This document shows positions 1-64,000 of a stretch of DNA of 64,000 bases, piece after piece. The notes beneath the pieces were generated by a model. The model was not told the DNA's origin and did no database searches. It was given only the letters and a program-made list of their open reading frames with translations. Position numbers and translations under genes: made by a program. Source of the stretch: Mycoplasma sp. (GTDB lineage: Bacteria; Bacillota_I; Bacilli_A; Mycoplasmatales; Metamycoplasmataceae); contig JAMPIX010000001.1 of assembly GCA_024721275.1 (NCBI GenBank), positions 62,001 through 126,000 on the forward strand, in the 5' to 3' direction. Each line of letters begins with the position of its first letter. The first letter of the stretch is position 1.

Positions 1-253
1 TTATGAAAAAATTGTTCTCATTTAATGAATATAGATCTGATAATTTGTCTACTAAATCAACTGACTTATATCTAGGATATATGAACGGAGAAAATAAATT
101 TAAATTATTTTTTAGTTCTGGAAATGGACCGAATTTATTTTCATTATAATTAAGTTTATATAATAAATCAAATCCATATTTTTTTGCTAATTCTTTTTCA
201 TCAAAGAGATTTGGCTCTCTTAATTTTTTAAATCTCTTTTTAATTTCAATCAT
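1..253 (-). CDS. HisC-like class I/II PLP aminotransferase, N-terminal part (cut by window edge)
   Basis: Only the first 84 codons lie in the window; the gene continues off the left edge. The N-terminus follows the histidinol-phosphate aminotransferase pattern: 'LNYNENKFGPFPEL' near residues 38-51 matches the family's sNENPfGPsP substrate/PLP segment, followed by 'YPRYKSVDLVDKLSDLY' matching YPdp....Lr..la..y. The catalytic lysine is outside the window. A mollicute without histidine biosynthesis would not need HisC, so it probably acts on another phosphorylated keto substrate. A TATAAT lies 10 nt upstream, back to back with the promoter of the divergent neighbour. Family fairly sure; substrate unknown. 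Confidence 0.6.
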   Translation of the reverse strand, partial: MIEIKKRFKKLREPNLFDEKELAKKYGFDLLYKLNYNENKFGPFPELKNNLNLFSPFIYPRYKSVDLVDKLSDLYSLNENNFFI

Positions 254-263
254 ATTGTGTTAA

Positions 264-276
264 ATTATACTATAAT
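264..276. promoter_or_regulatory. Back-to-back divergent -10 boxes
   Basis: ATTATA (264-269) is a minus-strand TATAAT for the aminotransferase, and TATAAT (271-276) is the -10 of the plus-strand gene starting at 283, six nt away. The two hexamers are one base apart in a 29-bp intergenic gap, so the two polymerases should exclude each other. Confidence 0.6.
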
Positions 277-282
277 AATTAA

Positions 283-1086
283 ATGATTAAAAAGGGTTTC
301 TTTAGTTGACAAGGTAATAATTTGCCGTGAGATAAACAAGGCCCTTCATACATAATTGCCTTAATTATTCCTATTTTAACAGTTATATTAATAATGTTTT
401 TTAAAAATAAAATTTACAGAAGGTATAAAGATAACACCTGATTACTTCCAACAATAGGTTGAATTACAATGGCCTTTACATTATTGAATAGAATTTTATT
501 AATCACTTCGGGTTATCCATTGAAATGAGAGTATTTTCCATATCATTTATGTAGATTAAGTGTATTCTTATATGCAATTCTATTAGTTGTTAAAAAACAC
601 AATTGAATTAAATATATTTGTTTTTGATCAATTGCAGGATCTGTTTTTGGTTTGACATTAGTAGATTTTGGAAATTTAGATACTGGTGATCAAATTTACT
701 ATCGTAATGTAGGAGTTGATAATTACTATTGATGAGACTATTTCCTTGCACATGGATTTGGATTAATAATGCCGATTCTTATCTGAACAATAAAAGGATG
801 AAAAATGTCATATAAGGATTTATGAATTTCATCAGCAACTCTATGAACTTTATCTTTTGTTGCTTTTTCATTAGATTGAATATTTGAAGATTATGATGTT
901 AATTATTTCTTCTTAGGTGTATATAGTGAATTTAAATTACCTTTACCAGATGCAATAAAATCATGAGCAGAATGACCTTGAAAAATGATTACATACTCAA
1001 TTCTAGGAATAGGTTTATGTCATGCGTTTTGAGGTGTTTGAAAAATTCAAAATAAAACATTAGCTAAATTTAAGATTTTTGCTTAA
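283..1086 (+). CDS. TIGR02206/YwaF-family integral membrane protein
   Basis: 267 aa, about seven predicted membrane helices with no soluble domain. The YwaF (TIGR02206) signatures are visible: a His-Leu-Cys-Arg-Leu-Ser segment ('YHLCRLSVFLYAIL') in the middle of the protein and 'FLAHGFGLIMP' further on. Biochemical function of the family is unknown. UGA is used for many Trp codons. The ATG is 6 nt after a TATAAT, so the message is probably leaderless. The 3' end overlaps by 17 bp with the convergent HAD gene. Family call good; role not inferable. Confidence 0.75.
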
Positions 1087-1879
1087 GATTATTTTCTTCA
1101 TATTTATTATCGTTTAAAATTTTTGAAATTCCACTTTTTTTGTAACTAGGACCAATATGTGTTGCTTTACTCAATAATGTTTTACTTGATTTTTTCATTG
1201 CTATTGAATATCCAAGTTTTTCTGCAGCATCAAAATCATTATTTGAATCTCCAATATGAACAGCAAATTCTGGTTTAATTTTAAGTTTTTTTAGTACTTT
1301 TAAAGCTGCATTACCCTTTGTTGCATTAATATGTGTAATTTCCATACCAAATCGATTATTAACTATAATACATTTCAATTTTTTAGGATATTTTTTCATT
1401 AAATAATCTTTTATATTTTTTGTCTTTTTTCTACTAAATGAAAATACAACTATTTTTGTTATTGACTTATATTTTCCCATCTGACTATATTTTGCTGAAT
1501 TAAAATCAGTAAATTTTGATATTCAAATTTTTGATAATCAGTTTTTTGTATATACATCTAATTCATCATTAATTTTAATTCCCATATTATTCATTAATAA
1601 AAATTCAATAATTTCATTTCCTATTTTATTGTTTATTTCATTTTTTTCTATAATTTTATTTTTTTCTCAAATGATTGCTCCGTTTTGAGCAATTAAAAAT
1701 TGAAATGGATATTTATTATTAAATAATTTATCTACAAATATTTTTGGTCTACCTGTAGATATAACTACTGGAGATGTTTTATTTTTCTCTATAATGGATT
1801 TCATATTATCGTCACTAATTTTCTTTTTCCCATCATATAAAGTTCCATCTAAATCTATAAAATATGCTTTAAATTTCAT
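1070..1879 (-). CDS. Cof-type HAD-superfamily phosphatase
   Basis: 269 aa. All HAD motifs are present: motif I 'DLDGTL' (about residues 9-14) with the nucleophile Asp, motif II 'STGR', and motif IV 'GDSNND' near residues 212-217, with a Cof-type C2 cap between. Family members dephosphorylate sugar phosphates or flavin/PLP cofactors in the cytosol; the substrate cannot be read from sequence. The start ATG overlaps the TAA of the upstream HAD gene (TAATG), so the two are translationally coupled. They share a fold but are clearly diverged. Confidence 0.85.
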
Positions 1880-2664
1880 TATTCAATTACTCCTAACTTA
1901 TATAAAATTTTAGATCATCCGTCCTTATCAACATTTTCAGTAATGTATTTAGCTTCATTCTTAACAATACTCTGTGCATTTCCCATTGCAACAGAATGAG
2001 TTAATCCTTTAATCATTTCAATGTCATTTCCAGAATCACCTATACCAATTATACTTTTATTATCTATATCTAATTTATTTTTTATTATATTTAAACCCAA
2101 ATATTTATTAACATCTTTACTTGTTATTTCAAGTGTCATTCTCATTCTAAAAAAAGAAAATTTATTTGGAAATTTTTCTTTAATCATTTTTTCTAAGTGA
2201 TCATAATTTTTTATATTCAAAAACATAACTTTACTTGCTTCGTCATCAAATGAATTTTTAAATAATAAATTTTTATATGGATTTGTTTTTGCATATGGAT
2301 GATTTCTATTATTTTCTGTATCATTAAAAACAATTTTATTTGGTCCTTCAACACATCAAGAAATGTTTTTATTATTCAATCAATCTGTTAATTCATTAAC
2401 AAGTTCTTTAGAAAGTAATTTTTTATATATTACTTCATCTTTATTTATATCTATAATATATGAACCATTTCCAGAAATGATGTAATCAAATTTTGTTTTC
2501 TCAATAACTTTTGATAAACCTACCATACTTCTTCCTGTCGCTAGAACAGTTGTTATTCCTTTTTCTTTAAGTTTATGAAAAGCTTCTACAGCACTATCTA
2601 CAAATACTCCAGGGTATTTTAGGAAGGTTCCATCTAAATCTGTAACTATCATTTTAAATTTCAT
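1879..2664 (-). CDS. Cof-type HAD-superfamily phosphatase (second copy)
   Basis: 261 aa. Motif I 'DLDGTF' near residue 9, motif II 'ATGR' and motif IV 'GIGDSGNDIEM' mark a Cof-subfamily HAD hydrolase with an intact nucleophile. It is the first gene of a two-gene HAD unit ending at 1070. Its ATG follows a minus-strand TATAAT by six nt with no Shine-Dalgarno, indicating a leaderless start. Substrate unknown. Its place beside glycan genes would fit a sugar-phosphate phosphatase, but Cof enzymes are too promiscuous for that to be more than a guess; it is not of the GmhB type used in heptose synthesis. Confidence 0.85.
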
Positions 2665-2670
2665 TATTAA

Positions 2671-2676
2671 ATTATA
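2671..2676 (-). promoter_or_regulatory. -10 box, leaderless start
   Basis: TATAAT on the minus strand, six nt before the ATG of the HAD gene at 2664. Confidence 0.6.
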
Positions 2677-2688
2677 TAAAGTAATAAA

Positions 2689-3558
2689 CTATTTTTGAAT
2701 AAAGTTGAAAACCATTTTAAATACATCTTTATAAAGATCATCTTTTGTTTCTCATTGAAACGCATGCTTTCCTTTATCTAATTCAATATATTCAATACCT
2801 TCTCCTGTATTTTTTCTAATAAATTTCATTTTCTTGTCTGTTGCATATTCATCTTTAGTTGACTGAATATATAAGAGTTTTCTATCTGTTCCTTTATTAA
2901 TTTTTTTTATAATTCTTCATGATAGAAAAATATTTTTTCATGCAGCATAAAATAACTTAACTGGTGTTGCTTCAGGTTTTTTCATTTTATTCATTCTTGA
3001 AAGAGTTTTATTATTAGCTGTTCTATCTAAATCTATTTTAGTATATGCTTTTGTATTAATGTTAAATAGTAACATTACAAGTAATTTTCAAGCATATTCA
3101 AAATTACTTGTAACAGCAATCTTTCCTTCATTATTTTTCTTTGAAACTTCTTTGTTTTGTTTTGCTTCTTCTGATGTGAAAATATTTTGAGGAATAGATC
3201 ATAAAACAATTTTATGAACAAGATGACTATATTTGTTTGCAAAATGCATTCCAACTGCTGCACCTCATGAAGAACCAATAACAATAATTTTAGATTTTTG
3301 ATATTCTCTTTTAGTTCATAAAACTACATCTCTAAGATCTCTAACATATGTTGAATGCATTCTTGATGCTCTTTTTTTATCTTGCCCATTACATCTTGCA
3401 TCAAAATTTATAACTGTTGCTCTTTCATTTAGTCATTTTTCTAAATATCTTCATGAAGTATTATTAGATTGAATTCCATGTAAAGTAACAAAAACATACT
3501 CTTTTGAACCTTTTACAATTTTCAAATTAAATTGCTTATTATTATATCTAATTATCAT
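2689..3558 (-). CDS. Alpha/beta-hydrolase (serine-hydrolase/lysophospholipase-like)
   Basis: 289 aa. An early 'LHG' oxyanion-type segment, the nucleophile elbow 'GSSWG' (G-x-S-x-G) near residue 100, and a late acidic residue and His ('STKDEY', 'KGKHAF') complete a plausible Ser-Asp-His triad. There is no signal peptide, so it is cytosolic. Mollicutes carry several such S33/monoglyceride-lipase-like proteins with poorly known substrates, often thought to be lipid or peptide esters. TATAAT lies 8 nt before the ATG. A 21-bp gap separates it from the GT2 gene upstream. Confidence 0.8.
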
Positions 3559-3579
3559 ATAACATAATTATAAAGATAT

Positions 3580-4443
3580 TTATTCATTTATGACATTTAC
3601 ACTTTTTCTTATTAATGAATTAAAAATACCAATTTTGACAATTCAATATTGAATTTTTAAACTAATTGAATTTTTAGATTTATATTTGATTGATTTAACT
3701 CTTTTTAATAAATCTGGGAATCATAATTTAGCCATCATATATAGATGAGGATACATGTGACCAATTATATTGTTTTCTAAATTGCTTTTTCTAGTAATGG
3801 GGTTTTCAAATATTTCTATTGCATGTAGTAATCTTGATCTATATACACTGTTAGATTTACTTAATGATTCAGAATTGTATCTATAGAAATATCATAAGTT
3901 TTTAACATCTCTTAAATCATCAATTTTAAATTCACTATATTTATGAACGAAAAAATCCCAATCTTCTATTGCGAATTTATGCTTTGGAAATCTATAATTT
4001 TTAAATAAATTTTTATGTATTACTTTTGAAGCGATTCCATCATCCATTTTATTCTTTTGGATTTTATTATCTATTTTTTCAGCTTTTCCATCTTTGTGTT
4101 CATTAATTAAATAAAAATTTTTATTATCTTTTAAGTTTTTATCTAATTCTTTCAAAAAATCAGTTGAAACATAATCATCTGCATCAACAAAAATAAATCA
4201 ATCACCAGTAGCATTATCTATTTGATAATTTCTTGTTGGGGACAATCCTTCATTTTCTTTTGAAATGATTTTTATATTTTTATAAGTTTTCAATATTTTT
4301 AAAGTAGTATCTTTTGAACCGTCATTTATAACAACGATTTCATATTTACTTTTATCAAAATCTTGATTAACTAAAGAATCAATACATTCACCAATTCATT
4401 TTTCTGTATTATAAGCAGCTACTAAAAAAGAAAATTTAATCAT
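3580..4443 (-). CDS. Family 2 glycosyltransferase
   Basis: 287 aa. The GT-A fold start 'FLVAAYNTEKWIGECIDSLVNQ'-type strand-helix, the 'NDGSKD' nucleotide-binding segment, and 'FVDADD' (DXD-like metal-binding motif) near residues 89-94 are typical of GT2 enzymes that extend polysaccharides or glycolipids. No transmembrane segment; it probably works on the inner membrane face. The ATG overlaps the stop of the pseudo-phosphohexomutase/LPG-synthase fusion (TAATG), so the two are co-translated and likely partners. Acceptor and donor unknown. Confidence 0.88.
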
Positions 4444-7220
4444 TATGTATAAAGAAGAATTCCTAACACTATCATAATGGAGACTAATAATCCGCCATTT
4501 ATTGAAATAAATGTCATTTTAAATTTCTTATCGTTAATGACTTTCTTTTTCATCAATTCTAGATTTTTATTTATTTTTTTAATTTTTATATTATGTCTTT
4601 CATAACCATATATAGAAAGTAAAACTCAAGTAGAAATTATTACTGGAATCATATAATCGAACAGTCTATACATTGCTGTAAAATCATCTACAAGTGATTG
4701 AGTTTTTCCTGCGCTATTTTCATTAAATACAACAGAGAATATTTTTATTGTAAATCATTCAGTAGTACCTGCAGCTCCAGGCGTAGGAGAAAGTGAATTA
4801 GCTGCTTGAACTAATTTTGTACCAACCATAAATTTTCAATATGATCCAGAAGTTTCGTTTGGTATTCCTATTATTTTTGCTGAAAAATATCCACCCAAAA
4901 TGAATATAGGGATGAATTCATACATTGCAAGTTCAAGTACCAATCATTTCTTGGTCATTATAAAATTGATTCCATATCTAATATCTGCCATTTCATTTAA
5001 ATATTGTGCAGTATTTCAATCGTTATCTTTAATGAAAAATGTTCAATCAAGCAATGTTGTTGTAGTTACAACAATTCAATAATGAATTCTCTTAGAAAAT
5101 ATTAATAAGGCAATCATAACTGTTGCAAAAATATCAAATGATAAACCGATAATTGTTAATGTAAGAAGGGATTTTGCTGCTGGTGTATCAGCAAAAAATG
5201 CTGAGCTGAACATATTTAAACCTATCGGTAAAAACACAATTGCCATAATTCCAACTTTTATTTGATAGAATAAAACATTTAAAGAATATGATGCTGCCAT
5301 ATCTCTTCTTGTATATCCCTTTTTTCTCATATATCAATATGATCCTGCTGATCCACCAATTGAAAGAGGTGTTATATTAGAAATAACAATAGATATTATT
5401 GATGCTATATATGAATGCCTCAATTTAACTTGACTGCCTAATACCTTGGATGCTCTTATTGTGAAAAATGCTTCTAATAATCTTGTAGAAAACGGTGCTA
5501 AAAAAGCAAGAATTATTCACATTACTCTGCCATCATGAGAAGAATTTTTTAAAGATGATCAAAGATCTTGAATTAATGCTATTCCAGTTTTGTAATAAAC
5601 AACTTCAAAAACAAATACAAGAATTCCAGCAAGAACGGCTAAGTATATTAAATTTTTAATAACTGTTTTTTTAGTTATTTTTTTACTATCTAAATCTTCT
5701 GTAAATTCAAAAATATCATCTTTTACTTTTTTGATATCTCTTATTGTATTAGAAATGTTTTCATCATCTTTAAAATAATATGTTTGTCTTAATGTTTCAT
5801 TTAATTGAGATAAAACAAGAGTTTTTTGATCTTTAAATTTTATTATTATTTTTTTATAATTTAGACCAAAACTAATAGTTTCCTTATTTACAATTTTAAA
5901 ACCACCAAGTTCATCTTTTGTATTTATTCTCTTGAATAGATTATTTATTATTTCATAATTCAATTTTTCTCTAAATGATTTTTCTTTTCAACTTCCACTT
6001 TTATTCATTGCTCATTTTTTCATTGAGTATAAGCTTTTACTTTGACTTTTGAAATAGTTACACATATCAGAAATTATTAAACTATCTACAATAGAATCAT
6101 GATTTAAAGTTTTGTTATTTATAAAACCATCACCCTCATCGAAACCAAATAAAAAATCTTTTTTTCCATATTTTTTTATTATCGGAATAATATCTTCATT
6201 TGAATTATATGTAACAACTTTTATATTATTTTTTTTAGCTAAATCAAATAACAATCTATTAGATGATGTACTTAAAATAATATATCCAGTTATGTTTTTA
6301 ATTGAAAGATATTCTAAATAAATTCCTACTCACTCACTATCTTCTAAAAATGCATATCTCTTTTTATGCTTTACAATAACAGAACTTTTTGTTCCTGCAA
6401 AGTTTTGAACTATTCCAACATCGGCTTTTTTGGCTCTTGTTTCTCTGAAAATTCTTCTCAATATTTTTTTATCATATATTTTATTTTTTTCAATTTTGTT
6501 TTTTGTTGTTCTTTTAGAAATAAAATAATCTATACCGCTTCCACCAATTATTTTTTCAATTAGCTTTGTTTGATAATTTGAATTACTAGATATTAAAACA
6601 CTACAATCTTTTAAATTGTTCTTATCAATAATTGAACTTAATACTAATTCTGAAAAATCTTCTATTACATCATTTGAAAAAACTTTTAAATTTTCATTAT
6701 TTATTTTTCAATTATCACTATACTCAACATCTTCTTTTAAGTTGCTATCAAAGTTAAAATCAATAACACCAGTTCCAACATTTTCGATTATTAATTTTTT
6801 GCTATTAGAATTTAAATATATTGCGTATTTCATTTCATATTTGTGTGAAAAATAATATGCAAATCCTTTTGTTATTCCTTCGTTATGTTTGAATGAAATT
6901 ATTTTTCTATCATTTTGACTAAATATACTTTGCATTAGAAATGAGAAATGTTTAGCATTTTCACTACCATCATGTGTAATTAAAATTTCTTTATCAATTG
7001 GAATTTTATTTAGTAATTCCATGGTCATATTAGTTAATGTATATTTATTAAAATATCCAGATCCAAGCTCTACTATACTTGTTACTTGGTTTTTTGAAAA
7101 TGAAAATGAATCATTAAATAAATCATCAATTTTGTCATTATTATATTTCTTTATATTTTTATAGTCATCGCTGATTAATTTTTTACTATTACTTCATTGA
7201 CTATAATTGTTATTAATCAT
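4443..7220 (-). CDS. Fusion: degenerate phosphohexomutase + LPG-synthase/UPF0104 membrane domain
   Basis: 925 aa, one uninterrupted frame with UGA=Trp. Residues 1 to about 410 follow the alpha-D-phosphohexomutase layout in order: a phosphoserine-loop region, an 'ADVGIVQNFAGTK' strand where active enzymes have ADxxxANDPDADR, and 'FGFDEGDGF' near 356-364 where the sugar-binding GFEESYGF loop sits, followed by the 'SLLIADMxxYxKSQxKSLY' helix. The serine loop (TASHNP) is replaced by 'ISFKHNEGITKG' and the metal-binding DxDxD is absent, so catalysis is very unlikely. Residues about 515-925 are a multispan LPG_synthase_TM domain with 'ITPLSIGGSAG' and 'SPTPGAAGTTEW'. I see it as a sugar-phosphate sensor or adaptor tethered to a lipid transporter or flippase; that role is inference. 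Confidence 0.85.
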
Positions 7221-7246
7221 ATTTTAAATTTTACCAATATATTAAT

Positions 7247-9076
7247 TTATTTTGAAAAGATTTGATAAGAATCAAACATTGCAATTTCCTTATATCCATA
7301 AGATGCGAAATCAATATCAGGAGTAATATTATCAACATGTATTATTCAAATTTGAGCGTTGCCAAGTGTTTCATTAAAGTCGCCATTATATTTATAAGCT
7401 CAATTATATATATCGCCACCTATACTTTTGTTTGGTTCATTTCTATTAAGTCAATCAACAATATTATCAACATTTTTAAAAGAACCATTTATGAAGTCTT
7501 TCTTTGAATACAATGAATAGTCTATAGTTGCCATAGTTAATGAAATACTAGCTATTGGTAATAATGTAAATACAACTTTTCTTCAGTTTTTTATTTTTAC
7601 TCCAAAAATTAAACTTGTCAAAATTATTACAAATGGGAAAATGAAAACAGATTTTAAATAATTTGTATTTGTATCTAATATAGGAAAAATTAATTTTCAT
7701 GTATTTATTGATATTGGAGAATAGAAAAAGACAACAAAGGAAAGAATGAAAAGTGAAAATAATTTAATTGTGGTACTTTTTGATTTAGTAACTCAAAAAA
7801 TTGATAAACCTATTATTATTAAATAACTAGAATAATACAATCACGATGTTAAATTATTTGCTTCATTACCAAAACTAAATATTATATTATGTGGATCAAA
7901 ACCAAACCAAAAATCAGTTTTATTTGTTGAAATTAAAATAACATTTACCAATATAAATACAAACAACATGATGGCTAAGAAAAAATACTTCTTCTTAATT
8001 AACCAAAGTGATGATTGTTCTAAAAATGGATTCGTTTTATCTATTCTATAAATAATTCATAATAATCCAGATAAGACAATTGCACCTATTAATATTATTC
8101 CTAATAATTGATCTCAATACACTATACCTATCATCATTAATTCAGGAATGGCTTCTATACATAATAACGCCAATGAATTACTTTGTTTTAAAGCAAGTCT
8201 TGAAATGAATAATGAAAAGATCATAAACGGATAAATAATTATCATTGAATAATTCATTGTTCATGCACAAAATGCTGCAACAATTAATACTTTTGATAAA
8301 TGTTCATTTCTTCAATTTATAAACAACGCAGTAAAAATAAATAAAATTATAAAAATGTATGAATAATCATTATTTAATGCAGCAGCAGAAACACCATAAA
8401 CATAGTTAGTTAAAAGAAGTAATGATAATGCAATAATTGGAGCAATAAAAATATTTCTAATATATTTGTAAAGAAATGTCATGACTATTGATAATCCAAT
8501 CATTGTTATAAAGAATTTAGAAATTCAATAAGTAAAAAATTCAGGATTAATTTTAATGTATCAAATTATTGCATTTCAATGAACTCAAGTTAGAAATTCT
8601 TGTGAGTTTGATAATTTTCCCTCAAAGCCATGACTATCATAAGAATTAATTATATTTTTATCAACAGCATATTTATTTTGGAATAAATTATTTAAACTGG
8701 TTCCACCATCTAATTTAGATACAACAATATTTATTAGAATTGTTGTAAATATTCCGAATATAAAAAATCATGTAATTTTTTTATAATTTGTATTTCTAAA
8801 ATTAATTTCACTTTGATTTCTTAATATAAATATGATGATGGATAAATTTTTAACTATTTCAACAATACCTAAAAATTCTAGTTTTGTTTTAAAAACAACA
8901 AATGGTAATAGAAATAGAAATGTAATAAAAAAATATGTTATTATCCCGATAGAAAAATATGAACTTGTTACTCCGTTAAATAATTTGTATCTATTAACAA
9001 AGATTTGTCCAAGGAACAACGATAATATAGAAACTACAAGTAAAATCAATATACTCATTAATATTGAATAAATCAT
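7247..9076 (-). CDS. Large multispan membrane protein with C-terminal soluble domain, possible GT-C-like
   Basis: 609 aa, about 13 predicted helices. A long first extracytoplasmic loop after TM4 carries acidic residues ('SKLDGGTS') and 'LTWVHWNAI'. The C-terminal ~70 residues are soluble ('IVDWLNRNEPNKSIGGDIYNWAYKYNGDF'-type segment). The gene at 26040-27899 is a clear paralogue, sharing 'TWVHW', 'FFSPIS' and 'DWLNxNxPNKxIxGDIxNWAYKYNG'. The layout (many helices, acidic early loop, C-terminal globular part) resembles GT-C lipid-sugar-dependent transferases, but I cannot place the family. The ATG is 7 nt after a TATAAT. Confidence 0.65.
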
Positions 9077-9083
9077 ATATTAC

Positions 9084-9089
9084 ATTATA
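9084..9089 (-). promoter_or_regulatory. -10 box, leaderless start
   Basis: TATAAT on the minus strand, seven nt before the ATG of the 609-aa membrane protein. Confidence 0.6.
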
Positions 9090-9112
9090 TTATTTTTTTA
9101 TGTTTATAAAAT

Positions 9113-9829
9113 TTAATATTTTTTATATTTTATATTTGCGTCATTAATAATTGTAGCTGGATATTTTGATGGACCATAAAATCAATGATATTTTTTATCA
9201 GGTTTTTTTCAATCTCCATAAGCTCATTCAAGATATTTTTCGATATCCTTTGGAACATTTGATTTAATATCGGCAATTTTAATTCTTTCTATATCATAAT
9301 CAATATTTGTTGGTCTTCTTGAATATCTATTATTTTTTTCATCAAATGACATTCCTTTTTCATGACCTTTATCAACTACAAAAATATCTAATGATAATTT
9401 TCTTTTTTTATGTAAATAAGTTCTTTCATATACTTTAGATCCAATAGATCATTCTTCTGAAAGTTTAAAACCAATTTCTGTAAATGCTTTAAGATTTTTG
9501 TCATTGAAATCTTCTCTAAACATTCCTAAATCTATATCATCATCACCGAAGTTATTATTTCTATATGCAAACAATAATGTTCCTCATACTAAATGATATT
9601 TTACTTTTCTCTTTTCAATTTCTTCAATCATTCATGGAGTATTTTTTCTATATTTGGCTCTAGTTTTTTTGTTTATTATAATAAAAATCGGACTAAATAT
9701 CATTAGTGTAAGAGAGTGGAAAATAGTAAGTGCTAAATGACGTCTTTTACCGATTGATTTCATTTGATAAATTAATAAAATGATTGCAAATACTAAATAT
9801 ATTGGAAAAACTATATAAAAAATTAACAT
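9113..9829 (-). CDS. licD: LicD-family phosphocholine transferase
   Basis: 238 aa. Two N-terminal membrane helices precede the LicD nucleotidyltransferase-fold core. The signature 'GTLLFAYRNNNFGDDDIDLGM' region holds the catalytic DDDID acidic cluster near residues 95-99, and 'LDIFVVDKG' follows. LicD proteins transfer phosphocholine from CDP-choline to sugar acceptors on surface glycans or glycolipids. The downstream half of the pathway is encoded just upstream: permease 9832-10764 and cytidylyltransferase-kinase 10754-12433. Strong call for the family; the acceptor is presumably a membrane glycolipid because mollicutes have no wall. Confidence 0.88.
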
Positions 9830-9831
9830 AT

Positions 9832-10764
9832 TTAAATTATACCTTTTACAAACTTCTTATTCTTACTTTTATTTTTGACAGGTATATTAATTACAGCTAA
9901 TCCAAGAGAGATAAGAATTGTTCCTGTAACATTATAAACATTGAAAGCAGAATCATTTAGTGATCATGAAATAATCATAGCAACTAAAACATATGAGGAA
10001 TTTATTGCAACTATAATCGATGGAGTTTTTGTTCTTCACAAAGCAATATAATAAAAAATGTATGATGCAAGTGCATTTGCTGAAGCTAATAAAATAAATA
10101 GAACCTCAATTTTTAAACTTATTGACAATATATTCTTTCAAGAAATAAAATCAGGTATAAATATCAATACAACTAAAATCATTGATAAAGCTAAAACAGA
10201 GCCAGAATATTTTAAGGTTAACATTGTCCCTACGTTAGTTTCACTTTTTACAAACTTTACACAGACTATTTCAATCCCATATGAAATTGCACCTAATATT
10301 GCAAAGATTATTCCATAATATTGTCCATTTGTAGTAACATCAATCCCGACAGTTATCGATCCAGATAGAATTAATATAATTCCTACAAATGATAAGAAAG
10401 ATAATCTTTCTTTAAATAAAAGTCTGGATGTAAATAATACAAATAATGGATACATTGAAATAAATAAATCTGATAAACCAAAACCAATTATATTCATAGA
10501 AGTAACATAAAATGATAGAGAAATTCCACCACCAAAAATTCCACCAATTGATAAAAGCACTTTATCTCTCTTGCTAATTTGTTTAAAATTTATTTTTTTA
10601 TTAAAAAGAATTAATGTGAAAATTAAACACAATATTTCTTTTAAAAATGAAAATAAAAAAGTTGAATTTTTATTTGTTTTTATTGCATTTGAAGATTCAC
10701 TTGTTAATACTGGATCAAAGCCTCAAAAAACAGCCGACACTAAAGCAATTAATTTATTTTTCAT
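9832..10764 (-). CDS. licB: EamA/DMT-family permease, LicB-like choline importer
   Basis: 310 aa, ten predicted helices arranged as two EamA repeats, with typical 'WGFDPVLT' start and 'LLFKERLSFLSFVGIILILSGS' end of the first repeat. The DMT fold alone does not give substrate, but position between licD (3-bp gap) and the choline kinase/cytidylyltransferase gene (11-bp overlap) matches LicB, the choline uptake protein of lic loci. Function from context is good, direct evidence moderate. Confidence 0.8.
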
Positions 10765-12433
10765 TATTAGTCAACCTCTCTAAAGTTTTTGAATAATAAT
10801 TAATTATTTTTTGTTCTCATTTTTCTCTTTTATATTGATAACATCATGCAGATCAAAGAAACATTAATAAAAATTTTATGTCTTTTAAAACATCGTTATT
10901 AAATTTATATTTTTCTATAAGTTTCATTTCATTTTTTTTATTAATATTATTTTCAATAATAAATGATGCTAGATCTCAATGTCTATTATTCATTGATGAT
11001 AATTCTCAATCAATTAAAAAATAATTATTATTTGCTTTAATTATATTTCCCTCTATTGAATCGTTATGACATAAAACAAAATTTTTTTCTGTTTCGTGTG
11101 AATAATATTTATTTGCTAATAATAAGAATTTATTTTTATATTTTTCTATTTCGAATATATTTTTATTTTTAGTATATTTATTAAATAAAGCAATCGGATT
11201 AAATATATTATCTACTTTAATTTTTGAATTATGAATCTTGTTGTGCAATGAAAAAATATCAATTGATTTATTATTGAAATCAATATTATTATCAATGTTT
11301 TCTATAAACTCAGTAATCAATATTCCTGTTTTACTATCAGCATAAAATACATTTGAAGAAATTTTAAGATCTTTTATATTATTTAAAATTTTCATTTCAT
11401 TAATTCTATCAATGTTTTTATTAGTTTCTTGTTTAGGAAATCTTATTACAAATTTTTTGTTTTTAATCATATAACTATATGCATCATTTGTAAGTCCTCC
11501 TTTAATTATATTAAAATCAGTTATTTCATATATTTCAACTGAATGTGCAAACATTATTGCTTCCATTGGATTACCTAATTTTTTAATCGGTCATTCACTA
11601 GCAATGTTTCTATAATCTTCTAATGTGTCTATTTCATATTTATCATCTTTTTTTAAATATTCAATTCTCATTGTAATATTGTTTTTGAATATTAATGATT
11701 CAGCATAATCGTTCGGATTATATTCTTCTTTATTCTTCTTTATTTTTAAAATATCTTCATTTGAAATGAAATATCCATTTCCTCATAGTGGACCATTTCC
11801 ATTTAATTCATATCCGTTTGCAATTCTTCCATTGACTTTTAATGTTCATTCATTTTTTCGTTTTTCCTTTGAAGCGTAAATTCAAGTTTCTGCTCCATAG
11901 AAAAAAATTCTTTTTTTCTTTCAAAGAACATCGCCCTCAAAGAACATTGTATTTCCATTTACTTTTTCTAAACTTTTTATAAAAGATGAAATATTATTTT
12001 CTGTATTGTATTTTTCGTTATATACAAGAGATACATTTTTATATTTTCTATTTAAAAAATCAAACTTTTTATTTAAATAACCAGTAATAACAAAAACATT
12101 GATATCGGAAGGAATTTTTGAAATCAAACTTTCAATTAAAGTTTGATTTTCTATTTTTATTAATGGCTTTGGAATAGAGTTGGTGATTGGCTTCAATCTA
12201 GATCCAAATCCAGCTGCATATATAACAATGTTTTTAGCTTTATATTTTTTAAGTTCACTTATTCCTGTTTTTGTTAAATATATTTTAGTTTTTTTAATGT
12301 TTATGAAATTTAAATCAATCAAAGTTGTTTTAATTTTTTGAATTTTCCCTATCGATCATTCCAATTCTTCTTTAAGTTCACTTACTTTTAATTTATTACA
12401 AATAGATAAAAATTTTAAAATATCATTTTTCAT
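10754..12433 (-). CDS. Fused wHTH - CTP:phosphocholine cytidylyltransferase - choline kinase (LicC-LicA)
   Basis: 559 aa with three parts. Residues 1-70 look like a winged helix. Residues about 73-300 are a nucleotidyltransferase with 'AAGFGSRLKPITNSIPKPL' (GxGxRL...PKPL) as in LicC. Residues about 310-559 are a choline/ethanolamine-type kinase with 'CHNDSIEGNI' (Brenner motif HxDxxxxN, near 449-458) and 'LIDWELSS' (metal-binding Asp). It would convert choline and ATP to phosphocholine and then CDP-choline in one polypeptide. The wHTH suggests autoregulation or a scaffold. A TATTAT box lies 6 nt before the ATG. Heads the licCA-licB-licD operon. Confidence 0.88.
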
Positions 12434-12439
12434 ATTTTA

Positions 12440-12445
12440 ATAATA
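12440..12445 (-). promoter_or_regulatory. -10-like box (TATTAT) of the lic operon
   Basis: TATTAT on the minus strand, six nt before the ATG at 12433; same spacing as the perfect TATAAT leaderless promoters. Confidence 0.4.
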
Positions 12446-12461
12446 TCATAAAAAATGAAAA

Positions 12462-13211
12462 TTATTTTTTTAATATTCTTTCAATTTTTTTATTTATCTT
12501 GATAACTTTTTCATATTCCTTTTCAATTATTTCAGGAGACAAATTTTTTTGGAAAGAAATTTTCTTATTGTAATACTTCGACTTCTTTAATTTTCATTTT
12601 CTTCCCTTTCAATTATCATGGTGTAAGTGTACGGCGATGTTTTCACCATCATTAATATCTAGTTGTAATTGAGATTCTTTTAATACAATTAAATTTTCTT
12701 CTTTGTTTACATATACTTCATCTTTATGAGTGAAATTTAAATTCTTGCATATTACATATGTATATATATGAGTAGACATTAATTTTGGAGGCATAGTAGT
12801 AAGAATAGGATGAGTTGTAACATCTAAATATTCATTTAAATATTTATGATTTTTTTTAGATCCTAAAATTGAAATTGTAAATCATACTACCATAGTTCTT
12901 GAAGTAACAAAATCATAATCAATAAATTCATCTAATGACTTATTTAAAAGAATATCTGTATCAAAATAAAATCCACCTTCTTTTTTTAATACATAAGCTC
13001 TCAAATAATCTGACACAAATGCTCAATTTTTTCCTTCATAATGATATTTTGTATATTCGTTTGAATTAACATCAAATTCTTTTTCAGTTCATATTTTTGT
13101 TTCTCACTTTGGACCCAATATTTTTTTATTATTTTCAATTATCTCTTTTGTTTTAGGAGGCATTTCTTTTCCACCCATTCAAACATAATGAACTATTCTT
13201 GGTATACTCAT
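12462..13211 (-). CDS. DXD-type (Gly_transf_sug/capsule) glycosyltransferase
   Basis: 249 aa. It begins 'IPRIVHYVWMGGKEMP' and has 'YLRAYVLKKEGGFYFDTDIL' with the nucleotide-sugar DXD motif near residue 83. Both are hallmarks of the PF04488 'sugar-binding region containing DXD' family used for capsule, teichoic or glycolipid sugars. Cytosolic, no signal peptide. Separated from the lic operon by 28 bp and probably in the same program. A weak TAAAAT box is 6 nt upstream of the ATG. Donor sugar unknown. Confidence 0.85.
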
Positions 13212-13230
13212 ATTGAAATTTTACATTATT

Positions 13231-13629
13231 TTAATTAGGATTTAATATTTCTAAAATGCTATTCAGGAAAACTTCGTTTTTATTCTTAACATTATATTTT
13301 TCATCTTTAGAATTAAATAATTTCTTTTCATTTTCAATTTCTTTCAATTGTTTTCTGTAAATATTAGAACTTCTATTTAATGTAAAAAATGATGTTACAG
13401 ATGTAAAAAATCCAACAAATCCAGTTAAAACAGCTAATGAAACATATAAAGGTTTTGTATCTTGAAATGGATTTTTTCTTATTGCATATATATTTAAAAT
13501 GATCATTGCAGCTACTAAGAAAAATGAAATAAGATTTAATGCAATAAATCAAATTTTTGAAATAAGATATTTTCTGTACAATAATCTATATTTTTTTTCA
13601 ACTCAATTTTTAATTGTATTTTTACTCAT
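13231..13629 (-). CDS. Small two-helix membrane protein (DUF4231-like), third of a tandem trio
   Basis: 132 aa: a basic N-terminus, TM at about residues 24-48, a second TM at about 60-82, then a charged helical tail of about 50 residues ('RSSNIYRKQLKEIENEK'). This two-TM plus cytosolic tail form resembles DUF4231/SLATT-type proteins common in mollicutes. The start overlaps the stop of the preceding paralogue through the 8-nt sequence ATGAGTAA. No enzyme motif. Function unknown. Confidence 0.6.
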
Positions 13630-14071
13630 CTTCATCGCCTATTGCTCTTTTAATTCCAATTATTTTTGAAACATTTTTATATAGTTGCAATTCTTTTTCT
13701 TTGTTGTTTTTATATTGAAAACTGTTCATTTCAAATTTAATAATTTCACCGATAATAAGTTCTTTTTCTTTTTTATACTTATTCATATTATCTTTTACAT
13801 AAAAGAAATTAGCTATTGATGAAGCAAATGCTACTGATGCGCTTACAACCGTGGTTGCATAAAAGTATCATGAAGGAATCTCGTCATAAAATATTTTTGA
13901 AATTATTATGGCAGTAATTGTTAAAGTCGCAAATGTCATAAGCATTGCAAATATATTAATTAATACAAATATAATTTTATTTATTTTAAAATTTCTTCTT
14001 GAAGAATTTAAAGCTTTTTCAACAAATATAATTGGATCGTCTAAAATATAAAGATTTTTAATTTTACTCAT
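13622..14071 (-). CDS. Small two-helix membrane protein (DUF4231-like), second of trio
   Basis: 149 aa. TM helices at about 32-56 and 70-90, followed by a charged cytosolic tail. I chose the ATG at 14071 ('MSKIKN') instead of an in-frame GTG nine nt upstream, because it forms the same ATGAGTAA stop/start overlap seen at the next junction. Low sequence identity to its neighbours but identical architecture. Role unknown. Confidence 0.6.
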
Positions 14072-14573
14072 CACTACCACCAGTTAAAATTGAAACTAAT
14101 ATTTTTTTAAATGAATCACCCTTCTTCTTTTTTCTAGTCTTTCTTTCAATTGAATCAATTATTGAGCGAAATTGCTTTTCATTCAGTTTATTAGATTTTG
14201 AATTATATTTAATTCATTCATATTGTATTGATTCTTTTGCCTCTTTATATATATTTGATTTCATGTATCCTCTATAGATACTTATTATTAAAGATAATAT
14301 AAAAGTTAATATAGAAACAAAGGAAACTCCTCCTGCAAGAATTGCGATAGTTTTTCCTACGCTTTTATTGGCTTCATAATCATCTAGAACTTTTTTAAGT
14401 GTTATAGATGAAATAATAATTATTGATATATTAGCAAGTGCAACTAAAATAGAAATGACAATTCAAATTATTTTATTTTGTTTTCATTTTCTTTTTAATT
14501 CTTTTTTCTTTTTTCTAACAAATGAATCTATATCTTTTGGTTCATTGATAAAAACATTGTTTTTCTTTTTCAT
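14064..14573 (-). CDS. Small two-helix membrane protein (DUF4231-like), first of trio
   Basis: 169 aa. A very basic N-terminus ('RKKKKELKRKWKQ') precedes TM1 (about 34-58) and TM2 (about 76-98); the tail carries 'IYKEAKESIQYEWIKYNS', close to the Y-x-E pattern of DUF4231 tails. First gene of a tightly overlapping three-gene unit. A TATAAT sits six nt before its ATG, so the unit should be transcribed as one message with a leaderless first gene. Confidence 0.6.
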
Positions 14574-14579
14574 TTAATT

Positions 14580-14585
14580 ATTATA
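14580..14585 (-). promoter_or_regulatory. -10 box, leaderless start
   Basis: TATAAT on the minus strand, six nt before the ATG at 14573. Confidence 0.6.
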
Positions 14586-14610
14586 TATTAGGCAATATAA
14601 ATAGACTTAA

Positions 14611-15732
14611 TTATTTATGTTTTATAAAATCAGAAATAATTTCTTTATGATTGTTATTAAATTCATATTTTTCTTTTTCATTTACTAAGTATTTTAAATT
14701 AATATATTTAATAGTTGAATTTTGATCATTTCTATACATGTTTGAAAATTGAAGAAAAGCATTTCTCGAATTTGAAGTTTTAATATATTTAATAATAGGT
14801 ATTTTATAATTTATAATTTTGATTTTTGGAATTCATGTTAAACACTTTGTTGAGAAAATATTTGAAATATGTACAATTGATGTTTCAACTGTTAAAACAA
14901 AATTTGCATATTTAACTATTTCAAATAATTCAACAATATTTGTTTTCCCAATTAGATTTATTATGTTTTCAGAATTCATTAATTTTATAATTTTTTCATC
15001 GTTTGTCTTTTTTATTCCAACAAAAATAATTTTTTCATTAGGTCCGACCTTTTTAATAAAATGGGATATTAGCTCTGAATTTAAAACTCTTTGATTTTCG
15101 CTACCAAATAAATTAATAACAGAATAGTTTTCAAATCTTTTATTTTTAAATAAATTTTTAATATTTATAGATAGGGACTTATCATATGACTTAAATCTCT
15201 TATCTCAAAATAATTTTAAAACATCTTTCATATTATCGTTGTTTAATTTAAATGTCTTAGTAAAGTTGAAACTAATAATTTTATAAATAAAGAAAAAGAA
15301 TATCTCTAGAAAATTTATTTTTTCATCATTTGCAGATATCGATATTATGTTTTTAATTTTAAAAGTAAAGAACAATATTTTAATAGACATAAATAAATTT
15401 TTAAATGCATTCATATAGGGAGGAATATAAATGATTCTATAAAACTTAATAAATGGTGTATATCATTTTCATGAATCTTCATAACTATAAACAGTAACAT
15501 AATTATTTTCTGATGTTATTTTTTTTATTATTTCATAATATTTTTTTGATACTCAAAAATCAACTTTTTTATTTATGTTAGAAATATAATTCATTTGTAT
15601 AACGATGTCCCCTAAGCCAGGCTCACCTAAAAAGAATGCTTTTCGTCAACAAATGAAAAATGATAAAAATTTTAATGGAAGTCAAAAAATGAAAAATAAA
15701 ATTACAAAAACAAGCATAAAAATTTTTTTCAT
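14611..15732 (-). CDS. GT9/heptosyltransferase-like glycosyltransferase
   Basis: 373 aa. An N-terminal hydrophobic anchor (residues about 5-28) is followed by 'GEPGLGDIVIQMNYI' (the GLGD...-type loop at the start of GT9 enzymes) and, near residue 280, 'LTVETSIVHISNIF', the counterpart of the GT9 D-T-G/S-x-x-H donor-site segment. Closely related to 24776-25900 and 39345-40436 (shared 'SYEdxWKWYTPFIKxYRIIYxPP' segment). In Gram-negatives GT9 members transfer heptose from ADP-heptose; the HldE homologue at 34602 makes that donor conceivable here. TATAAT is 6 nt before the ATG. Confidence 0.72.
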
Positions 15733-15738
15733 TAAAAA

Positions 15739-15744
15739 ATTATA
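15739..15744 (-). promoter_or_regulatory. -10 box, leaderless start
   Basis: TATAAT on the minus strand, six nt before the ATG at 15732. Confidence 0.6.
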
Positions 15745-15790
15745 CACTTTAAGATTATAAATATACTTTTAGAAAATCAACAATCAATAT

Positions 15791-17005
15791 TTAAAAAGTA
15801 TGAATTTTCTTAAATTTTTCTAACACTATTTTAGAATATTCAACATTAGATCAATCATATTTTTTATCTCAAATATTATCTTTACCTCAATTTTTTCTTC
15901 AGTTAAAATCTAATGTATCATCAAAGACAAATACATTTACTCCTTCATATTCATAACTCTTTGAAATGTTACCGATTTTTGTTGACATTGTTATACAGGA
16001 GAAATTACTTCTATTATTTTCAGTTGTATTTTGACAAAAGACATGAAAATTTCCGGAATCAGAAAAAATTTTATATTTATATTTATCAACAATATAAATC
16101 ATTTTTTTGTAATTAGAAATATTCATTATTCTTATGTTGCTGTTATTTTTAGCTATTTCTTCATAAATATAATTATGTTCATCTTTAATAAAAATGTCGT
16201 GATATTTTTCTTTATTTAATCTTGCGATTTTTTCAATTAAACTAGGAGGAATAAATCTAATTTGAATTGTTGCTGATGGTAATATTGCAATAGCTTCATT
16301 ATTATTGTTTTCGTTTAGCAATAAAGAATATTCATTTATATTTACATCTATTTTTGAATTCAATGAATTATTAAACAATTTTTGAAAGTTTTTATATCTA
16401 TTTCTAAACTCATCATAGTTCGGCATAAAAGATCTTCTATTTACTGAAACCATTTTCTTATGATCGAAAATAGAAAAAATAAATATTTTATACAATTTTT
16501 TTAAATTATGTCTGCTGTCATCGATATAAAAATTACCATTAATTAAATTTATTGCCATATATCTATAAATGTTCCCGTTTTCAAATGAAAAAACATATTT
16601 AAATTTTGATCTAAGAATTATTCTTCATAAATCATTATTTGTTTTTTTTAGTTTGTAAGGATTGAAAACATTTTTACCAAATATATTTGTACTACTCATA
16701 TTATTTTTTAAATTTGAATCAAAATAAAAAGCATGAATATTTTTTATACCATCAAAAATTTCAGGATACATTGTTTTAATTATTTTATTAACATATATAT
16801 AAATATGAAATTCTGGATTAAGTTGAGCATACTTTTTTAATGTAAAAATAAATTTAATTAATGCCATTGTGTCCCCTACAAATTGAGGGTAAAAAAATAT
16901 TAAATCTCTTTTAACTCTTTTAAATATAAATAGTTTTCTGATTCTATAAAATAAGTTTACAAAATATAATTGAAAAATCAGGAAAAAAAATTTTATAAAA
17001 TTCAT
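15791..17005 (-). CDS. Diverged GT9-like glycosyltransferase
   Basis: 404 aa. One N-terminal membrane anchor, then 'IFFYPQFVGDTMALIKFI', matching the G-D-x-x-x-x-x-P start of GT-B/GT9 enzymes, and late 'KIFSDSGNFHVFCQNTTENN', matching the DSGxxH donor loop. Otherwise it does not align clearly with the three paralogues in this window. The start codon overlaps the stop of the flippase gene (TAATG), so enzyme and flippase are coupled. Probably adds a sugar to the lipid-linked glycan exported by that flippase; donor unknown. Confidence 0.55.
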
Positions 17006-18717
17006 TAAGCGCTCCTTTTCGAATTAATTATTCATTTTTTCTTACTTGCTATAGTTATGAAAATTATACCAACTAATAATATGCTGGTGAATGTAATTAT
17101 TGTTGAAAATGTTCCACCATGTATAAATAAAGTTAAATTCATTATTTCCTCAAGAATTTTATCACTCGAGAAATAAATCAATAAATAAGTAGATATAACA
17201 TAGGAAATGATAATTATAAATTTAAAAATATTCTTTTTATTTTTATAATTAAATAAAAAAACAAAATTACTTCTGTATCCTTTTTCTCTATTCAGAAAAT
17301 AAAATATTTCATAAATTATAGATTTTAAAACAAGAGAAAATAAATTAACTCAAAAAATTCAATAAACACCCATATTTAATATTAAAGAAAATGCTAATGC
17401 TAAATTAAAAATAGCACAAATAGCATTTGTTCAAGTTGTTGTTTTTATACCGGAATGTATTTCTATTTCATAATTTTGGATAGTTAGATATGTTGCTACC
17501 ATTGAAGTAAGTGTCATGGGAATTGCGAAATTAACATCTAAATATATATCCTGATTTCCTGGAGTACTATAATATAACGGAACAAGCATAAGAGAAATTA
17601 CTAATATTATAGGAAAAGAAAATAATGTTAAAAACATGTTTTTTCTTTTTAATTCTTCCATCAATTTCATGTGTTCATAATCATTTGTTTCGCCAACACC
17701 AATAACAACTTGTTGACTAAGTCCATATCCATTTATAAAAGTAGATAAACCGATTATAACTGATGTATAAAGAGATGAAATTGTGATTTTTTGTAATATA
17801 AAAGCCTGATCATATTTTAATTTTAAAATAGAAATAATTAATGAATCTCCTTGAAAAATGGCTGTTAAGGATAAGCTAAGTATTAAAGATCTAATTAGAT
17901 TTTTGTTTAAGTCTTTTTTGATTGAAGATATATAATTTCTGTAATTATTGCTATCAAATTTAATTTTGCTTTGAACTATTATTAAATCTTTATATACTTT
18001 TCTTAAAATAATATTCGATATTAATCTACCAATTACTAGCGAAAATTGAGAAATAGCAATTATATAATATAAATAATTTTGAGAAGAACTTATTTTTACA
18101 ACTTCATTACCATTGCTTATTTCTTTAACTAATGTAACATCTTTCGGATAAAAAAGAATAATGCAAGAAACAATTAATGAAATAATTGATATTGTAACCG
18201 AGATAAGTTGATATTTATATTTAATATTTTTAGCTGAAGAATATATTTCATATTTCATATTAAAGAAATAGTAAACAAAAACTGAAATTCCGCCAGAAAA
18301 ACTAAGAAAAAATATATTAATTAAAAATGTGTTGAAAAATATATACGAAAATATCACTGAGGAAATGGCTGATAATATTAAAAATACCAAAGCAAAATAT
18401 TTTGATACTCTTGTAATTCATTTTAGTAAAATTGCCATCTTATCTGCTTCACCTTTTTTGTAAAGCGTAATCATTCTATTTAATACTGATATAAATATCG
18501 CACTCCCGACAATAGTAATATATTCATAAATATTGGTATAAAAATTTATGAAACCACTAATTTCATCTCCGTATCTTAAAATTAATACTTTTACATATAA
18601 AAATCCAGATAATAAAATTGATAAAAAATAAACTATATTTGTGATAATGGCATATTTAGCATTTGCTTTTTCATCTTCAATATTAATTTTGTTTTTTGTT
18701 AATTGATTCTCTCTCAT
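17005..18717 (-). CDS. Wzx-like polysaccharide/lipid-linked glycan flippase
   Basis: 570 aa, 12-14 predicted helices with the MOP/Wzx layout: 'NIVYFLSILLSGFLYVKVLILRYG' TM1 and an early 'NRMITLYKKGE' cytosolic turn. A strong paralogue lies at 20761-22461 (shared 'ILRYGDEISGFI.FY' and 'LNRMI.LYK.G'). Such proteins move lipid-linked sugars across the membrane. It overlaps the upstream giant membrane protein by 19 bp and the downstream GT9-like gene by 3 bp, forming one translation unit. Confidence 0.75.
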
Positions 18718-20633
18718 ATTTCCATTGTCCCTCCTAAATAAATTCTTTTATAAGAAATTTTGTTAACATGATTTATTCATCCACTTGTCTTTGTAAGAAT
18801 TAAATATTTAAAATAGTTTTGATTAAATCATTTTTTTTCTATATCAAAAATTCTTTTTGCTTCATTCAAACCATTTATTCATTTATTTTTTTTAACTTCA
18901 CCAAATAAAAGCTGTTTTTTATAATTTATGCTATTATCATCTCAATTATAGTAAAACACTTCGGTGTTCAAATACAGTAATAATGGAGTGGTAAATAATC
19001 CATTTGAAAATGAATCAATAAATATACCTTTGTTTCTTGTGGTATTACTTGAATAGACAAATTCAGATAAATAGTTTTGATCTTTTTTATTAAAAGGGGA
19101 TGAAAATAAATTAGATGATATATTAGTACTATAAGTAGTATAAAGAGGCGAAACAGTGTATAAATTACCAGTCAATATAACTGTTGTAAATAATGTAGAT
19201 TTCATTAAATATTTTTTACCATGGAATAATTTATTTCAATCTATAAAAATAATTACTATTAGAGGTATGTTTAGTACCAAGGAAAATATAAATCTAGATA
19301 ATGAATACCAAACGATTAATTTCGCTATAGATAATATTTCAATTATGAATAAAGTAAATGATACACTTCCCATAAAAATTAATAATATTTTATAATTATT
19401 TGGAAAAATTAGTGTTAATACAATTATTAATATTGATAGTATCAAAACAGGTAGAATTGATATTGCATATTCATGAGTATAGAATATTAGAGGTATTGCA
19501 AAAACAAATATAATTAATATTGATACAAGAATAACCAATCTAATTATTTTATTTTTACTTACAAAATTAATAAGTAAATTTATTTTATCAGACAATTTAA
19601 ATCTTGAATTGTCAAAATATTTTCTAGAGGAAATTAAATACGCTGATGAAACAATTGAAATTAATCCAACTATAAAAGAAAAATATTTCAATATTGTTAA
19701 ACTTGAATAATTTTTATTAAATATTTGTAATGAAATAAAAATTACTATAGGTAGAACTGATAAATATCTTATATAGAATTTGTTTGTTAATAATAATATT
19801 AATCTTGAAATTAATCAAAGAATACACATTAATATAGCATCTTGCGAAACTCCAAAAGCTAATAATAATATAGCATCTGAAATAAAAATATTTTTACTTA
19901 ATTCTTTCTCATTAATTGAATTACCATTTGATATAAGAATAAATATATATATAAAAGATGTAATAACAAAACCTATTCATGTTCAGTTAAATGTCACAAA
20001 ACCTCTACAAAATAAATCACTGGTTATTACAATGATAATAAGCATAATTTTATAATAATCATTTTTTTTGTTTAAATGTTCAAGTATTTGAAATGATGTA
20101 AATAAAATAAAGATAGCAAAGAAAAAACTTAAAAAATAGTTGAAGTATAATTGAACATCCCTAGCCTGACTAAATATTGTTGAAATATAAAACTGATAAT
20201 TATAAATATACTGATGCAAAATTTCTGAATTTAATGGTGATAAATTCATATTTTTATATTTAACTTTCATACCAGTATCTATATATAAAGAATAATCGCC
20301 AAATCTCTTAACTGTAATTAACGAAAAAATAATAAAAAGTATAATAATGATTGATAGAAAAATTATATATTTAAATATATTTTTTGAATATTCATTTTTA
20401 TTTCACTTAATTATAAAAACTATAATTTCATATATAAAAGGAATAGAAATAAAAACTAAACAAAAATATTTAAATATTGAATAGTTAATTCCTATTTGAA
20501 AAACTGAATAAGTAAAAGCGGTTAAAACTGCATATGAAATGGCGACAGAAAATAAAGCATTGAAATAGTCTTTCACTCTAATTAATCTTAAAAATACCGG
20601 TGCAATAAATAAAGATAAAAAAACAAAAATCAA
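18699..20633 (-). CDS. Giant multispan membrane protein (644 aa), partner of flippase
   Basis: About 12 helices, an acidic/tyrosine-rich first outer loop ('VKRFGDYSLYID'), and a soluble C-terminal domain ending 'SGWINHVNKISYKRIYLGGTMEIW'. Start is TTG at 20631-20633 with an AGGAGT Shine-Dalgarno 8 nt upstream; no in-frame ATG fits. Paralogue at 22446-24395 has the same ending ('GWINHINKNIYYNVYSGKTMEIW'). The overall form is like glycan polymerases or GT-C transferases, and its strict pairing with a Wzx-like flippase would suit a polymerase or ligase. That is inference; I do not recognise the family. Confidence 0.6.
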
Positions 20634-20760
20634 TAAAAAAAACTCCTAAAATATAATAATAATTTATTATAACATTATTTAAATTTAATATAGTAAATTA
20701 TTGTTTTAAAATAATAGAAAAATAAATTTTATATCAGTTTAACTTTATAAAATATTACTC

Positions 20761-22461
20761 TTAGTTAATAATGTTGTTTTTTCTAATCTTGTTAGTTTCA
20801 ATGAATAATTTCTTTTTATATATAAATAATGATATTACCAATGTAGAAAGAATAACTGTTGAATATAAAATTAAATTTTTATATTTATAACCTGAAAAAT
20901 CATTTACCAGAGAACTTATTGCAACTTTTAAGAAATCATGACCAAAGAAAGTAAAAGTGAATATTCCGATGGATCAAATTAACAATAAAAGAAAAATAAA
21001 AGCATTCTTTTTATTTTTCTTTAAAAATAGAAAAGAAAAGACACTTCGGTACCCATCTTTTCTATTTTTTAAAATATAGCGAATATAAAATAAAGTTTTA
21101 ATTAGTAATGAAATAAAATTTACTCAAAAAACTCAATAAACACCAACAAGTAAAACAAATGATAATGCCAACACAATATTAAAGATTGCAGCTATAAAAT
21201 TTATTCTAGATACAACTTTAATACTATCATGAAGTTGTATTTCATAATCTTGTATTGTAAGAATTGAATACAGAATAAAAGTTAATGATATTGGTAATGC
21301 AAATTCAGAATCGTAATAAACATTATTATTACCTCCGAAATAAACAGGAATTATAATTAGGGAGAAAATCATAACTAGTGGATATGAAAATAACGAAATA
21401 AATAAATTTTTTCTCTTTGTTGCAATTATTTCCCTTTGATAATTTTCATCATTTAAGTCTCCAATTCCTACAATTACATTTCTACTTTGAGAATAACTAT
21501 TTATTAATAAAGAGAAGCTTGTAATAACTGAAGAATATAATGATGCAATTGTAATTTTTTGTAATATAAAACCACTAGGATTGTTTACTTTTAAAATAGA
21601 CATAATAAATGAATCACCATCAAAAATTATCATAGTGGATAAGCTAACAATTAAGGATTGTAATAATGATTTTTTTAGTTCCTTTTTGATTTTTAGTATA
21701 TATTTTTTAGATTCAATTCTTTCTATATTTTTTATTTTAAAAATATCTTCCTTTGAATTAAATTTAAAAATAAAATATGAAATTATCGTACCAATTACTG
21801 GAATCATTTGAGAGCCTACAATAACAAAATATAAATATTTATAATTTCCAGCAATAGCTCTAACAATTACACCATTTGATAAAATTTTATCCAAAACAAT
21901 ATTATTTGGATAAAACAAAATAAATGTTGAAATAATTGCACTGATCATTAAAGTAACTGAGCTTATAATTGAATATTTAAATTTTTTATTCACAGAAGTG
22001 TAATAAAGTTCATATTTCATATTAAAAAAATAATAGAAAAATATTACTAAGGAACCAGAAAAACTTAATAGAAAAATACTTATATAAAAATAATGAAAAA
22101 ATGCATATGAGAATATGACTGAAGAAGTTAAAGAAATAGCTAAAAATATAATGGCAAATCATTTAGTAATTTTTTCTACTCAAATTAATAAAAATTTGAC
22201 TTCATCTTTTTTGCCACTTTTATATAGCAAGATCATTCTATTTAACACTGCAATAAAGACAGCGCTTCCAGCAATTAAAATGTATTGATATATACTACTA
22301 TAAAATGAAATAAATCCAGATATTTCATCACCATATCTTAAAATTAGTATTTTTGTGTATAAAAAACCTTTTAATACAACAATAAGAAAAAATATAATAT
22401 TTGTAGTTATCGTTATATTTGCTTTGTAATTTTCATTCTCCTTATTTATTTTTTCTTTCAT
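20761..22461 (-). CDS. Wzx-like flippase, paralogue of 17005-18717
   Basis: 566 aa, same helix layout and many shared blocks with the downstream copy ('FFNMKYE', 'GDSFIMSILK', 'LQKITIASLYSSV', 'FALPISLT'). Starts inside the last codons of the giant membrane protein 22446-24395, exactly as in the other copy. It ends in a basic tail and is followed by about 125 bp with the promoter of the next module. Likely exports a different lipid-linked glycan or is a recent duplicate diverging in specificity. Confidence 0.75.
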
Positions 22462-24395
22462 ATTTCCATTGTCTTTCCAGAATAAACATTATAGTAAATA
22501 TTCTTATTAATGTGATTAATTCATCCAGTTTTATAATTTACCACAATAAAATCATAATTATTATTATTAAAATTATTTTTTAATTTTTCAAAGCTTTTTT
22601 TAGAAAGAGAATCTCTTTCAGAAGTTCAACTTGGTTTAATATCACCAAATAAAAATGGATTTCATTTTTTTATTATATTTTCGTTTCAATTATAATACAT
22701 ATCTATATTTTTAAAAGCCCATTGAAATGAGGCATCATTTTTACTTAAAAACATTTGCGAATCAAAAAACATTTTATCATTTATATATAAATTGAAATTA
22801 TTCTCATTTTCAAAAATGAATTTAGTTAAATAATTTGTATCTTCTTTATCAAATGTTGAATTGGATAAATTTAAGTTAAAATTTGTGCCGTAAATGGCTG
22901 TTAAAGGTGAAAATGTATAAAGATTTCCAGCCAGAACAGTTGTTGACACAGTAGCTAATATTTTCATTTTTTTATTATTTATAGATATTTTTTTTCAATC
23001 AATAAAGACCATTACAATTATAGGTATGTTCATAAATAATGCTACATAATATCTATCAACACTTCAGGTAACTATAAAATCTAATCTTTGCAACAAAATT
23101 ATTAGACCAAAAATAGAAAAATATGATATTGAAAATATTATTAATGTTTTTATTTCTCTTTCATATCAAATCATTAATAATAAAATGATCAAACTAAAAA
23201 AGCAAATTGGTAAAATAACTCAAGTTAAAGAAAGTAATATGAAAGGTATTGGAATTGCAAAGCAAAAAATTAAACTTAATGAAATCGATAAACCAATTTT
23301 AAAATTTCTCAATTTATAAATATCCTGAGATAAATTAATAATCTTGTAAAAAAATCTTTCAAATCTATGTTCTATTTTTTTACTAGATTTTAGAAATAGA
23401 ATTGTTGGAATTAATGATAAAATTCCAAAACTAAAGGAAATGTAATTAATTATTGAAGAATAAGTTATATTTTTCGGACCGATTTGAATTACTATATATA
23501 TATAAATAAATAAAAAGCTTAAATCTTTGAAATACAATTGGTTTTTAAGCAATAAGACAATCATAATAACAATCATAAAAGAAAACATTAAGATTACATC
23601 TTCAGAAATACCGAATCCCATCAAGAAAAGAAGACCAGAAGTTAAGAAATCTTTATTATAAGAATCTCTTTCATCATCCTTATTCAAATTAATTGTTTTC
23701 ATTAATATATATAAAGATGAAGTTAATTCAAATGAAATTCATTGTCAATTAGCAGTAATTAAATGTTTTGAAAATAATAAAGATGTAATTATTATTACTG
23801 AATATAAATATTTATAAATTATTTTATCTATTTTTACATAATCGAATATTTGAAATGAAATAAAAATAAAAACAACTGAGAATGCAAGAGATAAAAATTG
23901 AACAAAATAATTAACAGTTCCAAGACCTCCAGTGAATGAACTAGCTATATAAAAAATATAATTATAAATATATTCATTAACAAAAAACTGATTTCCGGAC
24001 ATAATTGTTTCATTTTGATATTTTGTTCTAAGAGATATTCTAATATAATCATGATAATCATATATCATTTTAGTTGTGAATAGTGTTATTATAAAGAAGG
24101 TAATAAAAATTACTAAAAAAACTGTTAAATATTCTCATAATTTTTGATAATAAATTGCTTTATTTCAATTTTTAATAAACATAATTGCTTCAAATACAAT
24201 TGGAATAGATAAAACAATTAGAGCTATATATATAAAAACATCATATTTAATGCCAATTTTAAATACTATATATGAAAAAATAGTTAAAATAGCATATGAA
24301 CAAGCAACTGATGCCAAAGATCAATAATAATTTTTAAGTCTAATTAATCTTAAAAATATTGGAATTAAAAATAATGAAAAATATATAAATAGCAT
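22446..24395 (-). CDS. Giant multispan membrane protein (649 aa), paralogue of 18699-20633
   Basis: About 12 helices and a C-terminal soluble part. It shares with its paralogue the N-terminus ('SLFLIPIFLRLIRLKNYYWSL'-type) and the 'LAGNLYTFSPLTAIYGTN' and 'GKTMEIW' blocks. ATG at 24395 with AAAGGAATC upstream as Shine-Dalgarno. Its 3' end overlaps the flippase start by 16 bp. Likely a glycan polymerase, ligase or GT-C transferase working with that flippase, by position only. Confidence 0.6.
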
Positions 24396-24517
24396 GATTC
24401 CTTTCTTATAATATAACTTTTTTATTATATCATTTTGGTATAATAAAAAATATGAATCTTAATTATTTATTATGATTTTGAATATAGATAAAAATAAAAG
24501 ATAATATTTATTATTGC

Positions 24518-24523
24518 TATAAT
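24518..24523 (+). promoter_or_regulatory. -10 box of tRNA-Cys/tRNA-Arg
   Basis: TATAAT 14 nt before the first base of tRNA-Cys. Confidence 0.5.
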
Positions 24524-24537
24524 TATAAGGTATATTT

Positions 24538-24612
24538 GGTACTGTGGCCAAACGGCTAAGGCAGTGGACTGCAACTCCATGATTGTCGGTTCGAATCCGA
24601 TCAGTACCTCCA
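24538..24612 (+). tRNA. tRNA-Cys (GCA)
   Basis: Acceptor stem GGTACTG pairs with CAGTACC; anticodon GCA in a standard 7-nt loop; T-loop GGTTCGAATCC present; CCA is encoded. Lies on the plus strand inside the minus-strand glycan island. Confidence 0.95.
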
Positions 24613-24616
24613 TAAT

Positions 24617-24693
24617 GCGCTCGTAGCTCAATTGGATAGAGTGTTTGGTTACGGCCCAAAAGGTTAGGGGTTCGACTCCTCTCGGGCGCGCCA
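24617..24693 (+). tRNA. tRNA-Arg (ACG)
   Basis: Acceptor GCGCTCG pairs with CGGGCGC (one G-U); anticodon ACG; T-loop GGTTCGACTCC; encoded CCA. Only 4 bp after tRNA-Cys, same transcript. Confidence 0.95.
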
Positions 24694-24696
24694 TTT

Positions 24697-24726
24697 AAAA
24701 CCCTGCTTTTAATAAAGTGGGGTTTT
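24697..24726. terminator. Bidirectional rho-independent terminator
   Basis: AAAACCC and GGGTTTT form the base of a ~13-bp stem (inner TGCTTT/AAAGTG with two G-U pairs), four-base loop TAAT. It ends the tRNA transcript. Confidence 0.75.
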
Positions 24727-24775
24727 GTCATTTTCATCTTATAAGTTAAATTTTAAATTCTTAAATAGAATACTA

Positions 24776-25900
24776 TTATTTCATAATGCTTTTCAATTTT
24801 TTATTTATTATTTTTTTATGTATATCTTTAAAAATATATTTTTGATTATTATTTGAAATGTAATCATAATTAATGATTCCAATTTTATTTCCAATTTTAT
24901 TTATATACATAGAAGAATAATATAAGTAATCATTTCTATTTGAGAAAAATTTTTTTGAAAAAATCATCTTTTTTTCTTTAATCTTCGGAATTCAAACTAC
25001 ACAATTTTTATTTCATAGATTTGAAATATGTACAATTGATGTTTCAACTGTTAAAATCATATCTGAATATTTAATATAATTAAACAAATCAAAAATTGAA
25101 AGTTTGCTTGTCATATCTATTATATTTTCATTGGACTTTATTACTTCGATCAAACTTAAGTCAATTATTTTTCTATTACCAATAAAAATTATCTTTTTAT
25201 TTTTATTTACATTTTTTATGAAATAAATTACTACTTCAGTTTTCATTGTTTTATTATCATGCGAACCATATAAATTAATTAGGATATAATCATCATCTTT
25301 TTTTTCATTAAAAATATTTAAAAATTTTTTTGGCAATTTTTTGTTGTAATTTAAAAATTTCTTTTCTCAAAATTTACTAATATAAATCTTTAAATCTTTA
25401 TCATGAAAAAAAACAGTTTTACTAAAATTTAGTGTGTATATCTTATAAATAAATAAAAACATTCAATATATATAATTACCTTTATATTGCACACTAAAAT
25501 AAATAACTTGCTTAAATTTTCAATTCATTATCGAAACATAAAGTAATGTTGATAAACTATAGAAAAAACCAGAAAGTGGAGGTACATATATATATCTATA
25601 TAATTTTATAAAACCGGTGTATCATTTTCATTGCTTTTCATATGAATAAATAGTTATTAAACTATTATGCTTTGCAATAGTTTTAAAAATTTCTATATTA
25701 CTTTCAGAAACTCATACATCAATTTTTTTATTAATATTCATAAAAAAATCTGCTTGAATAGTTGTATCTCCTATTCCTGTTTTACAAATGAAAAAAGCTT
25801 TATTTCAAGAAAAAAATAAAGAAAGTATTTTACAAGGAAGTCACATAATTAAAAAAAATAATATCGTTATTTTTTTTATAATATTTTTGTATAAATTCAT
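24776..25900 (-). CDS. GT9/heptosyltransferase-like glycosyltransferase
   Basis: 374 aa. N-terminal hydrophobic anchor; 'FFICKTGIGDTTIQADFF' with the GxGD loop; 'LTVETSIVHISNLWNKN' donor-side segment near residue 290. Closely related to 14611-15732 and to the plus-strand copy 39345-40436 across the whole length. No clear promoter or Shine-Dalgarno is visible right before the ATG, so it may be read with the membrane-protein gene upstream. Confidence 0.72.
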
Positions 25901-26039
25901 ATATTTATCAAACCCTTATTTTAATATTTTTTATTCACAATTTATTTTTTCATTTAAATAAATTTCTATCTAATAAATAGTATTAAAATTATACTTTATA
26001 ATAATGATTTTTTATACTAAATTAATAACATAATTAAAG

Positions 26040-27899
26040 TTAATCATTTCAAAAAATATCAAAGTTTCCTACTTTTTGTTTATGAGTAAATAAATTTTCT
26101 TTGAAATTTGATGGAATGTGATTTTCATAATAAATAAATATTTGATTATTATTCATATTTTGATCTGAAAAATCATCTCTACTATAATTACCATTATATT
26201 TGTATGCTCAATTGAATATATCTCCATAAATAGTTTTATTAGGTAAATTTTTATTTAATCAATCAGCTACTAAATCCCCAGTTTTAAATGATCCGGTGTA
26301 TTGTGAACGTTGAACTACCTGTGTCATTCCTGATTGAACTCCATTAATTATAAAAACAATAGAAGAAAGTGATGTCCCAAGAATTGGTACTATCTTTTTA
26401 GTTTTTATTCTAAAAATATAATCTATTAGAATAAAGATAAAAGGAATAAAGAAATTTGTTCTTGTTCTGTGATAAACACCAGCTAATCCTTTTATTTCAT
26501 GATTTCATAATGGAGCAGAAATTGGTGAAAAGAAAAATACTGAAGTAAATAAAATAAATGCAGCAATATATTTTATAGATTGCTTTTTAGTTTTAAAAAA
26601 CTCAAATATACATATAAGAATTACTGATAAATACAATAAAGAAATGAATATTGAATAAGGTATAGAATTATCGATTATAGAACCTTCTTGTAACCCATCA
26701 CCTCTAGGATTGAAAGCGAATCAAAAATCAATTTTACTAGTAGCTATTAAAAAGATATCAAAAACTATAAACGAAACGAAAGCTGCCAATATAAGTGAGA
26801 CTCTATACTTATATATATAAGTATGAACAGTTTCAAAAATTCTTATATTTTTTTTATCAATTTGAACAATTGCAAAAATAAATAATAGTACAAATAATGA
26901 TAAAACAACTAATAAAGTATTATCAATTTTATATAAAGCGAACATACACAATAAAGGAATTGATTCTATAAAAAGATATTTAACTGAATTACTTTTAAAT
27001 CAAAAAATTCTTAATGCAAATATGCTAACAATGAAAAATCCATATAAGAATATTGTTGATGAAGACATTGATCAAGCTGCAAATGATATCATTATTGTTA
27101 ATAAACTAACTTTAACATCATCGTTATTTTCAAATGAAATTGCAAAAATAAATAATAATAAATATGTACGTCCATATAATCCAGCAATTGAATTAGTGAA
27201 TTGAGTTCCTATTAAATCAATTAATAAAATGAAAAGTATAGATATAGAAAAATTTATAAAAATATTATCTGTATATTTAGATGTAAAATACATAATACTA
27301 GACAATGCTATGAAAGTTATTATTATTCTTCCTATTCAATGAGAAAAAAATTCTGGATTTATTCCCATATATTGAATAACTGCAAATCAATGAACTCATG
27401 TTTCGGTTTCATAAATAGAGCTTCATCTACCAAGTAAATGTGATCCAATAGGCGCATCTGTATCCAATTTATTAATATAACCATTTTCAATAGCAGCTGT
27501 GTTTCTTTCTAAATATGTAATACTATCATACCCATCACTCATCCTCATTAGAAAAATATTTATGATTGTTGATAACAAAATAACTAATATTATGAAAACA
27601 ATAAGATTTTTCATGTTTTTAATATTAAAATTATCCTTATTTAAATAAATAAAAACTAAAATACAAACATTTTTTAGTAACTCAAATATGACAATTATTT
27701 TAAATGAAACTTGAAGCAAAACTAATGGTAAATAAAATATAAAAGTAATAAATAAATAAAATGCTATTCCAATTAGAAAACTTGAATAAACATTTATTCT
27801 TACTATTGAAAATTTATTATTTATTATTGTTCCTGATAAATATGAAGTAGCAATAATAAATACACAAATTAATATACCGATAGATATGGAAAAAAACAT
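26040..27899 (-). CDS. Large multispan membrane protein, paralogue of 7247-9076
   Basis: 619 aa, about 13 helices. First outer loop has 'MRMSDGYDSITYLERNT', with an Asp-rich start as in GT-C transferases, then 'ETWVHWFAVIQYMGINPEFF'. The C-terminal soluble domain carries 'DWLNKNLPNKTIYGDIFNWAYKYNG', nearly identical to the 609-aa paralogue. The conserved outer domain suggests both act on the same type of substrate. Leaderless start (TATAAT, 6 nt). Confidence 0.65.
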
Positions 27900-27905
27900 A
27901 AAACT

Positions 27906-27911
27906 ATTATA
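27906..27911 (-). promoter_or_regulatory. -10 box, leaderless start
   Basis: TATAAT on the minus strand, six nt before the ATG at 27899. Confidence 0.6.
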
Positions 27912-27945
27912 TTACTTTTAAAATGATTTTTAAAAATAGAAAAAA

Positions 27946-28830
27946 TTATTTAGCCTTTTTATCCCTTTTTTTATAAAGAAATTTTTTAAGTATTAACGAA
28001 CTTCTAGAAATAAGTTTTTTAAGTCCTAATTTGGATAAAAACCCTAGAATATAATCATAAATTGTATAAAAAATCTTTCTGTTAATAATTAAAAACATTT
28101 TTCTTGCTTTAAAAGATTCAATATTAGTAAAAATGAAATCATCGCGATGTTGAAATAAGCATTTATATTTTATTTCATTTAAATCATTTATATTTTTTTT
28201 AATTTTCTTAATATGATTTTTTGTTCAAATTTCAATCATGAAAAATACTTTTGCTTTTGAATTTTTCATGATTTTTAATATATCATCTCAAAAATATTGC
28301 TCTGCACCTTCTATATCCATTTTGATTAAAACTATACTTTCTTCTTTATCTAGTTGTCATTTTTTACTTTCAGTATAAATATCTTTTAGTTTTATTTTTT
28401 CTGAAACTGTATTTTCAATATCAGAATTAGGTTTTATGATAGAACTGTTTCCTAAATTTTCTTTATTAATTCATATTTCTTTTTCAATTTCTTTGTTGAA
28501 TATGCCAGCATTTATTATTTCATCATTTTTTTTATCTAATTTATTATTAATTAAATTATTTTTTAGCAAATTAAAGTTAATTAATGTTGGTTCATAGGCA
28601 ATAAAATTAGCATCTGGATGTTTTAATTTTCAATAAGTTAAATGATTTCCTATGTTAGAACCAATGTCAACTATAACGTTTGGTTTATTAAATTTCATAA
28701 TTCTTTCTAAATTATTCAATAAATTATATTCAAAAAAATTTTTAGTAAATTCAATTTGAGTTCCTATAAGATCATGATCATGAACTTCTAAAGTTATTTT
28801 ATAATCATCTAATCATACTTTTTTACTCAT
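27946..28830 (-). CDS. FkbM-family SAM-dependent methyltransferase
   Basis: 294 aa. SAM-binding motif I 'NVIVDIGSNIGNHLTYW' near residues 50-66, 'YEPTLINFNLL' after strand 2, and the FkbM acidic segment 'KMDIEGAEQYFWDD' later. Typically O-methylates sugars in polysaccharides or glycolipids. Homologous to the tandem pair at 36011-37803 but clearly diverged from them. TATAAT 7 nt before the ATG. Confidence 0.85.
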
Positions 28831-28837
28831 GAAAGAA

Positions 28838-28843
28838 ATTATA
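28838..28843 (-). promoter_or_regulatory. -10 box, leaderless start
   Basis: TATAAT on the minus strand, seven nt before the ATG at 28830. Confidence 0.6.
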
Positions 28844-28886
28844 TATTAAAAATTTTTATAATTTATATTGAAAAAAATTATTTATA

Positions 28887-29705
28887 TTAATTTTCATTTA
28901 TGTTAACATTATTTTCTTTTAATGAATCATATATATAATCAACAACTTTATCTGAAAGCATGCTTGCAATATATCTTGTAATAATAGGATCATCAAATTC
29001 TTTTTCATTAAGATCTTCATTCATAGGATCACCATATATAAATTTTTCTATTTGCTTTATTTCTCTAACTTTTTTTGATGGAACTATTGATGAAACAAGT
29101 ATAAATCTAATATTTTCTGATCCAACTTTCCCTATTAGATGATCTATCATTGATTTAATTCTTTTAGGTTTATTTCCAGAAATAGAAATAATTACACACA
29201 ATATTTTATGATTTTCTCTCATTTTAGCCAAATTTATTGTTGAACCACCTGAATAAGGTTCGCTATACATTTCAGGCAATTTTTGTGATAATCTTCTTGC
29301 AGCGTGTTCAGAAATAGAGACACTAAAACCATTAGCAGCAAAAATAAAACGATTTACTTTTGAAATATTTTTTAATTCTATTTTTTTACTTAAAGCAAGT
29401 TCTAAACTTGGGTGAGCAACTTTTTCATCAAAATCCGTAAAAAATTTTGTGTAATTTATTCTATCGTTTCTTAATAAAGTAGCTAATTCGTATAATTGAC
29501 TTCAGCTATCAAATCCTAATTTAATACATGCTCTAGAGATTGTTGCAACAGAAACTGACATCTCTTTTGCAAGAGATTTAATATTAAAACCAACAAAGGC
29601 AGATTCTTTAAGAGCTAAAATAAAATTCACTACATATTTTTCCGAATATGTGAAATCATTGTTGTGTTTATAATAAAGAGTTTTAACTATTTTCTTAAAA
29701 GTCAT
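28887..29705 (-). CDS. RpiR/MurR-type transcriptional regulator (HTH + SIS)
   Basis: 272 aa. N-terminal HTH ('SLAKEMSVSVATISRACIKLGF', about residues 44-65) matches HTH_6 of the RpiR family, and the rest is a diverged SIS sugar-phosphate-binding domain ('ILCVIISISGNKPKRIKSMI'). Divergent from the CoA-disulfide reductase gene with a 95-bp gap holding both promoters, so it may regulate that gene, its own, or the neighbouring glycan genes. Effector unknown, presumably a phosphosugar. Confidence 0.8.
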
Positions 29706-29712
29706 AACTTGA

Positions 29713-29718
29713 ATTATA
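29713..29718 (-). promoter_or_regulatory. -10 box, leaderless start
   Basis: TATAAT on the minus strand, seven nt before the ATG of the RpiR-type regulator. Confidence 0.6.
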
Positions 29719-29787
29719 ACATTACATTTTAAATAATTTATATGTATACAATATTTTTAATAATTAATAATATTAGTTCAATTAGAT

Positions 29788-29793
29788 TATAAT
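29788..29793 (+). promoter_or_regulatory. -10 box, leaderless start
   Basis: TATAAT seven nt before the ATG of the CoA-disulfide reductase. Confidence 0.6.
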
Positions 29794-29800
29794 ATTATGT

Positions 29801-31441
29801 ATGAAGATAGTTATTATAGGTGGAGTTGCAAGTGGTGCTGCAACAGCTACAAAATTAAGAAGAAATATACCAAATGCAGAGATAAAAATCTTTGAAAAAT
29901 CAAAAAATATTTCATTTGCTAATTGTGGATTAGTTTATGGAATTACAGGAGAAGCTGAGACAAATAATTTAATTGTTTTTACAGCTGAGGCATTATCTAA
30001 AAAATTTAATGTTGAAGTAAATGTTAAACATGAAGTTATAAAGATAAATGAAAAAGAAAAGACAGTTGAAGTAAAAGATTTAATAAATAATAAAACATTT
30101 GTTGAATCGTATGATAAATTAGTACTTGCAATGGGAGCGGGACCATTAAAATTACCTGTTAAAAATTTATATTCTGAAAAAAATGTATTTTATTTAAGAA
30201 CATTTGAAGACATGATGTATATTAAAGAAAATCTTAATGATTCTCACAAAAATATTTTAGTAATTGGTACTGGTTTTGTTGGAATTGAAATGGCTGAGGG
30301 ATTTCAAAAAATGGGAAAAAATGTAACGATGGTTGAAATGGCTGATAGAATAATGGGTTATGACATTGATATGACTTCATTTATATATGACGAACTTGTC
30401 TCAAACAACATAGAAGTTATTTTAAAAACAGCAGTTGAAAGTATTGATATTGATAAAAAGGAAGCTAAATTAAGTTCTGGAAAGATCGTAAAATATGATG
30501 CAATAATGACAACCGGAATTTCACCAAATACAAAAATACTTGATGGAACAAATATTGAAAAAGATAATAAAGGAATAGTAAAAACAAATGATTATATGCA
30601 AACTACAAATCCTAATATATATGCTGCAGGAGATATAGTTTATACACCTCATGTTGTCTTAAAAAAGAAAACATATTTACCATTTGCTCACAATGCAAAA
30701 GTACAAGCTAAAGTTGTTGCAGATCATATTGCTGGCAATTTAGATTCAAAACAAGAAAGTGTGACTGGTGCATCTGTTATAAGAGTTTTCTCTAAAACAG
30801 TAGCAAAAGTTGGAATTACAGAGCAAGAAGCAAAACAAGCTGGTTACAATTATCATGTTTCAATGATTACAACTCCTGATATACCTAAATATATCGAGGG
30901 TTCAAGTAAAATGGTTTTAAAAATGGTTATTGATAAAGATAAAAGAACTGTTCTTGGATTACAAGGTGTAGGTTCTAAAGTTGATAAAAGAATTGATGTG
31001 GCTTCTACAATAATTACAGCAGGCATGACAATTGATGTTGCAAAAACTTTAAATCTTTGCTATTCTCCTCATTATTCAAAATCGTTAGATCCGATAAATA
31101 TAATTACTAAAGATGCAATTCAAAAAATCAAAAATCAAAATATTGAGCAATTTTCAGCATTTAATATTCCCGAAGGAGCATTGATACTTGATGTTAGACC
31201 AAATGATGGTTCTAGAGAAGAAAAGGGTGCTTTACCAAATAGTGTTCCACTAGAAATAAATGATTTTTCAGAAGAAACTTTACCAAAAGATAAAAATAAA
31301 GAAATATATGTATTTTGTAATAGCGGGTTCACATCAACAATTGCATCAACAAAATTATCTATATTAGGTTATAAGAAAATTAAAAATATAATAGGTGGAA
31401 ACAACCTTTATCAAAATATTAAAAAAATGTATAAAAAGTAA
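29801..31441 (+). CDS. CoA-disulfide reductase with C-terminal rhodanese domain (CoADR-RHD)
   Basis: 546 aa. FAD-binding 'IIGGVASGAATATKLRR' at the N-terminus, redox-active single Cys42 in 'FANCGLVYG' (the mark of CoA-disulfide reductases and Nox-type enzymes), NAD-binding 'VIGTGFVGIEMAEGF' mid-protein, the 'YAAGDI' FAD motif and a dimerisation domain, then a rhodanese domain from about 455 with active-site Cys506 in 'VFCNSGFTST'. Catalyses NAD(P)H-dependent reduction of CoA-disulfides or persulfides, so it serves thiol redox balance in an organism likely without glutathione. Leaderless start. Full length, no damage. Confidence 0.92.
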   Translation: MKIVIIGGVASGAATATKLRRNIPNAEIKIFEKSKNISFANCGLVYGITGEAETNNLIVFTAEALSKKFNVEVNVKHEVIKINEKEKTVEVKDLINNKTFVESYDKLVLAMGAGPLKLPVKNLYSEKNVFYLRTFEDMMYIKENLNDSHKNILVIGTGFVGIEMAEGFQKMGKNVTMVEMADRIMGYDIDMTSFIYDELVSNNIEVILKTAVESIDIDKKEAKLSSGKIVKYDAIMTTGISPNTKILDGTNIEKDNKGIVKTNDYMQTTNPNIYAAGDIVYTPHVVLKKKTYLPFAHNAKVQAKVVADHIAGNLDSKQESVTGASVIRVFSKTVAKVGITEQEAKQAGYNYHVSMITTPDIPKYIEGSSKMVLKMVIDKDKRTVLGLQGVGSKVDKRIDVASTIITAGMTIDVAKTLNLCYSPHYSKSLDPINIITKDAIQKIKNQNIEQFSAFNIPEGALILDVRPNDGSREEKGALPNSVPLEINDFSEETLPKDKNKEIYVFCNSGFTSTIASTKLSILGYKKIKNIIGGNNLYQNIKKMYKK

Positions 31442-31473
31442 TTTACTTTAAATATACTTAGAAATGAAGTTAA

Positions 31474-31848
31474 ATGAAATTAAAATATTATCTACAATGT
31501 ATAAATCCCTCAAAAGCTACTAAGCTTTATGTTGATTTATTTCAAGGAAAAATAAACAAACAATCTGGATCTGATTTAGGACATTATCATGCTAATTTAA
31601 CATTGTTTAATAATATATCTATTTATGTTTGCAACGATTATGGAACTGGTAATAATGTTAGGCCTGGATATATAATAATTTCATTTGATAAAAATGAAAG
31701 AGATTTATATAATCAAACAAGAGATAAAATTTTACAAAACAATGAATTAAGAGTTACTATTAATGATCAATTAATGAGATGAGGATGAAGAATAACTGAA
31801 TTTTTAGATCCTTATGGTTATCATTGAGATATTGAAATAGAAGATTAA
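31474..31848 (+). CDS. VOC-superfamily (PhnB/glyoxalase-like) protein
   Basis: 124 aa. 'YYLQCINPSKATKLYVDLFQG' corresponds to the first beta-alpha-beta unit of PhnB-like VOC proteins, and the ending 'WGWRITEFLDPYGYHWDIEI' is the classic WGxRxxxxxDPxGxxW segment. No catalytic assignment is possible. Related in form to the protein at 58178-58675. A 32-bp gap follows the CoA-disulfide reductase, so the two may be cotranscribed. Confidence 0.7.
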
Positions 31849-31885
31849 TATTTTTTTATAAGGAATAAGTTTTTGAAATTCAATA

Positions 31886-31891
31886 TATAAT
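31886..31891 (+). promoter_or_regulatory. -10 box, leaderless start
   Basis: TATAAT six nt before the ATG at 31898. Confidence 0.6.
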
Positions 31892-31897
31892 TAATAT

Positions 31898-32722
31898 ATG
31901 ATTAAAAAAAGACATTTTTATAATGGAGTTCATTACACCATAGATAAAGAAAAAAACGTTGTAATTTTGAAAAAAGAATTTCATGAAAAGTTATTATCAA
32001 AAAACTTATGAGGTAAATTTGGTTTTAAAAAAATAGGTGGTTCATCACTAGGTGATGTATTACTTACTGATTCCTATAAATCTCAATTCAAAGCGTTTTG
32101 TAGAATGTCTTGAATTGATTTACCAATAATTGATAGAAAATATGTTGATGCAGGTATTGCAATTGAGCCTATGGTTATAAATAAATTAGCACTTGATAAA
32201 AATGTAAAAGAAATAAAAACATATCCAGCTGAAAAATTTAACTTTGATTATTTCAAAGACATTGATCCAATTTTAGGCGGACTACCAGATGGACTTGCAA
32301 TTAATAATGATTCTAGTTATGAAGATATAGTTATTGAAATAAAAACAACCGGTTATAAAAATAAAGAAAAATGAGAAGAGTATGGAGTTCCAACTAACTA
32401 TTTAAAGCAAGCCCAAATGTACACACATTTAATGAAAAAAAGAAGTTATGTAATAGTTGCTGCTTTTCTTGATGAAGATGATTATGCAGAACCTGAAAAA
32501 TATAATATTGATAAATATCCATTATTTATAAAAGCTTATAAAGTAGATAAGGATAATGTAAATGATGACATTATAAAAGTGAAAAGTTTTTATAATGAAT
32601 ATACTAAAACAGGTATTTCACCAAAATTTAATATACAAAAAGATCATGAATTATTAAAGTATTTAGAATGTAAGAATGAAGAAGAATGAAAAGGATTATA
32701 TGAGGAAATGATTAATAAATAA
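31898..32722 (+). CDS. YqaJ-like PD-(D/E)XK nuclease family protein (MAGa7180-type)
   Basis: 274 aa. The nuclease core is 'LGGLPDGLAI' (catalytic Asp, near residue 130), 'IVIEIKTTG' (ExK, residues 146-150) and 'YLKQAQMY' (Q-x-x-x-Y helix, 170-175), the pattern of YqaJ/lambda exonuclease-like recombinases. It resembles what I recall as the mycoplasma 'MAGa7180 putative nuclease' family; not checked. Overlaps the next gene by one base (TAATG), and the pairing with a DUF2779 exonuclease argues for a joint DNA-processing role. Confidence 0.75.
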
Positions 32723-34551
32723 TGAAAGTTGTAAAGTTAAATCATTTTAAAAAATACATTACTTCAGATCCATATTACATATGAAATAGCAAAAAAATTG
32801 AAGAAAAAAAAGAAGATGTTTTTAATGTTGAATTTGAATGATTAAAAACAGATGATTCAGAATTTGAAGAAGGAATTAACAACGCAACACAAGTCTTAGT
32901 AGAAACTTTTCATAGAGTTGAATTAGAATTTAAAGAATACATTAAAGAAACATTTTCTGATAAAAGGATTTATTTTATAAAAAGTAAATCATTTGAAGAT
33001 AGAGCTATAGAAACTAAAAAAATCATAGAAGATAATAAACACGATCTAATAATAGATGCAGTTTTTCAATCTTCTAGTGAATATAATGATGATTTTATTT
33101 TTCAATCTACACCAATAGTTTTAAATATAGCTGAAAAGGAATTTTATATGTTGAAACCATCAACATCTACTAAAAGTTCAGATTTATTACCATTTATTTG
33201 AAACAATTATTTTTTAAAAGAATTTGGTATTAAAATAAAAAATATGTATTTAGTAACAATAGGTTATAAATATTTAAAAAAAGGCGAAATTTCTTTTTAC
33301 AAAACTGAAAAAATAAATACTACAAAATCACCAAGAGGAAAAAATGGTGAAACAGATGTAAGTCTTATACAATCAATTAAAACCGGAAATGCTTTTAATA
33401 AAAAGGGTGAACCTCATGAAAAAAATACAATTTTGAAAAATGTTAAATTGCATAGTGATTTATTTTATGTTGTTAAGAGCAAAATTATTGAAGCAGCTGA
33501 TATAGAAAATGATGAGGCGCCGAACTTAATTTCATCTTTAGATTTTAGTAAATTTGGAGATAATCCATTAAATAAAGAAAATAGGGAAATATTCTATGTT
33601 GATGGAAAGTTTTCTGGAAATTTAGTTAGAACAAAAGAACTAGCAAATGCATATGATTATCAATATGAACCTAGAGAAAAAAATGATGATAAATTAGTTA
33701 TTCCTGGTATTTTAAATACTTCCATCGCTGGAGTTTATGAACGAGAAAGACCTAAGTACAAAGATGGTGAAACTTACATTACTATAAAGGCTGCTATTAA
33801 AAAAGGAAGTTCTCCAACAATTGAAGATGAGTTTTCTGTTAAGGCATTATTAGATAATATGAAAAAAAATGTAATTTGATATGATTTTGAAGGATATTCA
33901 CTGCCATATGCTGCAGTAGATAATGCTATGCCATATCAGCAAATTGCATTTCAATGTTCAATAATAAGAACAAAAAAATCTAAAATAGATAACGATTATT
34001 GCTTAAATATTGTTAAAGATCCGAAAAATATTCAACTAGATGATTTCTTTGACATAATAGAAAAAATATATGCCAACAAAGCAAATTTTTATGTAGTTTA
34101 TAATCAAGCATATGAAAATACAAGATTAAAAGAAATGTTGGAATATTTGTATTTTGGAAAACATAAAAAATATGAAAAAGCAAAAGAGTATGTTAGATAT
34201 ATTATTGATAATACTGTTGATTTAGCAAAGTTTTTTAGTTGTTCAAAAAATAATTTACCTATAATTTTAATTCCTGAATTGTATGGTTTTCATTCAATTA
34301 AAAAAATTGAAAAGTATATTACAAATTCTGGTTTACAACTTGAAACAATGATAACTCCATATAAGGAATTGGAAGTTCAAAATGGATTAATGGCAATGGA
34401 ATTAGCCATAAAAAGATCTACAGGCATTTTAGGCGATAATGAATGAAAAAAAATTAGTGAAAAATTAAAAATTTATTGTGAAAACGATGTGAGAGCAATG
34501 ATAATGGTTAAAGATTTTATTTCAAAAATATATAATGATATTTCTAAATAA
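32722..34551 (+). CDS. DUF2779/UU173-family nuclease-like protein
   Basis: 609 aa. The N-terminal ~300 residues look Cas4-like ('LNHFKKYITSDPYYIWNSKKIEE' resembles the L-S-K-S-x-Y start). From about residue 390, 'IWYDFEGYSLPYAAVDNAMPYQQIAFQ' is the DUF2779 signature with the first DEDD acidic pair, and 'YCENDVRAMIMVKDFI' near the C-terminus gives the last catalytic Asp. This family is the one called UU173 in Ureaplasma/mycoplasmas, as I recall. Probably a nuclease acting with the YqaJ-like product in repair, uptake or defence. Complete once UGA is read as Trp. Confidence 0.78.
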
Positions 34552-34589
34552 TGTCTATATGTGTATTAACTTTAAAAATAATAATAATG

Positions 34590-34595
34590 TATAAT
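34590..34595 (+). promoter_or_regulatory. -10 box, leaderless start
   Basis: TATAAT six nt before the ATG at 34602; this fixes the start of the HldE homologue and excludes longer upstream readings. Confidence 0.65.
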
Positions 34596-34601
34596 TATTT
34601 T

Positions 34602-35993
34602 ATGAAAAATAGAGTCTTAGTTATTGGTGATTTTCTCTTAGATAAATATGTGTTTTGTAATCCTGAAAGAGTTAATAGAGAAGCTCCAATTTTAATTAAC
34701 AAATATATTAAAGAAGAATATAGATTAGGTGGAGCGGGTAATGTTGTATCTAATTTAGTTGGATTAAATCAAGAAGTTGATGTAATTAGGTTTTCTAATG
34801 GAGATTTAGGCTCAAAAACAATAAGTGAAAAATTAACTGGAATAAATGTAAATGAAAGTATCATTGGTGTAGAAAATAAAACAACAATTAAAACAAGATT
34901 TATAGTTGATAACAAACAAATGTTCAGAGTTGATGATCATAATAAAACAGATGAAAACATAAATATAGAAGAAGTTAAAAATAATATAAAAATAAATAAT
35001 TATGAATATGCAATTATTTCTGATTATGGTAGTGGTTTTTTTAAACCTAATTTTACAAAAGAGTTAATTAAATTTTTAAATGAAAATAACATAAAAGTAA
35101 TTGTAGATCCTAGAAACAGCGATTGATCAATATATACTAATGCATTTTTATTAACTCCTAATTTTGGTGAGTTAAAAATTGGACTTAATAAAGAAAATTT
35201 AGAAAATGAAAGTAATGCTATTTTTAATAATTCTAAAGATATACTAAAAAAATTCAATATTAAAAACTTACTTGCAACAAGAAGTGAATTAGGAATGCTG
35301 TTAATAAATTCAAAAGAAATAATTCTTGATGTTCATGCAAAATCTTTAGATGTTATTGATGTTAGTGGAGCAGGAGACACAGTAATAGCAACAGTAACTG
35401 CTTATTTAAATATGGGTTATAATTTGGAAGAATCAATTTCAATTTCAAACACAGCTGCATCAATAGTAATTAAAAAAATGGGAGTTGTTCCAATTAATAT
35501 TCATGATTTAAATAGAGATAATGTTAATACAAAAATATATCATTTCGATAATAAAGAAAGTGTTGAATTATTGAAAAATAATTTTAAATCAGTAGATATT
35601 GTTTTTACTAATGGAGCATTTGACATATTACACTTTGGACATTTATCATATTTATCTGAATCTTCGTATATGAATAAGCATTTAATAATTGGATTAAATT
35701 CTGATTCATCAATTAAAAAATATAAAAGTAAAAATAGACCTATAAATTCTCAGAATGATAGAGCAAGAGCTTTAGCTGCATTACCATTTGTTTCTGCTGT
35801 AGTTATATTCAATGATGAAAATGCAATTAATATTTTAAATTCTATAAATCCAAAAATTTATGTAAAAGGTGGAGATTATAAAGATATAGATTTTCCTGAA
35901 AGAAATGTTTGTGAAAACATTGCCTTTATTGAATTTAAAAAAGGTTACTCATCAACTAAGATAATAAATAAAATTTCTAATGAGATAAAGTAA
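34602..35993 (+). CDS. hldE: HldE/RfaE-type bifunctional heptose-7-phosphate kinase / heptose-1-phosphate adenylyltransferase
   Basis: 463 aa, close to the usual ~475. Kinase half (1 to about 310): 'VIGDFLLDKYVF...RVNREAP', 'YRLGGAGNVVSNLVGL', and the PfkB ATP-site 'DVSGAGDTVIA' near 252-262. Transferase half (about 330-463): 'TNGAFDILHFGHLSYL' (HxGH), 'NSDSSIKKYKSKNRPIN', 'RARALAALPFVSAVVIF', 'YVKGGDY', 'STKII'. Each half matches RfaE1 and RfaE2. The product would be ADP-D-glycero-beta-D-manno-heptose, the donor of GT9 heptosyltransferases, four of which are in this window. GmhA, GmhB and HldD are not in view. Very unexpected in a wall-less mollicute. Confidence 0.88.
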
Positions 35994-36010
35994 TTATTAT
36001 TTAAAAGTAT

Positions 36011-36877
36011 TTATTTTTCTAATCTTCTTTGTACAAAATCTTTTAAATGAAGAAATTCTAATGGCTTAACTATTAAATACCTTATAATTCAACGTTTTAA
36101 AACATTTTTAGTCATTATCATTTGTGTTTTAAAAGCAGTTCATTTATTAAGTTTAACAATTCTATCTTCAATATTTTTTGCATTAGTGAAAATAAAATCA
36201 TGTAAATTAATATAAACAAGTTCATAATTAATTTCTTTCATTTGACTTATAACTTTATTAATTTTATTAATTCTGCTAATTGATATTTCTACCATGAAAA
36301 AAACATTTGCACTTGCAGCTTTTAAAACATCAAATATTTCATCTCAAATTAATTGTTCAGCACCTTCAATATCCATTTTAATTAAGACATTATTCATTTT
36401 ATTTAACGATCATTTCTTTTCTTCTTCTTTGATATCTAATAATTTTATATTCTCTTTTGTCCCATTTTTAATTTTTCACTTGTTTGTAATAGATGAAACA
36501 GATAAAGATTTTTCATTAACCATTATTTCCATATTTGTATTTTTATTAAAAATACCAGCATTTATTATTTGATCTGTTTTTTTATTCATGTTATTTTCAC
36601 TCAGGTTTTCTAATATTAATTTATAAGGGTATGAAACAGGTTCATATGCAAGAAAATTTGCGTTATGATATTTCATTTTTCAATAAACCAAATGATTTCC
36701 AATATTAGAACCAATATCAACAATAACATTCGGTTGATTATTAATTAATAGTTCATCTAATTTCTTTAACAATTCTATTTCTCAAAAATCTTTTTCTTTT
36801 TTTATTTCTGAAACTAAGCCATGATCTGGCAAAATTAATGTGATATTATGTTTTTCCAATTTTATTTTTTTACTCAT
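36011..36877 (-). CDS. FkbM-family methyltransferase, tandem copy 1
   Basis: 288 aa. SAM motif I 'NVIVDIGSNIGNHLVYWKMK', 'YEPVSYPYKLI' and acidic 'KMDIEGAEQLIWDE' as in FkbM enzymes. Nearly identical to the upstream neighbour 36937-37803 over the middle, but only moderately similar at the ends. A 234-bp stretch is base-for-base identical. TATAAT lies 9 nt before the ATG. Sits downstream of the convergent HldE gene, so sugar O-methylation of the same glycan is likely. Confidence 0.85.
36515..36748. repeat. 234-bp exact repeat inside FkbM copy 1
   Basis: Identical base for base to 37441-37674 (offset 926), while the sequence on both sides has diverged. Points to recent gene conversion between the tandem methyltransferase genes. 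Confidence 0.9.
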
Positions 36878-36936
36878 AATAAATTTATTATATAGAAAAG
36901 ATTTTATATAATAAAAATTTAATTTTAAGCAAAATA

Positions 36937-37803
36937 TTATCTACCTAACATGTTTTGCACAAATTTCTTTAGATGAAGAAATTCTAATGGTTTAACTATT
37001 AAATATTTTACAATTCATTGTGTCGAAATATTTTTTGTCATTTTTAACTGCATTTTAAAAGCAGTTCATTTATTAAGTTTAACAATTCTATCTTCAATAT
37101 TTTTTGCATTAGTGAAAACAAAGTCATTTGGATTAATATAAACAAGTTCATAATTAATTTCTTTCATTTGACTTATAACTTTATTAATTTTACTAATTCT
37201 ATTAATTGATAGTTCTACCATAAAAAAAACATTTGCGCTTGCACCCTTTAAAACATCAAATATTTCATCTCAAATTAATTGTTCAGCACCTTCAATATCC
37301 ATTTTAATTAAAACATTATTTTTTTTATTCAATGATCATTTATATTGTTCATCTTTGATATCTAGTAATTTTATATTTTCTTTTGTTCCATCTTTGATTT
37401 TTCATTTGTTTACAATAGATGAAACTGCTAATGATCTTTTATTAACCATTATTTCCATATTTGTATTTTTATTAAAAATACCAGCATTTATTATTTGATC
37501 TGTTTTTTTATTCATGTTATTTTCACTCAGGTTTTCTAATATTAATTTATAAGGGTATGAAACAGGTTCATATGCAAGAAAATTTGCGTTATGATATTTC
37601 ATTTTTCAATAAACCAAATGATTTCCAATATTAGAACCAATATCAACAATAACATTCGGTTGATTATTAATTAACAATTTGTCCATTTTTTTTAATATAT
37701 CTATTTCAAGAAAATCATTTTTTCTTTCCATCCCAAGACTTATGCCGTGATCCGGCACATTTAAAACAATATTATATTTTTCTAGTTTTATTTTTTTACT
37801 CAT
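36937..37803 (-). CDS. FkbM-family methyltransferase, tandem copy 2
   Basis: 288 aa, same length and motifs as copy 1. The N-terminal 35 residues and the last 60 differ most between the two copies; those parts could set acceptor choice. The two genes are co-oriented with a 59-bp gap. No perfect -10 box sits at the usual 6-7 nt here. Third relative at 27946-28830. Confidence 0.85.
37441..37674. repeat. 234-bp exact repeat inside FkbM copy 2
   Basis: Partner of 36515-36748. Confidence 0.9.
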
Positions 37804-37819
37804 TTTATAAGATATTTAT

Positions 37820-38785
37820 TTAATATCCTTCATTATTGTTAAGTAAAATGTAGTCAACTTTCTTTATATCTTGAAGCTTATTTCCTCCAGCATAAGAAAT
37901 CGCAGATTGAAGATCCATTTTTATATGATTAAGTGTAGTTCAAATAGATCCTTTAACTTCAACCATTTCTGTTTTTCCTTCGATATTTACATCAAGAGTT
38001 TTATTTTTTCTAGAAGCAGAACCAAAATATTCTTTATATTTAATTCCATTTTTTTCAATAGTATTTCCTGGAGATTCTTCATGTCCTGAAAGTATTGATC
38101 CAACCATAACCATTGTTGCACCGAATCTTATTGCCTTCGCAATATCGCCATGTTGTCTAATTCCGCCATCAGCAATAATAGGCTTTGTTGCTGCTTTTGA
38201 ACAATAATTGATTGCAGCTAATTGTCATCTTGCTGTACCAAAACCAGTTTTTAATCTAGTTGTACATACTTTACCCGGACCTACACCTACTTTTGTAGCA
38301 TCGGCACCTCAACGTTCAAGATCCATAACAGCTGTTGTTGTTGCAACATTACCTGCTATTATAAATACTTCATCACCTAATTGCTTTCTAATAAATTTAA
38401 TCATTCTTTTAACATATGCTGAATGACCATGTGCAATATCTATAGTAATAAATTCAGGAATAATGTTTTCTTCCTTAAACTTATTTATTAAATCATAATC
38501 AGCATCTTTGATACCAATTGAAATTGAAGAAATCAAATTTTCCTTTTTCATTTTTTTAACAAATTCAAATGAATCAAAATTAAATCTGTGCATTACATAA
38601 AAATAACCATTCTTTGCAAATTCTATAGCTAATTCTTCATTTAAAACACTTTTCATGTTTGCAGGAATTATAGGTATTTTAAACTCATACTTACCAAATT
38701 TTTGTGTTGTATCACACTCTTTTCTTGATTCTACAATACATCTTTTTGGTAGTAATTGTATATCTTCAAAATCAAATACTTTCAT
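37820..38785 (-). CDS. guaC: GMP reductase
   Basis: 321 aa, an IMPDH/GMPR TIM barrel without CBS domains. Catalytic Cys174 in '[15 protein letters not shown]', '[21 protein letters not shown]', '[12 protein letters not shown]' and '[12 protein letters not shown]' follow the Firmicutes-type GuaC pattern instead of IMP dehydrogenase. It deaminates GMP to IMP with NADPH in purine salvage. A good Shine-Dalgarno (AAGGGAGA) precedes the ATG, so this gene is one of the minority with conventional initiation. Confidence 0.9.
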
Positions 38786-38891
38786 TTATATCTCCCTTAA
38801 AACAAAATTAATTATAGCAATAATTTTTCTTTTTTTAAACATAAAAAGAATATACTTTTAATAATTAAGAAAATGAAAAAAAGGTGTCAAT

Positions 38892-39290
38892 ATGAAAAGT
38901 AAAAGAAAAAAATTGGAATATATTTAGCGTTATATTCATTAACTTTTTGCGTTATTTTTATTTATAAATCACTCTGTTTGATTTTTTCATCATAAACATA
39001 AACATTCACTTTCAGCAACTGCTTGATCTTTATCATTAATATCTCTTTTCACCTTAGGCATGATCTACATTTTACAATTTACAAAAATATTCAAAGGAAA
39101 AGTAAGATATGCAATATTTAAACCTCTTCCATTGCTTACATTTATTTTGCTAATTGTTTCTTTTGCTTTACCATTAAGTTTTCAAAGAGATATACATAGA
39201 CCAACATTCATATTAAACATAGTAATTTCATCAATTAGTATAGTTTCTTTTATTGTTGGAGAAATAATAATAAATACAAGTAAAGAATAA
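38892..39290 (+). pseudogene. Frameshifted small membrane protein gene
   Basis: A Shine-Dalgarno (AAGGTG) precedes ATG at 38892, but the frame closes after 11 codons (TAG). Shifting one base in the AAAAAAA run near 38910 opens 'IGIYLALYSLTFCVIFIY', and a second shift in the TTTTT run near 38945 opens 'NHSVWFFHHKHKHSLSATAWSLSLISLFTLGMI...' to the stop at 39290. Together they encode about 130 residues with four helices. The damage, two one-base changes in homopolymers, may be real decay, phase variation or a sequencing error. No known family recognised. Confidence 0.5.
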
Positions 39291-39332
39291 ATTTATATTT
39301 TTGTTGTTCTCGATTTTTTATATATGATTTGC

Positions 39333-39338
39333 TATAAT
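39333..39338 (+). promoter_or_regulatory. -10 box, leaderless start
   Basis: TATAAT six nt before the ATG at 39345. Confidence 0.6.
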
Positions 39339-39344
39339 TAATAA

Positions 39345-40436
39345 ATGTATTTCAATTTTATAAAAATTCTTTTATATGTTTTGTTTTGATTGCCTTGTAA
39401 AATAATTTCATTTTTTATTTCATGAAGAAAAATGATTTTTACAGATTTTACTGGTTTGGGTGATCACTCATTAAATATGAAATATTACATTAACATAAAT
39501 AAAAAAATTGATTTATGAGTAGAAAAAAAATATTTTGATTTATATAAGAAAATAATGATAGACAATCAATATGTAAAAATATTTTCTTATGAAGATGAAT
39601 GAAGATGATATACGCCTTTTATAAAAATGTATAGAATAATTTATGTTCCGCCATATGTAGCCTTGTATATAAGATCAATGAAAATATTTAAAATTTCAAT
39701 AATGTCTTTTAGATTTAAACAAGTAATAACTATACCTAAAAGATCTCACGGTCCTTTGGCTAAAATATTGTTGATATTTTTTAAAGCATATTCATTCAAT
39801 TTAAGTAAAACATTATTGTTAGATGAAAATAATTTTAATGATAATATGGATTTGTTTTGAAAAAGAAAATTTAAAATGTATGATAATAATTTTCCAATAA
39901 AATTAAATAATTATTTTAATGATAAAAAATATAATAATTATGTACTTATAAATATAAATGGAAATTTTGATGGATCTAAAAAATTAAGTCCTGAATCAAT
40001 CAATTGTGTTATAGAAAATATACCTAAAGATAAAAAAATAATATATGTTGGTATTTTTTCTCTAGAAAAAAAATATACTGAAATAATTAATAAGAACAAA
40101 AACTCAATAAACTTAATTAACAAGACAAATATTATTGATCTTTTTTCTTTAGTTAAGTTTGCAGATTGTATTTTGACTGTTGAAACTTCAATTATTCATA
40201 TCTCAAGCATATGAAATAAAAAATGTCTTGTTTGATATCCTGAAAAATTTATTGTTAAAAATAATTTAAATATGAATATTTACAACAATGATTGATTACT
40301 TCATTATTCATACAATTATTATAATAATCCAAAATCAAATCACACATTACTTAATTTTGATTATCTTTTAGATGAAAATATGAAATATGAATTTAATAAA
40401 AAGCATGAAAAAATGATAATCGATGCTATAAAATAA
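39345..40436 (+). CDS. GT9/heptosyltransferase-like glycosyltransferase
   Basis: 363 aa. N-terminal hydrophobic anchor, 'FTDFTGLGDHSLNMKYY' GLGD loop, 'SYEDEWRWYTPFIKMYRIIYVPP', and 'LTVETSIIHISSIWNKK' donor segment. Co-linear with 14611-15732 and 24776-25900, which lie about 14-25 kb away on the other strand, so the family has been dispersed with inversion. The HldE homologue is about 3.4 kb upstream on the same strand. Confidence 0.72.
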
Positions 40437-40509
40437 TAATATTAATATACTTATTATTTGATTTGAACTATCAAATTTATGTAATTTTATATTGCTATAA
40501 AGACTAAAA

Positions 40510-40515
40510 TATAAT
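40510..40515 (+). promoter_or_regulatory. -10 box of tyrosine recombinase gene
   Basis: TATAAT nine nt before the ATG at 40525. A TTTGAT...ATCAAA inverted repeat lies further upstream (about 40460-40480). Confidence 0.5.
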
Positions 40516-40524
40516 TAAAATGTT

Positions 40525-41256
40525 ATGACATATATAGAATACTTAGAGAAGATATTGAACTTCTCACCAAAAACGATTGAAATATATACAAAATATGCAA
40601 ATCAATTAAAGACATATAAATTAGATTACAAGAGAATGTTAATTTCATTGAATGATATTTCAATAAATACGAAAAGGCTTATTATTTCAGCAATAAAATC
40701 CTATTACAAATTTATAGGAGATGAAAGATATAAAGAATTATTACTCCCAAAGAAAACATTAATAGCTAAAGATTTTGTTTCATTTGAGGAATATAAATTA
40801 TATTTAAAAAAAATAAATAGAAATACTAAAATGGGTTTTCAAAAAAGAATAATTTTAAGATTATTATTTGAAACAGGATTACGTGCATCAGAATTACTAG
40901 ATCTTAAAAGAGCCATGATTCAAGATAATAGAATAAAAATAAACGGAAAGGGAAGAAGAGAAAGGTTTGTTTTTATTTCTGAATGATTGAAGGAAGAGCT
41001 CTATGAATATTTAGAAAAAATAGAAAATAAATTATTTTCATTTGGATATAAAAATCTTTATAACAAAATAAATATGCTTGATCGAGATAAAAAATTATCT
41101 CCACACATGTTTAGAAGAGGATATGCAAAATATTGTTTTAAAAAAGGAATAAGCATTTATGATATAAGCTTATCTATGGGACACAGTAGTATTGAAACAA
41201 CAGTTAATTACATCAATAAAGACAGCAATGATATTGAAATATACAAAATATTTTAA
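40525..41256 (+). CDS. Xer-like tyrosine recombinase
   Basis: 243 aa, shorter than XerC/D (~300). The catalytic set is complete: R120 ('GLRASELL'), a candidate Lys in 'INGKGRRERF', H194 and R197 ('HMFRRGYA'), H220 ('MGHSS') and the nucleophile Y229. The N-terminal SAM-like core-binding part is trimmed. In mollicutes, solitary Xer-like recombinases often drive DNA inversions of surface or restriction genes. It sits between a glycosyltransferase and a surface-protein pair. A plain chromosome-dimer role is also possible. Confidence 0.85.
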
Positions 41257-41267
41257 ATTAAATAAAT

Positions 41268-41336
41268 TGTAATAAATTACACAAATAAAAAAATAAACTA
41301 AAAATATTACATTTACTAAAAAAAATAAGATATAAT
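41268..41336 (+). promoter_or_regulatory. Operator palindrome and promoter of the secreted-protein pseudogene
   Basis: TGTAAT-AA-ATTACA palindrome at 41268-41281, an ATTACA half-site at 41306-41311 in the -35 position, and TATAAT at 41331-41336. The same three elements in the same order and spacing precede the intact paralogue (42567-42633). Confidence 0.6.
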
Positions 41337-41440
41337 TATTTATGTGTATATTTCATTTATTTAAATTAAAATATGCACTTTTCTTATCAATAAATTATCT
41401 ATATAAAAAAATCATTATATTGGATAAAGAAGAAGTTTAT

Positions 41441-42496
41441 ATGAAAAAATCATTATTAACAGTAGGTCTCTAGGGGCAATTGTTCCATCAGTAGCAACTA
41501 CAATTACTAATAAAGCTACACAACAAGACAAAGTTACAACACAACAAGTAAGCGATTCAAATGTAGAACAAATTGCGGATCAAGCAACTGACAGTTATTT
41601 TAAAAATACATGAGAAAAAAGACCAAAGTTCAAATGAATGGACTTTTTGGTGATAAGGTTTATGCAGAAGATTTAAATCAAATTAATAAATATGCACCAA
41701 TGTATTTCAAAGGTGCTGGTTATGTAATAGAAAATTATTGAACTATGGACATGCAAAATGAACAACATAATTGAAAATTAAATTATGCTGTTGAAAATAA
41801 TGGAGTATATGACATCGAAGTAACCGTTACAACTATTTACTATGTAATACCAATAGTTATAGATGGCAATGGTGCTAAACCATTTGAAAAATCTCCTCAA
41901 GCATACATTGGAATAAATAGTCAATTATATTTCCAAGTCAATGCAAATAGTGGAGAAATAAAAAGTCAAGCTGTTGATTATTATAAAGCAGATTACTTCC
42001 ACTTATTTGGAACAAAAATGGATAATAATACTTTCCCAGTTTTCTTTATGACAGATAGAGACAAAAACTTAGTAAATCATTACTACAAAAATTATTGAGA
42101 AGCAAGACCAAATTTCATTAGAGAAAACGGAGAAAAAGAATATGTTCAAGATTATGATATTATCAAAAAGAATATAAATATAGTTTTTTCTCTTTCAAAG
42201 TAGATCCAAATAAAATAACTAAAATGCAATTACAAAATGAAATACAAAGTTCAACATTGCTTTCAGTAGACATTGACAAAAACGGAACAACTGATGAATC
42301 AAAATGAACAACAGTAACTGAAGTTAATGTTACAAGCGAATATTTAGTAAAAGTAGGTCTATGACAATACCCTCAATATGCTGAAACGCAAGTAGGATTA
42401 GATAATCATATTTTGATTAAAACAAATTATCAAACAGGAGAATGAGAATCAGCTCAAAGCATTTCGTATAATATAGGTTTTTTTCATAAACCTTAA
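41441..42496 (+). pseudogene. Broken secreted-protein gene, paralogue of 42738-43856
   Basis: ATG at 41441 starts a signal-peptide-like 'MKKSLLTVGL', closed by TAG at 41471. Restoring one base there continues 'LGAIVPSVATTITNKATQ', and two more one-base restorations (near 41645, in a T run, and near 42170, in an A run) give a ~350-residue protein up to TAA 42494-42496. All three lesions look like single-base deletions in or next to homopolymers. Segments such as 'ADQATDSYFKNTWEKRPK' and 'YKNYWEARPNF' match the repeat of the intact neighbour ('AHQATDYYFAKNFEQRQK'). Its promoter still looks intact. Confidence 0.75.
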
Positions 42497-42515
42497 TAAT
42501 TATTAAATATATAAA

Positions 42516-42546
42516 AATATCACTAAAATACAAGTGATATTTTTTA
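42516..42546 (+). terminator. Rho-independent terminator
   Basis: Perfect 9-bp stem AATATCACT / AGTGATATT with an 8-nt loop and a run of T after it; ends the pseudogene transcript. Confidence 0.85.
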
Positions 42547-42566
42547 ACATCGATTATTAATTATTA

Positions 42567-42633
42567 TGTAATAAATTACAAAATATAAAATAATGTGAAA
42601 AATATTACACTAACATTAAAACTTCATTATAAT
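42567..42633 (+). promoter_or_regulatory. Operator palindrome and promoter of the secreted-protein gene
   Basis: TGTAAT-AA-ATTACA at 42567-42580, ATTACA half-site at 42604-42609, TATAAT at 42628-42633. Copies the arrangement at 41268-41336. Confidence 0.6.
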
Positions 42634-42639
42634 ATATTT

Positions 42640-42672
42640 GAAGACCCATTATTAGATAGCGATCGAGTCTTC
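42640..42672 (+). promoter_or_regulatory. 5'-terminal mRNA hairpin
   Basis: GAAGAC (42640-42645) and GTCTTC (42667-42672) pair right at the expected transcription start, six nt after the -10 box. Such a 5'-end stem usually protects an mRNA. Confidence 0.45.
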
Positions 42673-42700
42673 GTTAATAAAATAAAAGTAATTGCTGATC

Positions 42701-42728
42701 ATATAAACATAAAAATATAAACATAAAA
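42701..42728 (+). repeat. Tandem 14-bp repeat in the leader
   Basis: ATATAAACATAAAA twice in a row; the second copy runs into the Shine-Dalgarno (AAAGGA). The second copy plus the following 10 nt (42715-42738) recurs exactly at 62096-62119. Confidence 0.85.
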
Positions 42729-42737
42729 GGAAATAAT

Positions 42738-43856
42738 ATGAAAAGGATAATGAAAAAACTAGCACTTTCTACAGCAGGATTTGCTAGTATAGGAACAATT
42801 GCTGCAGTGGCAGGAGCATTCAGCGGCGGACAAACACAACAAGTTGTTAAAAAAGAAGCTCCAAAACAAATAGGGACAAAAGCAACACAAGATGTAAGTA
42901 TAAATGCATGAGCACATCAAGCAACAGATTACTATTTTGCAAAAAACTTTGAACAAAGACAAAAAGTTTCTACACAAAATAGTGGAATGCAATATGGAGA
43001 AGATGCTAATGCAATAAATGATTTTTATAAAAAAATCTACACTAATAAATATGGTCCAAAAGCTCAAATTTCAATAGATAAAATGCATTTAGATAATGAA
43101 CAATATCAATGAAAATTAAATAGCCAATCAAATGTTGGTAGTGTATATACATTTGATATAACAACAAGATCAGTTTATGATACTATTGCAACAGTTGATT
43201 GAAATGATCCTGTTTGACCACATCCAAAATATTCTTACACACATGAAGCATATATTGGTTTCGATAGTCATATAAAAGTATCAATTGATACAGCAACCGG
43301 AGAAGTAAAAGACTTAACACGCATTGCATATAATATCTCATGAGCTCATCCATTTAGGACAAAAGTTGATGATAAAGATAAACCATTTGGACAATATGAT
43401 GCAACACCAATGGCACACCAAGTATCAGATGAATATATGAAAAATACATGAGAACAAAGACAAAAAGTTTCTCTACCTGGCGGACACACTGGCTACAAAC
43501 AAGATTATGATATGATTAAAAATGAAGCACCTTCCTTTCTTCCAAACAACTGATCTAATCAGTTAAGATTTGAATTTCAAGAGGTGAGATTAGATAACGA
43601 ACAATATGGTTGATCATTTGACAACAAAGTACCAAGATATGATATTGCGCCTGGTGTATATGACTTGTCTATGGATATAAGATCAGTTTACTATATTAAA
43701 GTATTAGCAACATCAATAGTTGGTTCATCTGTTGATCAGGCATATGTTGGTTTCGATAGTCATATAAAAGTTACTGTAAACATTTATACTGGTAAAGTTT
43801 ATGCAAGCGAACTATCTTCATACGGAATAGCATGACACCATAATTTTTCAAAATAA
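42738..43856 (+). CDS. Secreted repeat protein (unknown family)
   Basis: 372 aa. N-terminal signal-like segment ('MKRIMKKLALSTAGFASIGTIAAVAGAFSGG') without a lipobox Cys, so secreted or membrane-anchored by the signal. Two homologous repeats of about 170 residues, each starting near 'HQ(A/V)(T/S)DxY...(F/W)EQRQKVS' and ending with 'YIGFDSHIKVSIDTATGEVK' / 'YVGFDSHIKVTVNIYTGKVY'. Transcribed with a 97-nt leader carrying a 5' hairpin and a Shine-Dalgarno; possible target of the small RNA at 62045-62137. No known domain recognised. Confidence 0.8.
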
Positions 43857-43882
43857 ATAAAATAACTTAAAAACTAAATAGA

Positions 43883-43914
43883 AAATAAACTTAACATTTT
43901 GTTAGTTTATTTTT
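43883..43914 (+). terminator. Rho-independent terminator
   Basis: AAATAAAC..TAAC and GTTA..GTTTATTT form a stem with one bulge and an ATTTT loop, followed by T's. Confidence 0.7.
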
Positions 43915-43918
43915 TTAC

Positions 43919-45829
43919 TTAAATAATTCTATTTTTTATATAATCATTTAATTTCTTATCTTCCGCAAAAACATGAGTTGATTTTGTTCCTCTTGTAAGC
44001 ATTACTTTAAGTCTATTAAGGAAATATAATTTGTTTAATTTATTTGGATCATTATTACCCAAGCTGATTGATTTTGAATTTGGTGATCATGTTTGAGATG
44101 ACTTAACTTCTTTTGCAAGTCTATTTCTATGAAAAATAATTTCATTATTATCCATAGTAAATATATTTGGAATATAAACAAATATATTTTCAAATTCATA
44201 ACCTTGAATGTGATTAAAATAAGCAATAAAATTAGGATGTGGATTACCAGTTAAAAATACTTTTCTATCATTGGCGTTTCTTTTAACTTCTTTATTATAT
44301 GTTTTGAAATAACTTCTATCTTCATTGTCAAGTTTGTTTTTTCATTCTTCATTTGGATTTCATATAAAACCTTTTTCTCCAATAAATAATGTTGCTTTTG
44401 GCATTCCGTTTTCATCTGCCGGACCTACATAAAAACTTTTTGATCACAAAGATGTTAATCTTGTTGAATTGATTTTTTTTCTTATTTCAAAATATTTATC
44501 AGTAAATGATTTTGCATCGTTATAAGAATGTAATTTGTATTGCATATTCAAATTAACATATTTCTTTTGATTATAATGAATAGCTCCTGAAACAATTTCT
44601 CTTTTGTAAAAGGTTGAATCTATTCAATCTATTAACATTCTTTCTCCACTATTTCTAAAGTTTTCATCAATATTATAATTTCTAACTTTATGTCCATTTT
44701 CTATAGCTATTTTTTCTACAGTTTCTTTATTAATACCTTTTTTATTAATTACTTGATCATTATCAATTAATATGATTGCAAATTTTAAATTCTTGTAATT
44801 ATTTTTATAATTAATAACACCAGTATCTCTACCGATTGCTTTATGTGCTTCATCAATTATTGCTGCATCATAACCTTTTCTCATGTTTGCTCCAGAAATA
44901 TTTGTTGACAATATTTTAGATGCAAACATATCTTTGAATGCTTTTCTAACTTCTTGACCTGGCAACATCATTTGTAATTTCATACCTAATTTTGAAACTA
45001 GTAAATTTAATAATTTAAATGCAATGATTGTTTTTCCTGAACCTGGATCTCCAGAAATAATAAAAGTAATTTTGTCTTCTTTATTTCATGATTTAATAAA
45101 CCTTGATATTTTTTCAAATATTAATTTTTGTGTTCCTACTAAATTAATATTATTAAAATCATTTTCAACATGTTCTTTGAAACTTAATGTTGGATTTCAT
45201 TTTGCATCTTTAAATAATTCAAACGCTTTATCACCATCTTTGATAATTGTGTGTTGATTTATATTTTCAGATAATTCTTTTTGATCATGTATTGAATATA
45301 ATCAAGCTTTTTGTAAAATTTCATTATATTTACTTTTATCAAGTAGTGGAGAATTTTCATTATTCAAATTATGTAAATATGCACTTGCTTTTATATCGAT
45401 TAAATCATGCATTCCCATTTCATGTTCTAATCTGTATTTATAATCATCTGCCTGATAAGAAGGATGTGAATCATTATATTTACCAACTCTAAAATTATTT
45501 CATTCAACTTCTGTTATATTAGATCATTGTTTTAATTCTATTATTCAGGCAGAAGGTTTTCCATCTTTATTTTTTCCTAATATAATAAAATCTACTCTTT
45601 TTTTTGAAGTTGGTAAATTAAATTCTATTAATATTCTTCTATTATCTTTCTTTGATTTTTTTATTGTTTCTGCCACTTTTGGAAGAGAAAGAAATCAAGA
45701 TTTTCTTTCACTTTCAGATACTTTTATTCCGAATTTATTTATTAAATTAGTGTTAATTAATGCACTTATTTTATAAGGGTCTTTTACATTCTCTAGGAAT
45801 TCGTTTATTGTTGAATCATAAATAATCAT
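43919..45829 (-). CDS. DUF2075-like ATPase/helicase with N-terminal nuclease-like domain
   Basis: 636 aa. The N-terminal ~150 residues hold 'RVDFIILGKNKDGKPSAWIIELKQW', a PD-(D/E)XK pattern (D...ExK). Walker A 'SGDPGSGKTIIAF' and Walker B 'AAIIDEAHK' follow in the middle, then C-terminal helicase-type motifs with 'FNHIQGYEFENIFVY' and 'LNRLKVMLTRG' (motifs V/VI). The form fits DUF2075/Schlafen-AAA-type defence helicase-nucleases. Divergent from the C5-methylase gene, with the 14-bp inverted repeat between. No strong promoter faces it in the present orientation. Confidence 0.8.
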
Positions 45830-45839
45830 TTTATTTAGA

Positions 45840-45951
45840 TATAACCTTAGTTTTGGTTAATTATTTATGTCTTAAAGTTCCACATAAAAAAGTAAAAATG
45901 TATAATTTAGTATAGAAAGAATTGATAAAAATGAATGAAACTAAGGTTATA
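45840..45951. repeat. 14-bp inverted repeat bracketing the methylase promoter
   Basis: TATAACCTTAGTTT at 45840-45853 and its exact reverse complement AAACTAAGGTTATA at 45938-45951. The enclosed 84 bp hold the methylase -10 (TATAAT 45901-45906) and start codon. Inversion would turn promoter and ATG towards the helicase gene. Confidence 0.8.
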
Positions 45952-47082
45952 AGAGTATTTGAAGCATTTGCTGGTATCGGAGCTCAAAGAAAAGCGCTTG
46001 AAAATATAAATGCAAATTACAAAATAGTTGGATTGTCTGAATGATATGTTCCGGCTATAGTTTCTTATCATGCAATTCATGATGATTTTAATAATAGCAA
46101 AGTAGATAGAAAAACAAATATAAATGAAATTGCAAAATATTTAGAATCTAAAACGTTATCTATGGATTCAAAAAAACCTGTTTCAAAAAATTATTGAAAC
46201 AAGAAAGTCAAAAAAAATGAAGAAGAATTAAGAATAATTTATTCTGCTATTAAATTATCTGAAAAGGAAGGCAATATTTTTGATATTCATAATTTAGTAA
46301 ATGTTGACTTAAAAAATGTTGATCTACTAACCTATTCGTTTCCTTGTCAAGATTTATCACAGCAGGGAATTAAAAAAGGAATGAGTAAAGAATCAGGAAC
46401 TAGATCAGGTTTATTATGACAAGTAGAAAAAGCTTTGTTGAATTCAAAAAGAAAAGACTTACCAAAATATTTACTTATGGAAAATGTTGTTCCGTTAATG
46501 TACAAAAACAATGCAATTGAATTAAAACTATGATTAGATCAATTAGAAAAATTAGGATACAAAAATGATATTGGAATTCTTAATGCAACTGATTTTGGTT
46601 CATCGCAAGCAAGAAGAAGAACGTTTATGATATCGACTTTAGGAAAATTAATTAAATTACCTATAGGCAATAAAAAACACAAGAACATAAAAAGTATTTT
46701 GAATAAAAAAGTAGATGAAAAAAATCTTATGACAAAATTAGAAAAATATAAAAAAACAGATTTCAAAATTACTAAGTCTAATATTAAAAAAGCATGTTTA
46801 ATTGACTATACAACTTTCAATTCTGAAAATTATATTTATGACATATATTACTGTGGCCCAACATTAACTGCATCGGGTGCAAATTCAAGAATAAAAGTAA
46901 TTCATGATGGGAAGATTAGAAAATTAAATGCTCTAGAAACATATAAATACATGGGATTTAATACATCTGATTATAAAAAAGTAGATAGATTAAATTATCT
47001 TAATGAACAAAAAATGATCTACACATGCGGCAATTCGATTTCGGTAGAAGTTCTAGAAGAAATAATGAAAGGATTTTTTTAA
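45931..47082 (+). CDS. DNA (cytosine-5) methyltransferase
   Basis: 383 aa. Motif I 'VFEAFAGIGAQRKAL' (residues 9-23), motif IV 'SFPCQDLS' with nucleophile Cys near 138, motif VI 'MENV' near 184, motif VIII 'QARRRTF', then a target-recognition region and motif X 'GNSISVEVLEEI'. SAM-dependent C5 methylase. Immediately followed by the HNH endonuclease gene (stop TAA, then ATG), so a Type II restriction-modification pair. Target sequence not inferable. Start codon chosen is the ATG at 45931, 24 nt after the -10. Confidence 0.92.
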
Positions 47083-48138
47083 ATGAAAAATTGTTTAGTT
47101 AAAGTTGAATTGTTGTTTTTTCAAAAAAACAAAGGTCAAAAGGTTAGAGTAGATGCTTTTTTTCCAGTAGTAAATAATGTTATTTATAGACCTTATAAAT
47201 TTCTTATAAAGTCTGGTTATTTATCAGGAAATCATAGAAAAAATACATCAATAGAGAGAGAAAAAGATAGGTTGAAAAAAGAAGAATTATTGAAGGAAAT
47301 AACTATCGAAACTGAAAAAAATCATTATGAAATAATAAAACAAAAATGATTTAGAGGCCAGGGTATAATAACTTTTATAAAAAAACTAACAGGATCCAAT
47401 CAAAATAAACATGCAAATTTATATATTGTAAATACAGAATATAATGAATTTTCTGGTCTAAAAATAGCTATGTTATTTCAGGATCCAAAATCAATAAGTG
47501 ATATTGATTTCAGTAATTATGATGAAATTTCATTTGATGACTTTGTATTAAAAAATAGTGAATACTGCTACTTACTAAATGATTATTATTATGAAAACAT
47601 AAAGACATGTTCAACAAATAATCCTATAATTGCATTTAATAAAAATGGACAAGCAAAAACAGCAAAAAAAATAAAAGAAGATATCAAAAAAAGTATTAAT
47701 TTTGAATTAGGAAAAATAAAAGAAAATATTAAAAAAAATGTTAGAGAAATTTCATATGTTGCTTCTATAATGAATGCATTTAAGAAAAATCTTGATATGA
47801 GATTTAACTATACAAGAGCTACAAGGAAATGTATTATTTGTGGAATACAGCATCCAAACATGCTTGTTGCTTCACATATAAAAGCTAGAGCTGAATCAAA
47901 AAATAATATCGATGAACAAATAGATGGAAATAATGGATTTTGATTATGCGCTCAACATGATAGGGCATTTGATAGAAGGTTAATTACATTTGATAATAAT
48001 GGAAAAATAATTCAATCATTTGATATAGAAAACATACATATTTTTCCCAATGATTTTAAGTTAAAACATAATGTAGTTGTTGAATCTAAGAAATATTTAG
48101 ATCACCATAGAAAACAATTTAATTACAAGTTTAAATAA
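47083..48138 (+). CDS. HNH-family restriction endonuclease
   Basis: 351 aa. The C-terminal HNH nuclease is 'CIICGIQHPNMLVASHIKAR' (zinc Cys pair and SHIKA histidine, near residues 249-270) then 'NGFWLCAQHDRAFD' (Asn and His). The N-terminal ~240 residues should be the DNA-recognition part; no known domain recognised. Starts directly after the methylase stop, so co-expressed with its protecting methylase. Confidence 0.85.
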
Positions 48139-48171
48139 TTATAAAACTTACACTTTAAAATATTTTTTATT

Positions 48172-48177
48172 TATAAT
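48172..48177 (+). promoter_or_regulatory. -10 box, leaderless start
   Basis: TATAAT six nt before the ATG at 48184. Confidence 0.6.
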
Positions 48178-48183
48178 CATATT

Positions 48184-48789
48184 ATGAATAATATAGTTAT
48201 TTCAGGAACATCGGCAACTGGAAAGTCTACCTTAATTGATAAATTAAAAAATGAATATAACACAATTAATGAAATGGATTTTAATACTGATTCAATCTTT
48301 AGTTTTTTTTATAAATATGCAAAAAAGAAAGAACAATATGGAAGAAATTTATTTATTTCATCAATGATGGTTGACAAATACATAAAACATTTATCAAATA
48401 AGAAAAATGCAATTTTTGATAGATGAATTATAGATTATATTGTTGCTGCTGAACTTAGAATAAAACCAAAAGATAGTAAGTTTTTCGATTGATTTAAATT
48501 GAAATTTGAATCAATGATGGAAACTGTAAAAGATTCTTTACCAGAATACATAATATTGAAAACTACGTATACTGAATTTAAAAAGAGATTACTTGATAGA
48601 GGCAGAAAAGATGAAGTTGATGGAATGTTAAATGATGATACTTGATATAAAAATTATCACACTAAATACAATGACGTTCTTAGTAAATATTTGATTAAAT
48701 ACAATATTAAATATGAAATTATTGACACCACAAATAAAAATGAAAATGAAACTTTTGAAAAAGTAAAAGAAATAATTAATAAAAAATAA
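48184..48789 (+). CDS. Deoxynucleoside kinase (dAdo/dGuo kinase-like)
   Basis: 201 aa. P-loop 'ISGTSATGKSTLI' at the start, a 'MMVDKYIKHL' helix, 'AIFDRWIIDYIVAAEL' (the DRS-like catalytic motif, with Trp in place of Ser), and a lid 'RLLDRGRKDEVD'. Typical mollicute deoxynucleoside kinase for salvage of deoxynucleosides. Leaderless start. Substrate specificity unknown. Confidence 0.85.
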
Positions 48790-48790
48790 G

Positions 48791-48933
48791 TATAATAAAT
48801 ATACAATGTTGTGCATGAGAATACATGCCTTAAAGTTAAAACATGATTTATATACTTTTGGGCTATCAATAAAATGCATCTCCGAGAAACCTGAGGAACT
48901 AGGGAACATTGGGTATCAAAAAAGGAGGTTAAA
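48791..48933 (+). promoter_or_regulatory. Promoter and ~130-nt structured leader before HNH/membrane genes
   Basis: TATAAT at 48791-48796. The leader has a GCATG/CATGC hairpin (48813-48828), a competing stem CCTTAAAGT/ACTTTTGGG (about 48828-48862), and ATCTCC (48878-48883) that can pair with the Shine-Dalgarno GGAGGT (48924-48929) of the gene at 48934. Long leaders are rare in this window. It does not match a riboswitch class I know; a riboswitch or protein-binding leader is inference. Confidence 0.5.
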
Positions 48934-49215
48934 ATGTCTCGAAATAGAAAGACATTTAACAAATCCTTGATTAAAGAAGTTTGAGATAAAGCAAAAGATT
49001 TTTCCAATAATCCCAATTTTCAAAAGAAATTGGATTATAGAAAGAGAATAATGTATTTTCCTGCATATGGAGATAGAGAACATAAATATGGATGAAATAT
49101 TGATCATATCAATAGAAATCCAAATGATAATAATATTGCAAATTTAAGAGCAGTAAACTTTAAAACACATGAAGAACTTAATGCAAGATTCAACAAAAAA
49201 CATTCAAAAAAATAA
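48934..49215 (+). CDS. Small HNH endonuclease-like protein
   Basis: 93 aa. 'YGWNIDHINRNPNDNNIANLRAV' (about residues 53-75) is the HNH core typical of phage/homing-type endonucleases, with D-H and N-x-x-x-N residues in place. The rest is a basic N-terminus. Perfect Shine-Dalgarno (AAAGGAGG). Its 3' end overlaps the following membrane-protein gene by 47 bp. Could be a homing endonuclease relic or a regulator of its own leader. Confidence 0.8.
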
Positions 49216-49777
49216 TTTAAAAATTACTATTTTTGAAATTTCTCTAATGGGCTTAATGCTAGGAATATCATTAACAGCTCGTTATTTTGATAATTTTATT
49301 CCTCATGCTCATCCAATTCATATCATCGCTTTATTAATCGGGATTTCATTATTAAGAGTTTTTCCAGCATTTATATTTACTGGAGCATACATATTGATAA
49401 AAAGTCTTATATTTGGAATAGAAGGTCCAACGCTTATTGCTTCTGGTATCCATCTTTTAGAACCTGTTTCATTACTAATAATTTGTTTTGCAAAGTATTT
49501 TAAAAATAAAAATTGATATATTTATTCATCTATATTAATTGCATTTATTATTATTGCATTAGCATCATATTTATTTTTAATGATAATAGGTGATTCTGAA
49601 TATACAAGAGTTATTAATAATTCAATTTCATTCTGAGAAAGAGTTAGACTTGCTCTAATTTATCCAGGAGATTGATTTAATTTAACAGTAACTACAGCAT
49701 TGTCAATATTAATTGTTCCTAGTGCTTATTTTATTTTAAATAAATTTTCACTAAGAAACAATATACATAAACTTTAA
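49169..49777 (+). CDS. Six-helix membrane protein, ECF S-component-like
   Basis: 202 aa, five to six helices. 'EISLMGLMLGISLTARYFDNFIP' is like the N-terminal segment of ECF-type vitamin transporter S components, and 'HPIHIIALLIGISLLRVFPAFIFTGAYILIKSLIFG' is like the second/third helices. Alternative start at 49181 (second Met). Overlaps the HNH gene and shares its leader. The transported substrate is unknown; a riboswitch-like leader would suit a vitamin or nucleobase importer. Confidence 0.6.
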
Positions 49778-49783
49778 ATAATA

Positions 49784-49812
49784 AAAGGGCAACACATTAG
49801 TGTTGCTTTTTT
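49784..49812. terminator. Bidirectional rho-independent terminator
   Basis: GCAACAC-ATTA-GTGTTGC 7-bp stem flanked by A's and T's. Serves the plus-strand membrane gene and the minus-strand Fic gene, whose stop codon is inside the hairpin. Confidence 0.85.
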
Positions 49813-50930
49813 AATATATTAATCATATCTACAAAATAAAATAACTTATTTTTCTCTGCACCTATTATTTTTGAAACTTTATCAAAAGATCTGTATGCAT
49901 TTGTTTGAGGTATTTCATATTTAGTTTTCAATCACTTTATTGTTGTATTTTTGTTAAGTATTGGATATTTGAAAAATAGTTTTAATATTTTTTCATCAAC
50001 TTCATTTAATTTATTTTTAAACAATAAAGATTTATATAAATCGATTATAGAATCAAGTTTATTGTAAGTGCTATCAACTGTCTCCATTATGCTTTTAACA
50101 AAGAATTGAGTTCAATCATTTCATTTGTTTGTTAGTTGAACTTTTTTCATTTCTCTTATATATTCATCTCTATTTTTCAATCAATAATCTGAAACAAAAA
50201 TTCAATTATATTTTGTAAAACCTAGATATTTAAATAAATTGACTAACAATACTCTACCAAGTCTTCCATTTCCATCACTAAAAGGATGAATTGCTTCGAA
50301 AATTGGATGGAACTTTATAAGTAAATTAATATTTCTTTTTCCTTTGTTGTGTCTTACTTCATTAAATAAGTCTTTCAAATACTCTTCTTTTCTACTTGGT
50401 TCAATTAATATTAATGTTGCCTTTTTTATTGATTCACCTTTAGGACCGATTCAATTTGGTTTATTATCATCAGTAATTATTATTCCTGGTTTTGTTTGTT
50501 TTATTATTTCTATTGGATCATAATAATTATCAAAATTATCAATATCTCTATTAAACAATCTAACATGTAATTGTTTTAAATGATCTATATTATAATCAAT
50601 CGTTTCATTCTCTATATCTCTAAATGATGATTTGTACAAATTTATTAAATTTCTAACTTCTCATGAATATTTATCATGAATTCCATCTACTATGTTAAAG
50701 TACATTTCTTCATGATTTGTTTGTGTTCCTTCAATAATAGATGAATCAACACTTTCTCTTTCTAATAATGATAATGTTAGTGCATTAGCAGTTATGTTTA
50801 AATTACTAGCTTCTAATTTTCCGTTTAGATAAGAAATTTTTTGGAATTTATCTATTAATATTCCAATTTGTTTTTCTGAAACATTAATAATTGTCTCACT
50901 AGATAATTTTATTTTTATCTTATTTTCCAT
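49797..50930 (-). CDS. Fic-domain protein (AMPylase-type)
   Basis: 377 aa. Canonical Fic motif 'HPFSDGNGRLGR' near residues 215-226, and the inhibitory helix 'SSIIEGT' at 63-69 (S/T-x-x-x-E-G/N), so a class II, self-inhibited AMP transferase. C-terminal ~100 residues look like a winged helix ('EVDEKILKLFFKYPILNKNTTIKWLKTKYEIP'). No antitoxin partner nearby. TAA lies inside the terminator hairpin. Leaderless start (TATAAT, six nt). Confidence 0.88.
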
Positions 50931-50936
50931 AACTCA

Positions 50937-50942
50937 ATTATA
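50937..50942 (-). promoter_or_regulatory. -10 box, leaderless start
   Basis: TATAAT on the minus strand, six nt before the Fic ATG at 50930. Confidence 0.6.
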
Positions 50943-50952
50943 GCAAATTTCC

Positions 50953-51036
50953 ACTTTTTCCAAAAAATAGGAAAAATAGGGAAAAAGTAAATTACTTATA
51001 AAAATAAATTACATTTTTTGTAATTTTTGCTATAAT
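50953..51036 (+). promoter_or_regulatory. Operator-rich promoter of the iron-type ABC operon
   Basis: From left to right: ACTTTTTCC/GGAAAAAGT inverted repeat (50953-50961, 50980-50988), GTAAATTAC palindrome (50987-50995), AAATTACA-N5-TGTAATTT inverted repeat (51006-51013, 51019-51026) and TATAAT (51031-51036). The last palindrome covers the -35/spacer region, as for a repressor. Shares its ATTACA/TGTAAT half-sites with the promoters at 41268 and 42567. Confidence 0.55.
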
Positions 51037-51071
51037 CATTTTATTACAAAATATTAACATAGGAGAATTTA

Positions 51072-52202
51072 ATGAAAAAAAGGATATTATTTTTAATTTC
51101 TGGTGTATTTGCATCGATTTTACCATTAAGTACATTAACTGCATGTGGTACAGTTACAGAAAGCAGTACAGAAAATATAATTGCAGCTTTTTCAAATCAT
51201 CTAGATGTTTTGGAAGCTCTTGGTGCACCAGTTACCGGAATAGCAGATAAAGGGATGGGATCAAAAGTTCCATATTTAGATATGAAAAATATAACACAAG
51301 AAAATTATATAAATCCTTTTGATAGTGTTGACCCTATTATGTTACAAGAATTAGGAAATAAATATTCTGTTATGGTAGGTTCATATGGAGTAAGTAATTC
51401 TCAAAAAATTTCACCATATTTTGAACATTATGTTGATTTTAAATCTACTCAAAATGCAGAAGGTGATGATGCTGAACAATTAACATGAAAACTTTCCAAT
51501 AATGATTCATCATCAAAAAATGGAATTACCTATAATGGTTCTCATACATATGATGTTTCGGACTTATATTTTAATTGATTAAACTTAGGAAAATCACTTG
51601 ATGAAATTTATAATACAAATAAATATGAAGATAGAGCAATAGCTTTAGAAAAATCTACTAAACAAAAAATTGAAAAATTAAGATCTGAAATCCAAAAACT
51701 TCCAAATAAAACATTATTGGCATATGATTGAGGAGGTAGAACAACTCCTGGCGGAGATGTTTCAACTGATTTCAATGACTATAGTCATTTTCAAAATATT
51801 TATACACCACAAGGAATTACAGGTTCATTATTATATTCTAAGAAAAATGGGTTAGGATTTGATGCTCCCAAATTTAATTTATCAAGTGATGTGGTAGCAT
51901 CAGAAGGAAAATGATCAAGTATAACATCTCTTTCTAACGGAATGAGAGCTGTCAGAAATGCTGCTCTAAACGAAAATGATTTTGTTCTATTAGATGCACA
52001 AGAATATGACAAAACAATTTCTAATTCATCTGTTCAATCTGCTTTTGGTGGAATGTTGAAATCGCCAGGAAAAATGGTGGACGGAATTTCTGATCATATA
52101 TTATGAAACAAAAACATATCACTTGGTGTAGCGACATATGGACCGAAAGGATTAAATTACACAATTGATTGAATAGCTCAACAATTACATTTACCAGACT
52201 AA
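51072..52202 (+). CDS. Substrate-binding lipoprotein of iron/siderophore-type ABC transporter
   Basis: 376 aa. Signal peptide and lipobox 'LSTLTAC' with Cys25. The body has the start of a type III (FecB/FhuD-like) binding protein ('ALGAPVTGIADKG', 'PIMLQELGNKYSVMVGSYG'), and the next three genes are two FecCD-type permeases and a FhuC-like ATPase. So it should bind a metal chelate or heme at the outer face. Shine-Dalgarno AGGAGA. Chelate identity unknown. Confidence 0.8.
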
Positions 52203-52203
52203 A

Positions 52204-53157
52204 ATGCACACAAAGAAAAATAAGAAATTTAAGATTACAAGATTAATAATGATATCTACACTTGCTGTATTATCATTAATTTTTATTTTATTAAATATTT
52301 TTTATAGAAATGGATGAACAACAAATAACATTATAGGAAAATATGGATTTTTATTATTTACACTTTCTATTATTGTTCCTGGAATAGGATATGGAATTTC
52401 TTCATCAACTATTCAATTCGCATCAAAAAATATTTTAGCTTCGCCAACTACTATCGGAATATTTCCTGCAATATCTTTTTCTTATTTATTTTCAAACATT
52501 TGAAATTTTCAATCAAATTATTTATTAAGATATTTCATTGCATTAATCTTAACAATAGCAGTATTAGGAATTTATTTTTATATTGATAAAAAAACAAACA
52601 CATCAAATAAAATAATTTTTTCATTTGTTATTTCCGCTTTCTTATCTGCTCTTTCTGTATTACTTTATGCAAGAGTTGGTTTACAAAAAGAAGGTTCATT
52701 ATTATTTTCAATAAATAATCTAGACTTTGTTTGAGAAAAATTTTATATCGGTCTTGCATCGTTATTAGTAGGATTGATAATTTACTTTTTTATATCAAAG
52801 AAAATATATTTGATTAGCTTTAATGAGGAACTGGCAATTTCTCAAGGAATCAATGTTAATTTAATAAAAATGTTTGCTTTTCTATTTACTGCTATAGTTG
52901 TAAATGGTGCTTATATTTCATTTGGATTTGTTGCATTCCTAGGAATACTAATTCCAAACATCGGTAGAATGCTAGGATTTGAAAAATTAAATTCTAATGC
53001 AATATTTTCATCACTAGTTATAATGTTATTTTTATTATTAGCATACTTTGTTTCAAGAGAAATTCTATTTGACTTTTTTGCAACACTTATGATATTAATT
53101 ATTCCAATAACTATACCATTAGTTCTTTATATTAGAAAGCGTGGAATTTATGCTTAA
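52204..53157 (+). CDS. FecCD-family permease 1
   Basis: 317 aa, 9-10 helices. 'SQGINVNLIKMFAFLFTAIVVNGAYISFGFVAFLGILIPNIGRML' is the FecCD core with the G-x-(I/V)-x-F-x-G-L-(I/L)-x-P-x-x-x-R pattern that docks the ATPase. Two bp after the lipoprotein stop, in the same operon. Likely forms a heterodimer with the next gene. Confidence 0.88.
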
Positions 53158-54181
53158 ATTTAATATAAATAAATATCAAAAATATTTAATTCTAATTTCA
53201 TTTATAGTTTTTAGTTATTTTCTAACTATTGGATTTTATAATGGTAAATTCGAAATGGTAAATTCGAAATATTGAGAAATTTATTTTCCTACACTTAATT
53301 TAAAATTTTGAATAACAGCCGGAATAGCTGGATCTATTGCGATGAGTACATACCTGGTACAAAAAGTAGTTGGAAATCCAGTTGCTGAAACATCTATTCT
53401 TGGAATAAATCAAATCAACTTTATTGTTTATGCATTAATTTTATTGATAGATAAACCGGCATTTGATGTAATCTTTTCTAATGTAAATATTTCATCATTG
53501 CTATATCAATTTTTAATTTACTTTTCTGCATCATTTGCCATTTCATGATTTATTATATTTTTAGCAAAAGGGATTGATTCAAGATTCATTATAATAATCG
53601 GAATATTATTTAATATTATTTTTTCAGCAGTTACATTAATAATTATGCAAAGAGCATCAGCAAATCAAAGTGACTTTAATAATATATATTCAAAAATGAT
53701 GGGTGCATTTGCTTCACCAAGTGTTTTATTTAACGGAATAAAAATTATGACAATAATAATAAATGTTCTTAATGTATTAGGATTTATATTATTTAAATTT
53801 TTTGATTACAGAATAATAAAAAATATGATTTTAGTTAATCGTTTTGGAATAACGCAGAATAGAAAATATTGAACAAGATTTGCATGTATTTTTGGAATCG
53901 CAATATTTACATCACTATCATTTATATTAAGTGGATCACTATCATTTTTTGGAATGGGAATTGTATTACTTAATAGATTAATATTTGGAGAAAAAGAAAA
54001 TCAAAATATTATTCCATTATTTTTTACATCGCTAATTACTTTAACTATAATAATGTTTATTACAGATAATTTCATAATTGATAATTTAGCTATTTCAGTT
54101 CCAAATGGAATATTTGCATCATTAGTAGGAATACCTATTCTTATTTTTGGTTTTTTAAAGAAAGGTACAAAAAATGCTTAA
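53150..54181 (+). CDS. FecCD-family permease 2
   Basis: 343 aa, 9-10 helices, more diverged than permease 1: 'ISGSLSFFGMGIVLLNRLIFGEKENQN' stands for the core docking loop. ATG overlaps the first permease's end by 8 bp, and its own end overlaps the ATPase gene by 8 bp. Second membrane subunit of the same transporter. Confidence 0.82.
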
Positions 54182-54932
54182 GATAATAGATTTAAATGTA
54201 ACAGCTGGAAAAGTTAAACTTCTTGAAAATGTAAATATGGAAATTAAGAAAGGTGATTTCATTTCTATATTAGGTAAAAACGGATCTGGAAAATCTACGT
54301 TAATTAAAAGTATTCTTGGAATATCTGATGGAAAAAAAATCGATGGAAAAATTTTATGAAACAATGATGTAATTACTAAATCAATTATAAAAAATCATTT
54401 TGCATATATACCTCAAATTACTAAAGCTCATCATGGAATAACTGTTGAAGAATTTGTTGCATTATCATGTTATGTAAACGGAAACATTTTTAAAAGAATT
54501 ACACCTAGTGATAGAAAGAAAATAAATTTAGCAATTGAAAAAGTTGGCTTGACTGAAAAAAAAGATTCATTTTTAAATGTTCTTAGTGGGGGTGAATTAC
54601 AAAAAACTTCAATAGCTTTAGGACTAGTTCAAGAAAGAGATATTTTATTATTTGATGAACCAACAAATCATTTAGATTTGAAATCAACAAATGATGTTTA
54701 TAAGATAATAACAGAACTTCATAAAGAAGGAAAAACAATTGTTATTGCTTCACATGATTTAAATACATCAATAAGATTATCAACTAAAATGGCATTCATT
54801 AAAGATAGAAAATTATTTGCATATGATGATCCGGATAAATTAATAACTAAAGAAAACATAAAAGAAGTATTTAATGTTGATGCAGAAATTCATTTAATAA
54901 AAGGAAAGAAACAAATTACAACACATAATTAG
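54174..54932 (+). CDS. ABC transporter ATPase (FhuC/FecE-like)
   Basis: 252 aa. Walker A 'GKNGSGKST' (34-42), Q-loop 'YIPQITKAHH', signature 'LSGGE' (near 139), Walker B 'ILLFDEPTNHLDL', and switch His 'ASHD'. Single NBD for the FecCD pair. The helical 'VIASHDLNTSIRLSTKMAFIK' ending is like FecE. Confidence 0.92.
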
Positions 54933-54942
54933 AAAGAACTAA

Positions 54943-56205
54943 ATGAAATTAATGCCAAACATTAGAATAAAGAATATTGAATTATTTATTGAAAAATATA
55001 AAAACATTTTTGATGAAATAAATTCGTATAAAGTTGATAACAAAATAAAAAATGCAACTATTAAAATAAACGATGAATATTTTAAAGTATTCAATTCTAT
55101 GCTTTCTAATAAAGAATCATTTACCTTTTATTTTTCAAAAGATGAAAAAGATAAAATTGAAAGTTTAATTTCTAAAATTAAAGTTCTTAATAATAACGAA
55201 TTAAAATATTATGAAGAAGCAGCTGTTGGATATTTTTTTGCACAAATAAATGATAATGAATTTAATTTTGAATTTAATTTTCAAAGATATGATGTATTAG
55301 TACCAAATCTTGTAAATATATATTCATCACAACTTCCTTTACTTTTAAATCTTGGTTTAAATAAAGTTATACAAAGAGAACAAAGAGAAGGGATTTACTG
55401 AGCTGATTTTTTAAATAAACATGAATCAATTTCTAATGTAAAAAAAATGAAGTTTAAAGAAAAAGTAAATAACTTTGATTATGTCTTGATTGATAAACTT
55501 GATGAAAAATATAATACTAATGTTTTGGATTTTGCAAATGACAAAATATATATAAATTATGGTTGAGATGAAAACGGACAATCAGATTATAAATATGAGA
55601 ATAATGATATAACTTTCAATTTTAAAAACGATGTTAAAAAGCAAGCAATATTTACAATTAATAATTTAGCAAAAGAAGGATTAATAGATAAAAACATTTC
55701 TCTAGAAATTATTAAAAAACAAGAAGCAAAAAATAATGAAGCTATTAAGAATGCAAAAAAAATATTACAAAAATATCATGGTAAAAATATTGGTTTTGTT
55801 TTTCATTGACAAAGTAAAAATCAATTCTTCGATAAAAATTCTTTTGATAAAGAACAAGTAATTATTTCATTACCATCATGATTACCATTTATTTATGATG
55901 AATTAGGTTTTAATTTTCCGGAAATAAATGATAATCAATTTATAAAAGAAACATATAACAAATATTCTGTTACAGATTTCAAAGAAAAACGAATTTGTGA
56001 AAAATTTAAAAATAAATTTGATATCTTAATATATTTAAATAATGATGCATTCAATGTAGCAGACAAGGATTTAGAATTAACTAAAAAAATGATTAAAGAA
56101 AATGGAAAGTTTATAAATTGTCTTTATTCAAAATTTAATCCTGCAGCAAAATCCATTTTCGGAATTGAACATTTTATAAATAATTTAGTTGAGGTTTTAA
56201 AATAA
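54943..56205 (+). CDS. Unknown protein 1 of the ABC operon
   Basis: 420 aa, no signal peptide, very Asn/Lys/Glu-rich. Two recognisable parts: an N-terminal ~150 residues ('YEEAAVGYFFAQINDNEF', 'VPNLVNIYSSQLPLLLNLG') and a C-terminal Rossmann-like ~170 residues ('NIGFVFHWQSKNQFFD', 'VIISLPSWLPFIYDELG', 'FDILIYLNNDAFN'). The second part resembles a binding-protein lobe without the lipid anchor. I recognise no family. Ten bp after the ATPase and overlapping the next gene by one base. Confidence 0.6.
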
Positions 56206-57572
56206 TGAGAGTTTATGTACATGATGAAAATTCTTTAGATTTTGCAATTGCTATGAACTTTGAAGAAATAGATTATCCCTTTTACAAAAATGAAAAACTA
56301 GTTCATAGAAAACAAAATAATTTTAGATTATCAAAATACATTTTTGACAGTAATTTTATAGTTGATTATAATCTTGATTTGATTGGACCTAATGTTAAAA
56401 ATTTTGAACAATATAATAAATTTGATTTAATTATTTTACCTCTATATTTAAAAAACAAACTAACAAGTGAATGAGATTTTCTTTTAAATAAAATAGCATA
56501 TTATGGAACAGAAGAAGAAATAGATAAGAGAGATGAAAACGGAAACATTATTAAATATATAGATTCAAATAATGTTGAATGAAATTATGTTACTTCCCCA
56601 TTGCAATCATTAAAATTTCTTTACAAGTCTATTGAAAAATTAAATATAAAAGTTCCGATGAAATATTCTTTCTTAAAGAGCGAATATTTAAAAGAATTAA
56701 ATAACATTAAAAATAATTTTGAAGTTAATATGGGAATGAAGGTTCCGAGTATATTATTCATTACTCAATCAAATATGGATAAAAATAAATTATTTATATT
56801 TTCTCCAGGAATGATAGGCAATCTTTATGATGTTATAGGAATAAAATTTAATGGTGCAAAGCTTAAAAAAAATACTGGTGATGGTGTTCAACTAAGTATA
56901 GATGAAATTAAAGAGCACTATAAAAAAAGTCATGATTTTGTATTTATTATTGATTATATTGATTCAAATGATGAACAAAAAGAGACTATTAAAAATATAT
57001 CTGAAATTATTTCTATTAAAAAGTACTTTAATATCTCACAAGACTTTTTACATCAAATGTTTAGTTACTATGGATCTGTTGATTTTTATAAAAAAATATT
57101 TCAAAAATTACTTGATGAAAAGAATCGTAATCAGAGTCAAATTTTATTAAGAATTAAAGATGCTAAAAATGCATTAGATTTTTATTTTAAGGAATTAAAT
57201 TTTCAAGAAGACAATACATTTATTTATAAAAACGAAGAGGGTCCAGAGTATACAGGAAAAATCTTAAGATCGTTTTCATATAAATACAATGTACCTATAA
57301 CTTTTGCAGAAAGTATGGATAATAGAAAGCAAGCATTTGCATCTATAAAAATAAAATATAATCCACTTATTGGGTTGAATGAATATAGAAGTTTTTTTAA
57401 TAAACTATCAGAAGGTGGAAAAGTACTTACAAAATTTGAAATCAATTTCACAGGCAATCTATTTGGTGAAGTGATTGATAAATATAATGTTCATTGAGAA
57501 ATAAAAATAGGTGAAATAAATACTTGAAAGGAAGTAAGTAATGAAAGAAAAGAAAAAAATATTGGTTGTTAG
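56205..57572 (+). CDS. Unknown protein 2 of the ABC operon
   Basis: 455 aa, cytosolic. It may be two-lobed with 'FDLIILPLYLKNKL' and 'DFVFIIDYIDSNDEQKETI' strands. The C-terminal half ends in an FeoA/flavodoxin-unlike beta-rich domain ('PLIGLNEYRSFFNKLSEGGKVLTKFEINFTGNLF'). No family recognised. It is read through to TAG at 57570-57572, 32 bp into the flavodoxin-fold gene, which has its own Shine-Dalgarno (GAAAGGAAG). The pair may handle the imported metal compound. Confidence 0.6.
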
Positions 57573-58176
57573 AAACAATCCTAGACCATTGAATAAATCA
57601 CATTTATATCAATTAGAAAAACATGCTTTGTCTTTTGCGAAAGATAAATCTGAAATAAGAGTTCATGATTTATACGGAGATGATCCATTTCCAAGAATGG
57701 ATAGAGAGTTTGTTGATTTTTTAATGACTTATGATAAAAGTAAATTTAAAAATGAACTTCAAAACAAATATAAAAAGAAATTAATGGTTGTTGATGATTT
57801 TGTTTGAGCAGATTTAGTAATGATAGTTACACCTTATTGAACAGGTTTATTTCCATCTGCATTAAAAGATTGAATTGATTTATTGCCTTTATTAAATAAA
57901 ACTTTAGAAATATTGCCAGGAGGAAAATCTCAAAGAGGTATACCTAATAATAAAAGTGCACTAATTCTACAAACATCAGGAGATGTTTCAAATAGAAATA
58001 AAACTAGAAATTCTGGATTAGAATTGTTAAAAGATAATATGAAATATTATGGAATTAATCCAGAAAAAATAACACACTTATTAAATGAAAATTCTTATAA
58101 CAAAGAATACACAGATGAAAAAATGAAATTAAAATTAGAAGAATATATGACAAAATTTATAAATGAGGAGAGATAA
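57541..58176 (+). CDS. NAD(P)H-dependent flavodoxin-fold oxidoreductase
   Basis: 211 aa. N-terminal 'ILVVRNNPRPLNKSHLYQL' replaces the usual FMN-phosphate loop (S-P-R-x-x-S) and 'MIVTPYWTGLFPSALKDWIDLL' is the second FMN loop (P-x-Y-W-x-x-P-x-x-L-K). Azoreductase/KefF-type family. In an iron-type operon it could reduce Fe(III) chelates; that is inference. Confidence 0.82.
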
Positions 58177-58177
58177 A

Positions 58178-58675
58178 ATGGCACAAATAAAATTATATTT
58201 ACACACAAAACATGACTTAGATGAAATGTTAGAAACATACTTATATGTTTTCGATGCAAAACAAATAAAAAGAAATTTTTATTCACAGGAATTAATTAAT
58301 AAAGGTAATTATGATCAGAAATTATTAAATAAAACACTATATGCAAGTATTAAGCTTTTTGATAAAGTAACAATTATGTTTTCTAAATGATCAGATACAT
58401 TTAATCAACCATACGGAACTAATTTATCTATTATATTATCATTAGGAATAGACAAAGACACTTTTAATAAAGTATATGAAAGAATGAAAGAACATAGTGC
58501 ATTCAAAATGAAATACGATAAAGATACTTGAAATGCATGAGGAACACAAATAACTAAGTTTCATGATAAATTTGACAATTCTTGAGTTTTAGAATTAGAT
58601 GTCAGAAAAATTGATAATAATTGAAATCCTGCAAAGGGAAATATCAAGAAACATGGAGCAGTATCAAAGGAATAA
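58178..58675 (+). CDS. VOC-superfamily (PhnB-like) protein
   Basis: 165 aa. 'LYLHTKHDLDEMLETYLYVF' first unit and 'DTWNAWGTQITKFHDKFDNSWVLEL' late segment follow the PhnB/VOC pattern, like 31474-31848 but longer. No metal ligands identifiable with certainty. Shine-Dalgarno GAGGAGAG. Last gene of the ABC operon. Confidence 0.6.
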
Positions 58676-58725
58676 TGGGTAAAAAAATTATATTGCTCTT
58701 AATATTCTTTCTAAAAATTATTTGA

Positions 58726-58731
58726 TATAAT
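58726..58731 (+). promoter_or_regulatory. -10 box of the tRNA trio
   Basis: TATAAT 12 nt before the first tRNA. Confidence 0.5.
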
Positions 58732-58743
58732 TTAATAGCAAAT

Positions 58744-58819
<76 letters not shown>

Positions 58820-58821
58820 AT

Positions 58822-58898
58822 GGTCCAGTGGTAAAGTGGTTTAATACGCCTCCCTGTCACGGAGGAGATCGCGGGTTCGATCCCCGTCTGGACCGCCA
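58822..58898 (+). tRNA. tRNA-Asp (GTC)
   Basis: Acceptor GGTCCAG/CTGGACC, anticodon GTC, GGTTCGATCCC T-arm, encoded CCA. Confidence 0.95.
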
Positions 58899-58901
58899 TA
58901 T

Positions 58902-58977
58902 GGTTCCATAGCTCAGTCGGTAGAGCAACGGATTGAAGCTCCGTGTGTCGCTGGTTCGATTCCGGCTGGAACCACCA
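58902..58977 (+). tRNA. tRNA-Phe (GAA)
   Basis: Acceptor GGTTCCA/TGGAACC, anticodon GAA, TGGTTCGATTCC T-arm, encoded CCA. Confidence 0.95.
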
Positions 58978-59008
58978 TATCAATTTATTTGCTTGACCGA
59001 CTAAAACA

Positions 59009-59034
59009 AAATCAACCTTTGAGTTGATTTTTTT
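59009..59034 (+). terminator. Rho-independent terminator
   Basis: AAATCAAC-CTTTGA-GTTGATTT stem of 8 bp followed by T's; ends the tRNA trio. Confidence 0.85.
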
Positions 59035-59082
59035 TAATTCAATTTTCTCTTTTTAAATATATTAAATATTGATAGGAGGATT

Positions 59083-60315
59083 ATGTTAGAAACATTATTA
59101 ATAACTAGTGGACCAAAAATTATCAACACTTCAACACATTATTTAGAATCAAACTCAAATAATGAAACTCCAAGGGAAATCAATATAAATAATGGAGCTT
59201 GAGTAAGTACTTCAAAAGAGGAAAGTGAAATAAGAGCTAGACATTATCATTTACTACATCAAGATGTTCCACAAATATATGTAGAAAGAGCGAATGAAGA
59301 AAAAGATTCTTCGTTTATATTAAAAATAAATCAAATACATGCTAGAGCAAATAGGATTATTCATTTTGATTTTAATGGTGGAGCTTGTACATTTCACGGG
59401 AATGTAATAAAAGAATCTAGAATGACTGAAATATTGCCTTTGTGCCATGAAAATAACAAATTATTTAAATGAAGTTCAATAAAAGATGTTGTAATTCAAA
59501 TATCATCTGATATTCCTACTACTTTTGACACATGAGAAATAGCAGATATGGATTATCAAAAAATATGAACAGAAGTAAAAGTCCATTTAATAAATGAAGT
59601 GAAAAATGCACAACCTTCAATTATTGAAGCTGATAAAAAAATAATTCATTCCAAAAATAGAATTGGTTTTACATTATTTACACCATCTCCAAATGATCAA
59701 AATCTAAATCAATTCATTAAAGAAAAATTTCGGCATATTTTAATTAAATTCTTAACCATGGATAAATTTAAAACATATAGAAATATATTTTTTATTTCAG
59801 CATATAATGATAAAAATATGCCATTTTTATTGCCTTCAAATGTTGAATTATCAAATCTTATCTTAAAAGGAACTAGTAAAAAATTAAGAGTATCTATTTC
59901 AAGATTTGAAAATAATAGTTATCAAACAATACTTAATCATAGTATTAATTATGTTGGAAAGATAAGTGAAATAACTCATTATGATTATGATGAAAAAAAT
60001 ACAAAAAAGGGACCAGGAAAAAATATGAAAGAAGGATATATAATGCCTTATTCATTTTCTGGAACATTTTTTCCTAAATTTAAATTTACTTTTCAGGATA
60101 TACCGATACCAATTGAAATAACAACAATAAATAAAATTCCCGATAAATTATTAGATGTAAATAATGGTTTAATCTCAATTCATATTTCATCAGATCAAAA
60201 CATAAATATAGATAATTTTGATTTCGAAATGATATTTGATGAAAAAACAAGAGAAAAAATTATAGAGAAAGATTTATCATTAAGATTACTAAAAATGATG
60301 TCTTTAAATGACTAA
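59083..60315 (+). CDS. Conserved mycoplasma hypothetical, non-secreted (MHO_1580-like?)
   Basis: 410 aa, no signal peptide or helix. Starts 'MLETLLITSGPKIINTSTHYL'. Asn-rich and likely beta-rich. Good Shine-Dalgarno (AGGAGGA) 6 nt before the ATG. The last codons overlap the start of the 153-aa membrane gene by 8 bp, so they are coupled. I recall mycoplasma families named MHO_1580/MHO_1590 that lie side by side like this, but cannot confirm membership. Confidence 0.7.
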
Positions 60316-60769
60316 AAAACAAAAACTAATTATCTTTATTACACCTATAACTTTATCTGCTGTTGCAGTACCTATATATTTTTTGCTAAAAAATCAAAAA
60401 GAAGATGTTGAGCAGAATAATACAGATGAAAATACAGAAATTTATGATGATAACGATTCTGAAAATGGAAAGGAAATACATTCAAGTATTTCACATGATA
60501 TTGATTTAGATAATTTATTTCCCTCATTAGACATTTCTTATTTATATAACGATTTAAGAATTGTAGGCAATCAACCAATAATTACAGATAAATTTATAAG
60601 TCATGTAATTAAAAATATAATTATTGGATTATCAACAACTTTAGGAAAAACAAAGTTTGATGTAAAGAAAATTTCTAGTAATCAAATGATTGTTAAAGCA
60701 ATTTGAAACTATAAAGACATAACTAAGGATAAATATTATTTTATTAATGTAAATAAAAATAATATATAA
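60308..60769 (+). CDS. Small single-pass membrane protein (MHO_1590-like?)
   Basis: 153 aa. N-terminal helix (about residues 7-27, 'LIIFITPITLSAVAVPIYFLL') followed by an acidic linker ('NTDENTEIYDDNDSENG') and an outside globular domain of ~85 residues. Membrane-anchored partner of the preceding protein by overlap and co-orientation. No function known. Confidence 0.7.
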
Positions 60770-60780
60770 TAATTTTTAAT

Positions 60781-61014
60781 ATGACAAATGAAGAAATAAA
60801 AGAAACAATATTAAAAAGAATTAAAGAATTTCAATCTGGACCAGTAGATATAAATGAAAAAATTGAAAATTGTTCAATTGATTCTCTAGATCTAGTTGAA
60901 TTGGTAACAGATGCTGAAGAAGAGTTTGAAGTTGAAATAACTGATGAAGAACTTTTAAAAATAGTAACAATTAAAGATATCATCACTCTTTTTCAAGAAA
61001 AACTTAATAAATAA
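60781..61014 (+). CDS. acpP: Acyl carrier protein
   Basis: 77 aa. 4'-phosphopantetheine attachment Ser35 in 'IDSLDLVEL', acidic helices throughout. In mycoplasmas lacking most of fatty-acid synthesis it may supply acyl groups for phospholipid or lipoprotein modification. TATAAT lies 10 nt before the ATG; followed by tRNA-Trp. Confidence 0.93.
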   Translation: MTNEEIKETILKRIKEFQSGPVDINEKIENCSIDSLDLVELVTDAEEEFEVEITDEELLKIVTIKDIITLFQEKLNK

Positions 61015-61051
61015 TAATTAAAAAAATTATTGTATAATTAAAAAAGGCTAT

Positions 61052-61127
61052 AGGGGTATAGTTCAATTGGTAGAACATCAGTCTTCAAAATTGAGTGTTA
61101 TGGGTTCAAGTCCTGTTACCCCTGCCA
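61052..61127 (+). tRNA. tRNA-Trp (TCA), reads UGA
   Basis: Acceptor AGGGGTA/TACCCCT, D-arm and T-arm (GGGTTCAAGTCC) standard, anticodon loop CTTCAAA with anticodon TCA at 61085-61087. It decodes UGA as Trp, explaining every in-frame UGA in this window. TATAAT at 61033-61038. Confidence 0.96.
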
Positions 61128-61139
61128 TTTTTTTATATC

Positions 61140-62000
61140 TTATTCTTCGGAAAAACCTTGATTTTCTCTAGGGAAACAATATAAAGAAATCGCATTAGGA
61201 CCAGTATGAATTGTAATACAGTTTGGCATTCTAACTACTCTAATTGTATGTTGAGTTTTAGTCTCTATTAATTCTCTAATTTCTTCAATATTTTTATCAT
61301 TACTATCATCAACAGAAGCATCGATAAGAATGTATTCTTCTCTAACTCCTTTAAAAATTTCTTGTGTGTGCTTAAAACCTTTTAGAAAAGCTTTTTTCAA
61401 TACACGACTCTTTCCAAATTTGTGCATTGCTCCATCAAAAGAAATTATTGGAATAATGTTTAACAAATTACCAAAAGCAGCAGTGCTTTTACTTATTCTA
61501 CCACCAGCTTTTAATCAATCAAGTGTAGCAGGCACTAAAATCCCATATGAATTACTATTAAAGAAATCAGCATATTCTAGAAGTTCTTTAATATTTTTTC
61601 CTTCATTTGCTTGTTTTAATAATCTATCACCTAAAACAGTAATTGGATCTGAAATTAAAAGTGATTGAACAATATGAATATTATCAAACTCTGTTGCAAC
61701 AAGCTTTGATGATTGGTATTGTGAAGAAAGCTTTGATGATAAAGGTATATAAATAACTTCATCAAATTCCTTTGACATCTTTTGAAATACATTTTTTATA
61801 ATTGCTGGAGGTGTAGAGGATGAAGAATATTTTTTCTTTACATCAATAGAATTATAGAATTCCTCATAATTCAGATTTTCACCGTCATTATATACTTTTC
61901 CATCAATTTCAATGATTATCGGAATAAATCCTCAACCCTTTTTTTCAGCATCATCACGCATGTAACCTGATGATGAATCTACTATAATACCTAATTTCAT
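61140..62000 (-). CDS. DegV-family fatty-acid-binding protein
   Basis: 286 aa. 'LGIIVDSSSGYM' (DSSS start), 'YSSSSTPP' (fatty-acid carboxylate-binding Ser/Thr segment), 'IPLSSKLSSQYQSSK' and 'GRISKSTAAFGNLLNIIPII' are all DegV hallmarks. FakB-like role in presenting fatty acids to a FakA kinase is likely. Leaderless start (TATAAT, seven nt). Confidence 0.9.
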
Positions 62001-62007
62001 ATTTTTT

Positions 62008-62013
62008 ATTATA
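62008..62013 (-). promoter_or_regulatory. -10 box, leaderless start
   Basis: TATAAT on the minus strand, seven nt before the ATG at 62000. Confidence 0.6.
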
Positions 62014-62049
62014 ACAAATAATTTTTACCATGTATTTTGAAAATAAAAA

Positions 62050-62066
62050 AAAGGCAAACTGCCTTT
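62050..62066 (-). terminator. Rho-independent terminator, minus-strand direction
   Basis: AAAGGCA-AAC-TGCCTTT stem; on the minus strand it is followed by a run of nine T's, on the plus strand only TTTATTATT. Confidence 0.75.
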
Positions 62067-62095
62067 ATTATTGTTATTTGAAAATAAGGATTATA

Positions 62096-62119
62096 ATATA
62101 AACATAAAAGGAAATAATA
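62096..62119. repeat. Copy of the secreted-protein leader
   Basis: 24 nt identical to 42715-42738, including the Shine-Dalgarno, but with no ORF after it on the plus strand. Confidence 0.9.
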
Positions 62120-62249
62120 CTAACTTAAATAACAACAATATTTATTATAACTTATATGAATGTTAAAAATTACAAATATGCTTTTAAATTTTTAATTGAT
62201 AAAAGAACGTTTTATTGGTATGTTATAATTTGATAATAAATTTACAAAT

Positions 62250-62615
62250 ATGGAGGCCTTTTTGTCAAACTTATCAGAAGCAATATTGATTGTCAGTCTA
62301 GTTATAGCGTGTTTAGGAATAATAGCTGTATTTTATTTAATTTCTGCATTTAGAAGAATTTCAATAACTGTTAAAAAAATTGATTATTTAGTTGAAGATT
62401 TAACTTATAAATCAGAATTATTAAATAATGTTGTTGAAATTTTTGCTAGATTAGCTAATTATTGAGATGCATTTGAAATTTTTGCAAAAAGAAATGTAAA
62501 GTCAACAATTAGATTTGCTGCTAGAAACAAAGATGTTATTTATAGATTAAATAAAAAAGTTCAGGATCTTGTTCAAACATCAAATGCTGAAGAAAAGAAA
62601 AGAAATAAAAAATAG
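62250..62615 (+). CDS. Small membrane-anchored protein, unknown
   Basis: 121 aa. One N-terminal helix (about residues 11-31, 'AILIVSLVIACLGIIAVFYLI') and a charged cytosolic tail with a coiled-coil look. Start could be ATG 62250 or TTG 62262; the TTG has GGAGG 5-6 nt upstream and may be the real one. TATAAT 62224-62229. Ten bp before the next gene; the pair with its YtxH-like neighbour is likely one operon. Confidence 0.7.
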
Positions 62616-62625
62616 GGTGATTTAA

Positions 62626-63195
62626 ATGAAATTAAGAAACATATTATTATTTGGTATAGGAATAGCTATAGGTGTTCAAATGGTTAACAAAGCCAATGAA
62701 TACAATGCTAAGAACGAAAAAAATGGTTCTGATAACTATAATTCGAAAGTAATTAATAATCTGTATACAAAAGCTGAAAATTTATTAGATCAAGCTAAAT
62801 CTTTAAAATCTGATGAAATAAGAATTGGTATTGAAAAGAAATTGAATGATTTAAAAAATGTTTTAAAAGATGTTGATGTTAAAGAGTTATCTGATTCAAC
62901 AATAAAATTAGTACAAACATTATCTAAAACTTTAAGAGAAATAGCTCTTGAAATTATTTCAAGTCCACAAGCTAAATCAAAAAAAATAGCTTCAAAGAAA
63001 TCTATAAAAAAAACTTCTACAATGAAAAATGTAGCAAATGTAGCAAATGAAGAAAATTTAAACATCATGACTATGTCCGAACTAAAAAAAATAGCAGCAA
63101 GAAGAAATGTTAAATTTTTAATGAAAGATACAAAAAAAACTCTTATTAAAAAAATACAAAAGGCAGAATTAAAAAAATACAAAAGGCAGAATTAA
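62626..63195 (+). CDS. YtxH-like / SAP-domain-like protein
   Basis: 189 aa. N-terminal helix ('NILLFGIGIAIGVQMVNKA') and an amphipathic middle like YtxH proteins, then a basic linker ('AKSKKIASKKSIKKTS') and a small C-terminal domain ('MTMSELKKIAARRNVKFLMKDTKKTLIKKIQKAE') resembling the SAP/Rho-N DNA-binding module. Could tie membrane to nucleoid. A 23-bp tandem duplication at the end replaces the natural stop (ELKK-stop) with YKRQN. Confidence 0.7.
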   Translation: MKLRNILLFGIGIAIGVQMVNKANEYNAKNEKNGSDNYNSKVINNLYTKAENLLDQAKSLKSDEIRIGIEKKLNDLKNVLKDVDVKELSDSTIKLVQTLSKTLREIALEIISSPQAKSKKIASKKSIKKTSTMKNVANVANEENLNIMTMSELKKIAARRNVKFLMKDTKKTLIKKIQKAELKKYKRQN

Positions 63196-63202
63196 AAAAA
63201 TA
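63148..63202 (+). repeat. 23-bp tandem duplication at gene end
   Basis: Two full copies (63148-63170, 63171-63193) and a 9-nt partial third. Twenty-three is not a multiple of three, so the frame shifts and the stop moves 15 bp. Confidence 0.85.
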
Positions 63203-63206
63203 AATT

Positions 63207-64000
63207 ATGAGTGAAATTTTAAATGAATTAAAAAATAGAGGTATTTTTAACAATTGTAGTGACGAAGAATTAATTGATTCATTAAAAGGAAAAGGTGTTT
63301 ATATTGGTTTTGATCCTAGTGCAAATTCATTGCATTTAGGAAACTATATTCAAATTACTATTTTAAAAAGGTTTGCTGAATTTGGATTTAAACCTATTGC
63401 AGTAATAGGTGGAGGAACTGGAATGATCGGAGATCCTTCTGGTAAATCAAAAGAAAGAAATTTATTATCTGAAGAAACATTAAACGATAATGTTAAATCA
63501 ATAACAAAAGAAATTGAGAGATTTAATATTAAAACAATTAATAATTTTGATTTTTATAAAGATATGACAATAATTGATTTTTTAAGAAAAGTTGGAAAAT
63601 TATTAAATATAAATTACATGCTTGCAAAAGAAAGTGTAAAAAATAGAATAGATACAGGAATGTCATTTACTGAATTTTCATATCAACTTATTCAAGGTTG
63701 AGATTTCAAAGTATTAAATGAAAAACATGATGTTTTTATACAATTGGGCGGAAGTGATCAATGAGGAAACATTACTTCTGGACTGGAAATGATAAGAAAA
63801 ACAAATCTTGGTCCTGCGGCTGGAATAACAACAAATTTACTTGTTAAAAGTGATGGTAAAAAATTTGGTAAATCTGAGGGTGGTGCATTGTATTTGAATA
63901 AGGATATTACAAGTCCATATGCAATGTATCAATATCTATATAATCAAAATGATGATGATGCAAAAAAATTATGTTTTTGATTGTTATTCAAACCTGTTTC
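63207..64000 (+). CDS. tyrS: Tyrosyl-tRNA synthetase, N-terminal part (cut by window edge)
   Basis: First 264 codons. 'GVYIGFDPSANSLHLGNYI' carries the HIGH-class HLGN motif, 'GGGTGMIGDPSGKSKER' is the TyrS signature, and 'GKKFGKSEGGALYL' holds KFGKS (KMSKS class). The C-terminal S4 domain is outside. Charges tRNA-Tyr. Starts 11 bp after the previous stop. Confidence 0.95.

Follow-up and report, generated by a model that had tools for sequence, protein, structure and literature searches.

What does a sugar-phosphate mutase that has lost its active site do when it is joined, in a single chain, to a membrane domain of the flippase type? The question is raised by a gene in a stretch of 64,000 nucleotides of Mycoplasma sp. 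DNA (hereafter the window), in which an earlier note had read one 925-aa frame uniting a dead phosphohexomutase with an intact UPF0104/LPG_synthase_TM half. That frame is confirmed under genetic code 4, with 15 TGA codons read as tryptophan, and breaks into pieces under table 11 (Table 1). The same architecture occurs in 33 other fusions from more than 10 genera, which rules out a chance open frame or an assembly error, and the 34 distinct fusions likewise rule out a unique event. The author of the note did not know of such a fusion, and the literature searched likewise yielded no paper describing one; the fusion is real and conserved and, as far as that literature shows, undescribed. Elsewhere in the window, a tRNA called as SeC (anticodon tca, 61052-61127) most likely represents the tryptophan tRNA that reads UGA, as expected with code 4, and a 267-aa protein encoded on the plus strand (283-1086) matches TMEM164 (PF14808, 4.6e-28), a family named after a eukaryotic membrane protein.

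Table 1. Features of the fusion gene and of the gene run that contains it (positions in the window; aa, residues of the fusion protein)
Feature	Position	Strand	Basis
Alpha/beta hydrolase, downstream in the gene run	2689..3558	-	PF00561 3.8e-15
GT2 glycosyltransferase	3580..4443	-	PF00535 1e-29
Fusion gene, pseudo-phosphohexomutase and PF03706 flippase domain	4443..7220	-	925 aa, code 4
LPG_synthase_TM domain (PF03706), aa 525-862, motifs ITPLSIGG and SPTPGAAGT	4635..5648	-	Pfam 1.2e-12
N half, aa 1-505, degenerate phosphohexomutase, predicted cytosolic	5706..7220	-	hhalign and foldseek
SQLNETL (aa 471-477) replacing the phosphate-binding loop RxSGTEP, lost	5790..5810	-	Alignment with 43 intact mutases
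FGFDEGDGF (aa 358-366), relic of the sugar loop GFEE(A/S)xG	6123..6149	-	Same 43-mutase alignment
NFAGTK (aa 273-278) replacing the metal loop DPDADR, lost	6387..6404	-	Same 43-mutase alignment
NSNSK (aa 137-141) replacing the phosphoserine loop TASHN, lost	6798..6812	-	Same 43-mutase alignment
609-aa hydrophobic protein, directly upstream of the fusion	7247..9076	-	Same gene run
LicD-type head-group transferase, similar to the M. fermentans Mf1 profile	9113..9829	-	PF04991 2.8e-5, over cutoff
EamA-type permease, LicB-like position	9832..10764	-	PF00892 8.7e-22
Nucleotidyltransferase joined to a choline-kinase-type domain (LicC-LicA-like)	10754..12433	-	PF00483 1.4e-7, PF01633 6.1e-12

The N half, placed in the cytosol on account of its mutase ancestry, has no Pfam match when taken by itself. 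The NCBIfam profile NF045968 ("MAG5620 family putative phospho-sugar mutase") matches aa 57-520 (5e-5), and its 22.3 bits against a curated cutoff of 115 bits leave the N half outside that family. Its phosphohexomutase-like character was borne out by profile comparison: an alignment of dead N halves only, set against intact mutases with hhalign, gave a probability of 99.9% (E 1.1e-32, 474 columns), and its fold and homology over domains I-IV place it in the alpha-D-phosphohexomutase superfamily. A template-free AlphaFold model is of low confidence (pLDDT 50), yet its 48 best PDB matches by foldseek are phosphohexomutases; a second model (pLDDT 55) gave superpositions with an rmsd near 27 Å. 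Since both models were built on shallow alignments of 4 sequences, only the fold label is used. PDB sequence searches with the window sequence alone or with dead N halves alone returned no match, and a search with a mixed alignment does match mutases.

The active site was read by aligning 31 dead and 3 intact fusions with 43 intact free mutases and 3 proteins of the MAG5620 type. The phosphoserine loop and the DxDxD metal site, described as missing in the earlier note, are indeed replaced, as is RxSGTEP, and the GFK loop and both early Arg residues are also gone from the window N half. Of the loops that mark an active alpha-D-phosphohexomutase (TASHN, DxDxDR, GEEx and RxSGTEP), the window protein lacks three and has a degenerate sugar loop; all four are present in the fusions of three relatives, G006, G008 and G043. 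The claim that a GFEES-like sugar loop remains holds for the window sequence, where a degenerate loop keeps E362 and G365 with the first Glu changed to Asp, but not for the other dead fusions: the second Glu is kept in 8 of 31 (26%) and the Gly in 1 of 31 (3%), which makes the window loop a relic rather than a conserved function. The best-kept positions of the dead family are non-catalytic (N59 77%, F99 58%, D402 58% and D91 52%, in the numbering of the window organism's own free mutase).

The C half belongs to PF03706, at 48.4 bits against the Pfam gathering cutoff of 33.4, and a dead phosphohexomutase joined to an intact flippase-type half is accordingly what profile searches of both halves support. 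Residues T617, P618, G622, P814, G815 and G818 are invariant among 18 fusions, and the TIGR00374 flippase-like domain scores 22.1 bits, below its curated cutoff of 43.2 bits. A sequence search with the unfused flippase of the relative G037 found no solved relative of this half. Members of PF03706 have been proposed to be flippases generally (PMC5898192), and lipid scrambling by MprF of P. aeruginosa has been measured and is promiscuous (PMC11980842).

The fusion varies the MprF-like layout, a flippase joined to a soluble domain, by having a pseudo-phosphohexomutase as its soluble part. MprF, a lysyl/alanyl-phosphatidylglycerol synthase and flippase, likewise combines a PF03706 membrane domain with a cytosolic domain in one chain, but its soluble part is a C-terminal DUF2156 aminoacyl transferase, whereas that of the fusion is an N-terminal degenerate phosphohexomutase; no Pfam match to DUF2156, the aminoacyl-tRNA-dependent lipid synthase domain by which MprF is recognized, was found in the 925 aa. 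The AglD/UPF0104 flippases and GpgF are also PF03706/COG0392 membrane proteins of glycosylation or glycolipid pathways; their partner, however, is a glycosyltransferase domain or a separate gene, and the available portions of the sources mention no mutase fusion (PMC5898192, PMC12713373). On the mutase side, the MAG5620 family, whose NF045968 profile spans the N half, consists of degenerate mutases of the same bacteria, and the three such proteins read lack TASHN and DPDxDR, as the dead fusions do; they differ in being free-standing, ~450-540 aa long and devoid of a flippase half, and the fusions score below the NF045968 cutoff. Precedents for non-catalytic or regulatory phosphohexomutases are PGM5 (aciculin), an inactive protein of this fold with a structural role (PMC7761743), and GlmM, which regulates the membrane protein DacA/CdaA by contact (PMC6368335). 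Unlike the window N half, which has lost those residues, PGM5 keeps its substrate site and binds glucose-1-phosphate, and it is not fused to a membrane domain; GlmM and DacA/CdaA are separate proteins, the mutase being active and its target a membrane-anchored cyclase.

A search in other mollicutes, as the earlier note had advised, uncovered a widespread family. The 34 distinct fusions in the loci read come from 58 relatives, then from 198 genomes of the order, and from one further contig scan, which gave Mycoplasma sp. ATU-Cv-703 and two uncultured Mycoplasma MAGs. All lie in the GTDB family of the window except that of G043, which belongs to a different family of the order; the two MAGs lack a family code but fall within the window's family in a tree of flippase halves. 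No fusion outside the order, or outside the window's family, was found among 395 class-wide genomes (E < 1e-98), nor was any found in viral contigs. The four active-site motifs are all-or-none: three of the 34 fusions (G006, G008 and G043) keep all of them and the other 31 keep none. Besides these catalytically intact members, of which the earlier note had no word, G037 has an unfused pair, a mutase (549 aa) and a flippase (436 aa, PF03706 1.8e-19) whose genes share a direction and lie ~10 nt from each other; this is probably the ancestral arrangement, from which the fusion would arise. The N half is truncated in G001, G023 and G031, and in G005 the gene (L061:7910-10746) is split by in-frame stops into 758 and 144 aa, which is a fusion being lost.

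Related proteins without a flippase half were also met. Free-standing dead phosphohexomutases of the MAG5620 type (L071:6921-8552, L072:8120-9751 and L073:6700-8376) are found in G011, G021 and G029, genomes that also have a dead fusion and an intact mutase, and some genomes of the family, such as G002 and G032, have only a MAG5620-type protein. The free intact mutases of G020 and G028 (L063:8799-10790 and L064:8199-10181) have an additional C-terminal stretch of ~100 aa, charged and lacking a membrane segment, and cluster with the fused, intact halves of G006 and G008; they are possibly fusions that have lost their flippase half.

If the flippase half alone mattered, the dead N half would be an idle leftover in the course of decay. 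In the three closest pairs of fusions (L007/L008, L016/L017 and L092/L093), in which dS is moderate, dN/dS is 0.07-0.13 for the dead half and 0.03-0.08 for the flippase half; in pairs further apart the values are higher, but dS is saturating. Neutral drift would give values near 1, and the dead halves are, on these codon comparisons, under purifying selection. They have, moreover, been kept open over 470-590 aa in 31 fusions from more than 10 genera with reduced genomes. What speaks for decay is that, among the closest pairs, the dead half outpaces the flippase half ~1.4-3.7-fold in its rate of evolution, which, together with the truncations and the broken G005 gene, suggests that the N half may be only loosely needed. 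We regard an idle leftover as unlikely; some purpose other than catalysis seems to be what preserves the dead half.

The purpose put forward in the earlier note was that of a sugar-phosphate sensor, the dead mutase still binding a hexose phosphate and thereby gating the flippase or the coupled GT2. The relic loop FGFDEGDGF would fit such a role, as would the example of PGM5, which binds glucose-1-phosphate although inactive (PMC7761743); unlike PGM5, however, the window N half has lost RxSGTEP, the metal loop, the GFK loop and both early Arg residues, that is, nearly all contacts with substrate and phosphate, and other dead fusions do not keep the sugar loop. The distribution of free mutases and of GalU bears on the same point. 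The genomes with an intact fusion have no other mutase and possess GalU, whereas 14 of the 19 dead-fusion genomes of the 58-genome set have a free mutase (Fisher p 0.036 for the contrast, shared ancestry being ignored). All free mutases read keep intact phosphoserine and metal loops, and that of the window organism (G000:C2:268815-270440) is directly followed by galU. In the 35 genomes of the family that were counted, full-length GalU accompanies an intact mutase, whether free or fused, in 16 of the 19 that have one and is present in 0 of the 16 that do not (ancestry again ignored; three of the genomes lacking both are <90% complete). Because no other mutase is present and GalU tracks an intact one, the fused mutase of G006, G008 and G043 is, judging from gene content, probably a working glucose-6-P/glucose-1-P enzyme. 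G001, G016, G033 and G034 lack both a mutase and GalU and still carry dead fusions, and this is evidence against a role tied to glucose-1-phosphate. The sensor has thereby become improbable.

How often catalysis was lost depends on how the intact and dead members are related. In the flippase-half tree, intact G006 and G008 group with dead G001, G023 and G031 (99/98 support). A single clade of all dead fusions is rejected by an AU test on this half (p 0.005; p 0.003 without the window sequence), the groups having been taken from the motif table before the AU test but after a first tree. Given this rejection, and since four motifs are unlikely to be regained by mutation, the flippase-half tree means that catalysis was lost at least twice, the alternative being that recombination restored an intact half to G006 and G008. 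In the N-half tree, intact halves fall with free mutases; because that tree does not unite dead and intact halves in one group, re-fusion with a fresh mutase in G006/G008 is possible. More generally, the intact fusions (G006/G008 and G043) could have arisen independently of the dead ones or regained a mutase afterwards, as this grouping and the separation of the G043 N half from those of G006/G008 would suggest. Such a history is quite improbable, for all flippase halves including that of G043 form one group (100/100, against only two usable unfused outgroups), the halves align collinearly from end to end, and in the N-half tree the dead rows are long branches of odd composition. The free mutase of the window organism differs from the others of its own family in clustering with those of another family (98), and may therefore have a separate origin.

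The fusion belongs to a tight run of at least nine minus-strand genes, in which it stands fifth; in order, these encode the LicC-LicA-like protein, the EamA permease, LicD, the 609-aa hydrophobic protein, the fusion, the GT2, the alpha/beta hydrolase and two HAD hydrolases. The GT2 start overlaps the fusion stop as TAATG, in support of the coupling proposed in the earlier note. The 609-aa protein has no Pfam or NCBIfam match, and the LicD-type protein matches NF045866 below its cutoff (6.7e-9). The first ~65 aa of the LicC-LicA-like protein weakly resemble a winged-helix DNA-binding domain (PF13601, 0.1); the protein might thereby regulate itself. In its predicted functions the operon resembles a lic-type phosphocholine pathway; Mf1 of M. 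fermentans is a characterised LicD-type phosphocholine transferase acting on glucosyl diacylglycerol (PMC11982090). The fusion of G024 lies between two LicD genes and beside a 601-aa nucleotidyltransferase-aminotransferase protein (L048:6057-7862), which adjoins both LicD and the fusion. The domain order of this protein presumably recalls that of phosphonate (aminoethylphosphonate) activation enzymes. The intact fusion of G006 is found near a nucleotidyltransferase and an aminotransferase, with a GT2 like that of the window on the opposite strand. Housekeeping genes surround the fusion in most of the other genomes (e.g., scpA/scpB, dnaA, alaS, DNA ligase); a constant neighbourhood across the family was looked for and not found, and LicD shows no strict link to the fusion. 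The cargo is therefore uncertain, and the glycolipid proposed in the earlier note is plausible in the window, with its lic-type operon, but does not extend to the family as a whole. That the N half has acquired another catalysis, such as head-group or glycosyl transfer, in the manner of MprF, which joins a synthase to a PF03706 flippase (PMC5898192), is very unlikely even in an operon that handles head-group transfer, as LicD and GT2 already supply transferases there and no conserved polar set replaces the lost site (only N58, I134, F157, K286 and Y304 reach 90% in 13 aligned dead N halves).

The fold and its fusion to a flippase domain, the loss of the active site, the existence of intact and dead members, the unfused pair and the purifying selection, all read from sequence, are what an explanation has to accommodate. 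We give about even odds (roughly 0.5) to an MprF-like (PF03706) protein that flips or scrambles lipids and whose cytosolic half, once a mutase, has become a pseudoenzyme that serves for structure or docking. Given the link of PF03706 to lipid translocation, the most economical reading is that the C half would move lipid and that the N half, formerly an enzyme, would serve as a structural element or a dock. A mutase gene would first have adjoined a flippase gene, as in G037, and then have been fused to it, which may have placed glucose-1-phosphate production at the membrane. Catalysis would have been lost at least twice, in genomes that have a free mutase or no longer synthesize UDP-glucose, and the dead domain would have been retained because the flippase needs it for folding, for oligomerisation or for the docking of partner enzymes. 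In the window only, the coupled GT2 and the LicD operon would supply these partners, and a zwitterionic, phosphocholine-type glycolipid moved to the outer leaflet would be the cargo; we infer substrate, partner and role of the dead half alike. The fuller history, in which a working mutase was tethered to a flippase, lost catalysis several times independently and became a required regulatory or docking part, is advanced more tentatively.

Pseudoenzymes are usually read backwards from their end state. If the reading of repeated loss is true, the conversion of an enzyme into a pseudoenzyme has been repeated in this family with the unfused, intact-fused and dead-fused stages all still living, and the presence of an unfused pair and of intact and dead fusions in related, genome-reduced bacteria makes the retention of a domain after catalytic loss directly testable. 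The fusion would also give mycoplasmas a candidate lipid scramblase, of relevance to how wall-less cells build an outer leaflet with phosphocholine or glycolipid antigens.
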